Origin: Crossaster papposus
Lineage: Eukaryota; Echinodermata; Asteroidea; Velatida; Solasteridae
Direction of reading: 5' to 3'
Assembly (NCBI GenBank): GCA_037893245.1
Contig: JBAIAA010000414.1
Location: 1,960,001-2,024,000 of the forward strand
Length of the DNA stretch: 64,000 nucleotides
Shown: in pieces, positions 1 to 64,000 of the stretch
Position numbering within the stretch: the stretch's first letter is position 1
How the letters are laid out: each line of letters opens with the position of its first letter
Translations under genes and position numbers: made by a program
Notes under the pieces: generated by a model
Told to the model about the DNA's origin: nothing
Seen by the model: only the letters and a program-made list of their open reading frames with translations
Database searches by the model: none

Positions 1-950
1 AAAAAATCATTGATCTCCATAGACTGGATAGGACACCGCGTATCTGTTTGTGTACGAACGCGTGATCTGAAACAATGGCGGTGCGCTTTCTGCAGTAGGG
101 TAAACGCGGCATGTGTATTCACTCTGGAAACTAGTCGAGTAGTTATTGAGTTTATCGGATTTTTATTCATATGGGGGTATGAAGAATTTAAGCGCTCTGC
201 CAATAAAATCATTAAAAAACATTAGATTAACTAACGAATAACGATAGGGATTCATCTTTTTCACACTTTCTTGATATGTAGGCCTACTATTTTTTCCTAC
301 GTAATGTACAGCCTACATTTTTGAATGAATATCATTTTCCTTAGGCCCTTCAGTGAAATTGATTTCCAGTATATTGCTCTTTCATTTTATCACCCCTGTA
401 GGCCATATAATAGTTCAGTTGGAGACAGACACAGAGTGAATTTATATGGTCGTATTGAATTTCTAAAATGACATGAAACACTCATAGGGCCTATAACCAA
501 GAAAGAACTAAATTGAACCTCACAACAAAAAATATATTTGTATTTTAAATGCAAAACAAATTTATTACGAAAAAAACTTAAAAACAAGTACTTTTTTGTA
601 TTCGTGTTGCTCTCCTTATCATACCAACTTATATCACATTATATCACATTTGTATATATAAGAAAATGAATGTGAATAAATATAACTTCCGATACACATG
701 AGTCAAAAAGAAATTATTTCTGAAAATATTTTCAAAAGAAACATGAAAGTGCATCTATCGTTGGTCCACATAAAAAAAATGACACCATTTAAAAACCTAA
801 TTTCAAATTACTTTCAAACTATGGACAGCTGCAAAAAAAGTACGGTGGTACAGTATAACGCAGTAAGTACGATCTAGCGAACCGCGCCGTCCGATCCAGC
901 GCACAGCGGGCGTCTGAAGAAGAGCCCCCAGCGTTCGACAATAGTTAAGT
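1..950. other. Non-coding stretch, nothing recognised
   Basis: AT-rich sequence with frequent stops on both strands. The longest open stretches are about 70 codons and match no family I recognise. No RNA gene, splice-bounded exon or repeat unit could be defined. Confidence 0.5.
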
Positions 951-956
951 AAAGAA

Positions 957-1195
957 AAGTTTGTCCTTTTGTGAAAACGTCCTTTTGTGAAAACGTCCTT
1001 TGCGTGTGTATGGACGTCCTTTTGTGAAAACGTCCTTTGCGTGTGTGTATGACGTCCTTTCGTGAAGCGTGTGTATGGACGTCCTTTCGTGAAAACGTCC
1101 TTTTGACATGTTTGAATGTCTTTTGGCCGTTTGTTCTTTGTTTGATTTTGACTTTGTCTTTTTGTAACTTTGTCCTTTTGTCGATTTGTCTTTTT
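957..1195. repeat. Degenerate minisatellite built on GTCCTTTTGTGAAAAC
   Basis: Imperfect 16-bp units (GTCCTTTTGTGAAAAC and shorter variants joined by GCGTGTGTATG spacers) fill 957-1110. They pass into a looser GTCCTTTTGT / TTTGATTTTGAC series up to about 1195. The repeat keeps frames open on both strands, so the apparent reading frames here are by-products. A related series in the same orientation lies at 6360-6545 on the far side of the BEL element. Confidence 0.75.
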
Positions 1196-1196
1196 A

Positions 1197-1360
1197 GTGT
1201 AGGCATATTCGTCATGAAAAAAAAGATTCGTGTATTTTTTTTGTTAAAAGCAAAAACTCAATTGATTTTGTTAGATGATACTATGAACATAACAAAAAAT
1301 AGGGTGTCATTTTTTTCTGAGCATTCTAACGGCCTGAAATCCAAGATGGCCGCCACCTTA
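1197..1360 (+). repeat. Left copy of a 160-bp inverted repeat flanking the BEL remnant
   Basis: The stretch from GTGTAGGCATATT through the A-rich middle to ATCCAAGATGG is the reverse complement of 6183-6343, with scattered mismatches. Shared landmarks are TTTGTTAAAAGCAAAAACTC, AATAGGGTGTCATTTTTT and GAAATCCAAGATGGC. The pair could be the termini of a larger DNA element, or two copies of one dispersed repeat inserted in opposite orientation. Confidence 0.8.
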
Positions 1361-1630
1361 GCAAAACGCCCTAAATTTGACACTAAACTTTACTTAATGT
1401 GGTTTAAATATATTTTTTTTAGCATTAACTGCTTGGAATTACTCTCAACAGGACCCAAAACATTTTGTTTTGCTATCACCGCAAAATCTTCCTGAAAAAC
1501 TATCTCGCTGTATAATAGGATAATGCATGGAGGATTTTCCAGGAAAGGCTTGGATGTGGTGGAGTCTAATTAATTAATCGTTAGATCATGACATAATCAC
1601 TGTGAATGAGTTTGGCTTGGAAATTGTAGA

Positions 1631-1722
1631 GGTGACTATAACAACAATAAATTTCACCTGACTACTAATCTTTTTAGGTGACTATAACAACAATAAATTT
1701 CACCTGACTACTAATCTTTTTA
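1631..1722. repeat. 46-bp exact tandem duplication
   Basis: The 46-bp segment starting GGTGACTATAACAACAATAA occurs twice head-to-tail with no visible difference, so the duplication is recent. It lies just upstream of the first recognisable BEL coding sequence and may be part of a decayed 5' leader. Confidence 0.85.
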
Positions 1723-1849
1723 TTTAATCTAATATTTCTATTTTGCACAATTTGAGACAGAGCTGCCTTTTTATTTCAACACGGCGGCCGGAAAATGGCG
1801 TTCACCGGCTATAGATCACCTCGACAAAACAGGCCGCTATCCCAACATC

Positions 1850-2299
1850 ATGAAGCTTGTTGAATTTCTTGGAGGGGCTGCCAGGGAGGCCAACGATCCT
1901 GTGTACGGGTTTGAGGAAAGGAGCAGCAGGGAATACAAGACGGGATCAAACTTCAACGTCCAAGCTAAGACTACATCACAGCCACCTGCTCAAAGAACCC
2001 GACCGAACAAAGGAAATGGATACCAGCATGCTCAGAAACAGTCTTGTCCCCTGTGCTCTGGAGGGCATCAGTTAGTTGAGTGTAGGCAGTTCACTAAGAT
2101 GAGTCCACATGATTGCCCGATTGCTAGACACCACTTTGCCAGAAGATGTGATCAGGGTGCATGTATAGTTGGAGGTAGCAAAGTGAGACACTCAAAGCTA
2201 CTGCATGATGTGTTCCAGTCTTCCAGTATCAACGTTCAAGCCCCGAAAGAGCTACGGTCAACTGACAGCGAGAACATTAGAGCTACCAGTCTTGCATGA
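1850..2299 (+). pseudogene. BEL/Pao Gag C-terminal remnant
   Basis: The 149-codon open stretch contains a Cys/His-rich knuckle region: CPLCSGGHQLVEC, then HHFARRCDQGAC. This matches the divergent zinc knuckles that close the Gag part of BEL/Pao polyproteins. In such elements this part binds element RNA during particle assembly. The capsid-like N-terminal half is missing. The frame closes just as the protease frame opens in another phase, so at least one indel separates the two. Confidence 0.75.
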
Positions 2300-2622
2300 C
2301 TAACAAGATGGCTTTGCCTATCGTTGCGGTAATCGTGAAGGGTGTCGGCAGAAGTGACAGCATCAAGACTCATGCGCTACTCGACCCTGGCAGTAACAAG
2401 AGTTTCTGCTCCGTAGATCTGGTGAGGATTCCTGACATACTGGGTAGTCCACAAGCCCCGTCTCTCGACACGCTGAACAAGGGATCACAGGTGGAGAAAC
2501 TGGCGGTCGCTCTGAACATATTTGGTAACAACACGGGAAAAGTTTTCCACCTGCCACAAGTCTACGCCTTGAAGGACTTTCCTATACCCTGCGAGACAGC
2601 TGTGCCACTCACAAAGATTTGA
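2296..2622 (+). pseudogene. BEL/Pao aspartic protease remnant
   Basis: This 108-codon piece carries HALLDPGSNKSFC, the BEL/Pao form of the aspartic protease active site (LLDxGSxxSF, catalytic D). A second conserved block, LPQVYALKDFPI, follows. The protease would cut the element's polyprotein. The piece stops in the linker to reverse transcriptase, which resumes in a different frame at about 2619 with the typical BEL block WTINGPLGY. Confidence 0.75.
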
Positions 2623-3382
2623 GCCCTCACAAGCACCTAAAGGACATCCCGTTTCCTCGTATATCTAAGAAAGGTGTCACCATGTCGATTGGTCAGGATG
2701 TACCCGAGATATTAGTGCCTCTTGAGGTACGACTTAGCAAGGAGGCGGATTCCTATGCTGTCAGAAAATCAGTCCGGTGGACTATTAATGGTCCGTTGGG
2801 TTACAAGGCAACAGGCAGTACTGTATCTAACTTTGTCCAAGGAAACCTTAAGGCTCAGGTAGAGAAGTTTTAGAAGTTGGATATCGGCCAATCTTTGGCA
2901 AGTGTCTTGCCTACTATGTCAGTTGACGATATGAGGGCGGTAAAAATATGGAACGGGTCAATAAGCATAGTCAATGGGCATTACCAGCTAGCCATTCCCT
3001 TTAAGTGCGATCCTCCAGACCTGCCTAACAACAAGATGATGGCAGAGAGGCGTCTTTCATCTTTCGGAAAGAGATTAACGAAAAAAACAATAAAATTAGA
3101 TATACCAAAGAGATGAGCCAGCTGGTTGAGGAGGAGAAGGTGGCAGACGAAGAGCTGAACAATTCTCCCGGCGCAGCCTGGTACCTGCCTCACCACGCCG
3201 TTATCAACCCCAACAAACTAGATAAGCTGAGAGTCGTGTTTGACTGTGCAGCCAAGAGTCATGGGATGTCTCTCAACGACATTGTTCTACAGGGGCCGGA
3301 TATGATGAATAAGCTTGTGGGAGTCATCATGTGCTTTTATGAGCACAAGGTCGGCTTGATGGGTGACGTCGAACAAATGTAA
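2619..3382 (+). pseudogene. BEL/Pao reverse transcriptase N-terminal half, frameshifted
   Basis: Three consecutive short frames together give the N-terminal part of a BEL/Pao reverse transcriptase. They contain WTINGPLGY in the linker, the AWYLPHHAVINP block, the LRVVFDCAAK block, and the LVGVIMCFYEHKVGLMGDVEQM region that carries the first catalytic aspartate (GDVEQM). Frame changes occur near 2873 and 3113, and the frame breaks again right after the first catalytic motif. Confidence 0.8.
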
Positions 3383-3603
3383 CACCAGGTGCAAGTTCAG
3401 AAAGAGCACAGAGATGCCCTGAGGTTTCTTTGAGGGCCAGAAGGAGACACAACTCAGACACCAGATGTTTTCCAAATGACAGTTCACCTGTTTGGGGGCG
3501 TTTGGAGCCCGAGCTGTGCTAACTTCGCACTGAGACGCACAACAGAAGACAACAAAGACAAATTCAGTGCTGATGTGGTGGTCAAGGTAAAAGAAACTTC
3601 TAT

Positions 3604-3816
3604 GTTGATGACTGCCTCAAGTCTGTGCAGTCTGAAGATGAAGCTGTTCTGATGGCAAAGCAGCTGACTGACCTGTTGATGACTGCCTCGAGTCTGTGCA
3701 GTCTCAAGATGAAGCTGTTCTGATGGCGAAGCAGCTGACTGACCCGTTGATGACTGCCTCAAGTCTGTGCAGTCTGAAGATGAAGCTGTTCTGATGGCGA
3801 ATCAGCTGACTGACCT
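3604..3816 (+). repeat. Three tandem 71-bp copies of the reverse-transcriptase catalytic segment
   Basis: The segment beginning GTTGATGACTGCCTC, which encodes the VDDC part of the YVDD catalytic motif and the next 20 residues, occurs at 3604, 3675 and 3746 with a period of exactly 71 bp. Because 71 is not a multiple of three, each extra copy shifts the frame and the enzyme cannot be read through. The copies differ at only a few positions. The third continues into the unique sequence [15 protein letters not shown]. Confidence 0.92.
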
Positions 3817-4059
3817 GTTGGCAATGGGTGGTTTCCGCTTGACCAAGTGGATTAGTACCATCAGAAAGGTCTTAGAATCTATACCACAAGTTGACAGGGC
3901 TAAAGTAATCAAGGACCTGGACCTTGACGGCCTTCCGAGACGGCCTTCCGGTGGAGAGAGCCTTAGGAAGTTCATTTGGACACAGAGAATTATCTGCTCG
4001 GTATCAAGATAAAAGCAAAGTCCCGATGCCACACCAACAGAGGTCTGCTTTAAAGTGTC

Positions 4060-4632
4060 ATCTGCTTTGTGTACGACCCCCTTTGGTTTGTGTGTCAATA
4101 CATCCTTCAAGCCAAGATTCTCTTCCAGAACGAGTGCAGAATTATGGGTAAAAGCTGGGATAATCCCTTGGAGGTTGACATCGAACGGCACTGGGTCAGG
4201 TGGTTGGAAGATCTTTCCATGATGGATATGTTTACCCCGGAGAGATGTCTTGTTCCAGACTGGTTTAGGCAGATTCGTGAGTGTCAACTCCATCACCTCT
4301 CTGATGCCTCACAAGACGCATATGGTAGCGTTTTCTACTTACGTCTTGTCAACACCCAATGAGTTGTTTGCTGCAGTTTCTTGATCGGCAAGTCTCGTTT
4401 AGCGCCTTTAAAGACCATGACTATTCCCAGGTTGGAGTTGTCTGCAGCTGTAGTAGCAGTTAGGATGGACAAGATGCTGAGGGGAGAATTGAGACTGGAG
4501 GTACAGGAGTCAACGTTTTGGACTGACGGCATGTTGGTGCTTCAGTTCATCAACAACCAAGCAAAGCGTTTTCAGACCTTTGTGGCAAACAGGGTAGCTG
4601 TGATCCATGACGGTTCAACAGCAAGTCAATGA
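4060..4632 (+). pseudogene. BEL/Pao RT connection and RNase H remnant
   Basis: Two overlapping frames give the conserved YDPL connection block that follows the palm (with downstream QAKILFQ), a WxxWLEDL block, then an RNase H piece with [13 protein letters not shown] and [12 protein letters not shown]. The usual serine after the catalytic aspartate (FWTDS) is glycine here. The following WIKGPNFLW block near 4715 is also typical for the family. A stop and a frame change interrupt the region around 4362-4381. Confidence 0.78.
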
Positions 4633-4769
4633 AGGTACGTGCAATCCGAGCTAAATCATGCTGACGTTGCATCCAGAGGTCTTGATGCTCAGGACATGAT
4701 TAACAGAGATAGGTGGATAAAGGGTCCGAACTTCCTTTGGCAGGATGAGGCCACCTAGCCGGTGACTAT

Positions 4770-5057
4770 GTGGTTGTTCGACATGCACACGAGTCCTTGC
4801 CTGGTCATTCTGGCAAAGAGCATGTTCTCTTCTTAATAAGAAAACAGTTCTGGATACCAAAGGTTCGACCGTTGATAAATCGCGTACTGAGAGGATGTCT
4901 CATCTGCAAGAGGCTGCGAGGATCACCTGGAGAGCAGTTCGTGGCTAATCTTCCCGCATGCAGAGTAACCCCCGGTGAACCACCATTTACGTATGTCGAA
5001 GTGGACTGTTTTGGTCCGTTTTACGTCAAACAAGGCCATAGCAGAGTAAATAGGTAA
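4770..5057 (+). pseudogene. BEL/Pao integrase zinc-binding region and first catalytic aspartate
   Basis: The frame contains HAHESLPGHSGKEHVL, an RKQFWIPKVR block and GCLICKRL, which together form the HHCC zinc-binding domain of a BEL/Pao integrase. The start of the catalytic core follows at VEVDCFGPF (first catalytic Asp). The frame then hits a stop near 5055, and the core resumes about 100 bp later. Confidence 0.82.
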
Positions 5058-5149
5058 CGGCTTTTTATTCACAGAGCTATCCATTTAGAGATGCTACATT
5101 CGCTGAAAGCAGATTTCTTCCTGAATGCTTTTATCAGGTTCACTGCAAG

Positions 5150-5377
5150 GTGAGGGACACCAAATGGGTCCACTCTGACAACGGTACAAACTTCGTCGGT
5201 GGGGAAAAGGAGCTCAGAGGAGCGATCAAACATCTTGCGGAAAATAAGCAGACACAGGTCTTTCTCCTGAGCACGGAGATAGAGTGGGAGTTCAACCCAC
5301 CAGCGGCGTCCCACATGGGCGGCGTTTGGGAGCGCCAGATACGGACAGTCTGCAAAGTTCTCAACTTAAATGCATGA
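5150..5377 (+). pseudogene. BEL/Pao integrase catalytic core, second half
   Basis: WVHSDNGTNFVGGEKEL carries the second catalytic Asp, and NPPAASHMGGVWERQIRTV carries the catalytic Glu of the DDE integrase. Both blocks are well preserved. The frame ends soon after, so the post-core domain is in another phase. Confidence 0.85.
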
Positions 5378-5399
5378 CCAAGTTCTGGATGACGAAAAA

Positions 5400-5830
5400 C
5401 TACTCACTCTGTTCTGCGAAGTCGAGTCTATCAGTCACAGCCGTTTTTGATGATCCAAAGGACTTAAAAGCTCTCACACCAAATCATCTCCTGAAGCTGA
5501 GAGCTGGTCACCCAGTCCCACTCCATAGTATGAAGGGAACTGACAAGTATGGCAAACGTTGGAAGCATGTTCAGTACTTGTTCTATCAGTTCTGGGAACG
5601 TTGGATCAGGGAGTATCTTCCTACACTGCAGCGTTGACAACGATAGATCCATCCTCAGAGAAATTTCCAGACGGGGGATATAGTGCTGGTGCGGGATGAC
5701 AACCTAAACCGAAACCAGTGGCCGCTTGGAAGGGTGCCCAAGACTTTCCCCGGAGGAGATAGGCTTGTCCGCTCTGTCGAATTGAAGACATCTGCTGGTA
5801 TCCTTGTGAGGCCTATCATTTAGCTGTGCC
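5400..5830 (+). pseudogene. BEL/Pao post-integrase domain remnant
   Basis: A frame with LTPNHLLKLRAG and WKHVQYLFYQFWERWIREYL is followed, after a stop and frame change, by a GDIVLVRDDN / WPLGRV block and the terminal VRPI. This is the conserved C-terminal end of BEL/Pao polyproteins, found between the integrase core and the 3' LTR. Confidence 0.75.
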
Positions 5831-6008
5831 TCCTGGAGGGCGTCCTAGAGTAGTTGTCTCAAATTCCTAGGACTTAAACATCCACAGTTTCTTAATTCAT
5901 TGTAAATTAGCATGCGTTCACGTGCTTAATGATATTAGATGTTTAGTACCTGGTTACTTAGATAGTTTTGGTAAATGTAAGTTTAATCCTACATTTAAGG
6001 GGCCGGGA

Positions 6009-6180
6009 TGTAACGCAGGTACTTTCTGCAATCTAAATTTGTGCTTACCCTTTTATGAAGATCATACATATAACATAAAGTGATGATCCCATTAGATTCC
6101 TGGTCTCAGAAAACATATATTTAGACACTTCATTTGTTTTTGTATCACATGTATTCGCGAAGATATCGCATTATAAGTGT
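6009..6180 (+). repeat. Probable start of the BEL 3' LTR
   Basis: TGTAACGCAGGTACTTTC follows a purine-rich tract right after the end of the polyprotein. The right boundary is unclear because the inverted 160-bp repeat starts at about 6183. No second LTR copy was seen upstream of 1850, so the assignment rests on position and the TG start only. Confidence 0.5.
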
Positions 6181-6182
6181 TC

Positions 6183-6343
6183 GGCAGCCATTTTGGACGC
6201 CATCTTGGATTTCATACCCTTAGAATGTTCAGAAAAAATGACACCCTATTTTTTTTTAAAGCTTATGATACCTTCTTACAAAATCAAGTGAGTTTTTGCT
6301 TTTAACAAAAAAAATACACGAAATTGCAAATATGCCTACACTA
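6183..6343 (-). repeat. Right copy of the 160-bp inverted repeat
   Basis: This is the reverse complement of 1197-1360, with the same landmarks (GCCATCTTGGATTTC, AATGACACCCTATTTTT, GAGTTTTTGCTTTTAACA). It ends at ATATGCCTACAC, mirroring the GTGTAGGCATAT start of the left copy. Confidence 0.8.
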
Positions 6344-6359
6344 TTTGTTTGCTTGTTAT

Positions 6360-6545
6360 TCAAGTATTTCTGTAATGTTGTCCTCTTCCCGTTTTGTCCT
6401 TTGTTTGATTTGGAGTTTGTATTTTTGTAAATTTGTCCTCTTGCAGCTTTGTCCTTTGTTTGATTTGAATTTTGTCCTTCTGTAAAATTGTCCTCTTGCC
6501 ATTTTGTTCTTTGTCTATTGTTTTGTTCTTTGTGAACATATTTTT
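6360..6545. repeat. Degenerate TTTGTCCTTTGTTTGATTT repeat series
   Basis: Units such as TTTTGTCCTTTGTTTGATTT and TTGTCCTCTTGC recur about every 50-60 bp. They resemble the right part of the 957-1195 array and run in the same orientation, although the neighbouring 160-bp repeats are inverted. Confidence 0.65.
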
Positions 6546-6599
6546 GATTTTGGCCCTTTTGGCCGCCCATAGAGGTGTTGTAGTAAATAATGAAAAGCA

Positions 6600-8020
6600 C
6601 AAAGAGCTTGCCGAGAAGGCATACCGAGCCGAAAAGCTTGGTTTAGTTGCAAAACAGCTCCCTTTGTCTACCCATCATGCTTTGCGCTATACTTTGGGAT
6701 CGCGATCAGCAATAGACTGCATGCGTGCGTACGTGGCCAGGCGAACCTGTCTCGTACCTAGACGTCGCGTACCGACTATCGAGAATTTGTCCGGGGTCTG
6801 CCTCGGTTTACGTCACTCATTTTTAGTGGCCGCGAAATTTAAAAAAGGGGGAGGGGGCGTCAATTTTTGGACGGCAAATTATCACACTAAACGTATACTA
6901 GAACCAGTTTTGCGTTTATTCACATTTAATACACATAAATATATTAATTTAAAACAAAAATTGCGTAATGAAAAGGTTACACTGCATGTTTCCTGCAAGT
7001 GTCTATATTATACCTTACTGGTACATGTATGTATGTCATCATTGCCACTACAGCCAAAATGTTCATGAGTTGCATTGTGCATTGTATGTGGTGATATCAA
7101 CTCATGATAAACTTACTGCAATAATCAAAACTGAAGATGATACACACTTCTGATTTCATTTATCCATCTAATCAGTTAGAACTGCTGTTGTTTTTTCCTT
7201 CAATTTTTTATTTTTTTGGGGGACCGACCGGCCCAACTTCAAAGGCAAACAAATTATGAGAACCATAGAAATAGGAAGGAATGCCCTTAGCAAATATCTA
7301 GATATTGCCACAAATGCCACCTACCCAACAAAATATCCCTGCATATTAATTATCATTTAGTCTTCAGACATGTTATCTTCCACGACTGACAGGACTAAAA
7401 CTGCACATTTCACTGTCTTTTTGGTAAAAAAAACCTGATAGTATGTCGGCATTCTGCACGTAAAGGTATAGCGAACACTGATTGGTGGCCCTCGCTGAAA
7501 TCTTCAATGTTATGCAGTAAACATTGGTTGCGTCATCAATACATACATGTAGGGCTATATGAACCTTATTCACGACAAAGCTATTTTTGGTCATGTTCTC
7601 TAATTGTATTTTATAAATTGTGAACTGTTGAATAAGATGGTGCCAAACTATTTGTGCATTCTAGCCTCGCTTTCAATTTGTTTGTTTTAAAATGGCTTAA
7701 ATTATTCATCAGAGAAGACTAGCCAGTGTAAATTAATAATATGGATCGAATGCAGATATATTTAATTGTTCGCACTGATATCTGCTGAAATTCAAAATCG
7801 TGGTTGTATAGAAAATGTATAGTTAACCTTATTTTTTATAAATTATTTGAAAAATGTAAAAAACAAAAACTGCATGTACATTGTTGAAGGTTTTATTTGT
7901 AATACACAAATCTAAAGGCTCTGTAAAATCTGTGTACAACTTGTTGTTTCTTCCTCGTTTTTTTAAAGGTAATTTGCTTTAAAAAATTCTCTCTTCCTTA
8001 GCAGTTTAATTAATTTTATC
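6600..8020. other. Non-coding, with one fragment of the fibrinogen-unit flank
   Basis: No gene is recognised. The stretch at about 7553-7745 (landmarks AAATTGTGAACTGTTGAATAA, ATTCATCAGAGAAGAC) is a diverged copy of 11700-11900 and 49545-49740, part of the conserved DNA of the fibrinogen units. Confidence 0.55.
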
Positions 8021-8128
8021 CATAAAAGATAAAATACGTTATACTTGGGGCACATAAAGCCTAAACTCCTTTTGGCGTCGTAGGCAAAACGTTTATAAGG
8101 TTGTTCTGAAAAATTGCACAACCAGCAA

Positions 8129-8154
8129 ATAATAGCCCCCCCCCCCCCCCCCCC
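8129..8154. repeat. Poly-C run
   Basis: An uninterrupted C run of about 18 bases lies inside an insertion of roughly 80 bp in the leader of Ngaro copy A. The insertion is absent from copy B. Confidence 0.8.
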
Positions 8155-8757
8155 TTTGGACGGGTATATTTTAACTTTTAAGAAACGTGGATTGGTCGTT
8201 TAGAAAGTTGCGCAAGAAGAAGGGGGCAAATAAATTCCTTACCATATAAGGTTATATCTGGTAGATATGCAAATTAATAGGTAAGATTGACCAATGGAGA
8301 ACTTAAGATATCCTACCTTGACCAATGAGAAGAAAAGACAGTCCGAAGAGTTTGGGTATTTAACCCAGAACACGATGCATTCGGGCCGCCAATTTGGTTG
8401 CAGCTATCAGCAACTCAGGAAAAATTGTTGACCAAAACTTCTTAAACTTTTTGTTATCTGCACTTCCAACTCCTCCGACGCTTCGAGGCCCTGTCAACCG
8501 GACAACTCTCCGTTCGTCCAACCGGACGAAACCACTTGTGGACGAAACACTTGTCTATAATCAGACAACTCCCGTATACGTCTAACCCGACAACTTCCCG
8601 TTTAGCTAGGGGTGGAAGATTTGCTGGCTACCTCTTCGGACATGCCGTACCGAAAGAACGCCGTATCTAGCCTCCGACCCGGTCGCACAGCTCTGACACA
8701 TACAGTTGAAGACGGAGTGCCCCCGCCAAAGAAGTCCCGGAAGCGCGCCAACCGTCT

Positions 8758-9150
8758 GTGAGGGGCAGAGGACGGGGGGCTGCTGTGCCGGCTCCCCCAC
8801 ACCAGGAGCCGTCTGCGAGAGGCAGAGGACGCGGGACAGCTGTGCCTGCCCAACACCAGGAGCCTAGGCCGCCAATCCGTCGTGGCCGCGGTCGACCCCG
8901 AGGAAACCCAAGCTCGGTCTCGGATCCGGATGTTCTGCACCCAGAGACCCAGCCGCCAACCTCCGTCGTGGATGTGCATCCTCCTCGCAGCCATCATGAT
9001 GAAAATGAACTGCGACACCATGACAACAACATGAACAATAACACTGATCCGTTCGCGGGTCCTAGTACTAGCACTAGTGGAGTTAGGGGTGGGGTGAGTA
9101 CGATGTTAACGATTCTCATACTGCCATTCCAATCAGTGCATTTCAGCTAG
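8758..9150 (+). pseudogene. Ngaro Gag N-terminal region, copy A
   Basis: A 130-codon frame with two RGRGRGxAVPAxxHQEP repeats, an RRGRGRPRG basic patch and an Asn/His-rich stretch (DNNMNNNTDPFAG). The inverted copy at 44284-44886 encodes the same blocks. The basic, low-complexity character suggests nucleic-acid binding in the element's particle; that is an inference. The frame closes at 9150, before the conserved C-terminal Gag domain, which resumes near 9271. Confidence 0.65.
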
Positions 9151-9270
9151 GGGCGGTACCATACTGTCCGCCCAGTACCATTATTTCAAATAGGAAAGTC
9201 GTGTGCCGCGTTAGGGTTTCATGTCTCGCAATCCACGAAAGACAAAATTCGGTCAGGGGAGTACATAGAT

Positions 9271-9840
9271 TTGGCCCCACTTTATAACGACACAGCCCAT
9301 GCCGTACTTTCGCGGACAGATCAGTCTAATTTAACCTTCGGGATGGAAGGGGGCAACCTGGTCCTCAGGAAACCCGGCCCATCGCGTAGGCGCATCGAAT
9401 CCTTCTCTATATGGCAATCTGCCCTTCACACATTTATGTCCATTTATCTTGATCAACACACCCAGAGATATGCACAGCTATTAAAATACTGTGAAATTAT
9501 TCGTATGGCATCAACACAGTTTCCCGGTTACGGGTGGCGAACATATGACGAGCAGTTTCGGTTAAAGATGGAAATTGACCCCTCCCGTTCATGGTGGGAA
9601 ATTGACATGGAACTCTGGGTGACGGTTGCTGCGTTCCCGGTAACCACTAACCAATCGGGCAATCGGTTAGGCCTAGGTAACACACAAGGGTGGGCCCCGG
9701 CGTCCAAAACCGGCCGCGGAACCGGCCATTGCTTTAATTTTAACAATAACCAGGGTTGTGCATTTCCTCGATGTAGATACGCGCATACATGTAGTAAATG
9801 TATGCGCTCTGGCCATGGTCTCATAGTCTGGAGCATTGAA
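9271..9840 (+). pseudogene. Ngaro/DIRS Gag C-terminal domain with CCCH finger, copy A
   Basis: About 190 codons give the conserved Gag domain of DIRS-like elements: VLSRTDQSNLTF near the start, YLDQHTQRYAQLLKY in the middle, and the finger CFNFNNNQGCAFPRCRYAHTC (C-x8-C-x5-C-x3-H). The finger is intact here but missing from copy B, where the frame diverges just before it. The frame runs straight into the SINE head at about 9812, so the C-terminal residues are not element sequence. Confidence 0.75.
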
Positions 9841-10187
9841 TTTGTAATCTGTAGGTAAAGCTACAGGTTGTGGGTTCGAGTCCGGCCTGGGACTATGGTA
9901 CGTGTGCCCTTGGGCAAGGCACTTTGTCACTCATTGCTTCTCTCCACCCAGGAGTAAAATGGGTACCTGTAAGGGCAGAGATGGTTATTGTGGTTGAATT
10001 TAGCTACTTTGCGCCGAAATGGCAGCATCGAGCTGTATACTCCCCAGGGAGCTGAGATGGTATTTGGAATGTTTCATGGGCCCAATGACCGGGGTAATAA
10101 TAATAATGTAAAGCGCTTTGATACACCCACATTGTGGGAGTCTAAAGCGCTATATAAAAACTAGCATTATTATTATTATTATTATTA
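9812..10187 (+). mobile_element. tRNA-derived SINE inside the Ngaro element
   Basis: The head has a Pol III B box GGTTCGAGTCC at 9873-9883 and an A-box-like TGGTCTCATAGTCTGG at 9816-9831, spaced as in a tRNA. A body follows with an inverted AAAGCGCTTT / TCTAAAGCGCTATATAA pair, then a 3' tail of ATT repeats to 10187. Ngaro coding sequence stops at the head and RT resumes right after the tail. I saw no clear target-site duplication. Anticodon identity is uncertain. Confidence 0.75.
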
Positions 10188-10199
10188 GCGCACGAGAAC

Positions 10200-10433
10200 A
10201 CTGAAGGGCCAGTGCAAACAATTAAATATCTGGGTTTGGAAATCGATACTGTTCGCGCCCAAGTTAAAGTCCCACAGGAGAAAGTTACCAAAACATGTGG
10301 TCAAATTCATGCGTTTTTGAGTAAGACAAAGGCCACGCTTGTGTCAATGCAGTCGCTATTGGGTTCACTCAATTTCTTGTGCAGGGCTATTGCCCCGGGT
10401 CGTGCCTTTTTTCGGTCCAAGTGGGGTCACTGA
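10200..10433 (+). pseudogene. Ngaro reverse transcriptase/RNase H junction, copy A
   Basis: The frame contains QTIKYLGLEIDTVRAQVKVP, then KATLVSMQSLLGSLNFLCRAI and APGRAFFRSKWG. These are the end of the RT palm/thumb and the connection to RNase H in DIRS-group elements (LGxEIDT, SLxGxLNFxCRxIxPGRAF). The upstream catalytic part is absent. The coding sequence ends in DNA identical to a satellite monomer (10413-10446). Confidence 0.78.
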
Positions 10434-10446
10434 GATGAACCCAAAA
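10413..10446 (-). repeat. Single monomer piece of the 46-bp satellite
   Basis: GGTCCAAGTGGGGTCACTGA and the following GATGAACCCAAAA are the reverse complement of the repeated unit at 41133-41637. It sits exactly at the junction between Ngaro copy A and the GAGGTCGAC minisatellite. Confidence 0.8.
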
Positions 10447-10447
10447 T

Positions 10448-10743
10448 GAGGTCGACAGGGCGAGGTCGACAGGGCGAGGTCGACAGGGCGAGGTCGACAG
10501 GGCGAGGTCGACAGGGCGAGGTCGACAGGGAGAGGTCGACAGGGCGAGGTCGACAGGGCGAGGTCGACAGGGCGAGGTCGACAGGGCGAGGTCCAGGGCG
10601 AGGTCCAGGGCGAGGTCCAGGGCGAGGTCTAGGGCGAGGTCCAGGGCGAGGTCCAGGGCGAGGTCCAGGGCGAGGTCCAGGGCGAGGTCCAGGGCGAGGT
10701 CCAGGGCGAGGTCCAGGGCGAGGTCCATGGCGAGGTCCAGGGC
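10448..10743 (+). repeat. Minisatellite: ten 14-bp units then thirteen 12-bp units
   Basis: Ten copies of GAGGTCGACAGGGC (14 bp, starts at 10448 and every 14 bp to 10574) switch at 10588 to thirteen copies of GAGGTCCAGGGC (12 bp). One unit has TCT for TCC (10624) and one has CAT for CAG (10720). The array is open in several frames on both strands and produces false repeat proteins. It lies at the same place in the duplicated unit as the arrays at 48500 and 63093. Confidence 0.95.
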
Positions 10744-12974
10744 GCCAAGGCGCTGCCAGAAGTTGTGAATCTACATCTGTAGAATACTGTGCAAATTCCT
10801 TAATTGCATATCCCATACAAGGACAGGTGTTTGAAGCATAAACTGCCTTACACCTGCCAATCACGCTGCCAGAATTACACACTCTAATTAATTAATTAAT
10901 TAATTACACAGACAAATTAATCGTTGATTGGTTCTTGTCGCTCAGTTTATTCAACGTCATTGTTCTTTTTGTATTGGAACCTTTTTTGTATCGCAATATA
11001 CAAGCAAAAAGTAAAATGTGCTTATTAATTAAGATTATTTTTGCCCTCTTCCGCGATATTGATGTGATTTTGGTAATTTTAAATTAATTGATATTATAGG
11101 AGGCACTTACTTAAGATAACGCGCTCCAAATAATGCATAATGTCATAATTGCGATTTAGTTAAATTGTTACAAATGATTACCATATTTCTTACTGTTTTA
11201 AACAAACGACACCCCCGTAAAACCTAGTTTCAAAAACATGATCACTAGTGAACAAAAGCTAACAATGCCAAGAAGCATGAAAAAATGAATTGTTTTGTTT
11301 TTGTGGTTTTGTTGTCACAAGAAACAACTATAAAACTTTTAACATTATGCAGACAAATAATGACATCAGAGCAAATACATCTGTGAAATATAGATTCTCT
11401 TGGTTTTGTGGTTTACAGTATTTTAGTGGAAAAGTAACTGGAGTAAAACAATATGATGAATATTTTGAATATTTTGTTATAAGAGGAATAACACTTGCCA
11501 CAAATTCTAAGCTGATGTCATTTTGTGCAACATTATATTCGTGCAATACAAATATTATCAATGCATACATGTACGAATAACACTTATTTTCTAAGCTGAC
11601 ATTACTTGTGGAACTATAATTGAAATCCAAGTAACAAACTGTTTTCACATACGCTGTATTTATAATTTAGCAAGAAAAGTTTTCACAATGTTTCGTTATA
11701 TGGACCTTATTCAAGAGGAAGCCATTTTGGTTGTGTTCTCTGGATGTATCCGATAAATTGTGAATTGTTTAATGAGATGGTGCCAGACTGTTTTTGAATT
11801 CTAGCCTCACTTTCAATATTTGTTTGAAATGTGGCATAAAACATTAAGGTATGTTTAATCACAAATGTTTAAATATTCATCAGAGACGACTGGTGTTATT
11901 TGGTAATTAACTTTAGGTCATTGCTTTCATTTCTATCTGCAAGTTAAAACAAAACGACGATTTTTCCTCACTTTCAATTATTATGGCCGACTCGTGAATA
12001 CATCTCATAGTGACGGATGCTATTCGTAGCCCTGCATTGATGGCGAAAGTTATCCTTTAAAGGAGAATTTAACTTCAATTTAAAAAAGACCACCATGCCT
12101 TTTTTTTAAATAAATTAATCGGTAGGTTGTTGTACATATATGGGTGAACCCTTGTGTGTGTGATTGCGCCTATAATGTCGCTGTTAAAAAATAGGAAAAT
12201 CGGAGAGAAAATAAATTTAGTCTAAATTCGAGGCAGCTTCGGTTAAACTCTGCTACAATTTAGCATTGCGATATGATCAAATGTGCAAAATATAATTGGT
12301 ATTCTTTATAATAAGCAAAACAAAAACTAGTTAACCTCTTAAAGGTAGGATACACCATTTGCAGATATCTACCGAATTATTAAGAACTATCTTACTTTTT
12401 TGAAAATAAATATTGTCTCTGAAGAAGATCTTGTAAAGATCGAAATATTAGGCCCTCTTAACTCATTTGGTAAATATTGTTTGTTAGCATCCAGAAAAAC
12501 TATGCGCTATAGTAATTACAGTAATCCTGTAATTGTTTCGAAAAAAATGAATTTTATGAAAAAAATCACGATCGCCGGGAGGCGATCGTGGAAAAAACAA
12601 GAACAACATAACAACTGCGTGACGCAGGTTGAAAATTAACGCCGTTTTTCTGGCTTTTCTCAGCATCTATGATTGTAAAACTTCAGACAGGTCAGTTAAA
12701 CGATATTTTCTATCAAATACAACTCCCCAAATCCACCCATTCCTGATAATTTAAGCTATTACCAATGGTGTATTCTACCTTTAACATGTTGACAAAGTGA
12801 TTATAGTAACATTTCGGTTAACTGCGAAACACATTATTCCATAGAAACATTTTTTGGCAGTTTTATAACAATTCTAAAAGACTCGGGGTATTAATGTATA
12901 ATAAGGTTGTGCAATGATTTACATGTGACAACTAAAACAAGTACATTTCAAAATTAATATCAACAATGCAACAT
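10744..12974. repeat. Fibrinogen unit 1, left arm (conserved non-coding)
   Basis: From GCTGCCAGAAGTTGTG at about 10752 to the gene stop, this segment is collinear with 48571-50813 and nearly the same length (about 2.22 versus 2.24 kb). Its first 250 bp recur at 63812-64000. Short open frames, for example 11290-11580, are not conserved between copies because indels break them. It contains a (TTAA)n run at about 10885-10905 and a 438-bp foldback-type element at 12343-12780. Confidence 0.85.
12343..12780. mobile_element. Small non-autonomous element, TTAA target, family A
   Basis: Terminal inverted repeats AGGTAGGATACACCATTTG and AGGTAGAATACACCATTGG (right end read on the minus strand), flanked on both sides by TTAA. 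It has no coding capacity. An internal perfect hairpin, CACGATCGCC-GGGA-GGCGATCGTG, lies near 12565. Related copies are at 50198-50622 and 39452-39790, with partial copies at 38380-38515 and 43105-43249. TTAA targets fit piggyBac- or Kolobok-type transposases; which one is unknown. Confidence 0.8.
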
Positions 12975-14042
12975 TCATGGTCCAATTTCACGCGTTTTCA
13001 TGCTACATGCTTTCATGGAATAACCTGAATTCCATGAGCTCCATAGCACGCCTTTGTAACGATCTGCATTCTTGTATGGGTAATATACACCATTTAAGTG
13101 AGAATAATAACAGTTATTAAACCACCAGGCTCCTTCGCACACAGATTGTGCACAACTATTGTTCTGTGACGCATCATTGTCACGATCCTTTGTTGAAAAG
13201 GGATGTCCTTTTTGATAAAACTTAGTATTTCCCTGATACCCAAGAGAGTCGCCGGCAGTGCTGCTGGCAACGTATTGGTTATAATTTAGATTGTACCCAC
13301 CCGGGGATATTTGAAAATCTAAGTAGTTTGCCCATGCCGTGTTGCCCTCCCAGCCCTCTAAATCAACTCGTAGCTCCCATGTTCCACGTAAATCGTCGGA
13401 CGTCAGAGTCACCAAGTTGTCATTACCCAACCAGAACTCACCAGACAGATTGCCAAAGCCAGACTGGTAGTCGGTCCAGTTACGGTAGAAGTCCACGCTG
13501 CCATCTTGTCGCCTCTGAAACACGATCCATCCCCCGCCGTCAGTTTCCATGTCACAGTAGACACGAAGATCGTCATTGCAGAATTTCCCTGGGTAGATTG
13601 TGTAGATACCGCTTGAACGATAACCAGCATCTAAGAGCATCTTGCAACTTTTGTAGCGATTCAAGGAACTACCAGCCAGTGAGTAGCAAGGAGTGTCCTC
13701 ATCTGCATCAAAGTACACACTCTTTTGAGTTGCATTGAAGTAGTCGAGATGCTGCCGTCTTATGGCAAGGTTTAACTCGCACATGTTACTGCAGTCATTA
13801 AAGTTAAAAGATTTGCAATGTTGATCCATGCTGCATTCACGTCCGCAGATGACACGAGATCGTACAATTTTGGTTGCAAACGCAAAGCCTTTTAGGGCGC
13901 GATTTTCTGCGGCATAAAACGAATGTTTCCCTGTATAGGAAGTTTCATATCCAGAGACGGACGAGGTAGCTCCCTGACTTGTGATAAATATTATGTGAAA
14001 TAGTTGCAACCCAGTAAAGGTCAGTTTCGCCATTGCTTCCAT
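12975..14042 (-). CDS. Secreted PAN/apple plus fibrinogen-domain protein, paralogue 1
   Basis: A 355-residue intronless frame. The first 27 or so residues form a signal peptide (MEAMAKLTFTGLQLFHIIFI). Residues about 45-112 form a PAN/apple-like domain with Cys spacing CGRECSMDQHCKSFNFNDCSNMCEL. Residues about 130-355 are a fibrinogen C-terminal domain: VYCDMETDGGGWIVFQRR, FGNLSGEFWLGND, the calcium-loop type DRDND, GAWWFNNC and SHLNGVYY. In other animals this class binds sugars or acetylated ligands outside the cell, often in immunity or adhesion; the ligand here is unknown. It uniquely carries two extra cysteine-region residues (NNSCAQSVCEGAWWF). The first ATG has G at -3 and +4, and an ATTATAC-type A/T box lies about 60 bp upstream. 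Paralogues 2 and 3 lie on the same strand. Confidence 0.9.
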   Translation of the reverse strand: MEAMAKLTFTGLQLFHIIFITSQGATSSVSGYETSYTGKHSFYAAENRALKGFAFATKIVRSRVICGRECSMDQHCKSFNFNDCSNMCELNLAIRRQHLDYFNATQKSVYFDADEDTPCYSLAGSSLNRYKSCKMLLDAGYRSSGIYTIYPGKFCNDDLRVYCDMETDGGGWIVFQRRQDGSVDFYRNWTDYQSGFGNLSGEFWLGNDNLVTLTSDDLRGTWELRVDLEGWEGNTAWANYLDFQISPGGYNLNYNQYVASSTAGDSLGYQGNTKFYQKGHPFSTKDRDNDASQNNSCAQSVCEGAWWFNNCYYSHLNGVYYPYKNADRYKGVLWSSWNSGYSMKACSMKTREIGP

Positions 14043-14320
14043 TACTTAAAGGATTCGTTAAAATCAGATGACTTAACGTCGATCACAGTTTGTTTTATTT
14101 GTTTTTGTATAATGTGCGCCACATATAGTTGAATTCACGGGAAGAAAATCCAGCGATTTGTCGTGTCTGATTGAACTATCCACAATGGTTGTTCAACGAC
14201 TACGAGTCAAGCCGTACTGCTTTCGGCTGCTGTCCTCTCTATACAAATGCTAGGATGTTTCTGTGCTACAGAGGCCTGGCGATGGTGGGACTTGGTATAG
14301 TTTACAGAAAGGAATGGGTT
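14043..14320. promoter_or_regulatory. Conserved 5' flank of fibrinogen paralogue 1
   Basis: The bases upstream of the start (CCTTTAAGTAATGG around the ATG, read on the minus strand) and the following 250 bp are shared with paralogue 2 at 46735-47040. A TATA-like ATTATACAAAA, read toward the gene, is at about 14100-14112 and is also present at about 46785. Conservation may only reflect recent duplication, so the promoter call is tentative. A 74-codon plus-strand frame here is broken by a stop in copy 2 and is not a gene. Confidence 0.45.
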
Positions 14321-15245
14321 GAGGAAGACAACATGTATCTCTCATTCTCTCTGATTGGTTATCCAAGTGAGTACGTCATTGAGGTCAGTGGCTAGTAATT
14401 GGTCAGTATTCCCGCAGTTACAAACCGTATAGTCTTTGATTGTCTAATGTTTTATTGTAAGCTGATTACCTCGTCGGTCAGTTAGATTCTGGATAAACGT
14501 TAAGCGCTGAACTGCACTCTTCGTTCGTTTTAATTAATTGTCGTCATGCAACAATAATTGCCGACAAGATGTAATTAACGGAAGTGGGCTGCGCTCCATG
14601 TAAGAACATTGATGAGCAGCCCAGCGCCAGTTATGATGTTTAAGAATCAGGGTCACTACTTGCACAGTAAACAGCCGTCCACAACTTCAACCAATAGTTT
14701 GTGCGGGGAAACTTCTTGGCCCATCGCCAAGTAATAACCGCGGGAACTTAGCGCAAGACGGCAGATTGTCATGGAGACGGAATTCTAGTACCAATTAGAT
14801 CATCGATCTAAAAAAGCTAATAAAGGCTTAATAAATATGGTCACCCAAAACAAGGATGGTTGTATAGTGGCATTGTTGTCAAAGAAAACAATGCGACGTA
14901 CAGTGTCGGCTTGTCAATATTTATGTTAAGTTTCTGCCTATACATAAATATTGTACATATTTTCTTTAACTTCTAATTATCAGTAACAATCTTCGAAATA
15001 TACTAATTCTTTGATTTGAGATGGTTTTATATCCTTTAAGGATTTGTTTAAGTGTTAAGTTGCTTTTGCTCTTGATAATCCCCGACGTGGCGCACTCAGC
15101 TTAGGGACGAACACGTACTCGGCCGATTGTGTTCCCAATAGCCAGACGCCACTTTTTTTCTTTTTTTTTAGGACTAAACATGACATAGTTGCCGTCTCAC
15201 ATTCAATATGAAAATGGATTTACAAATCACAAGTGGCGTGTATTG
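14318..15245 (+). repeat. Left arm of a 0.94-kb inverted duplication
   Basis: This segment is the reverse complement of 18676-19626. Shared blocks include AAACGTTAAGCGCTGAA, CAGCCGTCCACAACTTCAAC, GATCATCGATCTAAAAAAGC, GTAGGGAC-type GCTTAGGGACGAACACGT and GCCGTCTCACATTCAATAT. The outer part is fibrinogen-unit 5' flank, so the fibrinogen unit itself has been inverted-duplicated, without its gene. Confidence 0.88.
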
Positions 15246-15249
15246 TTTA

Positions 15250-15649
15250 AAGCAGAATCAGTGTAAACAAATATCGGATGTCATGTGAATATACACGAAA
15301 CGAAATATCACAAGCTTGTGGTTTTACGTAGGCCTATATGTTGTAGTAGTAGTATGGCAAATATATTGTATTATGAACAGAAATGCTGTTTTTCAAAATG
15401 ATTTTTTTTCAGGTGCAAGATGAATAACTGGCAGTAAAACATTGATAGAAAAGTATCACAATTGAATTTAGGAATGTTTAGAAGATCTTGGGTTGGGATT
15501 GTACGTTAATAGCCGATAGCTCACTCGTTCTGTTTATTTTATTACATAAATACACAAGAATATATCCATTAATATTTAAACGAAGGTCCATTAATATAAA
15601 TATGTTAAGGGCCGAGTTCTGAAGGCATGCTGATTTCGTTATCATTAGA
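15250..15649. repeat. Left half of a target region also present at 20437-20780
   Basis: From CTTGTGGTTTTACGTAGG to GCATGCTGATTTCGTTATC this is a direct copy of 20437-20780. The right half of the same region is 18304-18676. The two halves are contiguous at 20437-21155. Confidence 0.85.
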
Positions 15650-16327
15650 GTGGGTCCACGTAAATATTTTATATAAGTGTCCTCGGCAATTAAAAAAAAC
15701 AAATTATATGAAAGCTAGGACTTGGTAAGCAAGTAACCAAAATAGCCAAAATAGCCAGTTTTGGGCCCGCCAAAACAGTTTTTTAGCTTATTTTTAAAAA
15801 TTCACCCAGCCAAAATGCAAAATTATATCACCAAATCAACTATATCATTACAGAGAATTAGCATTGCCCTTAATTGAGAACCAAATTAAATGTTTTAGAT
15901 GTCACCCATATGCTATTTTTAGAACATGCGTTAAAGCATGTTTTTAGAACTTGTAAAATTGTAATTTTTACCCTTTTTTTATCCCTCAACTTGCCAGGAG
16001 TCTCATAATATTTTCCTTTTGGATTTGATTATAGCTTGCATTGTTCTTTTCATATCTGGTGAGAACAGTTTGGGAGATTGTATCCTCTTTAGGCAGTACT
16101 GCATCAAAAATAATCATTTTCCCAAAGTTTGAAGTAATAATACACACACAAATTGTACTTCTATGAATATGGCTCCGTTTTGAGGGGCGACATGCTTAAA
16201 GAGGCTATTGGGTTCTGTATAAATAATGCTTTAGTTTGGGTTCTGAATAAATAATGTTTTAGTTCACAACAAGTATTGTTTCCTCTTTTTATATGCCACT
16301 AATACAATGTTTTCAGAAAATGGTATA

Positions 16328-17653
16328 GGGCAATTCCACGGTAACTCGCGTTACATTTAATGGGACCAGGAAATGATTTTCAAGCTACTACTCTGCTAGT
16401 CAGGGTCATTGGAGGTAGATTTTTACTCTGCTTCAATGTGAATATTCAAGTTACTGAACAGCCAAAGAAAGACCAAAAATGTACCTTTGTTTAATTTTGA
16501 GGAGACATTTAATATCGGTAACTCGCGTTACAAAAATAGGACATAGCTATAAAGCTGAGGACAGTTTATTTAAAATTCTCCTCATACCAACATATCAGAA
16601 CCTAAATAATTATGTTTTTTCACAATGTGGGTGTGTTAGTGACAACATTAAAGTCAAATATTGATGTGGTTTTTAAGCATTAGATAGATTACAGAGAGCC
16701 TACATGTTGGTAACTCGCGTTACGGTAACTAGCGTTACACTTTGTCCACAAATAAAAGTGAAACACTACACAGTGATTGTGGGTTTTTAACTTTTAATTT
16801 CTACAACTTCAAGCAATCTCAAACATAGTTTTAACAGAACAAGCCACAAAGCCTTAAAAATTAGTGGCATTAGTGTGATTTTTATAGTGCCAAAAGACAC
16901 ACATTTGCCTATGTACAATGTACACATGCATGGGTTGAAAGAACAATTGTTATTCTTCCATTATTAATAAAGGGTTATGATCTTAAAACCAATCTTTTGT
17001 GACATTGGTGTATTTCCAATGAAGAGGGTAATGATGGAAATCACTCAAAAACAAACAAAATGGCTACATTTTATGGTAACTCGCGTTACATGTCGGTAAC
17101 TCGCGTTACATAGTAACTCGCGTTACACATTTTGTGAGAGTATTACCTAATAATGGAAAGGATGTTATGCTTTTTTCTTTTACTGACAGTTCTGAAGTGA
17201 ATCAAATTTAGAAAATATCATACTGTACTTAATCAATTTCATCTATGTGTTTAGAAAGGAGAACAAAATGATGTTTTGGTAACTCGCGTTACATCGTTCC
17301 AATACCATAAACTGAGGCCATCATGTGACTTACTAGCAATGGAACATTGATTTTTGTTCACATAAGTTTAATAATACTCGGTTCCCTAACTACTTATCAG
17401 ATGAATCAATAAGAAAAACTGTTTTTTCTTTAAAATATCAGTTTATTTCACAATTAACTTTTTTTTCTTAATTCAGAGCATAAAATTTATCGTTTACAAA
17501 TTCAAGCGTATTTTGAAAAATACTTGACGTATTTATTAAAAAAAATCTTTCCAATGAACTAGAGTTTGTACTCGACAGTGGCAGATAATTAAATGTTTCT
17601 TATCTTGAAATTTTTTTTTTTTTGGTTTTGTCCAGTCTCCTGTGGAATTGCCC
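16328..17653. mobile_element. Nested 1.33-kb element with GGGCAATTCCAC termini
   Basis: A 12-bp perfect inverted repeat GGGCAATTCCAC (16328-16339; complement at 17642-17653), or 13 bp with the flanking A/T, bounds a non-coding segment that separates the two arms of the surrounding foldback. Inside are eight copies of GTAACTCGCGTTAC. The first is only one base away from the left terminus. No clear target-site duplication was seen. Confidence 0.65.
16341..17292 (+). repeat. Eight dispersed copies of quasi-palindrome GTAACTCGCGTTAC
   Basis: Exact copies start at 16341, 16518, 16710, 17076, 17096, 17113 and 17279, with a one-base variant (TAGC core) at 16725. Each has 5-bp arms GTAAC/GTTAC around a TCGC core. 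All eight keep the core in the same orientation, and most are preceded by G and followed by A. Spacing is irregular: tight clusters at 16710-16738 and 17076-17126, and singles elsewhere. The sequence between them is unrelated. Confidence 0.93.
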
Positions 17654-18303
17654 TGGAAATGCTGTGGAGGGGGTTAGTCTAGATTTTCGCCGTTAAAAGT
17701 GCTGCTTATTCAGTAGGAGTAATTCACAGGCCTACAACTCACTCTTATAATTTGAAAAAGGCGCTAGATTCATAAAAGTATTCTTGTTTGTGTGTATTAT
17801 AACTTCAAACTGAAGAAAAAATTCAAATTTCATTTTTCAATTTTTTTGGGAAAATGACAATTTTTAATGCAGTACTGCCTTTTCTCACCAGATATGAAAA
17901 CAACAATGTTGGCTCTAATCAAATCCAAACGGAAAATATTCTGAGACCCCTGGCAAAACCGCTGGTTAAAAGTTGCTATTTTACAAGTTCTAAAAACATG
18001 TTTTAACGCATGTTCTAAACATAGCATAATGGTTACATTTGAAACATTATTTTTTTTTCGAGTAAGGGCAAGAATGATACTTTGTAATGATATAGTTGAT
18101 TTTGTGATAAAATTGTGTATTTTGGCTGGGTGATTTAAAAAATAAACCAAAAAAACTGTTTTTGCGGCCGCAAAACTGGCTAAAAATGGCCAAAACAAAA
18201 ATTGACCTGTTACCATGGCAACGGGCCATATAATTGTTGTAGTTCTATTTTGTTTACTTGCTTACCTAGTCGTTTCATATTAATAAAAAATGAGTGGCCC
18301 CAC

Positions 18304-18676
18304 AACTTACTTTCATTGCCATTAATAATTTATCCTTAGCTTTAAACCTTCACAATGCATTTTCCTACCGTTTTTATTTGGTAGGCCTACTGGGACATCG
18401 CATTAGCGCAACATGGGTAGTCGTAAAAACACGGAACGTTTCGTAACTATTTTTGTTCTAACAAAACGATGGTTCGCTAACAGTAAGCATAGCATTTTTT
18501 TATTTTAGGTTAAACCAAAAACAAAATTGACTATGGTGAATATAATTTTCTAAAAACTCACTTCAGCGGCCGTCAATAAAAACAAGCTGTAAACAAGTGT
18601 AAATAAATGCAGAGTTTTAACTTTCAGTGGAGTTTTAAATGGTAACTTGAGCAGACGAAACCCCTTCAGTACTCAA
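18304..18676. repeat. Right half of the duplicated target region
   Basis: From AACTTACTTTCATTGCC to CAGTACTCAATAC this matches 20785-21155 in direct orientation, with about one difference per 15 bases by eye. Landmarks are CTGGGACATCGCATTAGCG and CAGCGGCCGTCAATAAAAAC. Confidence 0.85.
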
Positions 18677-19626
18677 TACACGCCAATTGTGATTTGTAAA
18701 TCTATATTGAATGTGAGACGGCAACTATGTCAGGTTTATTCCGAAATTTAAAATAAAATAACAAGTGGCGTCTGGCTATTGGGAACAAAATCGGCCGGGT
18801 ACGTGTTCGTCCCTAAGCTGAGTGCGCCACGTAGGGGATTACCAAGAGCAAAAGCAACTTAACACTTAACACAAAAACAACCTAACACAACAAAAAAGTC
18901 CTTAGAGGATATAAAACCATCTCAAATAAAAAAAAAATAGTCTATTTCAAAGATTATTACTGATAATTATAAGTTGAAGAAAATATGTACAATATTTATG
19001 TATAGGCAGAAACTTAACATAAATATTGACAAGCCTACACTGTACGTCGCAAGGTTTCTTTGATAACAATGCCACTATACAACCATCCTTGTTTTGGGTG
19101 ACCCTATTTCAGCCTTTATTAGCTTTTTTAGATCGATGATCTAATTGGTGCTAGAATTCGGTCTCCATGACAATCGGCTGTCTTGTGCTAAGTTCCCGCA
19201 GTCAATCAATACTTGGCGATGGGCCAAGACGTTTTCCCGCACAAGCTACCGGTTGAAGTTGTGGACGGCTGTTCACTGCGCAAGTAGTGACCCTGATTCT
19301 GAAGTACCCAACTGGCGCTGGACTGCTCGTCAATGTTCCTACATCATGCAGCGCAGTCAACTTACTTTAATTTTACTTCTTGTGAACAATAAATTTTTGC
19401 AGGACGACAATTAATAAAACGAATTAAGAGTTTACTTCGGCGCTTAACGTTTATTCAAAATCTCACAGACCAATGAGGTTATCAGCTTACGATAAAACAT
19501 CAGCCAAAGGCTACGGTTTGAAACTGCGGGAATACAGACCAATTACTAGTCACTGACGTAAATTACGTACTCACTTGAATAACCCTTCAGAGAGAATGAG
19601 GAATACACACGGTCTGCCTCATAGCC
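18676..19626 (-). repeat. Right arm of the 0.94-kb inverted duplication
   Basis: Reverse complement of 14318-15245. It ends outward in fibrinogen-unit 5' flank (minus-strand landmark TATTCAAGTGAGTACGT) but no fibrinogen coding sequence follows. Confidence 0.88.
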
Positions 19627-20436
19627 ATCCTGAGCCACGCAGAGTTTAACGGGCTCTTGAATTATCGCCCTCAAACCCTGCGGACATTCGCAGCAATCAT
19701 TAAACAAGTTGGCCCAATACATGATATGAACGTCCACCCCTGGTAAACTGACAATTTCTACCACTGTACTTATTGGCGTTTACGTAGCTGTTCAGTCTTT
19801 TATGTTTCTTATTCTGTATAATAGCAAAGTTTTATTTCAAGTTCTGTACGTTAATTTCTAAAAAATTTCCGATTAATTTTAATTTTTACGTGGAGGATGA
19901 ACATTAGTGAGAACACCTCAGATGTCCAAGCGAATGTACCAATAGAAATGGGCGTTGCGGTTCGCATGCCTTGGGCTGTTTTTCGAACCCCAGTTTTGTC
20001 TTCGTCTCAGGCTTCATTCATACAGTTTAGCAATAGTCTGTATAGCCAGAACAGAGCCAAAGCCAGGGGTTTGAAAAACGGCCTTGGTATGTTTGTAACG
20101 GAGGCTCCGATTGGGCGCATGAATCTTTGTGCTAATAACCACGGATCTTGCCGAATGGCCGCAGGGGTTTGAGCAAAGAAGTTGAAATTCATTGCCATAA
20201 ACAAAAAAACAACAAAAACTAGCAACAAATTTATGTGCGCTTCGATGAGTCTTCATTTGATTTCATCAATTGTAGGAAGGGGGTATTTTTCTTAATCACC
20301 CGTTCTCCCGCGAGCACATGCGCCCTGTTATACCCGTGTTACATGCTCAACAGCAATACAATAGAGCGGCCACGCGTGCTTGAACGCATTGTGTCGAACG
20401 GCTGTGGATGACGACCACGCAACGAGTATTCTATCT
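19627..20436. other. Non-coding, unrecognised
   Basis: A 91-codon plus-strand frame (19897-20172) has no recognisable domain, no close copy in the window to test conservation, and no supporting splice or start context. I do not call it a gene. Confidence 0.4.
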
Positions 20437-21155
20437 AACCTTGTGGTTTTACTTGGGTCTATGTTGTAGTAGTATTTACATTAAAAAAATATTGTATTAC
20501 GAGCAGAAAATGCTGTTTTTCAAAATGATTTTCTTTTCTTTTGCAGGTGCAAGATGGATAACTTGTAAAACATTAATAGAAAAGTATCACAATTGAATTT
20601 GTGTACTAGGTTTAGAAGATCTTGGGTGGGAATTGTACGTTAGTAGCAAATAGCGCAATCGTTCTGTTTATTGTATACATAAATATATACAAGAATATAC
20701 CCATTTATGTTTAAACGAATGTCCATATGTTAATACATGTATAAGGGCCGAGTTGTGACGGCATGCTTATTTCGTTATCTTAACAACTTACTTTCACTGC
20801 CATTAATAATTTACCCGAAGCTTTAAACCTTCACAATGCATTTTCCTATCGTTTTTATTTGGTAGGCCTACTGGGACATCGCATTAGCGCAACATGGATA
20901 GCCGTAAAAACATGAAACGTTTTGGAACTATTTTGTTTCTAACAAAATGGTGGTTCGCTAAAAGTAAGCGTAGCAATTTTGATTTTAAGTTATACCAAGA
21001 ACAAAATTGACTATGGTGAATTTAATTTTCTAAAAACTTACTTCAGCGGCCGTCAATAAAAACAAGCTGTACACAAGTGTAAATGAATGCAGAGTTTTAA
21101 CTTCCAGTGGAGTTTCAAATGGTAACTTCATCAGACGAAACCTTTCAGTACTCAA
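20437..21155. repeat. Pre-insertion paralogue of the foldback target
   Basis: A continuous copy of 15320-15641 joined directly to 18304-18676. At the join it reads TTTCGTTATC then TTAACAACTTACTTTC, whereas the other locus carries the 2.65-kb foldback at that point. Confidence 0.85.
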
Positions 21156-21159
21156 TACT

Positions 21160-21740
21160 ATGAAGCAGAATCAGGGTCAAAAAGATCGGACGTGTTTTTA
21201 CCGCAAGGAGCCGTTAAGCTTCTGTAAAGAAAACACTGAACATTCTTGTTAATACCTAACACACCGCAACGCTTCCGTAAGAAATCGAAAGGAAACGTAA
21301 GAAAACGTAAGGGATCTTGGGCTTCCTTCAGGAATCGTGACGCAGCCGTAGTTTACCGGGAGAGGGAGAATTGTTACGAATCCTTGCGGATGGTTAAGAT
21401 GACCTTACGGAGTCTTATACGGTGGTGTTACGGCAGTTGCGGAAGCGTTTAGGAGTCGCTGACGAAGCGTTGCGGTCTAGATTTCCGTAGCACTGCCGTA
21501 ATTTTCTTACAAGAGTTTTGGTCTAAAAATGAATTAAAATGATATTAGAGTCTAGCAGCCTTTGACTGGCGCTGTGGCGCGAGCTTCGATCAGCATAACA
21601 CCAGTGCAGCCTAGCCAAGCCTCGCGCGATCCCCAGGGGCGTACAATGCCCGAAGTTATAGCTCGCCTTTGAAGTTTGAGTTGTCTCTGCTTCTGTTTCT
21701 ATTGAAAGTAAGTCATTATTGGAGTGGACTTGCCCTTTAA
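21160..21740. other. Non-coding, CGTAAG-rich segment
   Basis: Between 21255 and 21510 the motifs CCGTAAG, CGTAAGAAA and CTTACGG recur on both strands without a fixed period, suggesting a decayed inverted-repeat element. The opening 35 bp resemble 57638-57675. Confidence 0.4.
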
Positions 21741-21749
21741 GTTTGCAGG

Positions 21750-22085
21750 CACATATCACAGGGTCTGAATCATAAAACTACACAGACTCGAATAAGGTAC
21801 AGTCAGTGCATGCATGGAAAGCTGGACAAACAAGGCTTCACTCAAGACATAATTGTGTCAAATTGTCAAATTAGAGTCTGTGCTGGCAGACTACTATGTC
21901 ACTGTATACAAGTGAGGTGCATTTTCCATACACATAAAATTATGGCAATCAGTCACATATCACAGGGTCTGAATCATAAAACTAAACAGATTCCTACATT
22001 GTCTGAGCATGCATGGAACAAGGCTTCACTCATCACGACTCGGTATATTTTGTCAAACTGTCAAATTAGAGTCTGTGATTGCCAT
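21750..22085. repeat. Direct tandem duplication, period about 203 bp
   Basis: ACATATCACAGGGTCTGAAT recurs at 21751 and 21954. Both copies then share CAAGGCTTCACTCA and GTCAAATTAGAGTCTGTG. Part of the unit recurs near 28665-28740 (GACTACTAATGTCACTGTATAC). Confidence 0.8.
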
Positions 22086-22636
22086 AGAGCTATATTAAAT
22101 TACTATAGCGCTTGCTCGATGTACAAAGTGATGCGAGCTGGGCGCATCCATGTTTGTGCACAAACATATGGAAACCTCAACATTTTGTACGGCTTTTGTA
22201 CGGCTATTTGCATATCTATACAGTGCGTTACCGAAGCCGATACGCCCAAAACCAAAACGCAAGATTAGCAAATGAGCGCAAACATTTATTTATTTATTTG
22301 TTCAATTTCTTTACCCAGAGTGTGCCCAAACAGTTTAAAACTGGTTTTCATTGGGGCCCTGCATACATCATCAAATAAAATAACAGTACATATAAATACA
22401 AGGATATTTACAGGAATCCAAAACATTGATACTAATTCTGATTTACGAGATAGGCGAAAACTCGCAAAAAACAACCTTTTGGGGGGAAAATAAGAAGGGA
22501 AAATTCCTATCCGGCTCCACATTATAGTGGCAACCAAGTTATAACTCCGTAGATCAGCGCAATTGGCATAATATCTAACAGATGACATGTCGGAGCTCCG
22601 ATTTAAATGTGCTTAATGAGTCCAATGTTCGCAATA

Positions 22637-23236
22637 TTATTGTTCGGGCAGATTATTCAAAATATTTGCACCACTCACAGCGAAACTTGTGGTGTAGCAT
22701 TCTTTTTTGGCGAAAGGAACTTTCAGTGCCGTGTGGGTTGATTGCCTTGTTTCGCGAATAACCGTAAGTGGTTTGAAAATATTTGTCATGTACAAAGGAG
22801 TCATTTTGTTGAGACTTTTGAAGACAAAAATAGCCTTTTTTGACTTGACTCTTTTTGAAAAAGGAGCCCAATTAAGACGAGCAAACATATCCTCTGAAGG
22901 GGTGAGGAGGGTACATTTAAGGATTATCCGCGCGGCTCTTTTGAGACATTTGTTTAACATATTATCGTGAGATATGTACCTTCCTCCCCACACAGTACAA
23001 CAATACTTAGTATACCTAATTTAGACACCACATTTTTTTCTTACGTATTTGACATGTGGGCCCCAACTTAATGCTTCATCAATAACTACACCCAAACATT
23101 TATGAGACTTCACATTTTCAATACGACTACCAGTAATGCATACATTTAAATTAACATTAGATATTTTCTGCCTATAGTACCAATAAGCATGCATTTGGTT
23201 TTGGTGGTATTTAATGCTAGCTTGTTTCTTACGCAC
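22637..23236 (-). pseudogene. LINE C-terminal domain remnant
   Basis: Two frames separated by a frameshift. The first, 23236-23021, has HKCLGVVIDEALSWGPHV, the common post-RT block GVxIDxxLSWxxHI. The second, 22993-22637, has LNKCLKRAARIILKC, then LNWAPFSKRV and a long C-terminus ending NNLPEQ. These follow reverse transcriptase in CR1/jockey-type LINEs and are thought to help 3'-end recognition. Confidence 0.78.
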
Positions 23237-23291
23237 CAGTTGTGAAAACTAGCAAGAGCTGTATTCAAACTCCTTTCCATAAATGATTATA

Positions 23292-24255
23292 CTAATTGGA
23301 GGAGCTACATGTTAATGTGGAGTCATCTGCATACATAAATAAGTTCCAGTTTGGGGTAATACAAAATGGAAGATCACTAGTATAAACAATGAATAAAAGT
23401 GGACCTAGTGTCGACCCCTGCGGAACACCAGTGTTTACGGACAGGACCTTTGACATGGTGCCGCCAATATTCACAGACTAACTACGGTCACTTAAGTACG
23501 ACGTCTTAAACCAATTAATTACAGAAGATGACATGTTCATCCTTTCTAGTTTCTTTAGTAAGATTTCATGATCAACACAATCAAATGCTTTACTGAGGTC
23601 TATAAACACACTGTCTGTAACTTGTTTATTCTCCATGGCCGCAAAACACTTGTTTGTTAAGTCATGTAGGGTGCTTTCAGTTGAGTGAAGGGGTCTAAAT
23701 CCTGACTGGCAACTAGGAATCAGATTGTTTTCATCAAGATATCTATATACCGATGAGTGCACCCATCTTTCTAAAATCTTAGAGATAATTGGCAGTAGAA
23801 ATAGACCGATAGTTACCTGTACTACATTTATCTCCTCCCTTGTGAATTGGTGTTACTAAAGCATGTTTCCAATCTTTAGGGTATCGCTCACATCTTATAG
23901 ACAGGTTAAAAATATGAGTTGAAGATTTAATGATATAAGGTGAAGCAGTTTTAATCATTTTAACACTAATTCCATCCGGACCTGTTGCTTTCCCAACCGA
24001 CATTGATGATATTTGCTTTCGAACAAACTCTTCTGTAATGTTAGGTACTACGCAATCTTCATCAAGAGAATCGAAGATAGAGGCGTCAGTATTGTCATCT
24101 ATTTCAAGTTCACGCAAAGGGTAGTTTCCAGCAGTACGCTTGCCGATTGTTGAAAAGTGTTCATTTAATGTATCAGCAATGTCGGCGATATTGTCAATAT
24201 TTTGGGGAAGTAATCGAAATTGGTACAGATTTTTGTTTCTTAGGGAGTACCTCAT
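23292..24255 (-). pseudogene. LINE reverse transcriptase remnant
   Basis: Successive blocks are SVGKATGPDGISVKMIK, WKHALVTPIHKGGDK, NYRSIS, QSGFRPLHSTESTL, FIDLSKAFDCVDH (catalytic Asp), TGVPQGSTLGPLLF and MYADDSTL (the YADD catalytic pair). The catalytic residues are present, but at least two breaks (near 23770 and 23476) prevent a continuous product. The enzyme would copy the element's RNA at the nicked target. Confidence 0.88.
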
Positions 24256-24635
24256 TCAGAGTTTTCCACAGCATAGAAGAGTTGCTTTTATTTTCTTCTA
24301 TGGCGGATGTGTAGTATTTACTTTCTTTTTTTTACTGCGGATTTTAATAGTTATACATCGTTCCGCAGTTTTTTTTTTTATGAATCCCAATGGAGTTGTT
24401 AGCCTGTGTGCTTTGCAATTTAGTGTACACGATCGCGCTGCCGCATAAGTTTAAGAATTTCGCTATCGAGCCACGGTACTGAGGCACCCCTAATGCGTTT
24501 GGTTTCGACTGGCGCATGCAAGTTAATAATACTCATAAATATGGAGTACCATATTATGGAATTCCAAAGACGACAAAACTGCGTCGCGTCGTGCCATCGA
24601 AAATTTATTGAACGACCTTTTATTTTTGGTGTTTT

Positions 24636-25186
24636 CTAACTGTGTAGCCCATAAACAAGATAATGATCACTGATTAGGACTGGTAAAACACCACAGTCCT
24701 TTATGAGCTCGGGGTGGGAACTAAAAATGAGATCGATGGTAGTTTTAGTAGATTCAGTGACACGTGTTGGGTCATGTATGAGTTGCGCCATTTGGAACAA
24801 ACTAAAACAAGAAATAATTGGATTTGATTGCATACTATCGTATTCCTCTGAAACATCACAATTAAAGTCCCCAGTTGTAATAATTTCTTTACATTCACAT
24901 GAGGCCTTATTAAGTTTTCCCATACATTCGACAGAGCTTGAAGGAGGCCTATAAATAGAAGTGATAAGCACAGGCTGTCTTTGTTTACACCTAATTTCAA
25001 CCCATATACACTCGACATCATCTATTTCGAGATTTTCACGACGAGAGAACATTAGGGTATCTCGAATGTAAATTGCAACCCCGCCACCATGTCGGTTCCT
25101 GTTTTTTCTGACAATAGAATAATTTGGTATAGTTATCTCATCATCAGACATTGAGGCGTCGCAAAAAGTTTCGTTCAGACAGATGA
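24636..25186 (-). pseudogene. LINE APE-type endonuclease, main part
   Basis: From ICLNETF (catalytic Glu) through RHGGGVAIYIRD, ITSIYRPP, ITTGDFNCD and TIDLIFSS to VLISDHYLV (catalytic Asp-His), all signature blocks of an apurinic-type endonuclease are present in one frame. The N-terminal block HLNVRSLINKFDH lies on the far side of the hAT insertion, at about 27345-27405, so the domain is cut in two. Confidence 0.87.
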
Positions 25187-25194
25187 TGTCGAAT

Positions 25195-27325
25195 CAGTAG
25201 CGTACCTACGGGGGGGGGGGGGGCAGCCCTGACGAGTGACAAGCAAGCAAGCAAGCAAGCCAAAAAAAAAAAAAAAAGTAGATTAAGAAAGGTAGATTAA
25301 TGTCTCAACGTCCGATTGACAAGCACAAAAATGAAATATAAATTTAAAAAAAGGAATCACTATCACAAGCAAACACCAAACTGACGGAGGGGAAGGGGTT
25401 GCATCATTTTGCATGAACTATGTACTTCAAGCTTCATACATAGTACGCCAGCACGAGATCGTCGATTGCTAGTACAACGACCTGCATACAGACACCAACA
25501 ATGTTATGAGCACAGGGCCTAGGCTAGGCTGCCCCGCCCCGCCACCGGTCAGGAGCGGCGCGCGCTAGGATTCGTAGGCCGGCCAGCCGGCCGGCGTGAT
25601 TTTTTTCCCAGCATGGTAAAGGCCAATTATCATAACTGGGCATGTTTAGACCCCACTGAATGAAAGATACTTAGGTTCTTAAAACCTTGCTTCCCCTCAA
25701 ATTAAACTCATCCCACAATAAACTTACAATCCAAAAATAGTCAATGAAAAATGAGCACCATCCATGGGCGGCGGAACCCGGGTGGGCCGGGGGGGGGGGG
25801 GGGGGGGGGGGGGCCGTTGCCCCCCACTTTTGAAAAGGTATCTATTTTGCCCCCCCCCCCCCACTTTCTACCAATAACCAATCGACAGTTCACTGTTAAC
25901 GGCGTTTGGAATAGGTAGGCCATATGCATTTATTTTCAGAATGGGCATTCACTGTAATTTCACACACAATTTTGACTTTCAGCGCTACAAAAATAATGAA
26001 AATCGGCATGCGAACTGTCTAGTGGCGCGCGATTTCACCGCTGTTTCGGCCACTGTGTAAAGCTACATAAGGTTGTGCGCATGTGCCATTTTCAAAACCA
26101 GGTCAAGGAACTAGGAAACAAACTGTACCAGTTCTTTATAGTGTATAAGTTAATAGCAGTTCTTTGATTTTGGGTATAACGGGACCTATAATAAGTGCTA
26201 TTGAAAATCCAGGGGAAAAAAGCAAAGAACTTAGGGCCTCCATTGAAAATATTTATTTTCTCGCATGTTCTAGTTTTGGGTGTGGCCCACATTCATATAT
26301 TTATAATATATTTATAATCTCCGTAATTCTTCATTTTATCTCCATATAATCTTGAAAACTTTTGCTGAAACAATCCGAGGAAAGAGGCCAGGAATCGCCT
26401 CAGATTGCACCACAAAGCATAATAGAATCCAAAATTTCCCGGGGCCCTTAAGCGGGCCCCGGACCCCACCCCGAAAAGGCTTCGCGCCCCGCGCTCACAT
26501 TTTCAAATTTGGGGTGTGCCCCACATTCCTCACAAAATGTATATGTAATATATATTTATATATATATACATTCTCTATTATAATCTCCATAATTCTCCAT
26601 TTTTATCTCCATATATTTATTTTACATTTTTGCAAAAAAACTTGCAGGAAAGTGGCCAGCAATCGCCTCAGATTGCACCGCAAAGCAAATAGAATCCACA
26701 ATTTTCCCGGGCCCTTAAGCGGGCCCCGGACCCCACCCCTCAACCTTCTGACATTCCTCCCAATGAGTGATTTCTCTTATATCTAGTGATATATAATTTT
26801 ACTGTTTCATTTTTTTCTTACTTTTTATTACTACATTTATTTTCAATGAGTGAATAGATGCATATTCTGAATATTCTTTTAAAATTTTAATTGTGCAAGT
26901 GGAAATGAAACAAATGCAAATCAATACAATTCAATTCATTGTCAAATACACTTTTTTACATCTCCAAATATGCAGAATTGGGAACATAATATGTCAAAAG
27001 CTTCTTCAAAGAGGAATAATAGAAGTAGGTTAATAGAAACAGTGTCATTACCAGTGATAAGTTAACCACTGATTTTGTCAAAATTCAATACATTTAACAT
27101 TTTTTTTAAATGGTAATTCCTTCTTTTAAATCAAAATAGACCAAAGATATACAATCACCCGATCGCAAATACTAATATCAACAAAATCCCTACTGTGTTA
27201 TTGGGACACCCCCTATTACCCCTTCACCCATTTCCAGTTTTCCCCAGCCACACCCCCCCCCCCCCTTGCTCGTCCAAATCGCTTGCCCCCCCCCCCCCTG
27301 ACGAGGTATGCCAGGTACGCCACTG
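25195..27325. mobile_element. hAT-type non-autonomous element, 2131 bp
   Basis: Termini CAGTAGCGTACCT and (minus strand) CAGTGGCGTACCT, flanked by the 8-bp direct repeat TGTCGAAT at 25187-25194 and 27326-27333. Both the 8-bp duplication and the CAGTGGCG end are classic for hAT. No transposase frame is visible. Long G runs follow the left end, and C runs precede the right end. The interior holds a (CAAG)5 run, G/C homopolymers at 25791-25861, and two copies of a dispersed repeat (26350-26480 and 26635-26745). It splits the LINE endonuclease. Confidence 0.92.
26350..26750. repeat. Two direct copies of an AATCGCCTCAGATTGCACC repeat
   Basis: Both copies contain AATCGCCTCAGATTGCACC, then TAGAATCCA, then CCCTTAAGCGGGCCCCGGAC, about 285 bp apart. 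An inverted third copy is at 54480-54690. They are carried as cargo inside the hAT-type element. Confidence 0.8.
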
Positions 27326-27333
27326 TGTCGAAT

Positions 27334-27540
27334 GGATTTCTAGAAATTACAATCTTAAAATGGTCAAATTTGTTTATTAGGCTTCTTACATTAAGATGGG
27401 CGAATGAGAAACCCCCGGAACTTTGATTGCAGATAATGCCATCTGTTATGTCTATTTTAGAACCTTGCCTTGTGGGTTGAGCAGCTCCCTGACCATTTTC
27501 AGATGCTGGGTCTGGCCTCGATATTGTGTCGGGGGTGCTC
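27334..27540 (-). pseudogene. LINE endonuclease N-terminal block
   Basis: Read on the minus strand, this gives GGFSFAHLNVRSLINKFDHF and leads directly into the duplicated target TGTCGAAT. HLNVRSLxNK is the canonical start of LINE APE endonucleases. It rejoins the ICLNETF block at 25186 if the hAT insertion and one target copy are ignored. Confidence 0.8.
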
Positions 27541-27543
27541 TAG

Positions 27544-28168
27544 CCTTTAAACAAGGCCCGGTCTGATAGACGCCGAGCGACTAAAAAGAGACTAATCGCG
27601 AAAACCTGAGTGAACGCCAGTGCGAATTGCCCAGACAAGTGGCCTTTATCAATCTGGTTTGGATTTCTTATGTTAACCTTTGTTTCCGACTGGAATCGCT
27701 ACCGAAATGGTAGCGTCCAATCAGCGAACGTATCTCTGCGTGACGTCAGCTTATATTTGAGTTGGACTAGTTCATTTTACAAACAGGGAATGTCCAATCA
27801 TGTCACTTACAATATTTAGCTCAAATCATTAGTTGCTTCCTAATTTATTGCAATTTTGCATGTAAAATAGATTTAAATGTGATATCTTGTATTTATCATT
27901 CATATATTCAACTCGGAAGCAACATTTATATACTTTTTTTACCTTTTCTTACATGCTTTGAACGAATCACGAACGAAGCCAACTGGGAGATCGCCGTTCT
28001 GATTGGGCGTATTGGCATGCTAATATGTATCTATGAATAATTCATGCCGAGCAGTGAAACCTACATTGCAAAAGGCCTCGTGACATTCGTCACTCGGTCG
28101 CGCGTTCACCCCGGGTATCTAGACTCATCTCAGCCGCTTAGCCAGAGTCACGAGGCCTTGTCAAAAGG
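27544..28168. mobile_element. 625-bp non-autonomous DNA element with CTAG duplication
   Basis: Imperfect termini CCTTTAAACAAGGCC and (minus strand) CCTTTTGACAAGGCC, flanked on both sides by CTAG (27540-27543 and 28169-28172). It has no coding frame. It lies in the 5' part of the LINE; LINE-like minus-strand sequence resumes at 28169. Confidence 0.7.
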
Positions 28169-28403
28169 CTAGGGGTGCTCTGGTCTGGGATACGGGCTGC
28201 CGTCGTTGATTGAGGTTGGTTCGGTGCCGTTTCTGATGGGGGTGCAGGTAATACTGGTTGGCCATTATAAAACCCGTCGGAACATCACGGGTCGCTGTAG
28301 TCTGCTTCGTCAGGACATCAGAGTACAAACTCTGACCGAAATGTGTTCTCTGATGTTGGGTGCGACTATCAAAGGTCTTTGGTGGTCCTTTGATGTGTCG
28401 CAA
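28161..28403 (-). pseudogene. Probable LINE 5' coding region
   Basis: An 80-codon minus-strand frame upstream of the endonuclease, rich in Gln, Thr and Arg, with no recognisable domain. It is assigned to the LINE only by position and strand, on the far side of the 625-bp insertion. Confidence 0.35.
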
Positions 28404-28832
28404 ATGTGTGTGCTTATCCGCGCGCTGCAGTTGATTTTACCGTGACTTTTTTTAAACTGACATGACGCGCGTAAAGTTGTTTGCGTCTGTTCTACTTGCA
28501 CACGCGTTGCATTTGGAGTACACTTTTAAAATTAAATCCATCTATTTGTATTATGCTCTACAACACGCACATGAATTCAAAATGTCTGCGTGTAGAATGG
28601 ATTCAAAGTATCTCCGCGCGTAAGAATGAAGAGTTAGTTAATTTAATATAGCTCTATGGTGATTGCAGACTACTAATGTCACTGTATACAAACTACATGT
28701 ACATGCGAGGTGCATTATACGCATGCATGGCAATCATCAGCGAGCAACCAAGTCCACGCGCACGCGCACTGCGTGCATGCCTACATGTATGTGTAGGCTT
28801 TCCCACTAGCGTGTAAACAACAATTGCGCCTC

Positions 28833-28977
28833 CTGCGGCCGATTTCACCAATGTTAGGATCAATCTTAGGAAGAGTAACTCCTCCTAACTTGCAATAGAT
28901 CCAATGCAAGTTAGGATGAGTTACTCATCCTAACTCGAGATAGGATTAATCCTAGCGTTTCGTGAAATCGGCCGCAG
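28833..28977. mobile_element. 145-bp foldback MITE
   Basis: Termini CTGCGGCCGATTTCAC and the complement ending GTGAAATCGGCCGCAG. The interior is also palindromic: TTAGGATCAATCTTAGG pairs loosely with GATAGGATTAATCCTAG, and CTAACTTGCAA faces TTGCAAGTTAG-type sequence. No coding capacity. Confidence 0.85.
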
Positions 28978-29099
28978 ACGCTTAAGGATAATGCTCCAGT
29001 AAGCGTTGAGCTCCAGTAAGCGTTTTGCCCCAGGGGCAAAACGGAATGCTCCCGGTTGTGCACGATTTTGTCACCGCAACGCCGCCGTAAACGTCGTAA

Positions 29100-29820
29100 C
29101 GACCCCTTAAGGCCGGTGTGAGGGCCACTTTAACGAGATATTTAACCCCGAGATTACCCGGATAATTTGGAGTGTTCAAACTACACTTCTCGGGGTTAGA
29201 AATTATCCGGGTTAACTGCCTCGAAACCCCACTTAACCCAGGTAATTTGTAACCCTACTCGCGAGGTGGGTTAACCCACCAATCTCGGGGATAACGACGG
29301 CCTTGAGACAATTCTCCGGGTTACTTTCAGTAGTGTGAATGCTTCAACCCGGGTCCGTTCGTCGAGGTTTTTTTCAGCACGGCCAGCCTTGCGCGTGCGC
29401 GCTGCGAAAGTAAAACAATTACGTAACTTATTTAGTAATCCCTTGTTCTAATGGCTTTATTTTTACGTGTAGGGCCTACGTGTACTGAAAGACACTAGCC
29501 TAGCACCATGTGTCAGCAAGCGTCTGGCATGGTTATCGGAAGAGATGGGCATACGCTTGGCTTCGTTGACTTTGCAGAAATTTCAGAAATAGTACGATCA
29601 ACGCTAGTGTTTCCAATTCCATATGGGGCGCCATTTTTCTGTCAAGCTGTTGTGAGCGCAAAGGATTGTGTGAGGGCAGAGGTCAAGGGTAATTACAAAA
29701 TTACCCGGGTGCGCACTAAATCGGGTAAGCTGAATTGTGGGGTTAACTTTGTAGTGTGAAACCAATTGCCAACTACCTGGGTGATTACCCGGGTAAGTCC
29801 AGAGTAGTGTGAAAACGGTA
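29100..29820. other. Non-coding segment rich in TTACCCGG / CCGGGTAA motifs
   Basis: TTACCCGGGTAA-type half or full palindromes recur at about 29152, 29203, 29237, 29311, 29700, 29723 and 29786, together with a GTGTGAA motif. I could not define matching terminal repeats, so no element is called. An 83-codon frame at 29508-29759 lies inside and ends in these motifs, so it is unlikely to be a gene. Confidence 0.5.
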
Positions 29821-29829
29821 GTAGTGTTT

Positions 29830-32320
29830 AGGTTCAGTGTAGTCTTTAGGATAATTACAGCCTCGCCACCAAGGCGGGTGCGTTCCTTCAATAATCGTGG
29901 GCACGAGCACGTGCCATATATAATAATGGGCACGCGCCCCGGATGGACACGCGCCCATGGTGTCAATTATATCATATATATTATATATAACTGCTCGTAA
30001 TATTATTATTTTTGTATAAATTGTAAGTCACGGCTTGTTAACACACGGTTAACCTTGATATTTTCCAGGGTTTATGGGGACTTGTTTAAGTTTGCATTCT
30101 CCCCTTGAGAAAAACAAAAAACTGCAAACAAGCAGCATAGGCAGACCTTCAAAGGGCTTGTTGGGTGCCGACTAAAGCTCAGTTTTCCCTAAATCTAAAT
30201 GCAATGAGGTCAGCGAACACGTCGCCAGCATCCTCCAGCTACTAGTCGCCGAGGCTTCATCGACAACTATAAACCGCCTGTATCGGATGATTGCGCGTCA
30301 ATTGTTCAGTGGCGCGACTGACTATAAACCAGGCTTTACGATACTGGACAAATTTGGCTCGGGTAGGCAGAGTGACAACGGTCTAGTATAGAATTGAGAC
30401 ACCGCCGGCAAGGTCCGCTGGAAAGCCATCAAGAGTTGGCGCAAACCGTTTTAGAGTTACCGGTCGCGATTTTTGTTTTTCGTACCACTAACGCGTCAGA
30501 TTTGCCGTTTCATTGGAATGGGGCGACTTGAATGGAGACTAAAGCGCGCGCTTCCATTCGAATCCATTTTGCGCGGAACGTGTGAAGACCAACGACGTTG
30601 ACAGCCATAATTCACCAAAATAAATGAATACAGTCCCTAGTTTGTGCAACAATAGACCAAATACCATGACAAAGAAACTCTGGGCGGCGTATTTTTGTTG
30701 TGGTTCGGGAATTTTTTTCATAAATGTGTGGATCTAAGATCCCGACGTCAAGATTGTAGATCAGTTTTCTAATTCGTTATATTTCATGCTCGCATGTGCA
30801 TTAATGGGCTAAGATTTTCTCTCAATTTCTCCAGGATTTGTTTCATTTGTCAGGAAAAGTCTCTGCAATCGTCATATGTATTACTTTCTAGTCTGTGTGG
30901 TTTTGGGGGTACAAAATAAAACAATACAAAAATAAATGTTCTTCCCTCACGAGTGTTCTGCTCCTTTCCCTACGAGTCACTAGAAAATAACCGACTTTTC
31001 GGGGTTTCATTCACCATATTTCGGGCAGAATCGCAGGCCTTGTTAACGCCGTGAATCAAGGCCCGCGTGCATGAATTTGAATTTATTAGGAACATGGTCT
31101 AGTCACTCGTTTTTACAATGATGACACGTGTTAACGTTGGAAACTATTTTTGGTCTCCATGTTTGTTAGGATAAGTTTATTTGAAGTTTCTTCTACAACT
31201 GTCATTTTGTTGTTATACTTTTGTATGTAACAATATGGCACGAGGTCATTTTCATTTCTCATGAATCTGCTGTGTTAACCACTCTTGTATGGAACATCAA
31301 AGCTGTCTTCAATAGTTCATATCGCTCTATTTGTCTCACTATAGTTATTCCATCATTTATTTGCCTCCAATCCCTCATTCCTTCTGCAATTTCCTATTTC
31401 ATTTCTGTACAATTCACCATGCTTTATCTCGGGGTTTCTTTTAATTGTATAGGTTTGTAAAAAAATTGAAATCAACTGCAGGTTTCAACAAAAACCTGTC
31501 ACTTTTCAGGATTACAAACCAAGTTTTCAGGTGATGTACATTGTTTGTGACTAGTGTTAAGCTGGTACTTGCTTACCATGAAGAGCACATGGGGTTTTGG
31601 CTGGTAAACTGTTTTTACTAAGAAAGACATGTTGTGCTAAGCAAATTGTTGTGCTTAGCAAATCCGTGCAAATTGGCCCTGGCCAGGAATGGTCAAAATT
31701 GTTTGTCTCACCCAATTCATACTTGATGCCGATGTGTGTGCTGTTGATAGACAGACTGAGAATAGCGTCTCGCAGGACCCGAACAGAAAAATCAAAGAAA
31801 ACATGATATCAAGGGATGGGAAAGGAAAGAGAGGGTGGAAATATCCCCTATAGCCTGGCTTCGGTAAGTACCGACACACACGATAACAAAGAAACAGAGA
31901 AAAACAGATGTTGACATTTTTGTAAGATGAAGTCTTGTGGTTGAGGTTGTTGACGATCAGAGCATACTGATCGAAACTTCGAGTTGTTCCACCACTGGTA
32001 CCTTTCAAAACCTTCACAACTTAAAAAGTTTCCACATTGTGTCACCACAAACCTCAAAGGAAATTACATACTGGAAGCGCCCAATTGGGCTACAAAACGC
32101 GTTTTGAACGAAATGATGTTTAATCGGTAAGAACCAAGTAGGATATAAACATTTATACAACCATCCTTAACAAACTGAGCGTTTTGTGTGATTCTTGTGT
32201 AGAACGAGTTTCAGAGTCCACTTTTGTGACACCAAATATTCGAGCTGTTTGGTTATAGTCGTGATTCCAGCCATAAAGTGTTGCCCTTTTGCCGACGTGT
32301 AAGGTATTTCAGGACGTTTA
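29830..32320. other. Non-coding, no gene recognised
   Basis: Contains an AT palindrome cluster near 29915-29995 (CACGTGCCATATATAAT and relatives) and, at 31490-31690, an inverted copy of the dispersed repeat at 54110-54370 (shared TGCTAAGCA-type words and AAGAGCACATG). No splice-bounded coding segment stood out. Confidence 0.45.
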
Positions 32321-32321
32321 A

Positions 32322-32560
32322 CTATAGACGATGTACCCTCTGACGTCACATGTTTACATCTGTATTCAAATGTGCATGGCAATTTTGCACACATATCGTG
32401 TTTTGCCTAAAATTTGGTTGAGGAGTGACGCCACAGGTCAGACCATGCGCCTTTGAATTCACCTCTGATGTCGCCTCTTAACCAAATTAAACCAAAATGT
32501 GTGCGCATATTGACTGGCACATTTGAATATAGATGTAAACAGAGGGCACATTGTCTATAG
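32322..32560. mobile_element. 239-bp foldback element
   Basis: Left arm CTATAGACGATGTACCCTC to GTATTCAAATGTGC pairs with right arm GCACATTTGAATATAGATG to CATTGTCTATAG, giving arms of about 55 bp. No coding frame. Confidence 0.75.
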
Positions 32561-32599
32561 TATATAGGACTAGGAGGTAGCTTGTTGTCATAGAGCTAT

Positions 32600-34197
32600 A
32601 TTAAAGAAACTAGAGAGCGCACTCACTATACTGTGCGCGCTACACGGACGTGCCGCCTTGTAACTCGTCGGCCATGTTGTTAGTGGTCAACATAATAGTA
32701 AAATACTCAGATGTATCATGCACTTCAACGGCGCGGCAGCTATAATTCAGTACACTTTATTGGCCGTTTAATGTCGGTCTCAAGTGACATTGCTTGTTGT
32801 ACTTAGACAGACAGTTTCATCGGTAAATCGTATCCCTATTTTCTCCCGAATCAATGGCGGATCCTGGATCAGTGGCTGATAAGATCATGAAATGGCAGAC
32901 GCAGAGAGCAAAGGCGTGAAGCAGTGGACTGCAGTTGTGTTACACAATAACATGACAAGCCGGATTTGCATGTTGCTTGGTTTAACCACCATGGTTTCAC
33001 TCACAATCGAAGTTGTTTTTAATAAAATATAAACAGGTGACATTGTCGGGGTGATCGTGGTGGTTAGCAACCTTAACTACTGGCACGTACATTAACCCAA
33101 AACGTATTTACTTGCGAAAAGAGACGTTTCTGGTCTTGTTGACGTTGCTCGATTTGTACAGTCAAAGCACGCACAAGTCTTAGGCAAAATCTCACCCCAG
33201 GATCTCTTTGCTGCGCGGAGTACTCTTGGTTCCAAGACCTTCGTGTTTGTTTATTCCGCGATCACTGACACAAACCACCGATGTTATAGAGGGCGCTATC
33301 TCCAGATGAACTGCTATCACCCGTGAACTGGACTCACTCGAAGGTCTTGGATGAGTTGGCTCATTTGGGGCGCGGTCAGACTATTCATATCACGTGATAC
33401 TGATGGACGGTTGGGCAAATACGTGCTGATCTGAGGGTTATTGTGTTTACGCAAACCTTGGTGTTTAAATTTGTGATGAGTGAAACCACCTTGCTCTGTG
33501 GTTAAAACCTCATAAACAAATGATAATTTCCCCTTTGATTTCAGGGAAACGTAGTTTTTGCAGGTAATTAACTGTTTGCAAAAATGGCGCACGACCTCAC
33601 TAGATGAAGCTACGTTCGATACACTGGAATAAAAAACCGTCCCCGCGCCGTTACTAACTCGATCCTGAAGCGATGCTGCAGCGGGACTAGACTAGACCGG
33701 CCGCACCAATTGGCTGTAGCTTGCACTGCCCCGGAAGATCGGCCACACAATGCCATAAAAAGTCTGCACATTTCGCGCAATGCATACACCCACATACAGT
33801 CACCATCACATACAGTCTTGTGTATACATATAGTCTAGTCACATCCTTGGTATTTGTGTATCCATAATGAATAATTCATGATGAGGCTCAAACTCGGTCG
33901 CTGATTGGATCCCTCGGAAAAGCGAGGGAGAATCGTCGAAAACTAAGGTTAAAGATTAATAATTGCTTGCCAACTAACGCAAGACACTTGTGAGAATCCA
34001 AAATCATGTACGTTTGTCAAACGCCGGCTCCAGTGCGAACGTGGATCTAGCTGCATTTTATAAACTACGCATGCGTGAGACCAGGACGCACACAAAGCCG
34101 GGATCTGAAAAAGAGACACGACGTTAACGAATCTGCGCGCGCCCGGCCGGGCGCCGAAATAACACAAGGGTCTTGGGCAAGACTACGCGCGGAGATG
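32600..34197. other. Non-coding, mixed sequence
   Basis: One short inverted pair, CCAAGACCTTCG (about 33225) and CGAAGGTCTTGG (about 33341), bounds roughly 130 bp. No gene, tRNA or tandem repeat is recognised; base composition is somewhat more GC-rich than the neighbourhood. Confidence 0.4.
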
Positions 34198-34203
34198 CGT
34201 AGG

Positions 34204-34532
34204 CCACTGACCTCTACACCTGGACGGACCATTGTCCATATTCTGATGTGCTAACGCTTGAAGTCGGCGCGAAATGGAAGTGCAACATGGCGGACACAAG
34301 ACGTCACTTCTGTGAGCCAATGAAATGTCCAGGTGTAGAGGTCAGTGGATTTACTCTATACATTTGTTTATTTATAAACATTACGTCATACATACCGTAC
34401 CCACTGAACCTTACACCTGGACATGTCATTGGCTCACAGAGTGATGTCGTGGGTCCGCCATGTTGCACTTCCAGTTCGCGCCGACTTCAAGTGTGAAACA
34501 ATGATGATCTGTCCATGTGTAGAGGTCAGTGG
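34204..34532. mobile_element. Two head-to-head MITE copies as one 329-bp insertion
   Basis: CCACTGACCTCTACACC at the left and its complement GTGTAGAGGTCAGTGG at the right, with the same pair again in the middle (about 34336-34357 and 34404-34423). The two halves are mirror images (GAAGTCGGCGCGAAATGG versus CCAGTTCGCGCCGACTTC). The whole is flanked by CGTAGG at 34198-34203 and 34533-34538. Confidence 0.8.
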
Positions 34533-34959
34533 CGTAGGCTATGTCAACTACGTACTTTTTGCCAATTTGCAAAATGGCGTCCATGCATCCTTGTCGGAAC
34601 GGGGTCACGTGATAAGTGCGCCCTCTTTAGTCGTGGTTATTGTGCTTGCGGAATGTTGTGATTTCTTGGAAATTATTTTCAATTTTGTAGGGGGTGGGGT
34701 GGGAAACTAAGGGAGGAGTCCGTCGGTCCTATATCTTGCTGGGTATAGTCTATTACATTATTAAAGGGGTGTTTCTTGGCGCGTGACCCCCGTTGAAGAT
34801 GTATGTGAGTCATATATCATTTTATGAGAGTTCATCATTGAGATGTATTGACGTTGATGCCCTTCCTGAGGACAAGGTTGCAGGTGAGAGGGTAGCCATC
34901 CATACGCGTTTAAGCCCAGATTGCCTCACAGCTACAAATCACATCGATAGAATCACATT

Positions 34960-35180
34960 TTAGCACACTCAACACTAATTCAAATTAATGAAGAAAACAA
35001 ATCTATCACGGATTGGTTCTCGTCACTCAGTTTAATCAACGTCATCGGTCATTGGAACTACTTTTTGTATTGCAATATACAAGCAAAAGTACAATGTGCA
35101 TATTTGTTATCCAGCCAGAAATGTAGCTCTTCCCATATCAAAATGACACGCTCTAAATAATGTGTGAATACCATTGATAC
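34960..35180. repeat. Fragment of the fibrinogen-unit left arm
   Basis: GATTGGTTCTCGTCACTCAG, AATCAACGTCAT and GCAATATACAAGCAAAAG match 10915-11020 and 48735-48845 with more divergence than those two show to each other. No fibrinogen coding sequence is nearby. Confidence 0.75.
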
Positions 35181-35399
35181 TTGCTTTTCCCAAACAACAT
35201 CCTAATGGGGTGTACTCTTACGCTATGAGATTTCGGACTTTACATTTCTTAAATAAAAACACCTCAAGAGCCACAAATTATAAGAACAAAATATAATTGT
35301 ATTATATACCTATACGCAGGTATTATTTGAGGTATTATTTATGGCGCTCAACAATCCATTCATTGGGATGTGGTTTGGTAAATAATAATTCTTCCCCTG

Positions 35400-35560
35400 C
35401 CAAGTTAGACAGAAAACAACATGTGCCATGATTTGTTGCGACAATAAAATCAATGAATAACGGGTGACAGTTTCAACTCGTTGCTAAAACGAAAAATTCA
35501 TACCCAAAGACTGTTTTTCGTGTTCTTGCTGTAAATTCGGCAATTGTAAATAATGATATT
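35400..35560. repeat. Copy of the segment at 39890-40060
   Basis: Shared words include GACAATAAAATCAATGAATAA and GTTTCAACTCG with CTAAAACGA. The function is unknown; both copies lie in otherwise unannotated DNA. Confidence 0.75.
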
Positions 35561-35699
35561 TACAATTTTTGTATTGTTTTATTTAATATGTTAATTCAAA
35601 ATTGTCTTGATTCTCTAAATGTTTGTAATATTGTTCAGGCAATAGTAACAAACGTTTTATTGTCAAAACACTCATCCACAATTTGACTGGCATCTTGTC

Positions 35700-36955
35700 T
35701 GCACAGTTTGCACACTCAACAATAATTATGTCTAACCACACTGCAGACAAAAGTACAATTTGCAATTAATTCAAAAATCTCTAACTGACACAGTCTTACA
35801 AAGATATAAATTTTACACAATAATATGCAAAGACAATAAAGTCATTGATAAAACATCCTTCACATTGGTGTGAACTCCACAGTGAAAAATACAGTTAGCT
35901 GAATTCGATATCAGAATTCGTACAACAGTTAATTCTCATCAAACAATATGAATGACAAGTTTTCAGTTGAAAAATACAAAATACAACTGTATACAATGAA
36001 ATGAGCCAATACGGTGCAGATAAATCTCTTTCATTAAGAGCAAAAAACAATTATACAGGGTCAACTTGAGCTGACAATAGCAGTACATAGCCAAATACAA
36101 ATCATTCTTGGCATAGACAAACACCCCGAATGTGAGGTATTTGTACTGTGATTCTGTTAACAGTTACCACTATTGTGTAGTCAATTACAATCCCTGAATA
36201 CAAGGAACAGTTCCATACTTTTTCCTTGGCATCGCCATCTGGCAAACCAATTAAAAAATACTTTAAAGTACTCAAGCTATAAACTACATGGAGACTATCA
36301 TTCAAAACACTCACAGGAGGAGAAACAAGAACTCTTCGACATTACAAAGATAGCAGCTTCAATTAAAACTGGCTCAATAACAAGTAGCTCAGCCTCTTCA
36401 AAAATTGTATCTACCACTTCAACTGTATGACAACACGTAATAAGGTCAGGTGACTGTAATTCAGTATCTTTACTAGGCTTTTCAAAGAATTTCAAAATGC
36501 AGTGATTCTATCATTCAATGCAGCTTCAATGCTATTTACCACATTTCTACCAACAGGACATGCATCTTCATCATATTCACGTAACATATATGTGAATGCA
36601 CAAACTATGGTCTCAGCTAAAGCACTATTTGACTTAGAAATAAAGTCTGGCACATACATGGCTGGGATACACGTCTGGCAATGTACACACAAAACATGAC
36701 TTGTTAAAATACAGTATCAGGCATAAATCACTGACCTAAAATCCATCTAGTCTGCACACAGTCAACAATAGTTATGTCTAGCCACACTTTAGACAAAAGT
36801 ACAATTGCAATTACAAAATCTCTAACTAACACAGTCTTACAAAGATTAAAATGTCACACAATAATATGCCAAGACACTGAGGTCATTAATAAAACACCCT
36901 TCACACTGGTGTGAGCTACAGTGCAAAATACAGTTAGCTGAGTTACATTAACGTG
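35700..36955 (-). other. Direct repeats flanking an unrecognised coding-like segment
   Basis: About 200 bp at 35700-35905 (GACAAAAGTACAATTTGCAA, ACACAGTCTTACAAAGAT, AATACAGTTAGCTGA) recur at 36755-36955. Between them, two minus-strand open stretches (36692-36492 and 36495-36298) meet at a frame change. The first reads CVHCQTCIPAMYVPDF and TYMLREYDEDACPVG; the second is acidic and Cys-rich. No family is recognised. The repeats could be short LTRs, or one side of a 1.05-kb tandem duplication. Confidence 0.45.
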
Positions 36956-37199
36956 GGTGTAACAATAATATTTGGCTCAAAAACACTCAATCCAACTTAG
37001 GCACAGGCCTAAACAACTGACTCTATAATATAATATGATAACAATTTGATAATAACCATCACTGAACAGAATCATATGAAGCACAACTGCCTAAAGTCTT
37101 AACAGATCTACAAGCTTAGATACAAAATAGTCAAACATCATTAAACACAATTATATGAATAGGATTATACGACAATTACGCAGCACACAATGTAACCTA

Positions 37200-38375
37200 A
37201 TGTGTCGATGAAGTCCTCTCAATGCTGGGTATAAACACGAACCACATCAATATTTCGCGACAAAAAATGCGCGGAAGCGAACGCGTACATGTAGTTGTCA
37301 TGTAGGATAAAATCTAAAGTCCGGCACAAAACATATCCGGATAAAAGTACGTCGTCACTTATTAAATTAAATGCACAGTGTTATTAAGGCGTAGTACATC
37401 AAATATGCCACAGCAATACAACAAGAAGGTTATATGTCAACACATGGATAGCTGCACTTTATGTACGTTATACGCTATAAAATATAGGTTTTCCCGATCA
37501 ATGTCGGCAAATGAGCAGCCAATTTAATTGTTCGTGCGTTCGAAATAAAGCGATTTTGCCTCTCCAGATTTTGCCGTGTTTTAAATTCAAATTAGGGCAT
37601 TCATTTTAGTTTTGAGACATTCAAATTTCTTAAGCAATTTGTTCAATTTAGCATATCGTCGATCCTTATGTGACGCACAGAAGAGGCAGATCGTAAATTT
37701 CGTAAAGAGGCAATCAATTTCGCTAATAGATTGCACAAAATGACGGAAATACCCGCCCAATAATGAATTTGAATGACCGAACACACGCATTGAAAACGGT
37801 CCTGCGAATTTAAATGCTGTTTTGTTGAATTTTGAAAAATTAATGGTTATTTTGACACAACAGTACATTTGCCTAGTTATTCGATTTCGCGCAAAATAGT
37901 ATTGTGGTTAAATTGGCAGCTCATTTGTCGAAATTTACCGGAAAACCTATAGGCCTAGTTCAATCTGACAATATAATAATGAAATACAGGGTCGCAAAAA
38001 TGACAGAATAATTATCTCACAACAATATAGAACAAATTACAACGTTAATCACTATTCATTTTACAAGGTTACCCTCCCACGTGGACGTGGTTTACATTAT
38101 TAGGAGCATGGCCGGAGCCATACTCTCTAGAAAAACGAGATAATTTATTTGTTTATCAGTTTATGTTGACCCTCTCTGCTCGAAGCCCACAGGAGAAAAC
38201 TCGCGACAAGTGTTATGAACCCATGCAAATCACTTGCAAAACTTTTAGGCAGTGTAGTCGATCGAAGGTTCCAACCTGAAAATGTTCGCCTTTTGCAGAC
38301 CACATAAGAAACCTCATTATGCATCAGTACTGTGTGTAATTTATGTGACGCACACAATGTGTGTATACATTGACA
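37200..38375. other. Non-coding, enriched in CATTCAAATT-type words
   Basis: CATTCAAATT, GAATTTGAATG, ATTCGATTTCG and close variants recur about every 20-60 bp from 37560 to 37990, on both strands. The same vocabulary appears at 40130-40200, 40840-40970, 45410-45620, 53810-54030, 54775-55020 and 57700-57780. A 93-codon minus-strand frame at 37587-37868 is made largely of these words and is not called a gene. Confidence 0.5.
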
Positions 38376-38379
38376 TTAA

Positions 38380-38515
38380 AGGTAGTATACACCATTGCTC
38401 AGTGTTCGCATTATCAGAAATGGGTGGATTTGGTGAGTTGTGCTTTTTAGTCAATATCGTTTAACTTATCTGTCCGACGTTTTACAATCATGAAATATAT
38501 GAACCACCAGTTTGG
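38380..38515. mobile_element. Partial family A element
   Basis: Starts after TTAA with AGGTAGTATACACCATTG and matches the end of the 12343-12780 element (read in reverse) as far as TTTTACAATCATG. The other terminus is missing. Confidence 0.65.
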
Positions 38516-39451
38516 TTACCTCATCAGAAAAAACCATATTCAATGTACTGAGACAAATTCGTGTCTTACTTACAACGTTGCCATGCCTCCTCACGTAATA
38601 TGAAGAACGCTTATTTAAACCTAAACTTCCACCCTTTATATATACTAGACTCATCTACTTAAGTATTTTTTTTGGTCATCAAAATGTCTCTATAAAAATA
38701 CTATCATCCTACTACATTTTCTTCCACAGCCAAACACAAAGAAGACGGACACTTTGCTCTTTAAACTTTACCATTGCCCAACTAACTGTGTGATATTTTC
38801 TGTATTTACCCGCTTCCCTAGATGTTTATTTCACTTCCGTGTGACCCTCAAAATCTCTGTCTAAAACCCTCTCCAAAAGACTGTTTTCGTTGCGTGATCA
38901 CCTCTTTGACCAAGTCTCAATTTCTCTTGCTTAGATTAGTGGAATATTAACATGTACGTGTACAGTCGGCTCTCGTTTGTATACTCAGCCGGATCTGGAC
39001 AAAATAAATGCACAGTCTGTTTTGTTAATATGTGTATTTCTGTTTTAATGAAAACAAATGAAGTAAATGAAAATGTAAATGGATGCCGTAAAAAAGGGGA
39101 AAAGGCGTTTGTTTTATATTTATGCTATTTTTCGCGTTTGCTGTCCGGATTGCGATAATGCCCAGCTATGTAGAATGGTGCTTCAAAGGGCTCGTGTTAT
39201 TTTAAACATAAACAAGTCGGAATACGATGCACCAAGATAAATGTTCCCAATGCCGCACAAAAAACGTATCACGTCGGTCGGGCTCCAAATTTCCCTTTTG
39301 TTTCTTGGAAATAGCAGGTCATGTGCCAATGCAAATTCACAGACGGCCTTATAATGTAAGTACTTTCTACCAAACAGGTAATTTCAGCTGCCCAAAAAAA
39401 TGACACCGATGAAAAATTTAAAATAGAATGTCGCGTAAACGTTAATGTTAA

Positions 39452-39790
39452 ATGTAGTATACACCATTGGTAATTGCTTGAATTATCATGAATGGGTGGA
39501 TTTGGGGGGTTCAATTTTATAGTAAATATCGTATAATTGACCTGTTTGAAGTTTTACAATCATGGATGCCCAGGAATGCAAGACAAACGGCGTTCGTTTT
39601 CAACCGGCGTCGGGCAGTGGTTCTTATGTTAATTGTTCTTTATTTCACGATCGCCGTAACAATTATATAATATCTAGCGCAATCATTTTGCTGGATGCCT
39701 ACCTTAATTTTTTACTTTCAAATAGGTAAGATATTTCTTAATAATTCGGTACTGAAAAGATTTGATATCTGTAAATGGTGTATCCTACCT
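39452..39790. mobile_element. Family A element, shorter copy
   Basis: Preceded by TTAA. Left end ATGTAGTATACACCATTGG, right end TGGTGTATCCTACCT; in reverse orientation relative to 12343-12780. It keeps the GGGTGGATTTGG and TTTTACAATCATGGATG blocks and one half of the internal hairpin (CACGATCGCC). Confidence 0.75.
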
Positions 39791-39799
39791 TTAGGTTAC

Positions 39800-41130
39800 T
39801 CGTTCGGTCAATACCGTCACCAAAACTTTAGTTCGGCCACTGGTTTTAGGCTTTATTTTGGAAACAATAATTCGTCCCCCGCCAAATTAGAAGGAAAACA
39901 ACCTGTGCCAGGGTTTGTTGCGACAATAAAATCAATGAATAACGGCTGACAGTTTCAACTCGCTGCTAAAACGACGAATTAATAGTCGAATACGGTTTTT
40001 CGTGTTTTTGGAGTAAATTCGGAAATTATAATTTTGATATCGACTACTTTAATATGTAAAATTAAAATTGTATATAGGTTTTCCTGGCTATTTTAAAACA
40101 TTTTTTTTCATCTTCGAATTTACCCACTCTCGAATTCAATTTCGTTCAAAGAAAAATTTCACACGCTTTTACCAAACCAATTAAGTAATTTACCATTCAA
40201 TTTCAACGTTTGTTCGCCCCTTCTAAACACCAGGTCGAGAATGTTCGTCATTACAGACCAGATTCGTCTATAGCAGCAGCTTAGACCAATTTCATCTGTA
40301 ATGACAAATATTCTCAATCCAATGTTTAAACAGAGTGACCTTACTTTGACATTGAATGATAAATGACTAAACTGGTTCGGAAAAAGCTTTGTCTGGACGG
40401 AATTGAACGTGAGAGTTCGTTAATTTGAATACAAAAATGTTTTAAAATAGCATAAAACATGGTTTTTTTTGGCCAATTTTAAACCTGTCTTTAACATTGA
40501 AACACCTTTATCAATACTTATAATTATTATGTTATTCTTTTTAAACGCGTTCAAACACGAACAAGGTATTGATCGAAAATATCTAGCGATTTATCATTCA
40601 TTCTTTTAATTACACGCGCAATGTTTAGCTTCTGAAAAAATGTTTGCGTTTGCAGAACACAGTGTTGATGGTACTGTCGGACACAATGTTTATTCTACAA
40701 TGCAACGTATTAAAGGTGTAAGATGGTAATCTTGATTGTACAATAAATTACAAGTGCCAACTATTATTATAACTAAAACAAATAATTATTCGAAATAAAT
40801 ATAGGTTTTCCCGGCCAAATTCATCACAAATTAATTCAATTGCATTAACACGCATTCAAATTCACGCATTTCCCCCTAATTCAATTAAACTAGGGTTTCT
40901 TTGTAGCTACTATTGCATTCAATTTCGTGTTTGCCTACATGATTTCGTTTTTTTCATTCAGGTTAGTTTTAGTCATTCTATTTCATGTATAGGCATTCAA
41001 GACTACATTCATACTTGGAAGCAATTAAAATGTGGAACAAACATATCTTGGTTCTTTGCTGCAGCCAAAAGCAGCTCTTTATTTGACCAAAAACTTCTTC
41101 AAACAAATTCAAACATATATATATATGATG
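39800..41130. other. Non-coding, one hairpin and one duplicated segment
   Basis: 39890-40060 is a copy of 35400-35560. A hairpin-like pair around 40229-40315 (GAGAATGTTCGTCATTACAGA and its approximate complement TCTGTAATGACAAATATTCTC) encloses a short spacer. An AT dinucleotide run is at about 41115-41127. Confidence 0.45.
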
Positions 41131-41132
41131 AA

Positions 41133-41637
41133 GGTTCATCTCAGTGACCCCACCATGGTATAGCTGCGGGCGGCTCACCAGCGTGATGCCCGACTTTTAC
41201 TTGGACCGACAGGGTCTCTTTTTTGGGTTCATCTCAGTGACCCCACTATGGTATACATGCGGGCTACTCACCAGCGTGATGCCCGACTTTTAAATGGACC
41301 GACAGGGTCTCCTTTTTGGGTTCATCTCAGTGACCCCACTTGGACCGACAGGGTCTCTTTTTTGGGTTCATCTCAGTGACCCCACTTGGACCGACAGGGT
41401 CTCTTTTTTGGGTTCATCTCAGTGACCCCACTTGGACCGACAGGGTCTCTTTTTGGGTTCATCTCAGTGACCCCACTTGGACCGACAGGGTCTCTTTTTT
41501 GGGTTCATCTCAGTGACCCCACTTGGACCGACAGGGTCTCTTTTTGGGTTCATCTCAGTGACCCCACTTGGACCGACAGGGTCTCTTTTTTGGGTTCATC
41601 TCAGTGACCCCACTTGGACCGACAGGGTCTCTTTTTA
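41133..41637 (+). repeat. Satellite with two long (94-bp) and seven short (46-bp) monomers
   Basis: The word GTTCATCTCAGTGACCCCAC starts at 41133, 41227, 41320, 41366, 41412, 41457, 41503, 41548 and 41594. The first two units carry about 48 extra bases (ATGGTATA.. to ..GATGCCCGACTTTTA) between CCCCAC and TGGACCGACAGGG. The other seven lack it, so short units look like deletion derivatives of the long form. One inverted monomer piece is at 10413-10446. Confidence 0.95.
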
Positions 41638-41939
41638 AATGTAACTGTTATGATTTAACTTCAATGTGATCTTAACACAGATGTGCTGTTCAATCGTCGT
41701 ACGGCTGGATCGAACAATATAATCTCTCGGGGAACAGCAGGAGAGATTGCAAGTCTGTGTAATTTAATATACATACTACCTTTGACTACAACAGTTTTAC
41801 ACAAAAAAACGACTGGCTGTCTGAATCCCGCAATTTAGGCCAAACGCATAGCGTCCCAAGGGAAAGACAGCCCCAAAAACATCACACAATACTCTATATT
41901 TAGTAGATGTGCGATTTCGCTATAGTTCGGAACATAATT

Positions 41940-42180
41940 ATGTACATTATAAAAAGGCCGAAATGGCTTGGCACAGGTTATCACGGAACTTGCCCACATG
42001 TGACAAATGTATAGCATCAAACCGATACAACGCGGCCTCAGTCCACTTAAACTGTGGATGGTGTAAATTACTAACCCCCAGCCAACTACCTTGAGGCCGC
42101 GCCCATCGATTGAGCGTGCGCCGCTTCTTTGCGACCGAGCCCCCAATATAATAGTACAGACGAAAATCTGACCATATCAA
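41940..42180 (-). pseudogene. Ngaro SGNH-hydrolase C-terminal remnant
   Basis: A short frame with MIWSDFRLYYY, an Arg/Asn-rich helix (KKRRTLNRWARP), NLHHPQF and RFDAIHLSHVGKFRDNL. The D-x-x-H of DAIHL corresponds to the block V Asp/His pair of SGNH hydrolases encoded by many Ngaro-type elements. The N-terminal serine block is not visible. Confidence 0.65.
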
Positions 42181-42468
42181 TGTGGTATGCGGGAATTGCT
42201 CGGCTCATGTGCGCATTGATAGGACTAGTCGTTGGCTGAAAGAAAATTCGTCGACCTTCACCAGGTCGTGAGTTCCCAGATGAATAACTGTTAACGGCTG
42301 TGGTAAATCACTATAGGTGGGCGCCGCTTAGACCACGCCACATCACTTTCATTGGAAGATTTAAAGGACCTTCGGCCCCAAGCACAATGGAATCCCCCAC
42401 TATCTATACTAGACCTATTAGGTAAATGACAGCAAATAACTGGGACTAAGATAAACGTTCAACTGGGA

Positions 42469-43139
42469 TTAATCCAGTGTTCTAGACGCCTGGCCAGGGA
42501 GAAATGGGCAGAGGACGGATGTATTGACCGCGTCCGAGCGCCAGAGACTCATAGCACGAATGCTTGTTTGAGGGACCCCCATTTGATATGCCGCCGAGGC
42601 CGCCCCTATGCGCAAGGAATGACCTTTAATGTGGTCAGCCGGTATATTATTAAATGCCAGTGCTTTCTTCAATACCCCGTTAAACTGATAGCGAGTAAGG
42701 GGGGTACAGTTAAAATGACAACAATATGAACCTGCATGGTTGGGGCGTACCCGGACCCGAGCATATGTGAGCAGTGCTGACACGGGGCAGAGGAAAACAT
42801 TATCGGACGGCTTTAGACATACGGTTTGCGGTTCACCATGTTGATTTTTTTTTTCATTTGCTTGAATGAAATGGTAACATGACATTTGGGTATCGCGGTA
42901 AGAAAATTCTACATCCGAATCGGTAATCACTGAAGGTTGAGTGTGAAACCGAGAATTGTCCGTGAACTCCCCGATACGCATAAAAGCAAAAATGCACTTG
43001 ATCGCTGGAAGGTGAGGTAAGGGGGTGGGAGTACCCCCGGCACATGCACGGCTTTAAACACAATATTATATCTAAGACATTCAAGTACAAGTAGGCGCAC
43101 CAGACGAACGTCGTTTTTCTTGCGTTTCTCAGCAACCAT
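42469..43139 (-). pseudogene. Ngaro RNase H end and tyrosine recombinase remnant
   Basis: Frame 43139-42927 contains DVRLVRLLVLECLRYNIVF and AVHVPGV, the end of the RNase H region. Frame 42981-42469 (170 codons) contains the recombinase: VSALLTYARVRV, then GHSLRIGAASAAYQMGV with the catalytic His-x-x-Arg, and ALSLWRSDA-like MSLWRSDA. The final catalytic tyrosine segment is not clearly preserved. In the intact family this enzyme integrates the circular DNA copy without target duplication. Confidence 0.78.
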
Positions 43140-43249
43140 GATTGTAAAACTTCGGACAGGGCAGTTAAACGATATTTAATATGAAATACAACCCCCCAAA
43201 TCCACCCATTCCTGATAATTCAAAAAATTACCAATGGTGTATACTACCT
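43105..43249. mobile_element. Family A fragment inside Ngaro copy B
   Basis: ACCAATGGTGTATACTACCT at the right end and GATTGTAAAACTTCGGACAG inside match the right end of 12343-12780. It replaces the stretch between reverse transcriptase and the RNase H end, so the coding region between them is lost. Confidence 0.75.
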
Positions 43250-43736
43250 GTAATGTCGGCTTTCGCTAACCAAGCCGATTCCCCTACGGTCATAACCAAA
43301 TCCACAGCCTCGTCAAACGAGGCATAGTGAACTACACAATGTTCCCTGTCAATAAATTCATTGTTTGAGTTACCGGCAGGGTAAGACAGGTGATGAATGA
43401 GTCGAAAGGTATTAGGCATACTCTTGGGGACTAGAGCCTATGGGGGAACATTGTAGATTAGAAAAGGGGGCGGTTTTGATAGGGGCCTGCAATCCTGCCG
43501 AAACTGATTTCCTTGGCAAGTTTTTCTTTGACCACAATTGGGCGTTCTGACGCCGTAGCTAAACAATTTGAATCACGGGGCATACGGGGACCTTCATAAC
43601 CCAACGAAAAATCATATTTAACGCCATTACTTAATATGCGACAATCATCTACAGTTGGGTATTTTGTCAGCCAGTTATCTAACACTGTTTGGTTAATGGG
43701 CGTGGGGGTAACAAACGTTGTGTTTGGTTTGCTCAA
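43250..43736 (-). pseudogene. Ngaro reverse transcriptase N-terminal half, copy B
   Basis: Blocks LGYEGPRMPRDSNC, KLAKEISFGRIAGPY, then FRLIHHLSYPAGNSNN and AWLAKADI (first catalytic Asp) are characteristic of DIRS-group RT. The frame continues as ITGSIHHW, which is family A terminus sequence rather than enzyme. The region corresponds to the part missing from copy A, so the two copies are complementary remnants. Confidence 0.82.
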
Positions 43737-44087
43737 ATCGAGTCATGGACGAGGGTTGACGGGTGCAGTATGGGCAGCGTTAGAATTACCCGCAGAATTG
43801 GTATGCGGTGTACTAAAATTCCCCCCTTTTACTGCATTAATTAAAGCAATGGCCGGTCACGCGGTCGGTTTTGGACGCCGGGGCCCACCCTTGTGTGTTA
43901 CCTAACCGATTGCCCGATTGGTTAGTGGTTACCGGGACCGCAGCAACCGTCACCCACTGAGTTCCATATCAATTTCCCCCCATGAACGGGAGGGGTCAAT
44001 CTCCATCTTTAACCGAAACTGCTCGTCATATGTTCGCCACCCGTAACCGGGAAACTGTGCTGACGCCATACGAAAAATTTCACGGTA

Positions 44088-44886
44088 CTATAGCTGTGCA
44101 TATCTCTGGGTGTGTTGATCAAGATAAATTGACATAAATGTGTGAAAGGCAGATTGCCGTATAGAGAAGGATTCGATGCGCCTTCGCGATGGGCCAGGTG
44201 TCCTAAGGACCAGGTTGCCCCCTTTCATCCCGAAGGTTAAATTAGACTGATCTGTCCGCGAAAGTACGGCATGCGCTGTGTCGTTAGTTGGGGCCAAATC
44301 TATGTACTCCCCTGACCGAATGTTGTCTTGGATTCCGAGACATAAAAACTAACGCTGCACACGACTTTCCTATTTGACATAATGGTACTGGGCGGACATC
44401 TGCCCTTAACTGAATTGCACTGATTGGAATGGCAGTATGAGAATCATTAACATTGTACTCACCCCCACCCCTTATTCCGCTAATACCAGGACCCGCGAAC
44501 GGATCAGTGTTATTGTTCATGTTGTTGTCATGGTGCAGCAGTTCATTTTTATTTATTTTTATGATGGCTGCGAGGAGGATGCACATCCACGACGGAGGTT
44601 GACGGCTGGGTCTCTGGGTGCAGAACATCCGGATCTGAGACCGAGCTTGGGTTTCCTCGGGGTCGACCGCTGCCAAGATGGGTTGGCGGCATAGGCTCCT
44701 GGTGCTGGGCAGGCCACAGCTGCCCCGCGTCCGCTGCCTCTCGCAGACTGCTCCTGGTGAAGGGCAGGCACAGCTGCCCCGCGTCCTCTCCCTCTCACAG
44801 GCGGCTCCTGTGCGACCGGCTCGGCGGCTAGCTACGGCGTTCTTTCGGTACGGCATGTCCGAAGAGGTGGCCAGCAAATCTTCCAC
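44088..44886 (-). pseudogene. Ngaro Gag remnant, copy B
   Basis: Two frames: 44886-44284 with the Arg/Pro-rich N-terminus and DNNMNNNTDPFAG, and 44297-44088 with VLSRTDQSNLTF and YLDQHTQRYAQL. The CCCH finger of copy A is absent: after GRRGPPLCV-equivalent DNA at about 43890 the sequence diverges from copy A. Confidence 0.72.
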
Positions 44887-45696
44887 TCCTAGCTAAACGG
44901 TTAGACGTATACGAGGAATTGTCCGATCATCGACAAGTGTTTCGTCCACAAGTGGTTTCGTCCGGTTGGTCCATGGTTGGACGAACGGAGAGTTGTCCGG
45001 TTGACAGGGCTTCGAAGCATCGGAGGAGTTGGAAGTGCAGATGATAACAAAAATTTAAGAAGTTTTGGTCAACAATTTTTTCTGAGTTGCTGATAGCTGC
45101 AACCAAATTGGCGGCCCGAATGCCTCGTGTTCTGGGTTAAATACCCAAACTCTTCGGACTGTCTTTTCTTCTCATTGGTCAAGGTAGGATATCTTAAGTT
45201 CTCCATTGGTCAATCTTACCTATTAATTTGCATATCTACCAGATATAACCTTATATGGTAAAGAATTTATTTCCCCCCTTTTTCTTGCGCAACTTTCTAA
45301 ACGACCAAGCCACGTTTCTTAAAAGTTAAATATATGGAGTTTAGGCTTTATGTGCCCCAAGTATAACGTATTTTATCTTTTATGGATAAAATTTATTTTC
45401 ACCATTTTCAGTTGAATTTGCCTTTATATAGGTAAATACGAATTTGAATGTAAACATTAATGTTTGCCAATTGATGAAATTGAATGGTTGACGACCTCGT
45501 GAATTTGAATGATCTTATTTGGCCAGTGAATGCTAACTGCTGAAATATAATTACTCCTTTTGACCGTTTAAAGCTGATGCAACAAAGCTTTCATTTTGAA
45601 ACGAAATTGAATGAGCCTGGTGTTAATTTAAATGATTTTTTGTTTAAAGTTGGCATGGAAAACCAATATAATGTACAATAGGATAACGCGTCAAGA

Positions 45697-46734
45697 TCAT
45701 ATTTCACGCATTTTCATGCTACATGCTTTCATAGAATATACACGCGATTTCCATGAATGCCATTGTACGCCCTTGGTATCACCGGCATTCTCATCTGGGT
45801 AATATCCACCATTCAAGTGAGACACAAAACACCATTCAAACCACCAGGCTCCTGTGAGCACTTGTGCGCAATGATATGGCGCATCATCATTGTCACGATC
45901 CTTTGTCGTAAAGAGACGTCCTCTGTGAGACCCAAGAGAGTCACCGGCGGTGCTGCTGGCATCGTATTGGTCATAATTCAGATTGTACTCACCCGGGGAT
46001 ATTTGGAAATCTGAGTACTTTGCCCATGCCGTGTTACCGTCCCAGTCCTCTAAGTCAACTCGTAGCTCCCACGTTCCACGTAAATCATCAGACGTCAGAG
46101 TCACCAAGTTGTCGTTACCCAACCAGAACTCACCGGACAGATTTCCAAAGCCAGACTGGTAGTCGGCCCAGTTACGGTAGAAGTCCACGCTGCCATCTTG
46201 TCGCCTCTGAAACACGATCCATCCCCCGCCGTCAGTTTCCATGTCACAGTAGACACGAAGATCGTCATTGCAAAATTGCTCTGGGTAGATTGTGTAGATA
46301 CCGCTTGAACGATAACCAGCATCTAAGAGCATCTTGCAACTTCTGTAGCGATTCAAGGAACTATCAGCCAGTGAGTAGAGAGGTGTGTCCTCATCTGCAT
46401 CAAAGTACACGTTCCCTTGAGATGCATTGAAGTAGTCGAGATGCTGCCGTCTCATGGCAAGGTTCAACTCGCACATTTTGCTGCAGTCATTAAAGTTAAA
46501 AGACTTGCAATGTTGATCCATGCTGCATTCACGTCCGCAGATGACACGAGATCGTACAATTTTGGTTGCAAACGCAAACCCTTTTAGGGCGCGATTTTCT
46601 GCGGCATAATACGCATGTTTCCCTGCATAAGAAGATCCATATCCAGAGACGGACGAGGTAGCTTCCTGACATATGATGAATATTATGTGAAATAGTTGCA
46701 ACCCAGTAAAGGGCAGTTTCGCTATTGCTTCCAT
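45697..46734 (-). CDS. Secreted PAN/apple plus fibrinogen-domain protein, paralogue 2
   Basis: A 345-residue intronless frame. It has the same architecture as paralogue 1: signal peptide (MEAIAKLPFTGLQLFHIIFI), PAN/apple-like Cys domain (CGRECSMDQHC to CELNLAMRR), and a fibrinogen domain with CDMETDGGGWIVFQRR, EFWLGNDN, DRDND and GAWWFEWC. It differs by a deletion of about eight residues between DSLG and FTTKDRDND, where paralogues 1 and 3 have a Tyr/Gln/Lys-rich loop, and it ends two residues earlier (MKMREI). The loop sits just before the calcium-binding segment, so ligand contacts could differ; that is an inference. The 5' flank is conserved with paralogue 1, while the 3' side is unrelated because Ngaro copy B and AT-rich DNA lie there. 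Confidence 0.88.
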   Translation of the reverse strand: MEAIAKLPFTGLQLFHIIFIICQEATSSVSGYGSSYAGKHAYYAAENRALKGFAFATKIVRSRVICGRECSMDQHCKSFNFNDCSKMCELNLAMRRQHLDYFNASQGNVYFDADEDTPLYSLADSSLNRYRSCKMLLDAGYRSSGIYTIYPEQFCNDDLRVYCDMETDGGGWIVFQRRQDGSVDFYRNWADYQSGFGNLSGEFWLGNDNLVTLTSDDLRGTWELRVDLEDWDGNTAWAKYSDFQISPGEYNLNYDQYDASSTAGDSLGSHRGRLFTTKDRDNDDAPYHCAQVLTGAWWFEWCFVSHLNGGYYPDENAGDTKGVQWHSWKSRVYSMKACSMKMREI

Positions 46735-47530
46735 TACTTAAAGGATTTGTTAAAATCAGATGACTAAACGTCGATTTTATTTTTTGTATAATATGCGCCA
46801 CAAAATTGAAATCACGGGAAGAAAATCTAGCGATTTTTCGTGTCTGATTGAACTATCCACAATGGTTGTTCAGCGACTACAAGTCAAGCCGTACTGCTTT
46901 CGGCTGCTGTCCTCTCTATACAAATGCTAGGATGCTCCTGTGATATAGAGGCCTGGCGATGATTGTACTTGGTATAGTTTACAGAAAGGAATGGGTTGAG
47001 GCAGACGATGTGTCTCTCTCATTCTCTCTGATTGGTTATCCAAGTGATCACGTCATCCACGTCAGTGGCTAGTAGATGGTCCGTATTCCCGCAGTTACAA
47101 ACCGTAGCCTTTGATTGGCTAATGTTTTATTGTAAGCTGATTACCTCATCGTTCTGTGAGATTCTGGATAAACGTTAAGCGCTGAAGTACAGTCTTAATT
47201 CGTTTTAAATAATTGTCGTCACGCCACGCCAAACAAAGACACGGGCAATCTGGAGATTTCATATGCGCTCATCAATTTCACGCTGGTTGATTCCATTCTC
47301 TAAACTTGAATGAGAAAGTCAGAGATAAAGTCGTCTATAAACTAAGAGGAGTCTTTACATTATTATAGCTTATACAAACGACAACACGAGCTGTCCACGA
47401 TATTGATTTTGTACCAGTGAATCTAGGACAATAAGAGGCAATTCTCTGGTTACTATGGTAACTCCTTCTATTGTAGGCCACAAGCTGATTACGTTTAAGG
47501 AAGAACGATTTATACTAAACCTGAATTGAC
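46735..47530. repeat. Fibrinogen unit 2, 5' flank
   Basis: Collinear with 14043-14520 near the gene (CCACAATGGTTGTTCAGCGA, AAACGTTAAGCGCTGAAG). Farther out it matches 52260-52470 and 61190-61310 (CAGTGAATCTA, ATTCTCTGGTTACTATGG, CACAAGCTGATTACGTTTAA). A TATA-like ATATTATACAAAA toward the gene is at about 46785. Confidence 0.8.
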
Positions 47531-47643
47531 AGCCTGAAATTTAATGAAGTCGCAAATATTATGAGTTGCGTTACAAAACAAAATCTAGACTCCTTTGTAC
47601 TTACATCATCGCCATCATTAAAAAAACCAAAAAACTTAAAAGT

Positions 47644-48328
47644 GGGTCAACTTAAATATTTCAAATAAGTGTTCTCGTCAATAATTTGTTTTTTAAATAT
47701 GAAATGACTTGGTAAGCAAGTAACGAAAATAGAACTTACATTTTTGTATGGTCTGTTGCCATGCTAACAGGCCATTTTGTGTTTTGCTTATAATTTGAAA
47801 AAAATCACCCAGCCAAAACGCCAAAATCACCAAATCAATTATATCATTACAACGAATCATCATTGCCCTTTCTTGAGAACAAAATAAAATGTTTTAAATG
47901 TTACCCTCATGCTATTTTTGGAACATGCGTTAAAGCTTGTTTTTAGAACTTGTTAAATTGTAATTTTTACCCTATTTTTGTCCCTCAAAAAGTCAACTTG
48001 CCAGGGATCTAAGAATATTTTCCTTTTGGATTTGATTAGAGCCAACATTGGTCTTTTTATATCTGCTGAGATAAGTTTTTGGGATTATATCCTCTTTAGG
48101 CAGTACTGCATCAAAAATTGTTATTTTCCCCCCAAAAATGGAAAAATGAAATTTGAGGTTTCCCTTCGGTTTAAGGTAATAATACACACACAAATTGTAC
48201 TTTTATGAATCCGGCTCCTTTTTTAAATTTATAAGAGTGTAGGCCTGTGAATTACTCCTACTGAATAAGCAGCATTTTTGACGGCGAAAATCTAGACTAA
48301 CCCCCTCCACAGCATTTCTTACATACCA
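47644..48328. mobile_element. Solo arm of the long-armed foldback family
   Basis: Starts AGTGGGTCAACTTAAATATTT and follows 15650-16190 (GGTAAGCAAGTAAC, GGCAGTACTGCATC, AATAATACACACACAAATTG). It then continues into sequence seen only in the other arm (CTACTGAATAAGCAGC, CCCCCTCCACAGCATTTC). It therefore contains the complete arm, including the stretch lost from the left arm of the 15650 element. Confidence 0.78.
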
Positions 48329-48499
48329 TTTAGGTAATAACAGTTCGAGGACCCGGTTATTACTGCGTGATAATGACCGGGTTGGGGGATGACCGCTGGT
48401 AATGGATCGAGCCGAAGGTCAAAATGCTCCAAATCTCGTGACTTTTCTTGGTTTTGGGGTGGTGGGTCACATTTAACAAATACTTTTTACCTCGTCTTG

Positions 48500-48570
48500 T
48501 GACAGCGAGGTCCAGTGCGAGGTCCAGGGTAAGGTCCAGTCCAGGGCGCGGCCAGGGCGCGGCCAGGGCG
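48500..48570 (+). repeat. Degenerate GAGGTCCAGGGC minisatellite, unit 3
   Basis: Five or six imperfect 11-13-bp units (GAGGTCCAGTGC, GAGGTCCAGGGT, AAGGTCCAGTCC, CGCGGCCAGGG). It occupies the same position, just before GCTGCCAGAAGTTGTGG, as the large arrays in units 1 and 4. Confidence 0.8.
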
Positions 48571-50813
48571 CTGCCAGAAGTTGTGGATCTACATCTGTAG
48601 AATACTGTGCATATTCCTCAATTGCATATCCCATACAAGGACAGGTGTTTGAAGCATAAATTGCCTTACACCTGCCAATCACGCTGCGAGAATTACACAC
48701 TCATTAACTCAACACGAACAACCTAAATCAACTGAGACAAATTAATCGTTGATTGGTTCTTGTCGCTCAGTTTATTCAACGTCATTGGTCTTTTTGTATT
48801 GGAACCATTTTTGTATCGCAATATACAAGCAAAACAAAATGTGCTTATTAATTAAGATAATTTTTTTGCCCTCTTCCGCGATATTGATGTGGTTTTGGTA
48901 ATTTTAAATTAATTTCAATTATAAGCACTTACTTAAGATAACGCGCTCTAAATAATGCATAGTGTCATAATTGCGATTTAGTGAAATTGTTACAAATGAT
49001 TACGATATTTCTTACTTGCGTTTTAAACAAACGACACCCCTATAAAACCTAGTTTCAAAAACATGATCACTAGTGAACAAAAGCTAACAATGCCAAGAAG
49101 CATACAGAAGAAATTGTATTTTTTTTTTGTCACAAGAAACAACTATAAACCTTCATGTTTTAAAATTGTGCAGACAAATAATAAATAATGACATCAGAAC
49201 AAATACATCTGTTAAATTCAGATTCTCTTGGTTTTGTGGTTTACAGAATTTTCGTGGAAAAGTAACTGGGGTAAAACAATATGATGAATATTTTGAATAT
49301 TTTTTTTTATAAAAGGAATAACACTTGGCACAAATTCCAAGCTGATGTCATTTTGTGCAACATTTTATTCGTGCAATACAAATACTATCAATGCATACAT
49401 GTACGAATAACACTTATTTTCTAAGCTGACTTATTGTTGAACTATAGGCCTACTTGAAATCCAAGTAACAAATTGTTTTCACATACGCTAGATTTAAAAT
49501 TTAGCAAGAACAGTTTTCACAATGTTCCGTTATATGGACCTTATTCAAGAGGAAGCCATTTTGGTTGTGTTCCCTGGATGTGCGTATCCGATAAATTGTG
49601 AATTGTTTAATGGGATGGTGCCAGACTTTTTTGAATTCTAGCCTCACTTTCAATATTTTTTTGAAATGTGGCATGAAACATAAAGGTATGTTTAATCAAA
49701 AATGTTGTATTATTCACCAGAGACGACTGGTGTTATTTGGTAATTAACTTTATGTCATTGTTTTCATTTCTATCTGCAAGTTAAAACAAAATGACGATTT
49801 TACCTCACTTTCAATTATTATGGCCGACTCGTGAATAAATCTCATAGTGACGGATGCTGTTCGTAGCCCTGCAATGTTGGCGAAAGTTATCTTTTAAAGG
49901 AGAATTTAACTTCAATTTCAAAAAGATCACCATGCCTTTTTTAAATAATGTAATCGGCAGGTTGTTGTACATATATGGGTGAACCCTTGTGTGTGTGATT
50001 GTGCCTATAATGTCTCTGTTAAAAAAAGGAAAATCGGAGTAAAAATAAACTTAGTCTAAATTCGAGGCAGCTTCGGTTAAACACTGCTACAATTTAGCAT
50101 TGCGATATGATCAAATGTAGCCGTTGTTTCGTAAAATGTACAAAATATAATGGGCATTCTTTATAATAAGCAAAACAAAAACTAGTCAACCTCCTAAAGG
50201 TAGGATACACCATTTGCAGATATCTACCGAATTATTAAGAAATATCTTACTTATTTGAAAATAAATATTGTCTCTGAAGAAGATCTTGTTAAGATCGAAA
50301 TATTAGGCCCTCTTAACTCATTTGATAAATATTGTTATCATAGCAAAACTATGCGCTAGATATCCTGTAATTGTTTCGAAATATTGAATTTTATAAAAAT
50401 TTATCATGATCGCCGGACGGCAATCGTGGAAAAAACAAGAACAACATAAGAACAACTGCCTGACGCCGGTTGAAAACCGTAACGCCGTTTTTCTGGCTTT
50501 TCTCAGCATCTATGATTGTAAAACTTCAGACAGGTCAGTTAAACGATATTTTCTATCAAATACAACTCCCAAATCCACCCATTCCTGATAATTCAAGCAA
50601 TTACCAATGGTGTATTCTACCTTTAACGTGTTGACAAAGTGATAGTAACATTTCGATTAACTGCGAAACACATTATTCCATAGAAACATTTTTTGGCAGT
50701 TTTATAACAATTCTAAAAGACTCTGGGTATTAATGAATAATATGGCTGTGCAATGATTTACAGGTGCCAACTAAAACAAGTACATTTCAAAATGAATATC
50801 AACAATGCAACAT
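48571..50813. repeat. Fibrinogen unit 3, left arm (conserved non-coding)
   Basis: Collinear with 10752-12974 throughout, with small indels, including a family A element at the same site (50198-50622 versus 12343-12780). That element was therefore present before the duplication. Frames of up to 60-70 codons are not conserved between the two copies. Confidence 0.87.
50198..50622. mobile_element. Family A element in unit 3
   Basis: Ends AGGTAGGATACACCATTTG and TGGTGTATTCTACCT, followed by TTAA on the right (left flank CTAA). The internal hairpin seen in unit 1 is damaged here (ATGATCGCCGGACGGCAATCGTG). Confidence 0.8.
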
Positions 50814-51875
50814 TCATGGTCCAATTTCACGCGTTTTCATGCTACATGCTTTCATGGAATAACCCCTTTTCCATGAGATCCATCGCACGCCTTGGTAACG
50901 ATCTGCATTCTTGTCTGGGTAATATACACCATTCAAGTGAGAATAATAACAGCTATTAAACCACCAGGCTCCTGTGGTCAGTTGTGCACAATTGTTCTGT
51001 GACGCATCATTGTCACGATCCTTTGTTGAAAAGGGATGTCCTTTTTGATAATAGTACATACTATTTCCCTGATACCCCAGAGAGTCGCCGGCAGTGCTGC
51101 TGGCATCGTATTGGTCATAATTCAGATTGTACCCACCCGGAGATATTTGGAAATCTGAGTACTTTGCCCATGCCGTGTTACCGTCCCAGTCCTCTAAGTC
51201 AACTCGTAGCTCCCATGATCCACGTGAATCGTCGGACGTCAGAGTCACCAAGTTGTCATTACCCAACCAGAACTCACCGGACAGATTTCCAAAGCCAGAC
51301 TGGTAGTCGGTCCAGTTACGGTAGAAGTCCTCGCTGCCATCTTGTCGCCTCTGAAACACGATCCATCCCCCACCGTCAGCTTCCATGTCACAGTAGACAC
51401 AAAGACCGTCATTGCCGAATCCCTCTGGGTAGATTGTGTAAATACCGCTTGAACGATAACCAGCATCTAAGAGCATCTTGCAACTTTTGTAGCGATTCAA
51501 GGAACTATCACTATCAGCCAGTGAGTAGAGTGGTGTGTCCTCGTCTGTATCAAAGTACACGCTCCCTTGAGTTGCATCGAAGTAGTCCAGATGCTGCCGT
51601 CTTGTGGCAAGGTTCAACTCGCACATTTTACTGCAGTTGTTAAAGTTAAACGACTTGCAACGTTCATCCATGCTGCATTCCCGTCCGCAGATGACACGAG
51701 ATCGCACAGTTTTTGTTGCAAACGCAAGTTCTTCTAGGGCTCGATTTTCGGCGGCATAAAACGTATGTTTTTCTGTATATGAAGATGTTTCAAATCCAAA
51801 GACAGGCGAGGTAGCTCCCTCGAAAATGATGAATATTATGTGAAATAGTTGAAAACAGATGATTTGTTTTGCCAT
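50814..51875 (-). CDS. Secreted PAN/apple plus fibrinogen-domain protein, paralogue 3
   Basis: A 353-residue intronless frame. The start Met corresponds to the second Met of paralogue 1 (MAKQIICFQLFHIIFIIFEG, signal peptide). The PAN/apple-like region runs CGRECSMDERC to CELNLATRR. The fibrinogen domain has GGGWIVFQRRQDGSEDF, EFWLGNDN, DRDND, NNCAQLTTGAWWFNSC and SHLNGVYY. One cysteine seen in paralogues 1 and 2 (FCNDDLRVYC) is glycine here and a new cysteine appears five residues later (FGNDGLCVYC), so the odd-cysteine count is kept but moved. There is a two-residue insertion (DSDSSLNR) before the fibrinogen domain. A at -3 gives a good start context. The close relation to paralogue 1 and the intact frame suggest a working gene. 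Confidence 0.9.
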   Translation of the reverse strand: MAKQIICFQLFHIIFIIFEGATSPVFGFETSSYTEKHTFYAAENRALEELAFATKTVRSRVICGRECSMDERCKSFNFNNCSKMCELNLATRRQHLDYFDATQGSVYFDTDEDTPLYSLADSDSSLNRYKSCKMLLDAGYRSSGIYTIYPEGFGNDGLCVYCDMEADGGGWIVFQRRQDGSEDFYRNWTDYQSGFGNLSGEFWLGNDNLVTLTSDDSRGSWELRVDLEDWDGNTAWAKYSDFQISPGGYNLNYDQYDASSTAGDSLGYQGNSMYYYQKGHPFSTKDRDNDASQNNCAQLTTGAWWFNSCYYSHLNGVYYPDKNADRYQGVRWISWKRGYSMKACSMKTREIGP

Positions 51876-52480
51876 TGTGTCGATCGAGTTAAGGCCACGT
51901 TATATAACAGAAGATTTCAATTTTTTGTTATGCTGCCAATTGCATTCAGCAATTTATCATGTAGGATTTTAACAACGGTTGTAAAAAGACTACAATTTCA
52001 AGGCACGCTGTTACCCGTAGATGTCTTCTTGGCACAACTGCCAGATTGCACTCAGAGGCCTGGTGATGCTGGGACTTGGTAGTTTACAGAAAGGAATGGA
52101 GTGACGCAGACACAAACTGTGGCGATATTGATTTAGTTTCAGTATGAGATTTAGATGGTATTGTTTATGAGGGGCAATTTTTTGGTTACTATGCCAACTT
52201 AAGCTTACAAGCGTTATTCAGCGAAACAAATAATCCAATGAGGGTTCTTTACCGCCACTATAGCTTTAGAAATGACGACACGGACAGTCCAGGGCATGAG
52301 GGTATTGATTTGGTACCAGTGAATCCGATGAGATCGGGTGGGGATAATTCGCTGGTTACCATGCCAACTTCTACTGAAGGCCGAAAGCTTAACGGTGAAC
52401 AATTACCAAACTTGAATTGACAGCCTGAAACTAAATCACGAATATTGTGAGTTAAGTTGCGTTCTAAAAAATTCCTATTT
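51876..52480. repeat. Fibrinogen unit 3, 5' flank
   Basis: The first 150 bp differ from the flanks of paralogues 1 and 2, so this gene may have a different promoter. Unit-type sequence returns further out (GGGACTTGGTAGTTTACAGAAAGG near 52070, CCAGTGAATCCGATGAGA near 52315). Partial repeats of the same flank appear again at 52600-52760 and 53410-53560. Confidence 0.65.
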
Positions 52481-52907
52481 GTTTGCACTCATAAAGAGTT
52501 TCCCATTTTGCGTATTAATTTAAGTCTTTGTTGTGACCGAGTTTTTTTTTGTTAATCGTGTCATCTTTACACCACTGGTTTGCTCTAGTGACAGAGGTCT
52601 GGCAATGATGGGGTTTTATAATTTACAGAAAGCATTGATGGTGAGGCAGACGAGGTGTATCTCTCTGATTGGTTATCACAGTTAACACGTCATTCCAGAT
52701 TAGTGGCTGGTAGTCACAAACCGTAGCCCCTGATTGGCGGAGGTTTTTAAAGCTCATTACCTAATCGGATAAACGTAAGCTGCAGACCATTGGTGTCTGG
52801 TCTTCTTTTTAATTAAAATGTCGTCAAACGGAATGCACCACCGTATAAATAAAGGCACCGACAAATAGGAGGTAGCGTATACGTTCATAACCGAGCAATT
52901 AATTAGC

Positions 52908-53274
52908 CATTTGCGAGTGACCCTGAGTTAAATCTGAATAACATCTTGTACACGCGGACTTGTTCACGCAGCTTGGCACCGTTGAACTTTAAATTCTCCA
53001 GACTAAAGACACTGTTGCCATATCACAAGATTCGGGGCAAGCTCTTGTATAGTTACGTAACAGGCGTTCAGCACCAATACATTGTTCACATTAGGTGAGA
53101 AAGACACCAGACAATTCCGGAGCTGGGGGTTGCTAGCGTAAGGCTTGCCCCGAATCACGTGATATAGCAACAGTTTCTTTAGTCTGGAGAATTCAAATTT
53201 AAATGTGCCAAGCTGTGTGAGCAAGTCAGTGTACCAGATATAATTCAAATTTAACTCGGGGTCACTGGCAAATG
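52908..53274. mobile_element. 367-bp foldback element
   Basis: Termini ATTTGCGAGTGACCCTGAG and (minus strand) ATTTGCCAGTGACCCCGAG. Arms of about 140 bp (including TCTCCAGACTAAAG and its complement, GATTCGGGGCAAGC and its complement) face each other across a spacer of about 75 bp. An 81-codon minus-strand frame inside is a by-product. Confidence 0.82.
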
Positions 53275-53807
53275 TCTAACATCACGCTGGTTGGTTTCAT
53301 TCTCAAATGTAATAAGCAATTCAAGGCAATTCAATCGTTCCAACAATAAGCGGCTTTACAAATGTAGCTTGACAAAATACATGTGTCCCAACTCTTGTAA
53401 TTGTTATCGACGTGTTCAGTGATGGAGATGATTCGAGGAGGAGTCTTTACCGTCAGTATAGCTTCAGAAATGATTAAGTTCAAGTGAACTGACAGCCTGG
53501 AATTAAATATAGTCGTGAATATTGTGAGTTGCTTTCACACACACAAACTATTCTTTTGTACTAATTGTAACCGAGTAATGGTTTGGTAACGATACAATTT
53601 TAAGTAAACCAGAAAACAGAAGGGGTCGTGACAAAAGTGTTGAAGTGTTCCTCAAGTGCGGATTATTATATTTAATACGAACAATCTCTTGGGCAATATA
53701 CCCAAAATGTCTGATATATTAAACACAAACGACAGCCAAAGGTGTCTGCAAATAAGAAAAGGGAATAGTAGGTTTCCCAGGACGATATTAGAAAATGTGC
53801 ATTTTAA

Positions 53808-55020
53808 TTTGTAAAAGATGCATTCATTTTCGTGCGAAATAGTATAAACGTTCCCAACCCTTTTTTGTGTTTAACAATTGCTTTGTTCATGAAGGTGTAT
53901 TCAGTCGTAAAACATCAGCGTACGATTTCCCGAATGTTGACTGAATTTAGTATCGATACTAATTCGTTTTAGCGCGAATTCGAATGCACACCCGCCATCA
54001 TGTGTTTCTTTTAGTTTATAAACAATCGATTTCGCTAAATGTGCCGCCGATTTCCTGTCAAGCATTGGAATTTATTTATGTGTAAACCAAAGTAACATTA
54101 TGGGGAACCGAACCATGGACCAATTTTATGGAGCCGCTAAGCACAACAATTTTCGTAGCACAAACATGTTTTGCTCAGCGTGTATCCGGTTACCACCAAA
54201 AACGTCATGTGCTCTTCATGCTTAGCAATAACCTGCCGAAAATCAGTCGCAAACCAAATACATCACCTGAAAGTTTGGTTCGTAACCCTGTTTTTGCAAA
54301 GAAAGAATTTTCATGCTAAGCAACTTTTGGGGGCTCCAGAAAATTTGCCAAAGTTGCCCAGGTAACACCCGCGACACGCACTGCATGCATGGTACAGACA
54401 TACATCCCCAATGTGTTAAAAATGAGAGAGAAGAGACATTAAAATACAATTCATAAATATCAGAGACAGTTTCCTATTCAGGCTCGGATCCCGGGTTTGT
54501 TTAGACGGGAGGCACACCCGAAACTGGAAAATACAAGCGCGAAGCCCATTACGGCGTGCGGTCGGGGCCCGCCTAAGGGCTTGCGTCTGGGAAATGTTTG
54601 GATTCTATATGATTTGTGGTGCAATCTGAGGCGATTCCTGGCCTCTTCCTCTGATTTCTTTAGCACATTTAAAAAAAAATGATATGGAAATAAATGAATA
54701 ATTATGAAGATTTTAATGGAGAATAGGCCTATATATATATATAAATATCGCGAAATGTACACATAAGTTTGTAACTGGTGCATTCGTTTTCGTGCGAAAT
54801 AGTATGAACGTTCACATTCCCGTTTTCTATTTAACAATTGATAATTCGTTTTTGCATAATGGTGCATCCAGTTGTAAGAAATCAGCACACGATTTCCTGA
54901 ATGTGCACTGAATTTAGTATATTGATAATTTATTTTAGCACGAATTTGAATGCACACCCGCAATCATGTTTTCCTTTTAATTTATCAACAATTAATTTCG
55001 CTAATTGTGCAGCCGATTTT
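53808..55020. repeat. Pair of 245-bp direct repeats around dispersed repeats
   Basis: 53808-54055 and 54775-55020 share TTTTCGTGCGAAATAGTAT, CTGAATTTAGTAT, CGAATTYGAATGCACACCCG and TTCGCTAAWTGTGC. Between them lie 54110-54370 (related in inverse orientation to 31490-31690) and 54480-54690 (inverse copy of 26350-26480). The terminal direct repeats could be LTRs of a non-autonomous element or a simple duplication. Confidence 0.6.
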
Positions 55021-55024
55021 CTAA

Positions 55025-57600
55025 CAAAAACAAAATAACCTTGGTCCTCAAAAATCCTCATTTGGATAAATTCCTAAGTAACCTCAATCCTGAAAATTCA
55101 TCCAGCATTAGGCCTTATGGCCTGGAGCCTGCATTATCCTCCAGTGGCAAAACCCCAAACGCCCTCAATCTTGCAAATACATCTGATGCATCAACTTCCA
55201 AGTGACCTCATTCCTGCAAAACCCTGCAATTTGCAAAGAGGATTTTGGAGGATTTGGGATGGTTAGGGTTAAAATAAATTTAAGATAAAGAGCCAACACA
55301 TTAATGATCAATTAGTCCCACAATGCTGTAACGTAGATTGTTCCTGGGGTCGACACAACACACAAGAAGGAATCTTGAGACAAGTGTTCCGTGATTTCCG
55401 TGATTCTCTGCCGTTTATTGTGTACTCTTGTCTACAAAACAAGTCGTGAAGCTCATACTATAACGCGGCACCTAGAACTGGTCTGAACTGGTTCGGCGTA
55501 TGCGCGATCCGGGGACGGGTTTTTGGAGCGCACCAGCAGGAGCCACCAGGGCGATCCCACCACCGTGGTATCGCTCCAGCGCCCCCTACCGGCCAACCGA
55601 CACAGCCGCTACACAGCCCCCCACGAAGACCTTGTTTGCCCCCAAACAAAACGGTGGGCGCTGTTGCCGCACACCCGGCTAACCGCCCCGGAAAGCGCAT
55701 AACGCCAACAATTATAACACAACAAAAACTGGTTAAAGGCTGATGACGTCACACTATTTCTAACGCGCTAATGTAGGCTCTGGGTGAGTAGAAGTGCAAG
55801 GTGGTTGCAAACTTGACGTACAGTACCTCCTTTAGATATTCTGTCACATGCTCGACGAGGATTTCACAAGAGTCAGCTTTGAGCCCAAGGTGTGAATAGT
55901 ACAAAGGAAAACATTTTTAAAAGTTATGCATTGTCTTTAAATGTTACCCTAACAGTTATGAATTCTCAAATTTGTATGATTTGGCACACACCCTTGGAAG
56001 TTAGGAATGGTTACACAGGTATTATTTCTTTTTCATTTTGACTATTTCTCCAATACAAATTAAATTAAAGTTCCTTCAATCTGCATTTACATTGTAAGTG
56101 TAGCCTAATTGACTTCAGATGCAAAAACAAAATTTAGCAAATTTTTAAAACAAAGAAATGGACAGAGCCCATGCACCTGATTAGTAAAATATTTTGCATA
56201 ACATTAACAACAATTGCCATGCTTCTTTAAATTATAATTTTTAATTTAAATGGCAAGTCTCCCCTGCATGAACTGTTTAACGACTGTGCAAGTCAATTAC
56301 GGGACAGTCTCCCTGGAATGGGTGAGAAATTGGTCTGAAAGTGTCTTTATTGTGGAATTTAATCAGATGTAAAGAGAAAGACAAATCATAGAGATATCCC
56401 ATTCCCATGAGTTTTTCACTCAGAAAGGACTAACAAGTTCAAACATACTAGTATTACTACTGGGCATGATATGCATGTTAATCCTGTAATCAGTATAAAA
56501 ATAGTGAGACTAATATAATATTGATGGAACCTTTTCTGTAACTTGAAAGTATACATCATGCCGGTACACTGAGTGTTTCCATTTCCTACCTCCATGTTGT
56601 GACCGTCGGCAGTTTACAAAATCCCAACAAATCATGAAAATTGTTGCCTACATTTCCTTAAAACTACTTGCTTGGCCACGTAAATCATGCATAAACTTTT
56701 GTTTTAATATATAAAAGAAACAAAATAATGCTGCATATTACCCTTCTGTGTGTTATTTTTCTTTTAGGAACTTGCCACCAGACCGTCGACTAACGTTACT
56801 GTGTACATGCATGCATGTACTGACAAACAATTTGCCCACGTTTGTTTCAAAAATGGCGGCGTTCATGAAATTTCACTCTGGCGCCCCCTGCTGTCCGTCT
56901 ATAGGTTATGTATGTCTGTGGAACTAACGCTCAGAACAACAGCGCCCTCTTTTGTTGGGGTTTTCTGATCACATGTCTGAAAACATTGTTTGGGGGGCAA
57001 TCATATACCCTGTAACAGTACTTATGATGACAAACTTACATCATCGGCATCACTCAACAAAAATAATACTTAAATGCCTTTTTGAATGATTACTGTTTCA
57101 TATCACTTTCCTAAACATTCATTATGCCCAAAAAACTTTTGAACCAATCTTAATGTGGACGCTAGCAATATTGTGCTTTATCTAACACTAGCTGAAGTAC
57201 CCGGTTGGATTCTTTGGGTAAGAATTTTCCAAAACGCCACGGGGCAACCCACCAAAAATTGAAAATAAAATAAAGAATGGCATGTTGGTCATCATTTCGT
57301 CTGTAAATTCCAAACACCTGTGAAAGAGTTTCAAGTATTTCATGTTGGTTTTTTTCTCTCTCTTTTAAGTATATGACTCCCAGGTCGTTAGTGGTATGGA
57401 AACAAATATCGCGTACGAGACGCTCTTTCAAGTTATGAAATCAACTTGTTAAAGTTTAGCATCCCTCATGGAACATTTCAACCGAAATGGTCTAGTACGT
57501 ATAGCAACGTGCTTCAGTTTCCGATTCGTGCAAGTAAATAAACGTTGCCGAAACTACCTCAACCAAATCAGTTTCAGAATTGTTTAGACATATAAAGGGA
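55025..57600. other. Non-coding, includes a GC-rich block at 55480-55700
   Basis: 55040-55260 repeats CCTCAAAAATCCTC / GAGGATTTTGGAGG words in both orientations, like a decayed inverted-repeat element. 55320-55730 begins TGTTCCTGGGGTCGACAC and includes a C-rich stretch that could be part of an LTR or a CpG-rich host segment; I cannot decide. No coding segment is recognised elsewhere. Confidence 0.4.
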
Positions 57601-57784
57601 CGCCCATAGTGTTGACCAAGCATTCTGGAGACGGCTCTTTGTATGAAGCAGAAACAGTGTCAAAAAGATCGGACGTTCATTTTTTTTTTTTTCAAATTTC
57701 ACGTATTTTTACAATTCGAATGCTCTTTTAGTTTGGATGCTTTCTTAATTCGAATGCTTTTTGTAATTATTATTGTATCATTAC

Positions 57785-58062
57785 AACAGACCGAGGTACT
57801 CAATTTAAATCTTTCTCTCTTTAGGGAGTTAAGCCATACTTTAGGATCAAAGCGTATCCGTACCGGAGCTTATCATCCAATAGCTAACAGATTGGTAGAA
57901 CGCTTTCACCGACAGCTTAAGTCTTCCCTAAAAGCTCAATTTCATTCTTGTCATTGGGTAGAAGCACTTCTAAAGTCAGTCCGCAGCGCACTGAAAAGCT
58001 GTTTATTTTATGTGCGCTTTATGTATGGCACTTTGTGCGTGACCTCGTTTTTAAATACTTAA
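57785..58062 (+). pseudogene. Ty3/Gypsy integrase fragment
   Basis: The stretch ELSHTLGSKRIRTGAYHPIA and RLVERFHRQLKSSLKAQ, then HWVEALLKSVRSALK and YGT, matches the C-terminal half of a Gypsy integrase core. The catalytic Glu is in VERFHR, and the second catalytic Asp is just upstream in TDRGTQF-like DNA at about 57790. The family is of the type with GIRSALKED after the core. Everything else of the element is missing, so this is a short orphan fragment. Confidence 0.78.
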
Positions 58063-58761
58063 TGAGCTGGCGACGAAGCCTGGAATTTGGTTCGAAACAT
58101 CCGTTTTATTCACTGACTGTCAATATAATGTATATTTTCTTTTGGATAAGAACAAATTATGTTATATTATCAAGTCATATTGGAAATTATATGACATTTA
58201 GAGGGTGAAATTTATAACGTAAAAAAACCTTCCAAATCAACAAATTGACCCAAGATTTGACAACAAGATTTTGTTATCTTCTGGCGGTGACCACAACCAA
58301 ATTTCACACTGATATTAAAGATAATTTCATATTCTATCAACAAACTGTCGATTTGGGGTTGAATTTAACTTACTCCAGTCAGGGCGCAGAAAATCCTACC
58401 GTTCACAAGAAAGAAACGAACGGAACATCCTGCCATGACAGTCCATAGTCTTCCTGTGCCCTCATTGGTCGAAAATGACGTCATTGAAAAAGGCTTCGTG
58501 ATAACGTGTAGTTCATGCACATTAAAATACGCAGTTGTTTTTCGTGTATTATTTTAATTGTAAGCTCGAGCAAAAAGGATTTATCTGCTAATCAGTATTT
58601 TTTTAAACTTCGTTAACAGTGGACTGATTTTAAAAAAAATTATTGCCTGCATAAAACATTGTATACAGCCAAATAAACAAAAAACCAAGCGAAAAATTAG
58701 GTCGTTTAAAATGCATTGATAACAATAAAATTGATAAATAAACACTTTTACAATTAAAAGT

Positions 58762-59028
58762 CCAGCAAACAAAAACTGGGGGAAATGGTGTGTCCATAAC
58801 TTAGGGTAAAAAAAAGTAGTTAAAGGGTTGCCTAACATGGGAGAATTAAACAAGTTCAAGGAAATCCCCAAAATACATTTTAACGTAGATAGGTTTATTT
58901 TAAGCAACAACAATCTTTAATTTGGGGGGTTTCCTTGAACTTGTTCAAGTCTCTCACCTTAGGCAACCCTTCACATACTGTAAGCCCAATTTAGGGACAC
59001 ACCATTTCCCCCAGTTTTTGTTTGCTGG
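58762..59028. mobile_element. 267-bp foldback element
   Basis: Arms 58762-58865 and 58925-59028 are near-complementary (CCAGCAAACAAAAACTGGGG against CCCCCAGTTTTTGTTTGCTGG; GGAAATGGTGTGTCC against GGACACACCATTTCC). They are separated by about 60 bp. No coding capacity. Confidence 0.85.
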
Positions 59029-59072
59029 GCAAATATCACAATGTTATAATTCTTCGTATGATTTTCCATAAG

Positions 59073-59158
59073 GTTTTAATAAGATAACTGTGCCAGTAAG
59101 CAACTTGGTGAATTTGAAGCACGTCAACACTGACTACTTGATGATATCTGGAGACAAG
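59073..59158 (+). other. Candidate host exon (86 bp)
   Basis: Preceded by AG (TTTTCCATAAG) and followed by the donor-like AAG|GTAAAT, the segment is open in one frame and reads ITVPVSNLVNLKHVNTDYLM then ISGDK. Non-synonymous-looking, balanced composition and splice-like borders suggest an exon. A second splice-bounded 19-bp segment (59248-59266, donor AAAG|GTAAGTAT) keeps the phase. The sequence vaguely recalls a netrin-like (NTR) domain, but this is a weak impression and no domain is assigned. Confidence 0.25.
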
Positions 59159-59164
59159 GTAAAT

Positions 59165-60167
59165 GCGTGCAAATTATAGGGTATAATTGTAGTCATTTTG
59201 GACCATTACTATATTTTCATAATTATTTAGTCACTTACATCCTTTAGAAAATGTTATTGAAGAAAGGTAAGTATAATCGCCAAAATATACTTTTCAAAAA
59301 ATATATACCCAAATATGGGAATAAACATATTACACGGCAGGAATTAACGATTTATGCAAATTAGACACATTTCTACTACTTGGATTTTTAAAGACTTTTA
59401 GTATGTCATTCTAGAGACCAACCCTATGTTGTATGTGTCCCCATGTTTTGAAGTGGTTTATTTGTTTATGTTTTCACTGCACACCCACTACAGTAAATGG
59501 ATTAACCCCAGCTTACTAGTACTGCATTCACATTCTTTGTAAATGGTTTCTTTAGAATACTGACAATACCTATTGGGATTTTTAAGCATCAGTATACTCA
59601 TGGAGCAATAGTATACTTTATCAGCCATTCTGGCTGCAATACTTTAGCGGGACATATCATATACCTGTAAATGTAGCACACATACTCCTATAGGCTATCT
59701 ACTGAAGTCTTGTGCACATTACATAATTTACTAAAGCCCGAATTTATAAACGGTAATTTTCCCCTTGATCACGATTAATTTAGGATCATATATTAACTTG
59801 GCAATTGCCATTATTATGGGCAAGTTGCCTATATGGGCAACTTGGCAACTTGCTGCCATTTTACAAATGAAACCCATCAACTTTCTCTGGCAAAAAGGGC
59901 CAATTTTCAAGCGTAATTTTATCAAGTATGCCTTTAGAAGGAAGCCCTAACACCAGGGAGTTGATCCTCGGCTGTATTAATTACACAATCCACCTTTTTA
60001 AAACCCAAACTGTCTCCCTTTTCACAAAAAAGGGCCCAATTATTAGCAAGTGCCCATATAGGCACATGCCCAGGTTTCACACGTATGAAGCTCAATTCTG
60101 GTTTACAACTATGCACACGTGTATCAGGCAAAGGCTTCACACGTATGAAGCTCAATGTTGGTGTACA
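59165..60167. other. Non-coding, unassigned
   Basis: Contains an inverted GGCAAGTTGCC / GGCAACTTGG cluster near 59815-59860 and a 62-bp direct repeat, TTCACACGTATGAAGCTCAA, at about 60075 and 60138. A possible terminal exon after TTTAG at about 59783 cannot be supported. Confidence 0.4.
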
Positions 60168-63092
60168 TCCATGTTAACAGTATCGCCTAACTTAAACATT
60201 AACGCAAATTGCTGCTAGAGGGCGCAATTTCACTTTATCATGGCTTGCTTAACCACATTGGTATAACGTGCATGTTCCTCGATGAGCCAAACTAAAGTGA
60301 ATAAACATGGGAAGAACTTGAAGATATAAAACAAAACGTCAGATGTGCATGTTTTTAAAAGAGACTCGAAAAAATCTGTCTTTCAAAATATGTTAAACTC
60401 TTAATAAAGAAACATGTATTCTTAGTCTTTTTTAATAATTTATGTTATACATTTCTTTTTTTTTGATTTTGTAATGTTTTCAATGTTCTTATTTTTGTCC
60501 GTCAGCCAGTGGAAAATTGTAATAACAAAATTATAAATGAAATAAAATAAAAGACTCGATCCAAGAACACTATCGGAAAATGAGAAACTCTTATTTATAC
60601 TCGCTATGATATTGTAGTTCAGTCAATTTACATCAAATTAGGGCAATAGAATTTATGTTAACACGGTCACGCGGGGGAACTATCATTCTTTGACATTTGG
60701 CGATTGCTATGGTGTTGCTGCATATCAATTCGATTTATATGCCTTTGTAAGCTAATGTTTAGGATTCAAGACCAAATGTGAGTGCAGCAACACCATAGCA
60801 ATGGCCAAATGCCACAGATTGATCGAGGACAGCAAGTTCAACAAGTGCTTGAAAAACAACCTTCCACTCATAGATCAATAGAAAACATTAGATTGTTCAC
60901 ATGTTGTTTGTTTATTTATTTGAAGTTGTTTGACGCTTGATCTATTTCTATTGCAATTAGTTCTGGGTCTTGGCGTAAATTGACCGAATTATTGCGCCCT
61001 GACGCATCCTCATTAAAAACGTATGAGCAGAAAACAAGTTGGCCTCGAATTACACAGTACTGTGCAGCAGTAAACAGGTCACCCATAAACGTTAAGCGCT
61101 GAAGGCACGGACACCCGGAAGATTGCGTATACGTTCATATCAATTTCACGCTGGTTTAGTCCGTTCTCAAAGCTTGAATAAGAAATTATGATATTGAATT
61201 AGTTCCAGTGAATCTAATGAGAAGAAGAGATAATTATCTGGTTACTGTGCCAACTCCTTCCACTGAAGGCTACAAGCTGATTACGTTTAAAGACAGTCAG
61301 GTTGCCGCGTACTCGATAATGAGGCGAACAGCGACGTTTTTTTGCAGCGAATTGATGGTCTCGCAGCAATGAGATTTTACAAGATTTTGTGAGCATGGAG
61401 GAGTGCCCCGCGTAAATGGGCCACAATTCCATTTTCGCAGCATTGTTGGGCCAACACGGGGTGTTATGTAAACATGTATTATTTTCTGTGTCGAATAATA
61501 ATATTTTCATTGATAATTTCGTTGTGAATGTTTTTTACGAGGCTTGTGAAATTAGGTATAAAAATCCTTTTGTTTAGAATGCCTGCACGTTTTGGGTGAC
61601 CCTGACTGTTTCGGGATGTTTTGAGACAACATTTCTCATTTGCTACAAACTTGAAGAGTTATGCTTTCGACTCTTACTATTCAACGTCATGCAACGTCTA
61701 GTCATGCAAGGCCAAAGGCACGGAAAATCGGAAGATTGCATAATTATGCGTTCATATCAATTTCACGCTGGTTGTTTCCATTCTCAAAGCTTAAATGAGA
61801 AATTAAGTCAGAGAAAAAGTTGTCTATTAAGAGGAGTCTTTACAATTATTACATCCATGCTAAACATTAACGCAAATTCCTGCTAGAGTGCGCAATTTCA
61901 CTTTATCATGGCTTTCTTAACCGCATTGGTTCAACGTGCATGTTTCTCGATGAGCCCAACTGAAGTGTATAAACATGGGAAGAACTTGAAGATATAAAAC
62001 AAAACGTCTGATATGCATGTTTTTAAAAGAGATTCGAAAAAATCAGTCTTTCAAGATATGTTAAACTCTTAATAAAGGAACATGTATCCTTAGTCTTTTT
62101 TAGAAATTTATTTTGTACATTTTGTTTTTCTTTGATATTGTAATTTTTTGCAATGTTCTTATTTTTTTCCGTCAGCCAGTGGAAAATTGTAATACAAAAA
62201 TTATAAATGAAATAAAACAAAAGACTCGATCCAAGAATACTATCGGAAAATAAGAAACTCTCATCTATACTCGCTATGATATTGTAGTTTAGTCAATTTA
62301 CATCAAATTAGGGCCTGACCTAGAAGTAATTGCAATATAATTTGTTTTTCCACGGTCACGCGGGGAAACTATCATTCTTTGACATTTGGCCATTGCTAGG
62401 GTGTTGCTACACTCCTGCTATCCTAAACATTAGCTTACAGAGGCATATCAATTCGATTGATATGTTTTTGTAAGCTAATGTTTAGGATTGAAGACCAAAT
62501 GTGAGTGCAGCAACACCATAGCAATGGCCAAATGCCACCAGGCAGATTGATCGAGGACAACAAGTTCGAGAAGTGCTTGAAAAACAACCTTCCACTCAAT
62601 AGAAAACATTAGATTGTTCACATGTTGTTTGTTTATTTATTTGAAGTTGTTTGACGCTTGACTGATTTCTATTGCAATTAGTTCTACGTCTTAGCGTAAA
62701 TTGACCGATCTATTGCGCCCTAAAGCATCCTCATTAAAAACATATGAGCAGAAAACATGTTGGCCTCGAATTACACAGTACTGTGCAGCAGTAAACAGGT
62801 CACCCATAAACGTTAAGCGCTGAAGGCACGGACACCCGGGAGATTGCATATACGTTCATATCAATTTCACGCTGGTTGTGTCCATTCTCAAAGCTTGAAT
62901 AAGAAATTATGATATTGAATTAGTTCCAGTGAATCTAATGAGACGAAGAGGTAATTATCTGGTTACTATGCCAACTCCTCCTATTGAAGGCTACAAGCTG
63001 ATTACGTTCAAAGACAGTCAGGTTGCAGCGTACTCGATAATGAGGCGAACAGCGACGTTTTATTTGCAGCGAATTGACGGTCTCGCAGCAGC
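60168..63092. repeat. Tandem duplication of a 1.7-kb fibrinogen 5'-flank block
   Basis: 60168-61852 and 61853-63092 are direct copies. Shared words are GCGCAATTTCACTTTATCATGG, CACGGTCACGCGGG, CATAAACGTTAAGCGCTGAAG and GATATTGAATTAGTTCCAGT. The right part matches the 5' flank of the fibrinogen units (GTTACTATGCCAACTCC, CTACAAGCTGATTACGTT). The second copy runs into the 12-bp array; the first copy instead reads CTCGCAGCAATGAGATTTT at that point. Confidence 0.87.
62380..62540. mobile_element. Hairpin element; shortened copy at 60694-60816
   Basis: Left arm ATTTGGCCATTGCTAGGGTG to ATCCTAAACATTAGCTTAC pairs with right arm GTAAGCTAATGTTTAGGAT to CACCATAGCAATGGCCAAAT, giving arms of about 70 bp. 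In the other tandem copy (60694-60816) most of the inner left arm is missing, so only the outer 30 bp can still pair. Confidence 0.8.
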
Positions 63093-63780
63093 GAGGTCCC
63101 GGGCGAGGAACCGGGCGAGGTCCCGGGCGAGGTCCCGGGCGAGGTCCCGGGCGAGGTCCCGGGCGAGGTCCCGGGCGAGGTCCCGGGCGAGGTCCCGGGC
63201 GAGGTCCCGGGCGAGGTCCCGGGCGAGGTCCCGGGCGAGGTCCCGGGCGAGGTCCCGGGCGAGGTCCCGGGCGAGGTCCCGGGCGAGGTCCCGGGCGAGG
63301 TCCCGGGCGAGGTCCCGGGCGAAGTCCCGGGCGAGGTCCCGGGCGAGGTCCCGGGCGAGGTCCCGGGCGAGGTCCCGGGCGAGGTCCCGGGCGAGGTCCC
63401 GGGCGAGGTCCCGGGCGAGGTCCCGGGCGAGGTCCCGGGCGAGGTCCCGGGCGAGGTCCCGGGCGAGGTCCCGGGCGAGGTCCCGGGCGAGGTCCCGGGC
63501 GAGGTCCCGGGCGAGGTCCCGGGCGAGGTCCCGGGCGAGGTCCCGGGCGAGGTCCCGGGCGAGGTCCCGGGCGAGGTCCCGGGCGAGGTCCCGGGCGAGG
63601 TCCCGGGCGAGGTCCCGGGCGAGGTCCCGGGCGAGGTCCCGGGCGAGGTCCCGGGCGAGGTCCCGGGCGAGGTCCCGGGCGAGGTCCCGGGCGAGGTCCC
63701 GGGCGAGGTCCCGGGCGAGGTCCCGGGCGAGGTCCCGGGCGAGGTCCCGGGCGAGGTCCCGGGCGAGGTCCCGGCGAGGT
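63093..63780 (+). repeat. About 57 near-perfect copies of GAGGTCCCGGGC
   Basis: Period 12 bp, starting at 63093. Variants are seen only in unit 2 (GAGGAACCGGGC, 63105), unit 20 (GAAGTCCCGGGC, 63321) and the last unit, which passes into GAGGTCCAGGGC. Every unit has the 6-bp palindrome CCCGGG. Long Arg-Ala-Arg-Ser or Gly-Arg-Gly-Pro frames on both strands are consequences of the in-frame period and are not genes. Confidence 0.97.
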
Positions 63781-64000
63781 CCAGGGCGCAGCATGGGCAC
63801 GGCCAGGGCGCTGCCAGAAGTTGTGGATCTACATCTGTAGAATACTATGCAAACTCCTTAATGGCATATCCCATACAGTTGCAAATTCAAGTTGCCTTAC
63901 ACCTGCCAATCACGCTGCGATAATTACATACTCACAAACTGAACACAAACAACCTAAATAAATTGAGACAAATTAATCGTTGATTGGTTCTTGTCGCTCA
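63781..64000. repeat. Start of fibrinogen unit 4 left arm
   Basis: GCTGCCAGAAGTTGTGGATC at about 63812, then CTGCCAATCACGCTGCGA-type sequence and AAATTAATCGTTGATTGG up to the window end. This is collinear with 10752-10940 and 48571-48760. Confidence 0.87.

Follow-up and report, generated by a model that had tools for sequence, protein, structure and literature searches.

The element and its eight sites

The window is the whole stretch of 64,000 nucleotides of Crossaster papposus DNA that was analysed. It contains a non-autonomous DNA transposon with the features listed here in window coordinates; element positions are counted from the left end.

16324..16327, no strand: TATA, the left target duplication, whose right counterpart is altered in the window copy and complete in L012 and L013
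16328..17653, + strand: non-autonomous DNA transposon of 1,326 bp, bearing all eight sites; full-length matches elsewhere
16328..16339, + strand: left terminal inverted repeat GGGCAATTCCAC, 12 bp
16328..16358, + strand: site-bearing end (S-end), 31 bp, made up of the terminal repeat, the first palindrome and ATTT; model match 37.9 bits
16341..16354, + strand: site 1, exact, element position 14
16518..16531, + strand: site 2, exact, element position 191
16710..16723, + strand: site 3, exact, element position 383
16725..16738, + strand: site 4, one mismatch, element position 398; 15 bp after site 3; ends the left cluster
16739..17075, no strand: inter-cluster stretch; in the C53 and C162 relatives this place holds a transposase-like gene
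17076..17089, + strand: site 5, exact, element position 749; opens the right cluster
17096..17109, + strand: site 6, exact, element position 769
17113..17126, + strand: site 7, exact, element position 786
17279..17292, + strand: site 8, exact, element position 952; distance from its start to the right end 374 bp, the same as in C162
17627..17636, - strand: plain end (P-end), inner block; usual form AGTGGACAAA, in this copy ACTGGACAAA; bp 18-27 of the end
17642..17653, - strand: right terminal inverted repeat (inverted GGGCAATTCCAC), 12 bp
48312..48334, - strand: paralogous empty site with a single TATG; filled copies have TATA on both sides

Between 16341 and 17292 the 14-mer GTAACTCGCGTTAC is present in seven exact copies and one copy with one mismatch, all in a single orientation (+ strand), which confirms what a preliminary description of this DNA had reported for a region of about 950 bp. 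The chance expectation was claimed there to be below one, and shuffling agrees with this: the shuffled window gives a mean of 0.30 and a maximum of 2 matches at up to 2 mismatches (100 shuffles). The 7 matches on the minus strand are the exact sites re-read as near-palindromes with 2 mismatches. A single base lies between the left GGGCAATTCCAC (16328-16339) and site 1, again as described. In the 1.02-Gb genome the exact 14-mer is found far above background, 118 + 105 = 223 times versus 1 + 0 for the reversed control. The close neighbours 16710/16725 and 17076/17096/17113 are 15, 17 or 20 bp apart and look like local tandem duplicates, so that the eight sites would amount to about five separate positions.

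The element had also been described as nested. It does lie between long inverted arms (14320-15245 with 18674-19621, 84%), but 14043-14552 matches 46735-47227 beside a second fibrinogen-domain gene (88%); the arms thus match in part the 5' flank of a neighbouring gene of this type and need not be an outer transposon. They look like an inverted duplication in a gene cluster. Three similar frames of 345-355 aa on the minus strand (12975-14042, 45697-46734 and 50814-51875) look from their sequence like fibrinogen-domain genes, and the flanks of this duplicated fibrinogen-domain-like cluster form the inverted arms around the element. Long repeat frames are open on both strands at 62929-63961, arginine-rich and glycine-proline-rich; they are most likely a minisatellite.

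Copies, target duplications and the empty site

A DNA search of the genome with 16328-17653 gave at least 47 matches; among the matches listed 16 are full length, the window's own included, and these are 88-100% identical to the window element. The 24 copies that were aligned contain 198 sites when up to 2 mismatches are allowed; 174 sites are exact and 0 oppositely oriented. The aligned copies thus neither lack the 14-mer nor carry it in random orientation. The spacings of the sites are near-constant across the 24 copies (about 177, 190, 351, 20 and 165), and the number of sites varies from 6 to 11 per copy through multiplied 15-, 17- and 20-bp units.

The duplication TATA belongs to five copies; it is complete in L012 and L013, and the right copy is changed in the window, L010 and L011. 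With the copies oriented, the other 4-bp duplications are TGAC (one copy), AGTT (one), AAAA (three) and ATTT (six). CGAA is found at seven left-hand parts; the complete unit is seen in L028, which has a duplication on either side and an insert read as a fragment of a reverse transcriptase. L025, which completes the 24 aligned copies, is a left-hand part and shows no duplication. Copies with a common duplication also share their flanks, which means that there were six insertion events, multiplied by duplication of the surroundings. The joined flanks match 48331-48126 at 84.9% over 212 bp, an alignment that spans the right flank and, of the left one, only about its final 10 bp.

With inverted repeats at its ends, six different 4-bp duplications in its family and an empty site, the window element is a non-autonomous DNA transposon, derived from a larger element by internal deletion. 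The earlier view of it as a non-coding element ending in GGGCAATTCCAC is thereby supported. Match coordinates give shorter deletion forms of 569 bp (C512, C963) and 980 bp (C727). The longer copies in C238 and C125 were considered and set aside, the extra DNA in L028 reading as the reverse-transcriptase fragment just mentioned. In C238:400000-412000 truncated copies of the element recur every 2,007 bp, an array of the insert-bearing form.

The CpGs of the sites persist in the window family where CpG is otherwise depleted, the observed/expected ratio outside exact sites being 0.28-0.44 in the four copies examined. Of the 24 substitutions seen inside sites of the aligned copies, 16 hit the two CpGs. 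Sites differ less between insertions than the differences within insertion groups would predict, the ratio of between-group to within-group differences being 5/9 for the sites and 90/47 for the rest (p 0.04); this is a weak test, since at least 2 of the 5 site differences are private to one-copy groups. The between-group differences alone, inside versus outside sites, give p 0.15, which is not significant.

Related ends

The 31-bp end GGGCAATTCCACGGTAACNNNNGTTACATTT occurs at 103 places in the genome at up to 3 mismatches, the window family counted in, versus 0 for the control; the S-end model includes the window sequence that scores 37.9 bits. The P-end pattern GGGCAATTCCACNGGANNGTNGACAAA was found at 62 places with the same tolerance, again counting the window family, versus 0. 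When 12 other loci were compared with the window element, 8 matched it over the terminal 31-33 bp only and 4 gave no match at the threshold. Complete relatives are elements of 812 bp (C35, duplication ACAT) and 778 bp (C196, duplication TTCT, right repeat with three mismatches). Core positions 7 and 8 of 27 tabulated first sites carry 0.06 and 0.32 bits and are thus nearly free to vary; since the arms of the site were kept constant in the search patterns, it is only this freedom of the core that is unbiased.

A number of loci with such ends have features of their own. At L047 (C193:891197-894196) a related end precedes 18 repeats of a 15-bp unit (GGTAACCGACGCTAC) and long arrays with a 20-bp unit; all this apparently lies within an intron of what reads as a tyrosine-phosphatase-like gene. 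C133 carries four related-end copies, at 276425, 397338, 499003 and 603867, about 100 kb apart. C-type-lectin-like frames adjoin the loci read (L039, L044 and L049, C260 and C930 included). The C-type-lectin loci L039, L044, L049 and L050 were rejected as candidates because their flanks are shared between copies and hence are duplicated gene surroundings. Four P-end loci, each read over 6 kb (C126, C260, C643, C584), have no second end that is convincing in both repeat and duplication and no frame recognised as a transposase, C584 offering one weak end candidate with 4 mismatches. L076, L077 and L078 have no right end with a matching duplication.

Gene-bearing relatives

C53 and C162, which were found by their end signature, encode one type of protein between the site clusters. 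The C53 reading frame is on the minus strand, starts on the side of the right cluster and is read toward the left end. The first C53 copy has one in-frame stop; another C53 copy has an open frame of 696 codons without a stop. The C162 element is 2,147 bp long with the duplication ATAT and has kept only the C-terminal part of the protein. Three pieces of the C53 and C162 protein gave 0 Pfam matches up to E = 1, the C-terminal piece had neither an NCBIfam nor a PDB match, and the viral contigs searched held no relatives. The stretches DFSEN and SDGP (both seen in C53 only) and KGPVDGIGG may constitute a putative three-acid catalytic site. A search of a limited literature collection for the protein motifs gave no match; four sequence strings gave matches which, by the titles and abstract openings in a limited collection, concern unrelated cell biology.

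The genome has 92 matches to the protein, grouped into 76 loci. Among the S-ends listed 6/100 lie within 4 kb of a protein match, versus 0.059 expected. In all six cases the gene is on the strand opposite to the S-end, and the six represent three families: C53 (three places), C162 together with C424, and C600. A tblastn search with the C-terminal piece found no trace of the gene in the window, and an element of the exact parent family, i.e. a gene-bearing element with exactly the window's motif, was not found in the genome. The left 300 bp of the window element are 61% identical to C53. The preliminary description had looked toward an autonomous relative encoding a transposase; gene-bearing relatives do exist in C53 and C162, but neither of them has the window's exact motif.

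Three Harbinger-like elements, L040, L041 and L043 (C362, C599 and C251), were tried as autonomous partner and rejected, the 31-bp end being internal there; two that were compared have their own inverted repeats elsewhere. They carry a DDE_Tnp_4 match (L040 frame tested), and their first frame looks like Myb/SANT on reading, with no Pfam match. The 31-bp end is situated about 0.8-1.3 kb inside their own left repeat and is apparently a relic of a nested element.

Four sites at each end

The sites start at the following positions, counted from the left end of each element:

Window element: 14, 191, 383, 398 and 749, 769, 786, 952
C53: 14, 192, 379, 394 and 3387, 3414, 3431, 3596
C162: 14, 185, 371, 386 and 1580, 1598, 1614, 1773
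C600: 14, 194, 377, 392 (left sites, 450 bp read)
C600 motif at C564: 14, 205, 391, 406 (from coordinates)
C489: 14, 193, 380 (left sites, 400 bp read)

Five families thus place their sites at about 14, 190 and 380. For the right cluster there are readings from the window family, C53 and C162 only, and the distance from the start of the last site to the right end is 374 bp in the window element, 374 bp in C162 and 379 bp in the second C53 copy, of which only the right end was read, its length of 3,941 bp being arithmetic from coordinates. A right end was not found in 4.2 kb of the first C53 copy, and no exact right-hand copy of the motif is listed for the C600 contig.

One motif is present in both subterminal regions of C53 (4 + 4) and C162 (4 + 4). 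The window element shares ends and subterminal layout with these two and is without the gene. From the matching positions we conclude that the parent layout was four sites to the left and four to the right with the gene between them, and that the window element is the same minus the gene. The preliminary description had placed the sites on one side of the element, and this is not borne out: the one-sided look of the window copy comes from the loss of the gene and from a lack of sites in the last 361 bp. The layout is not universal, since 16 of 19 other related-end loci have one or two sites of their own motif at up to 3 mismatches (two of the 16 read for 400 bp only).

One motif per family

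The 14-mers of the five families are GTAACTCGCGTTAC, GTTACTCACGTTAC, GTAACACGCGTTAC, GTTAGTTACGTTAC and GTGACTGACATTAC. In every family all positions read have the family's own 14-mer or a form one mismatch away from it; of the eight C162 sites three are GTAACACGCGTTTC, and one C53 site has one mismatch. Within elements the sites differ on average by 0.34 bases (93 pairs, maximum 1), and 0 of 20,000 permutations gave a mean as low. Between families the mean mismatch is 3.21 for the same ordinal position (48) and 3.20 for different positions (324), so that sharing a position does not make sites of different families more similar. The 15-bp flanks of the window sites are 41-45% identical to those of C53, C162 and C489, and 68% to those of C600. 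The C600 motif GTTAGTTACGTTAC occurs 61 times in the genome versus 22 for its reversed control, about threefold.

Function of the sites

The reading which we prefer, with a probability of roughly 0.75, is that the sites serve a cut-and-paste DNA transposon as subterminal recognition sites, to which a dimeric DNA-binding domain of the protein encoded by the full-size relatives binds. The preliminary description suggested a multimeric binding protein that was either a transposase or a captured host factor. Layout and motifs point to the transposition machinery; five families with five motifs speak against the host factor.

Alternatively, the sites could be mainly regulatory, the element-encoded protein controlling its own gene through them. 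The C53 frame lies between the clusters with the right cluster upstream of it, and TNPA, a known subterminal binder, regulates its own element according to the portion of PMC2613891 available, so such binders can do both. We nevertheless find a mainly regulatory role unlikely: site 1, which is part of a 31-bp end common to many families, adjoins the left terminal repeat, a long way from the presumed promoter, and the gene-less window family keeps all eight sites.

Use of the sites by a host DNA-binding factor, a Myb-like or methyl-CpG-sensitive protein, would fit with the two CpGs in the core of the window family and with the half-sites, which we take to resemble Myb-type sites. With a host factor one would expect a constant motif, whereas in this one genome five families have five motifs, each near-uniform inside the element. 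CpG is present in only 15/27 tabulated first sites and absent in 12/27, and the dependence of binding on CpG methylation considered earlier is therefore not supported. A host factor is in our view very improbable, and the sites most likely coevolved with an element-encoded binding protein.

Finally, we find it hardly credible that the repeats form a neutral minisatellite or owe their likeness to gene conversion: tandem units of 15, 17 and 20 bp do change the number of sites from 6 to 11 per copy, and L047 has its long arrays, but some five positions are dispersed among unrelated sequence and recur at the same places in other families, and conversion would require tracts of about 14 bp that were homogenised without their flanks, for which selection to fit one binding protein per family offers an explanation.

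For the preferred reading, recognition by the transposition protein, the following mechanism can be envisaged. A dimer of the element-encoded DNA-binding domain would grip the half-sites GTAAC/GTTAC of each palindrome, and four dimers per end would pair the left four with the right four sites before cleavage. Left could be told from right by the unequal ends, i.e. the palindrome touching the left terminal repeat and the AGTGGACAA block at the right, and the one-way cores of the sites may also help in this. As the window copy retains its eight sites and the two ends, a matching protein, if there were one, could mobilise it in trans. The same binding may also regulate the gene, the right cluster being on its upstream side.

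It is conceivable, although we regard it as tentative and rather doubtful, that these elements are an undescribed lineage of DNA transposons in which the transposase is outside the Pfam families, the synaptic layout has eight sites with four directional palindromes per end at conserved positions, and the motif has been rewritten, together with the binding protein, into five or more versions within one genome. If true, this would provide a natural series of re-specified transpososomes.

Comparison with known systems

Membership of Sola is a guess. The 4-bp duplications found here (TATA, TGAC, AGTT, AAAA, ATTT and CGAA, with ATAT in C162, ACAT in C35 and TTCT in C196) and the 12-bp repeats resemble those of Sola2 elements, which are reported to have 4-bp duplications and 12-13-bp terminal repeats, a comparison made on the published description (excerpt of PMC3627910). 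Conserved subterminal palindromes are not mentioned in the Sola2 description as excerpted (PMC3627910). The superfamily of the window element is unproved.

In bacteriophage Mu and Tn7, left and right are specified by several spaced sets of transposase sites, which differ between one end and the other. In this they resemble the elements found here; they differ in being prokaryotic, with unrelated proteins and sites that are not known to be palindromic.

PIF/Harbinger elements have a Myb-like ORF1 protein which binds the ends, and gene-less relatives which are moved in trans (PMC2836001, in part); an element-encoded DNA-binding activity at the ends and relatives moved in trans are what is predicted here. 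Their groups have characteristic duplications of 3 bp or other kinds, as far as the accessible text of PMC4482050 goes, and the 4-bp duplications found here are without consensus. The protein pair of PHIS elements (DDE_Tnp_4 with a Myb/SANT or YqaJ partner) has no counterpart by Pfam in the C53 and C162 pieces. A further difference is that the Harbinger-like elements of this genome carry the 31-bp end internally only.

Judged by ends, duplication or protein, the elements found here belong neither to PIF/Harbinger nor to CACTA. CACTA/EnSpm ends begin with CACT and the duplications are of 2-4 bp, typically 3; the ends here are GGGCAATTCCAC. The protein found here is without a tnp2-type or other Pfam match, and the sites differ in being hyphenated palindromes at fixed positions. 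The ends here have GGGC, and the duplication is 4 bp as opposed to 3 in the soybean element (PMC2613891, part of the text). The likeness is in the following: CACTA (En/Spm) elements have short terminal repeats and repeated subterminal motifs at both ends, unequal between the ends, the motif is family-specific, deletion derivatives retain it, and the subterminal repeats are bound by TNPA (same source and extent). The CACTA subterminal repeat and TNPA system serves as our working analogy. How subterminal repeats and their binding proteins change jointly is given as an open question for plant CACTA in the same part of PMC2613891. One animal genome now offers at least five families that place their left-hand sites alike and differ in motif. 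At least three of these either have linked matches to one protein family or turned up beside such matches. Comparing protein and motif across the families would be a direct test of protein-DNA coevolution, and the fixed 4 + 4 arrangement is a testable model for how ends are distinguished and paired.
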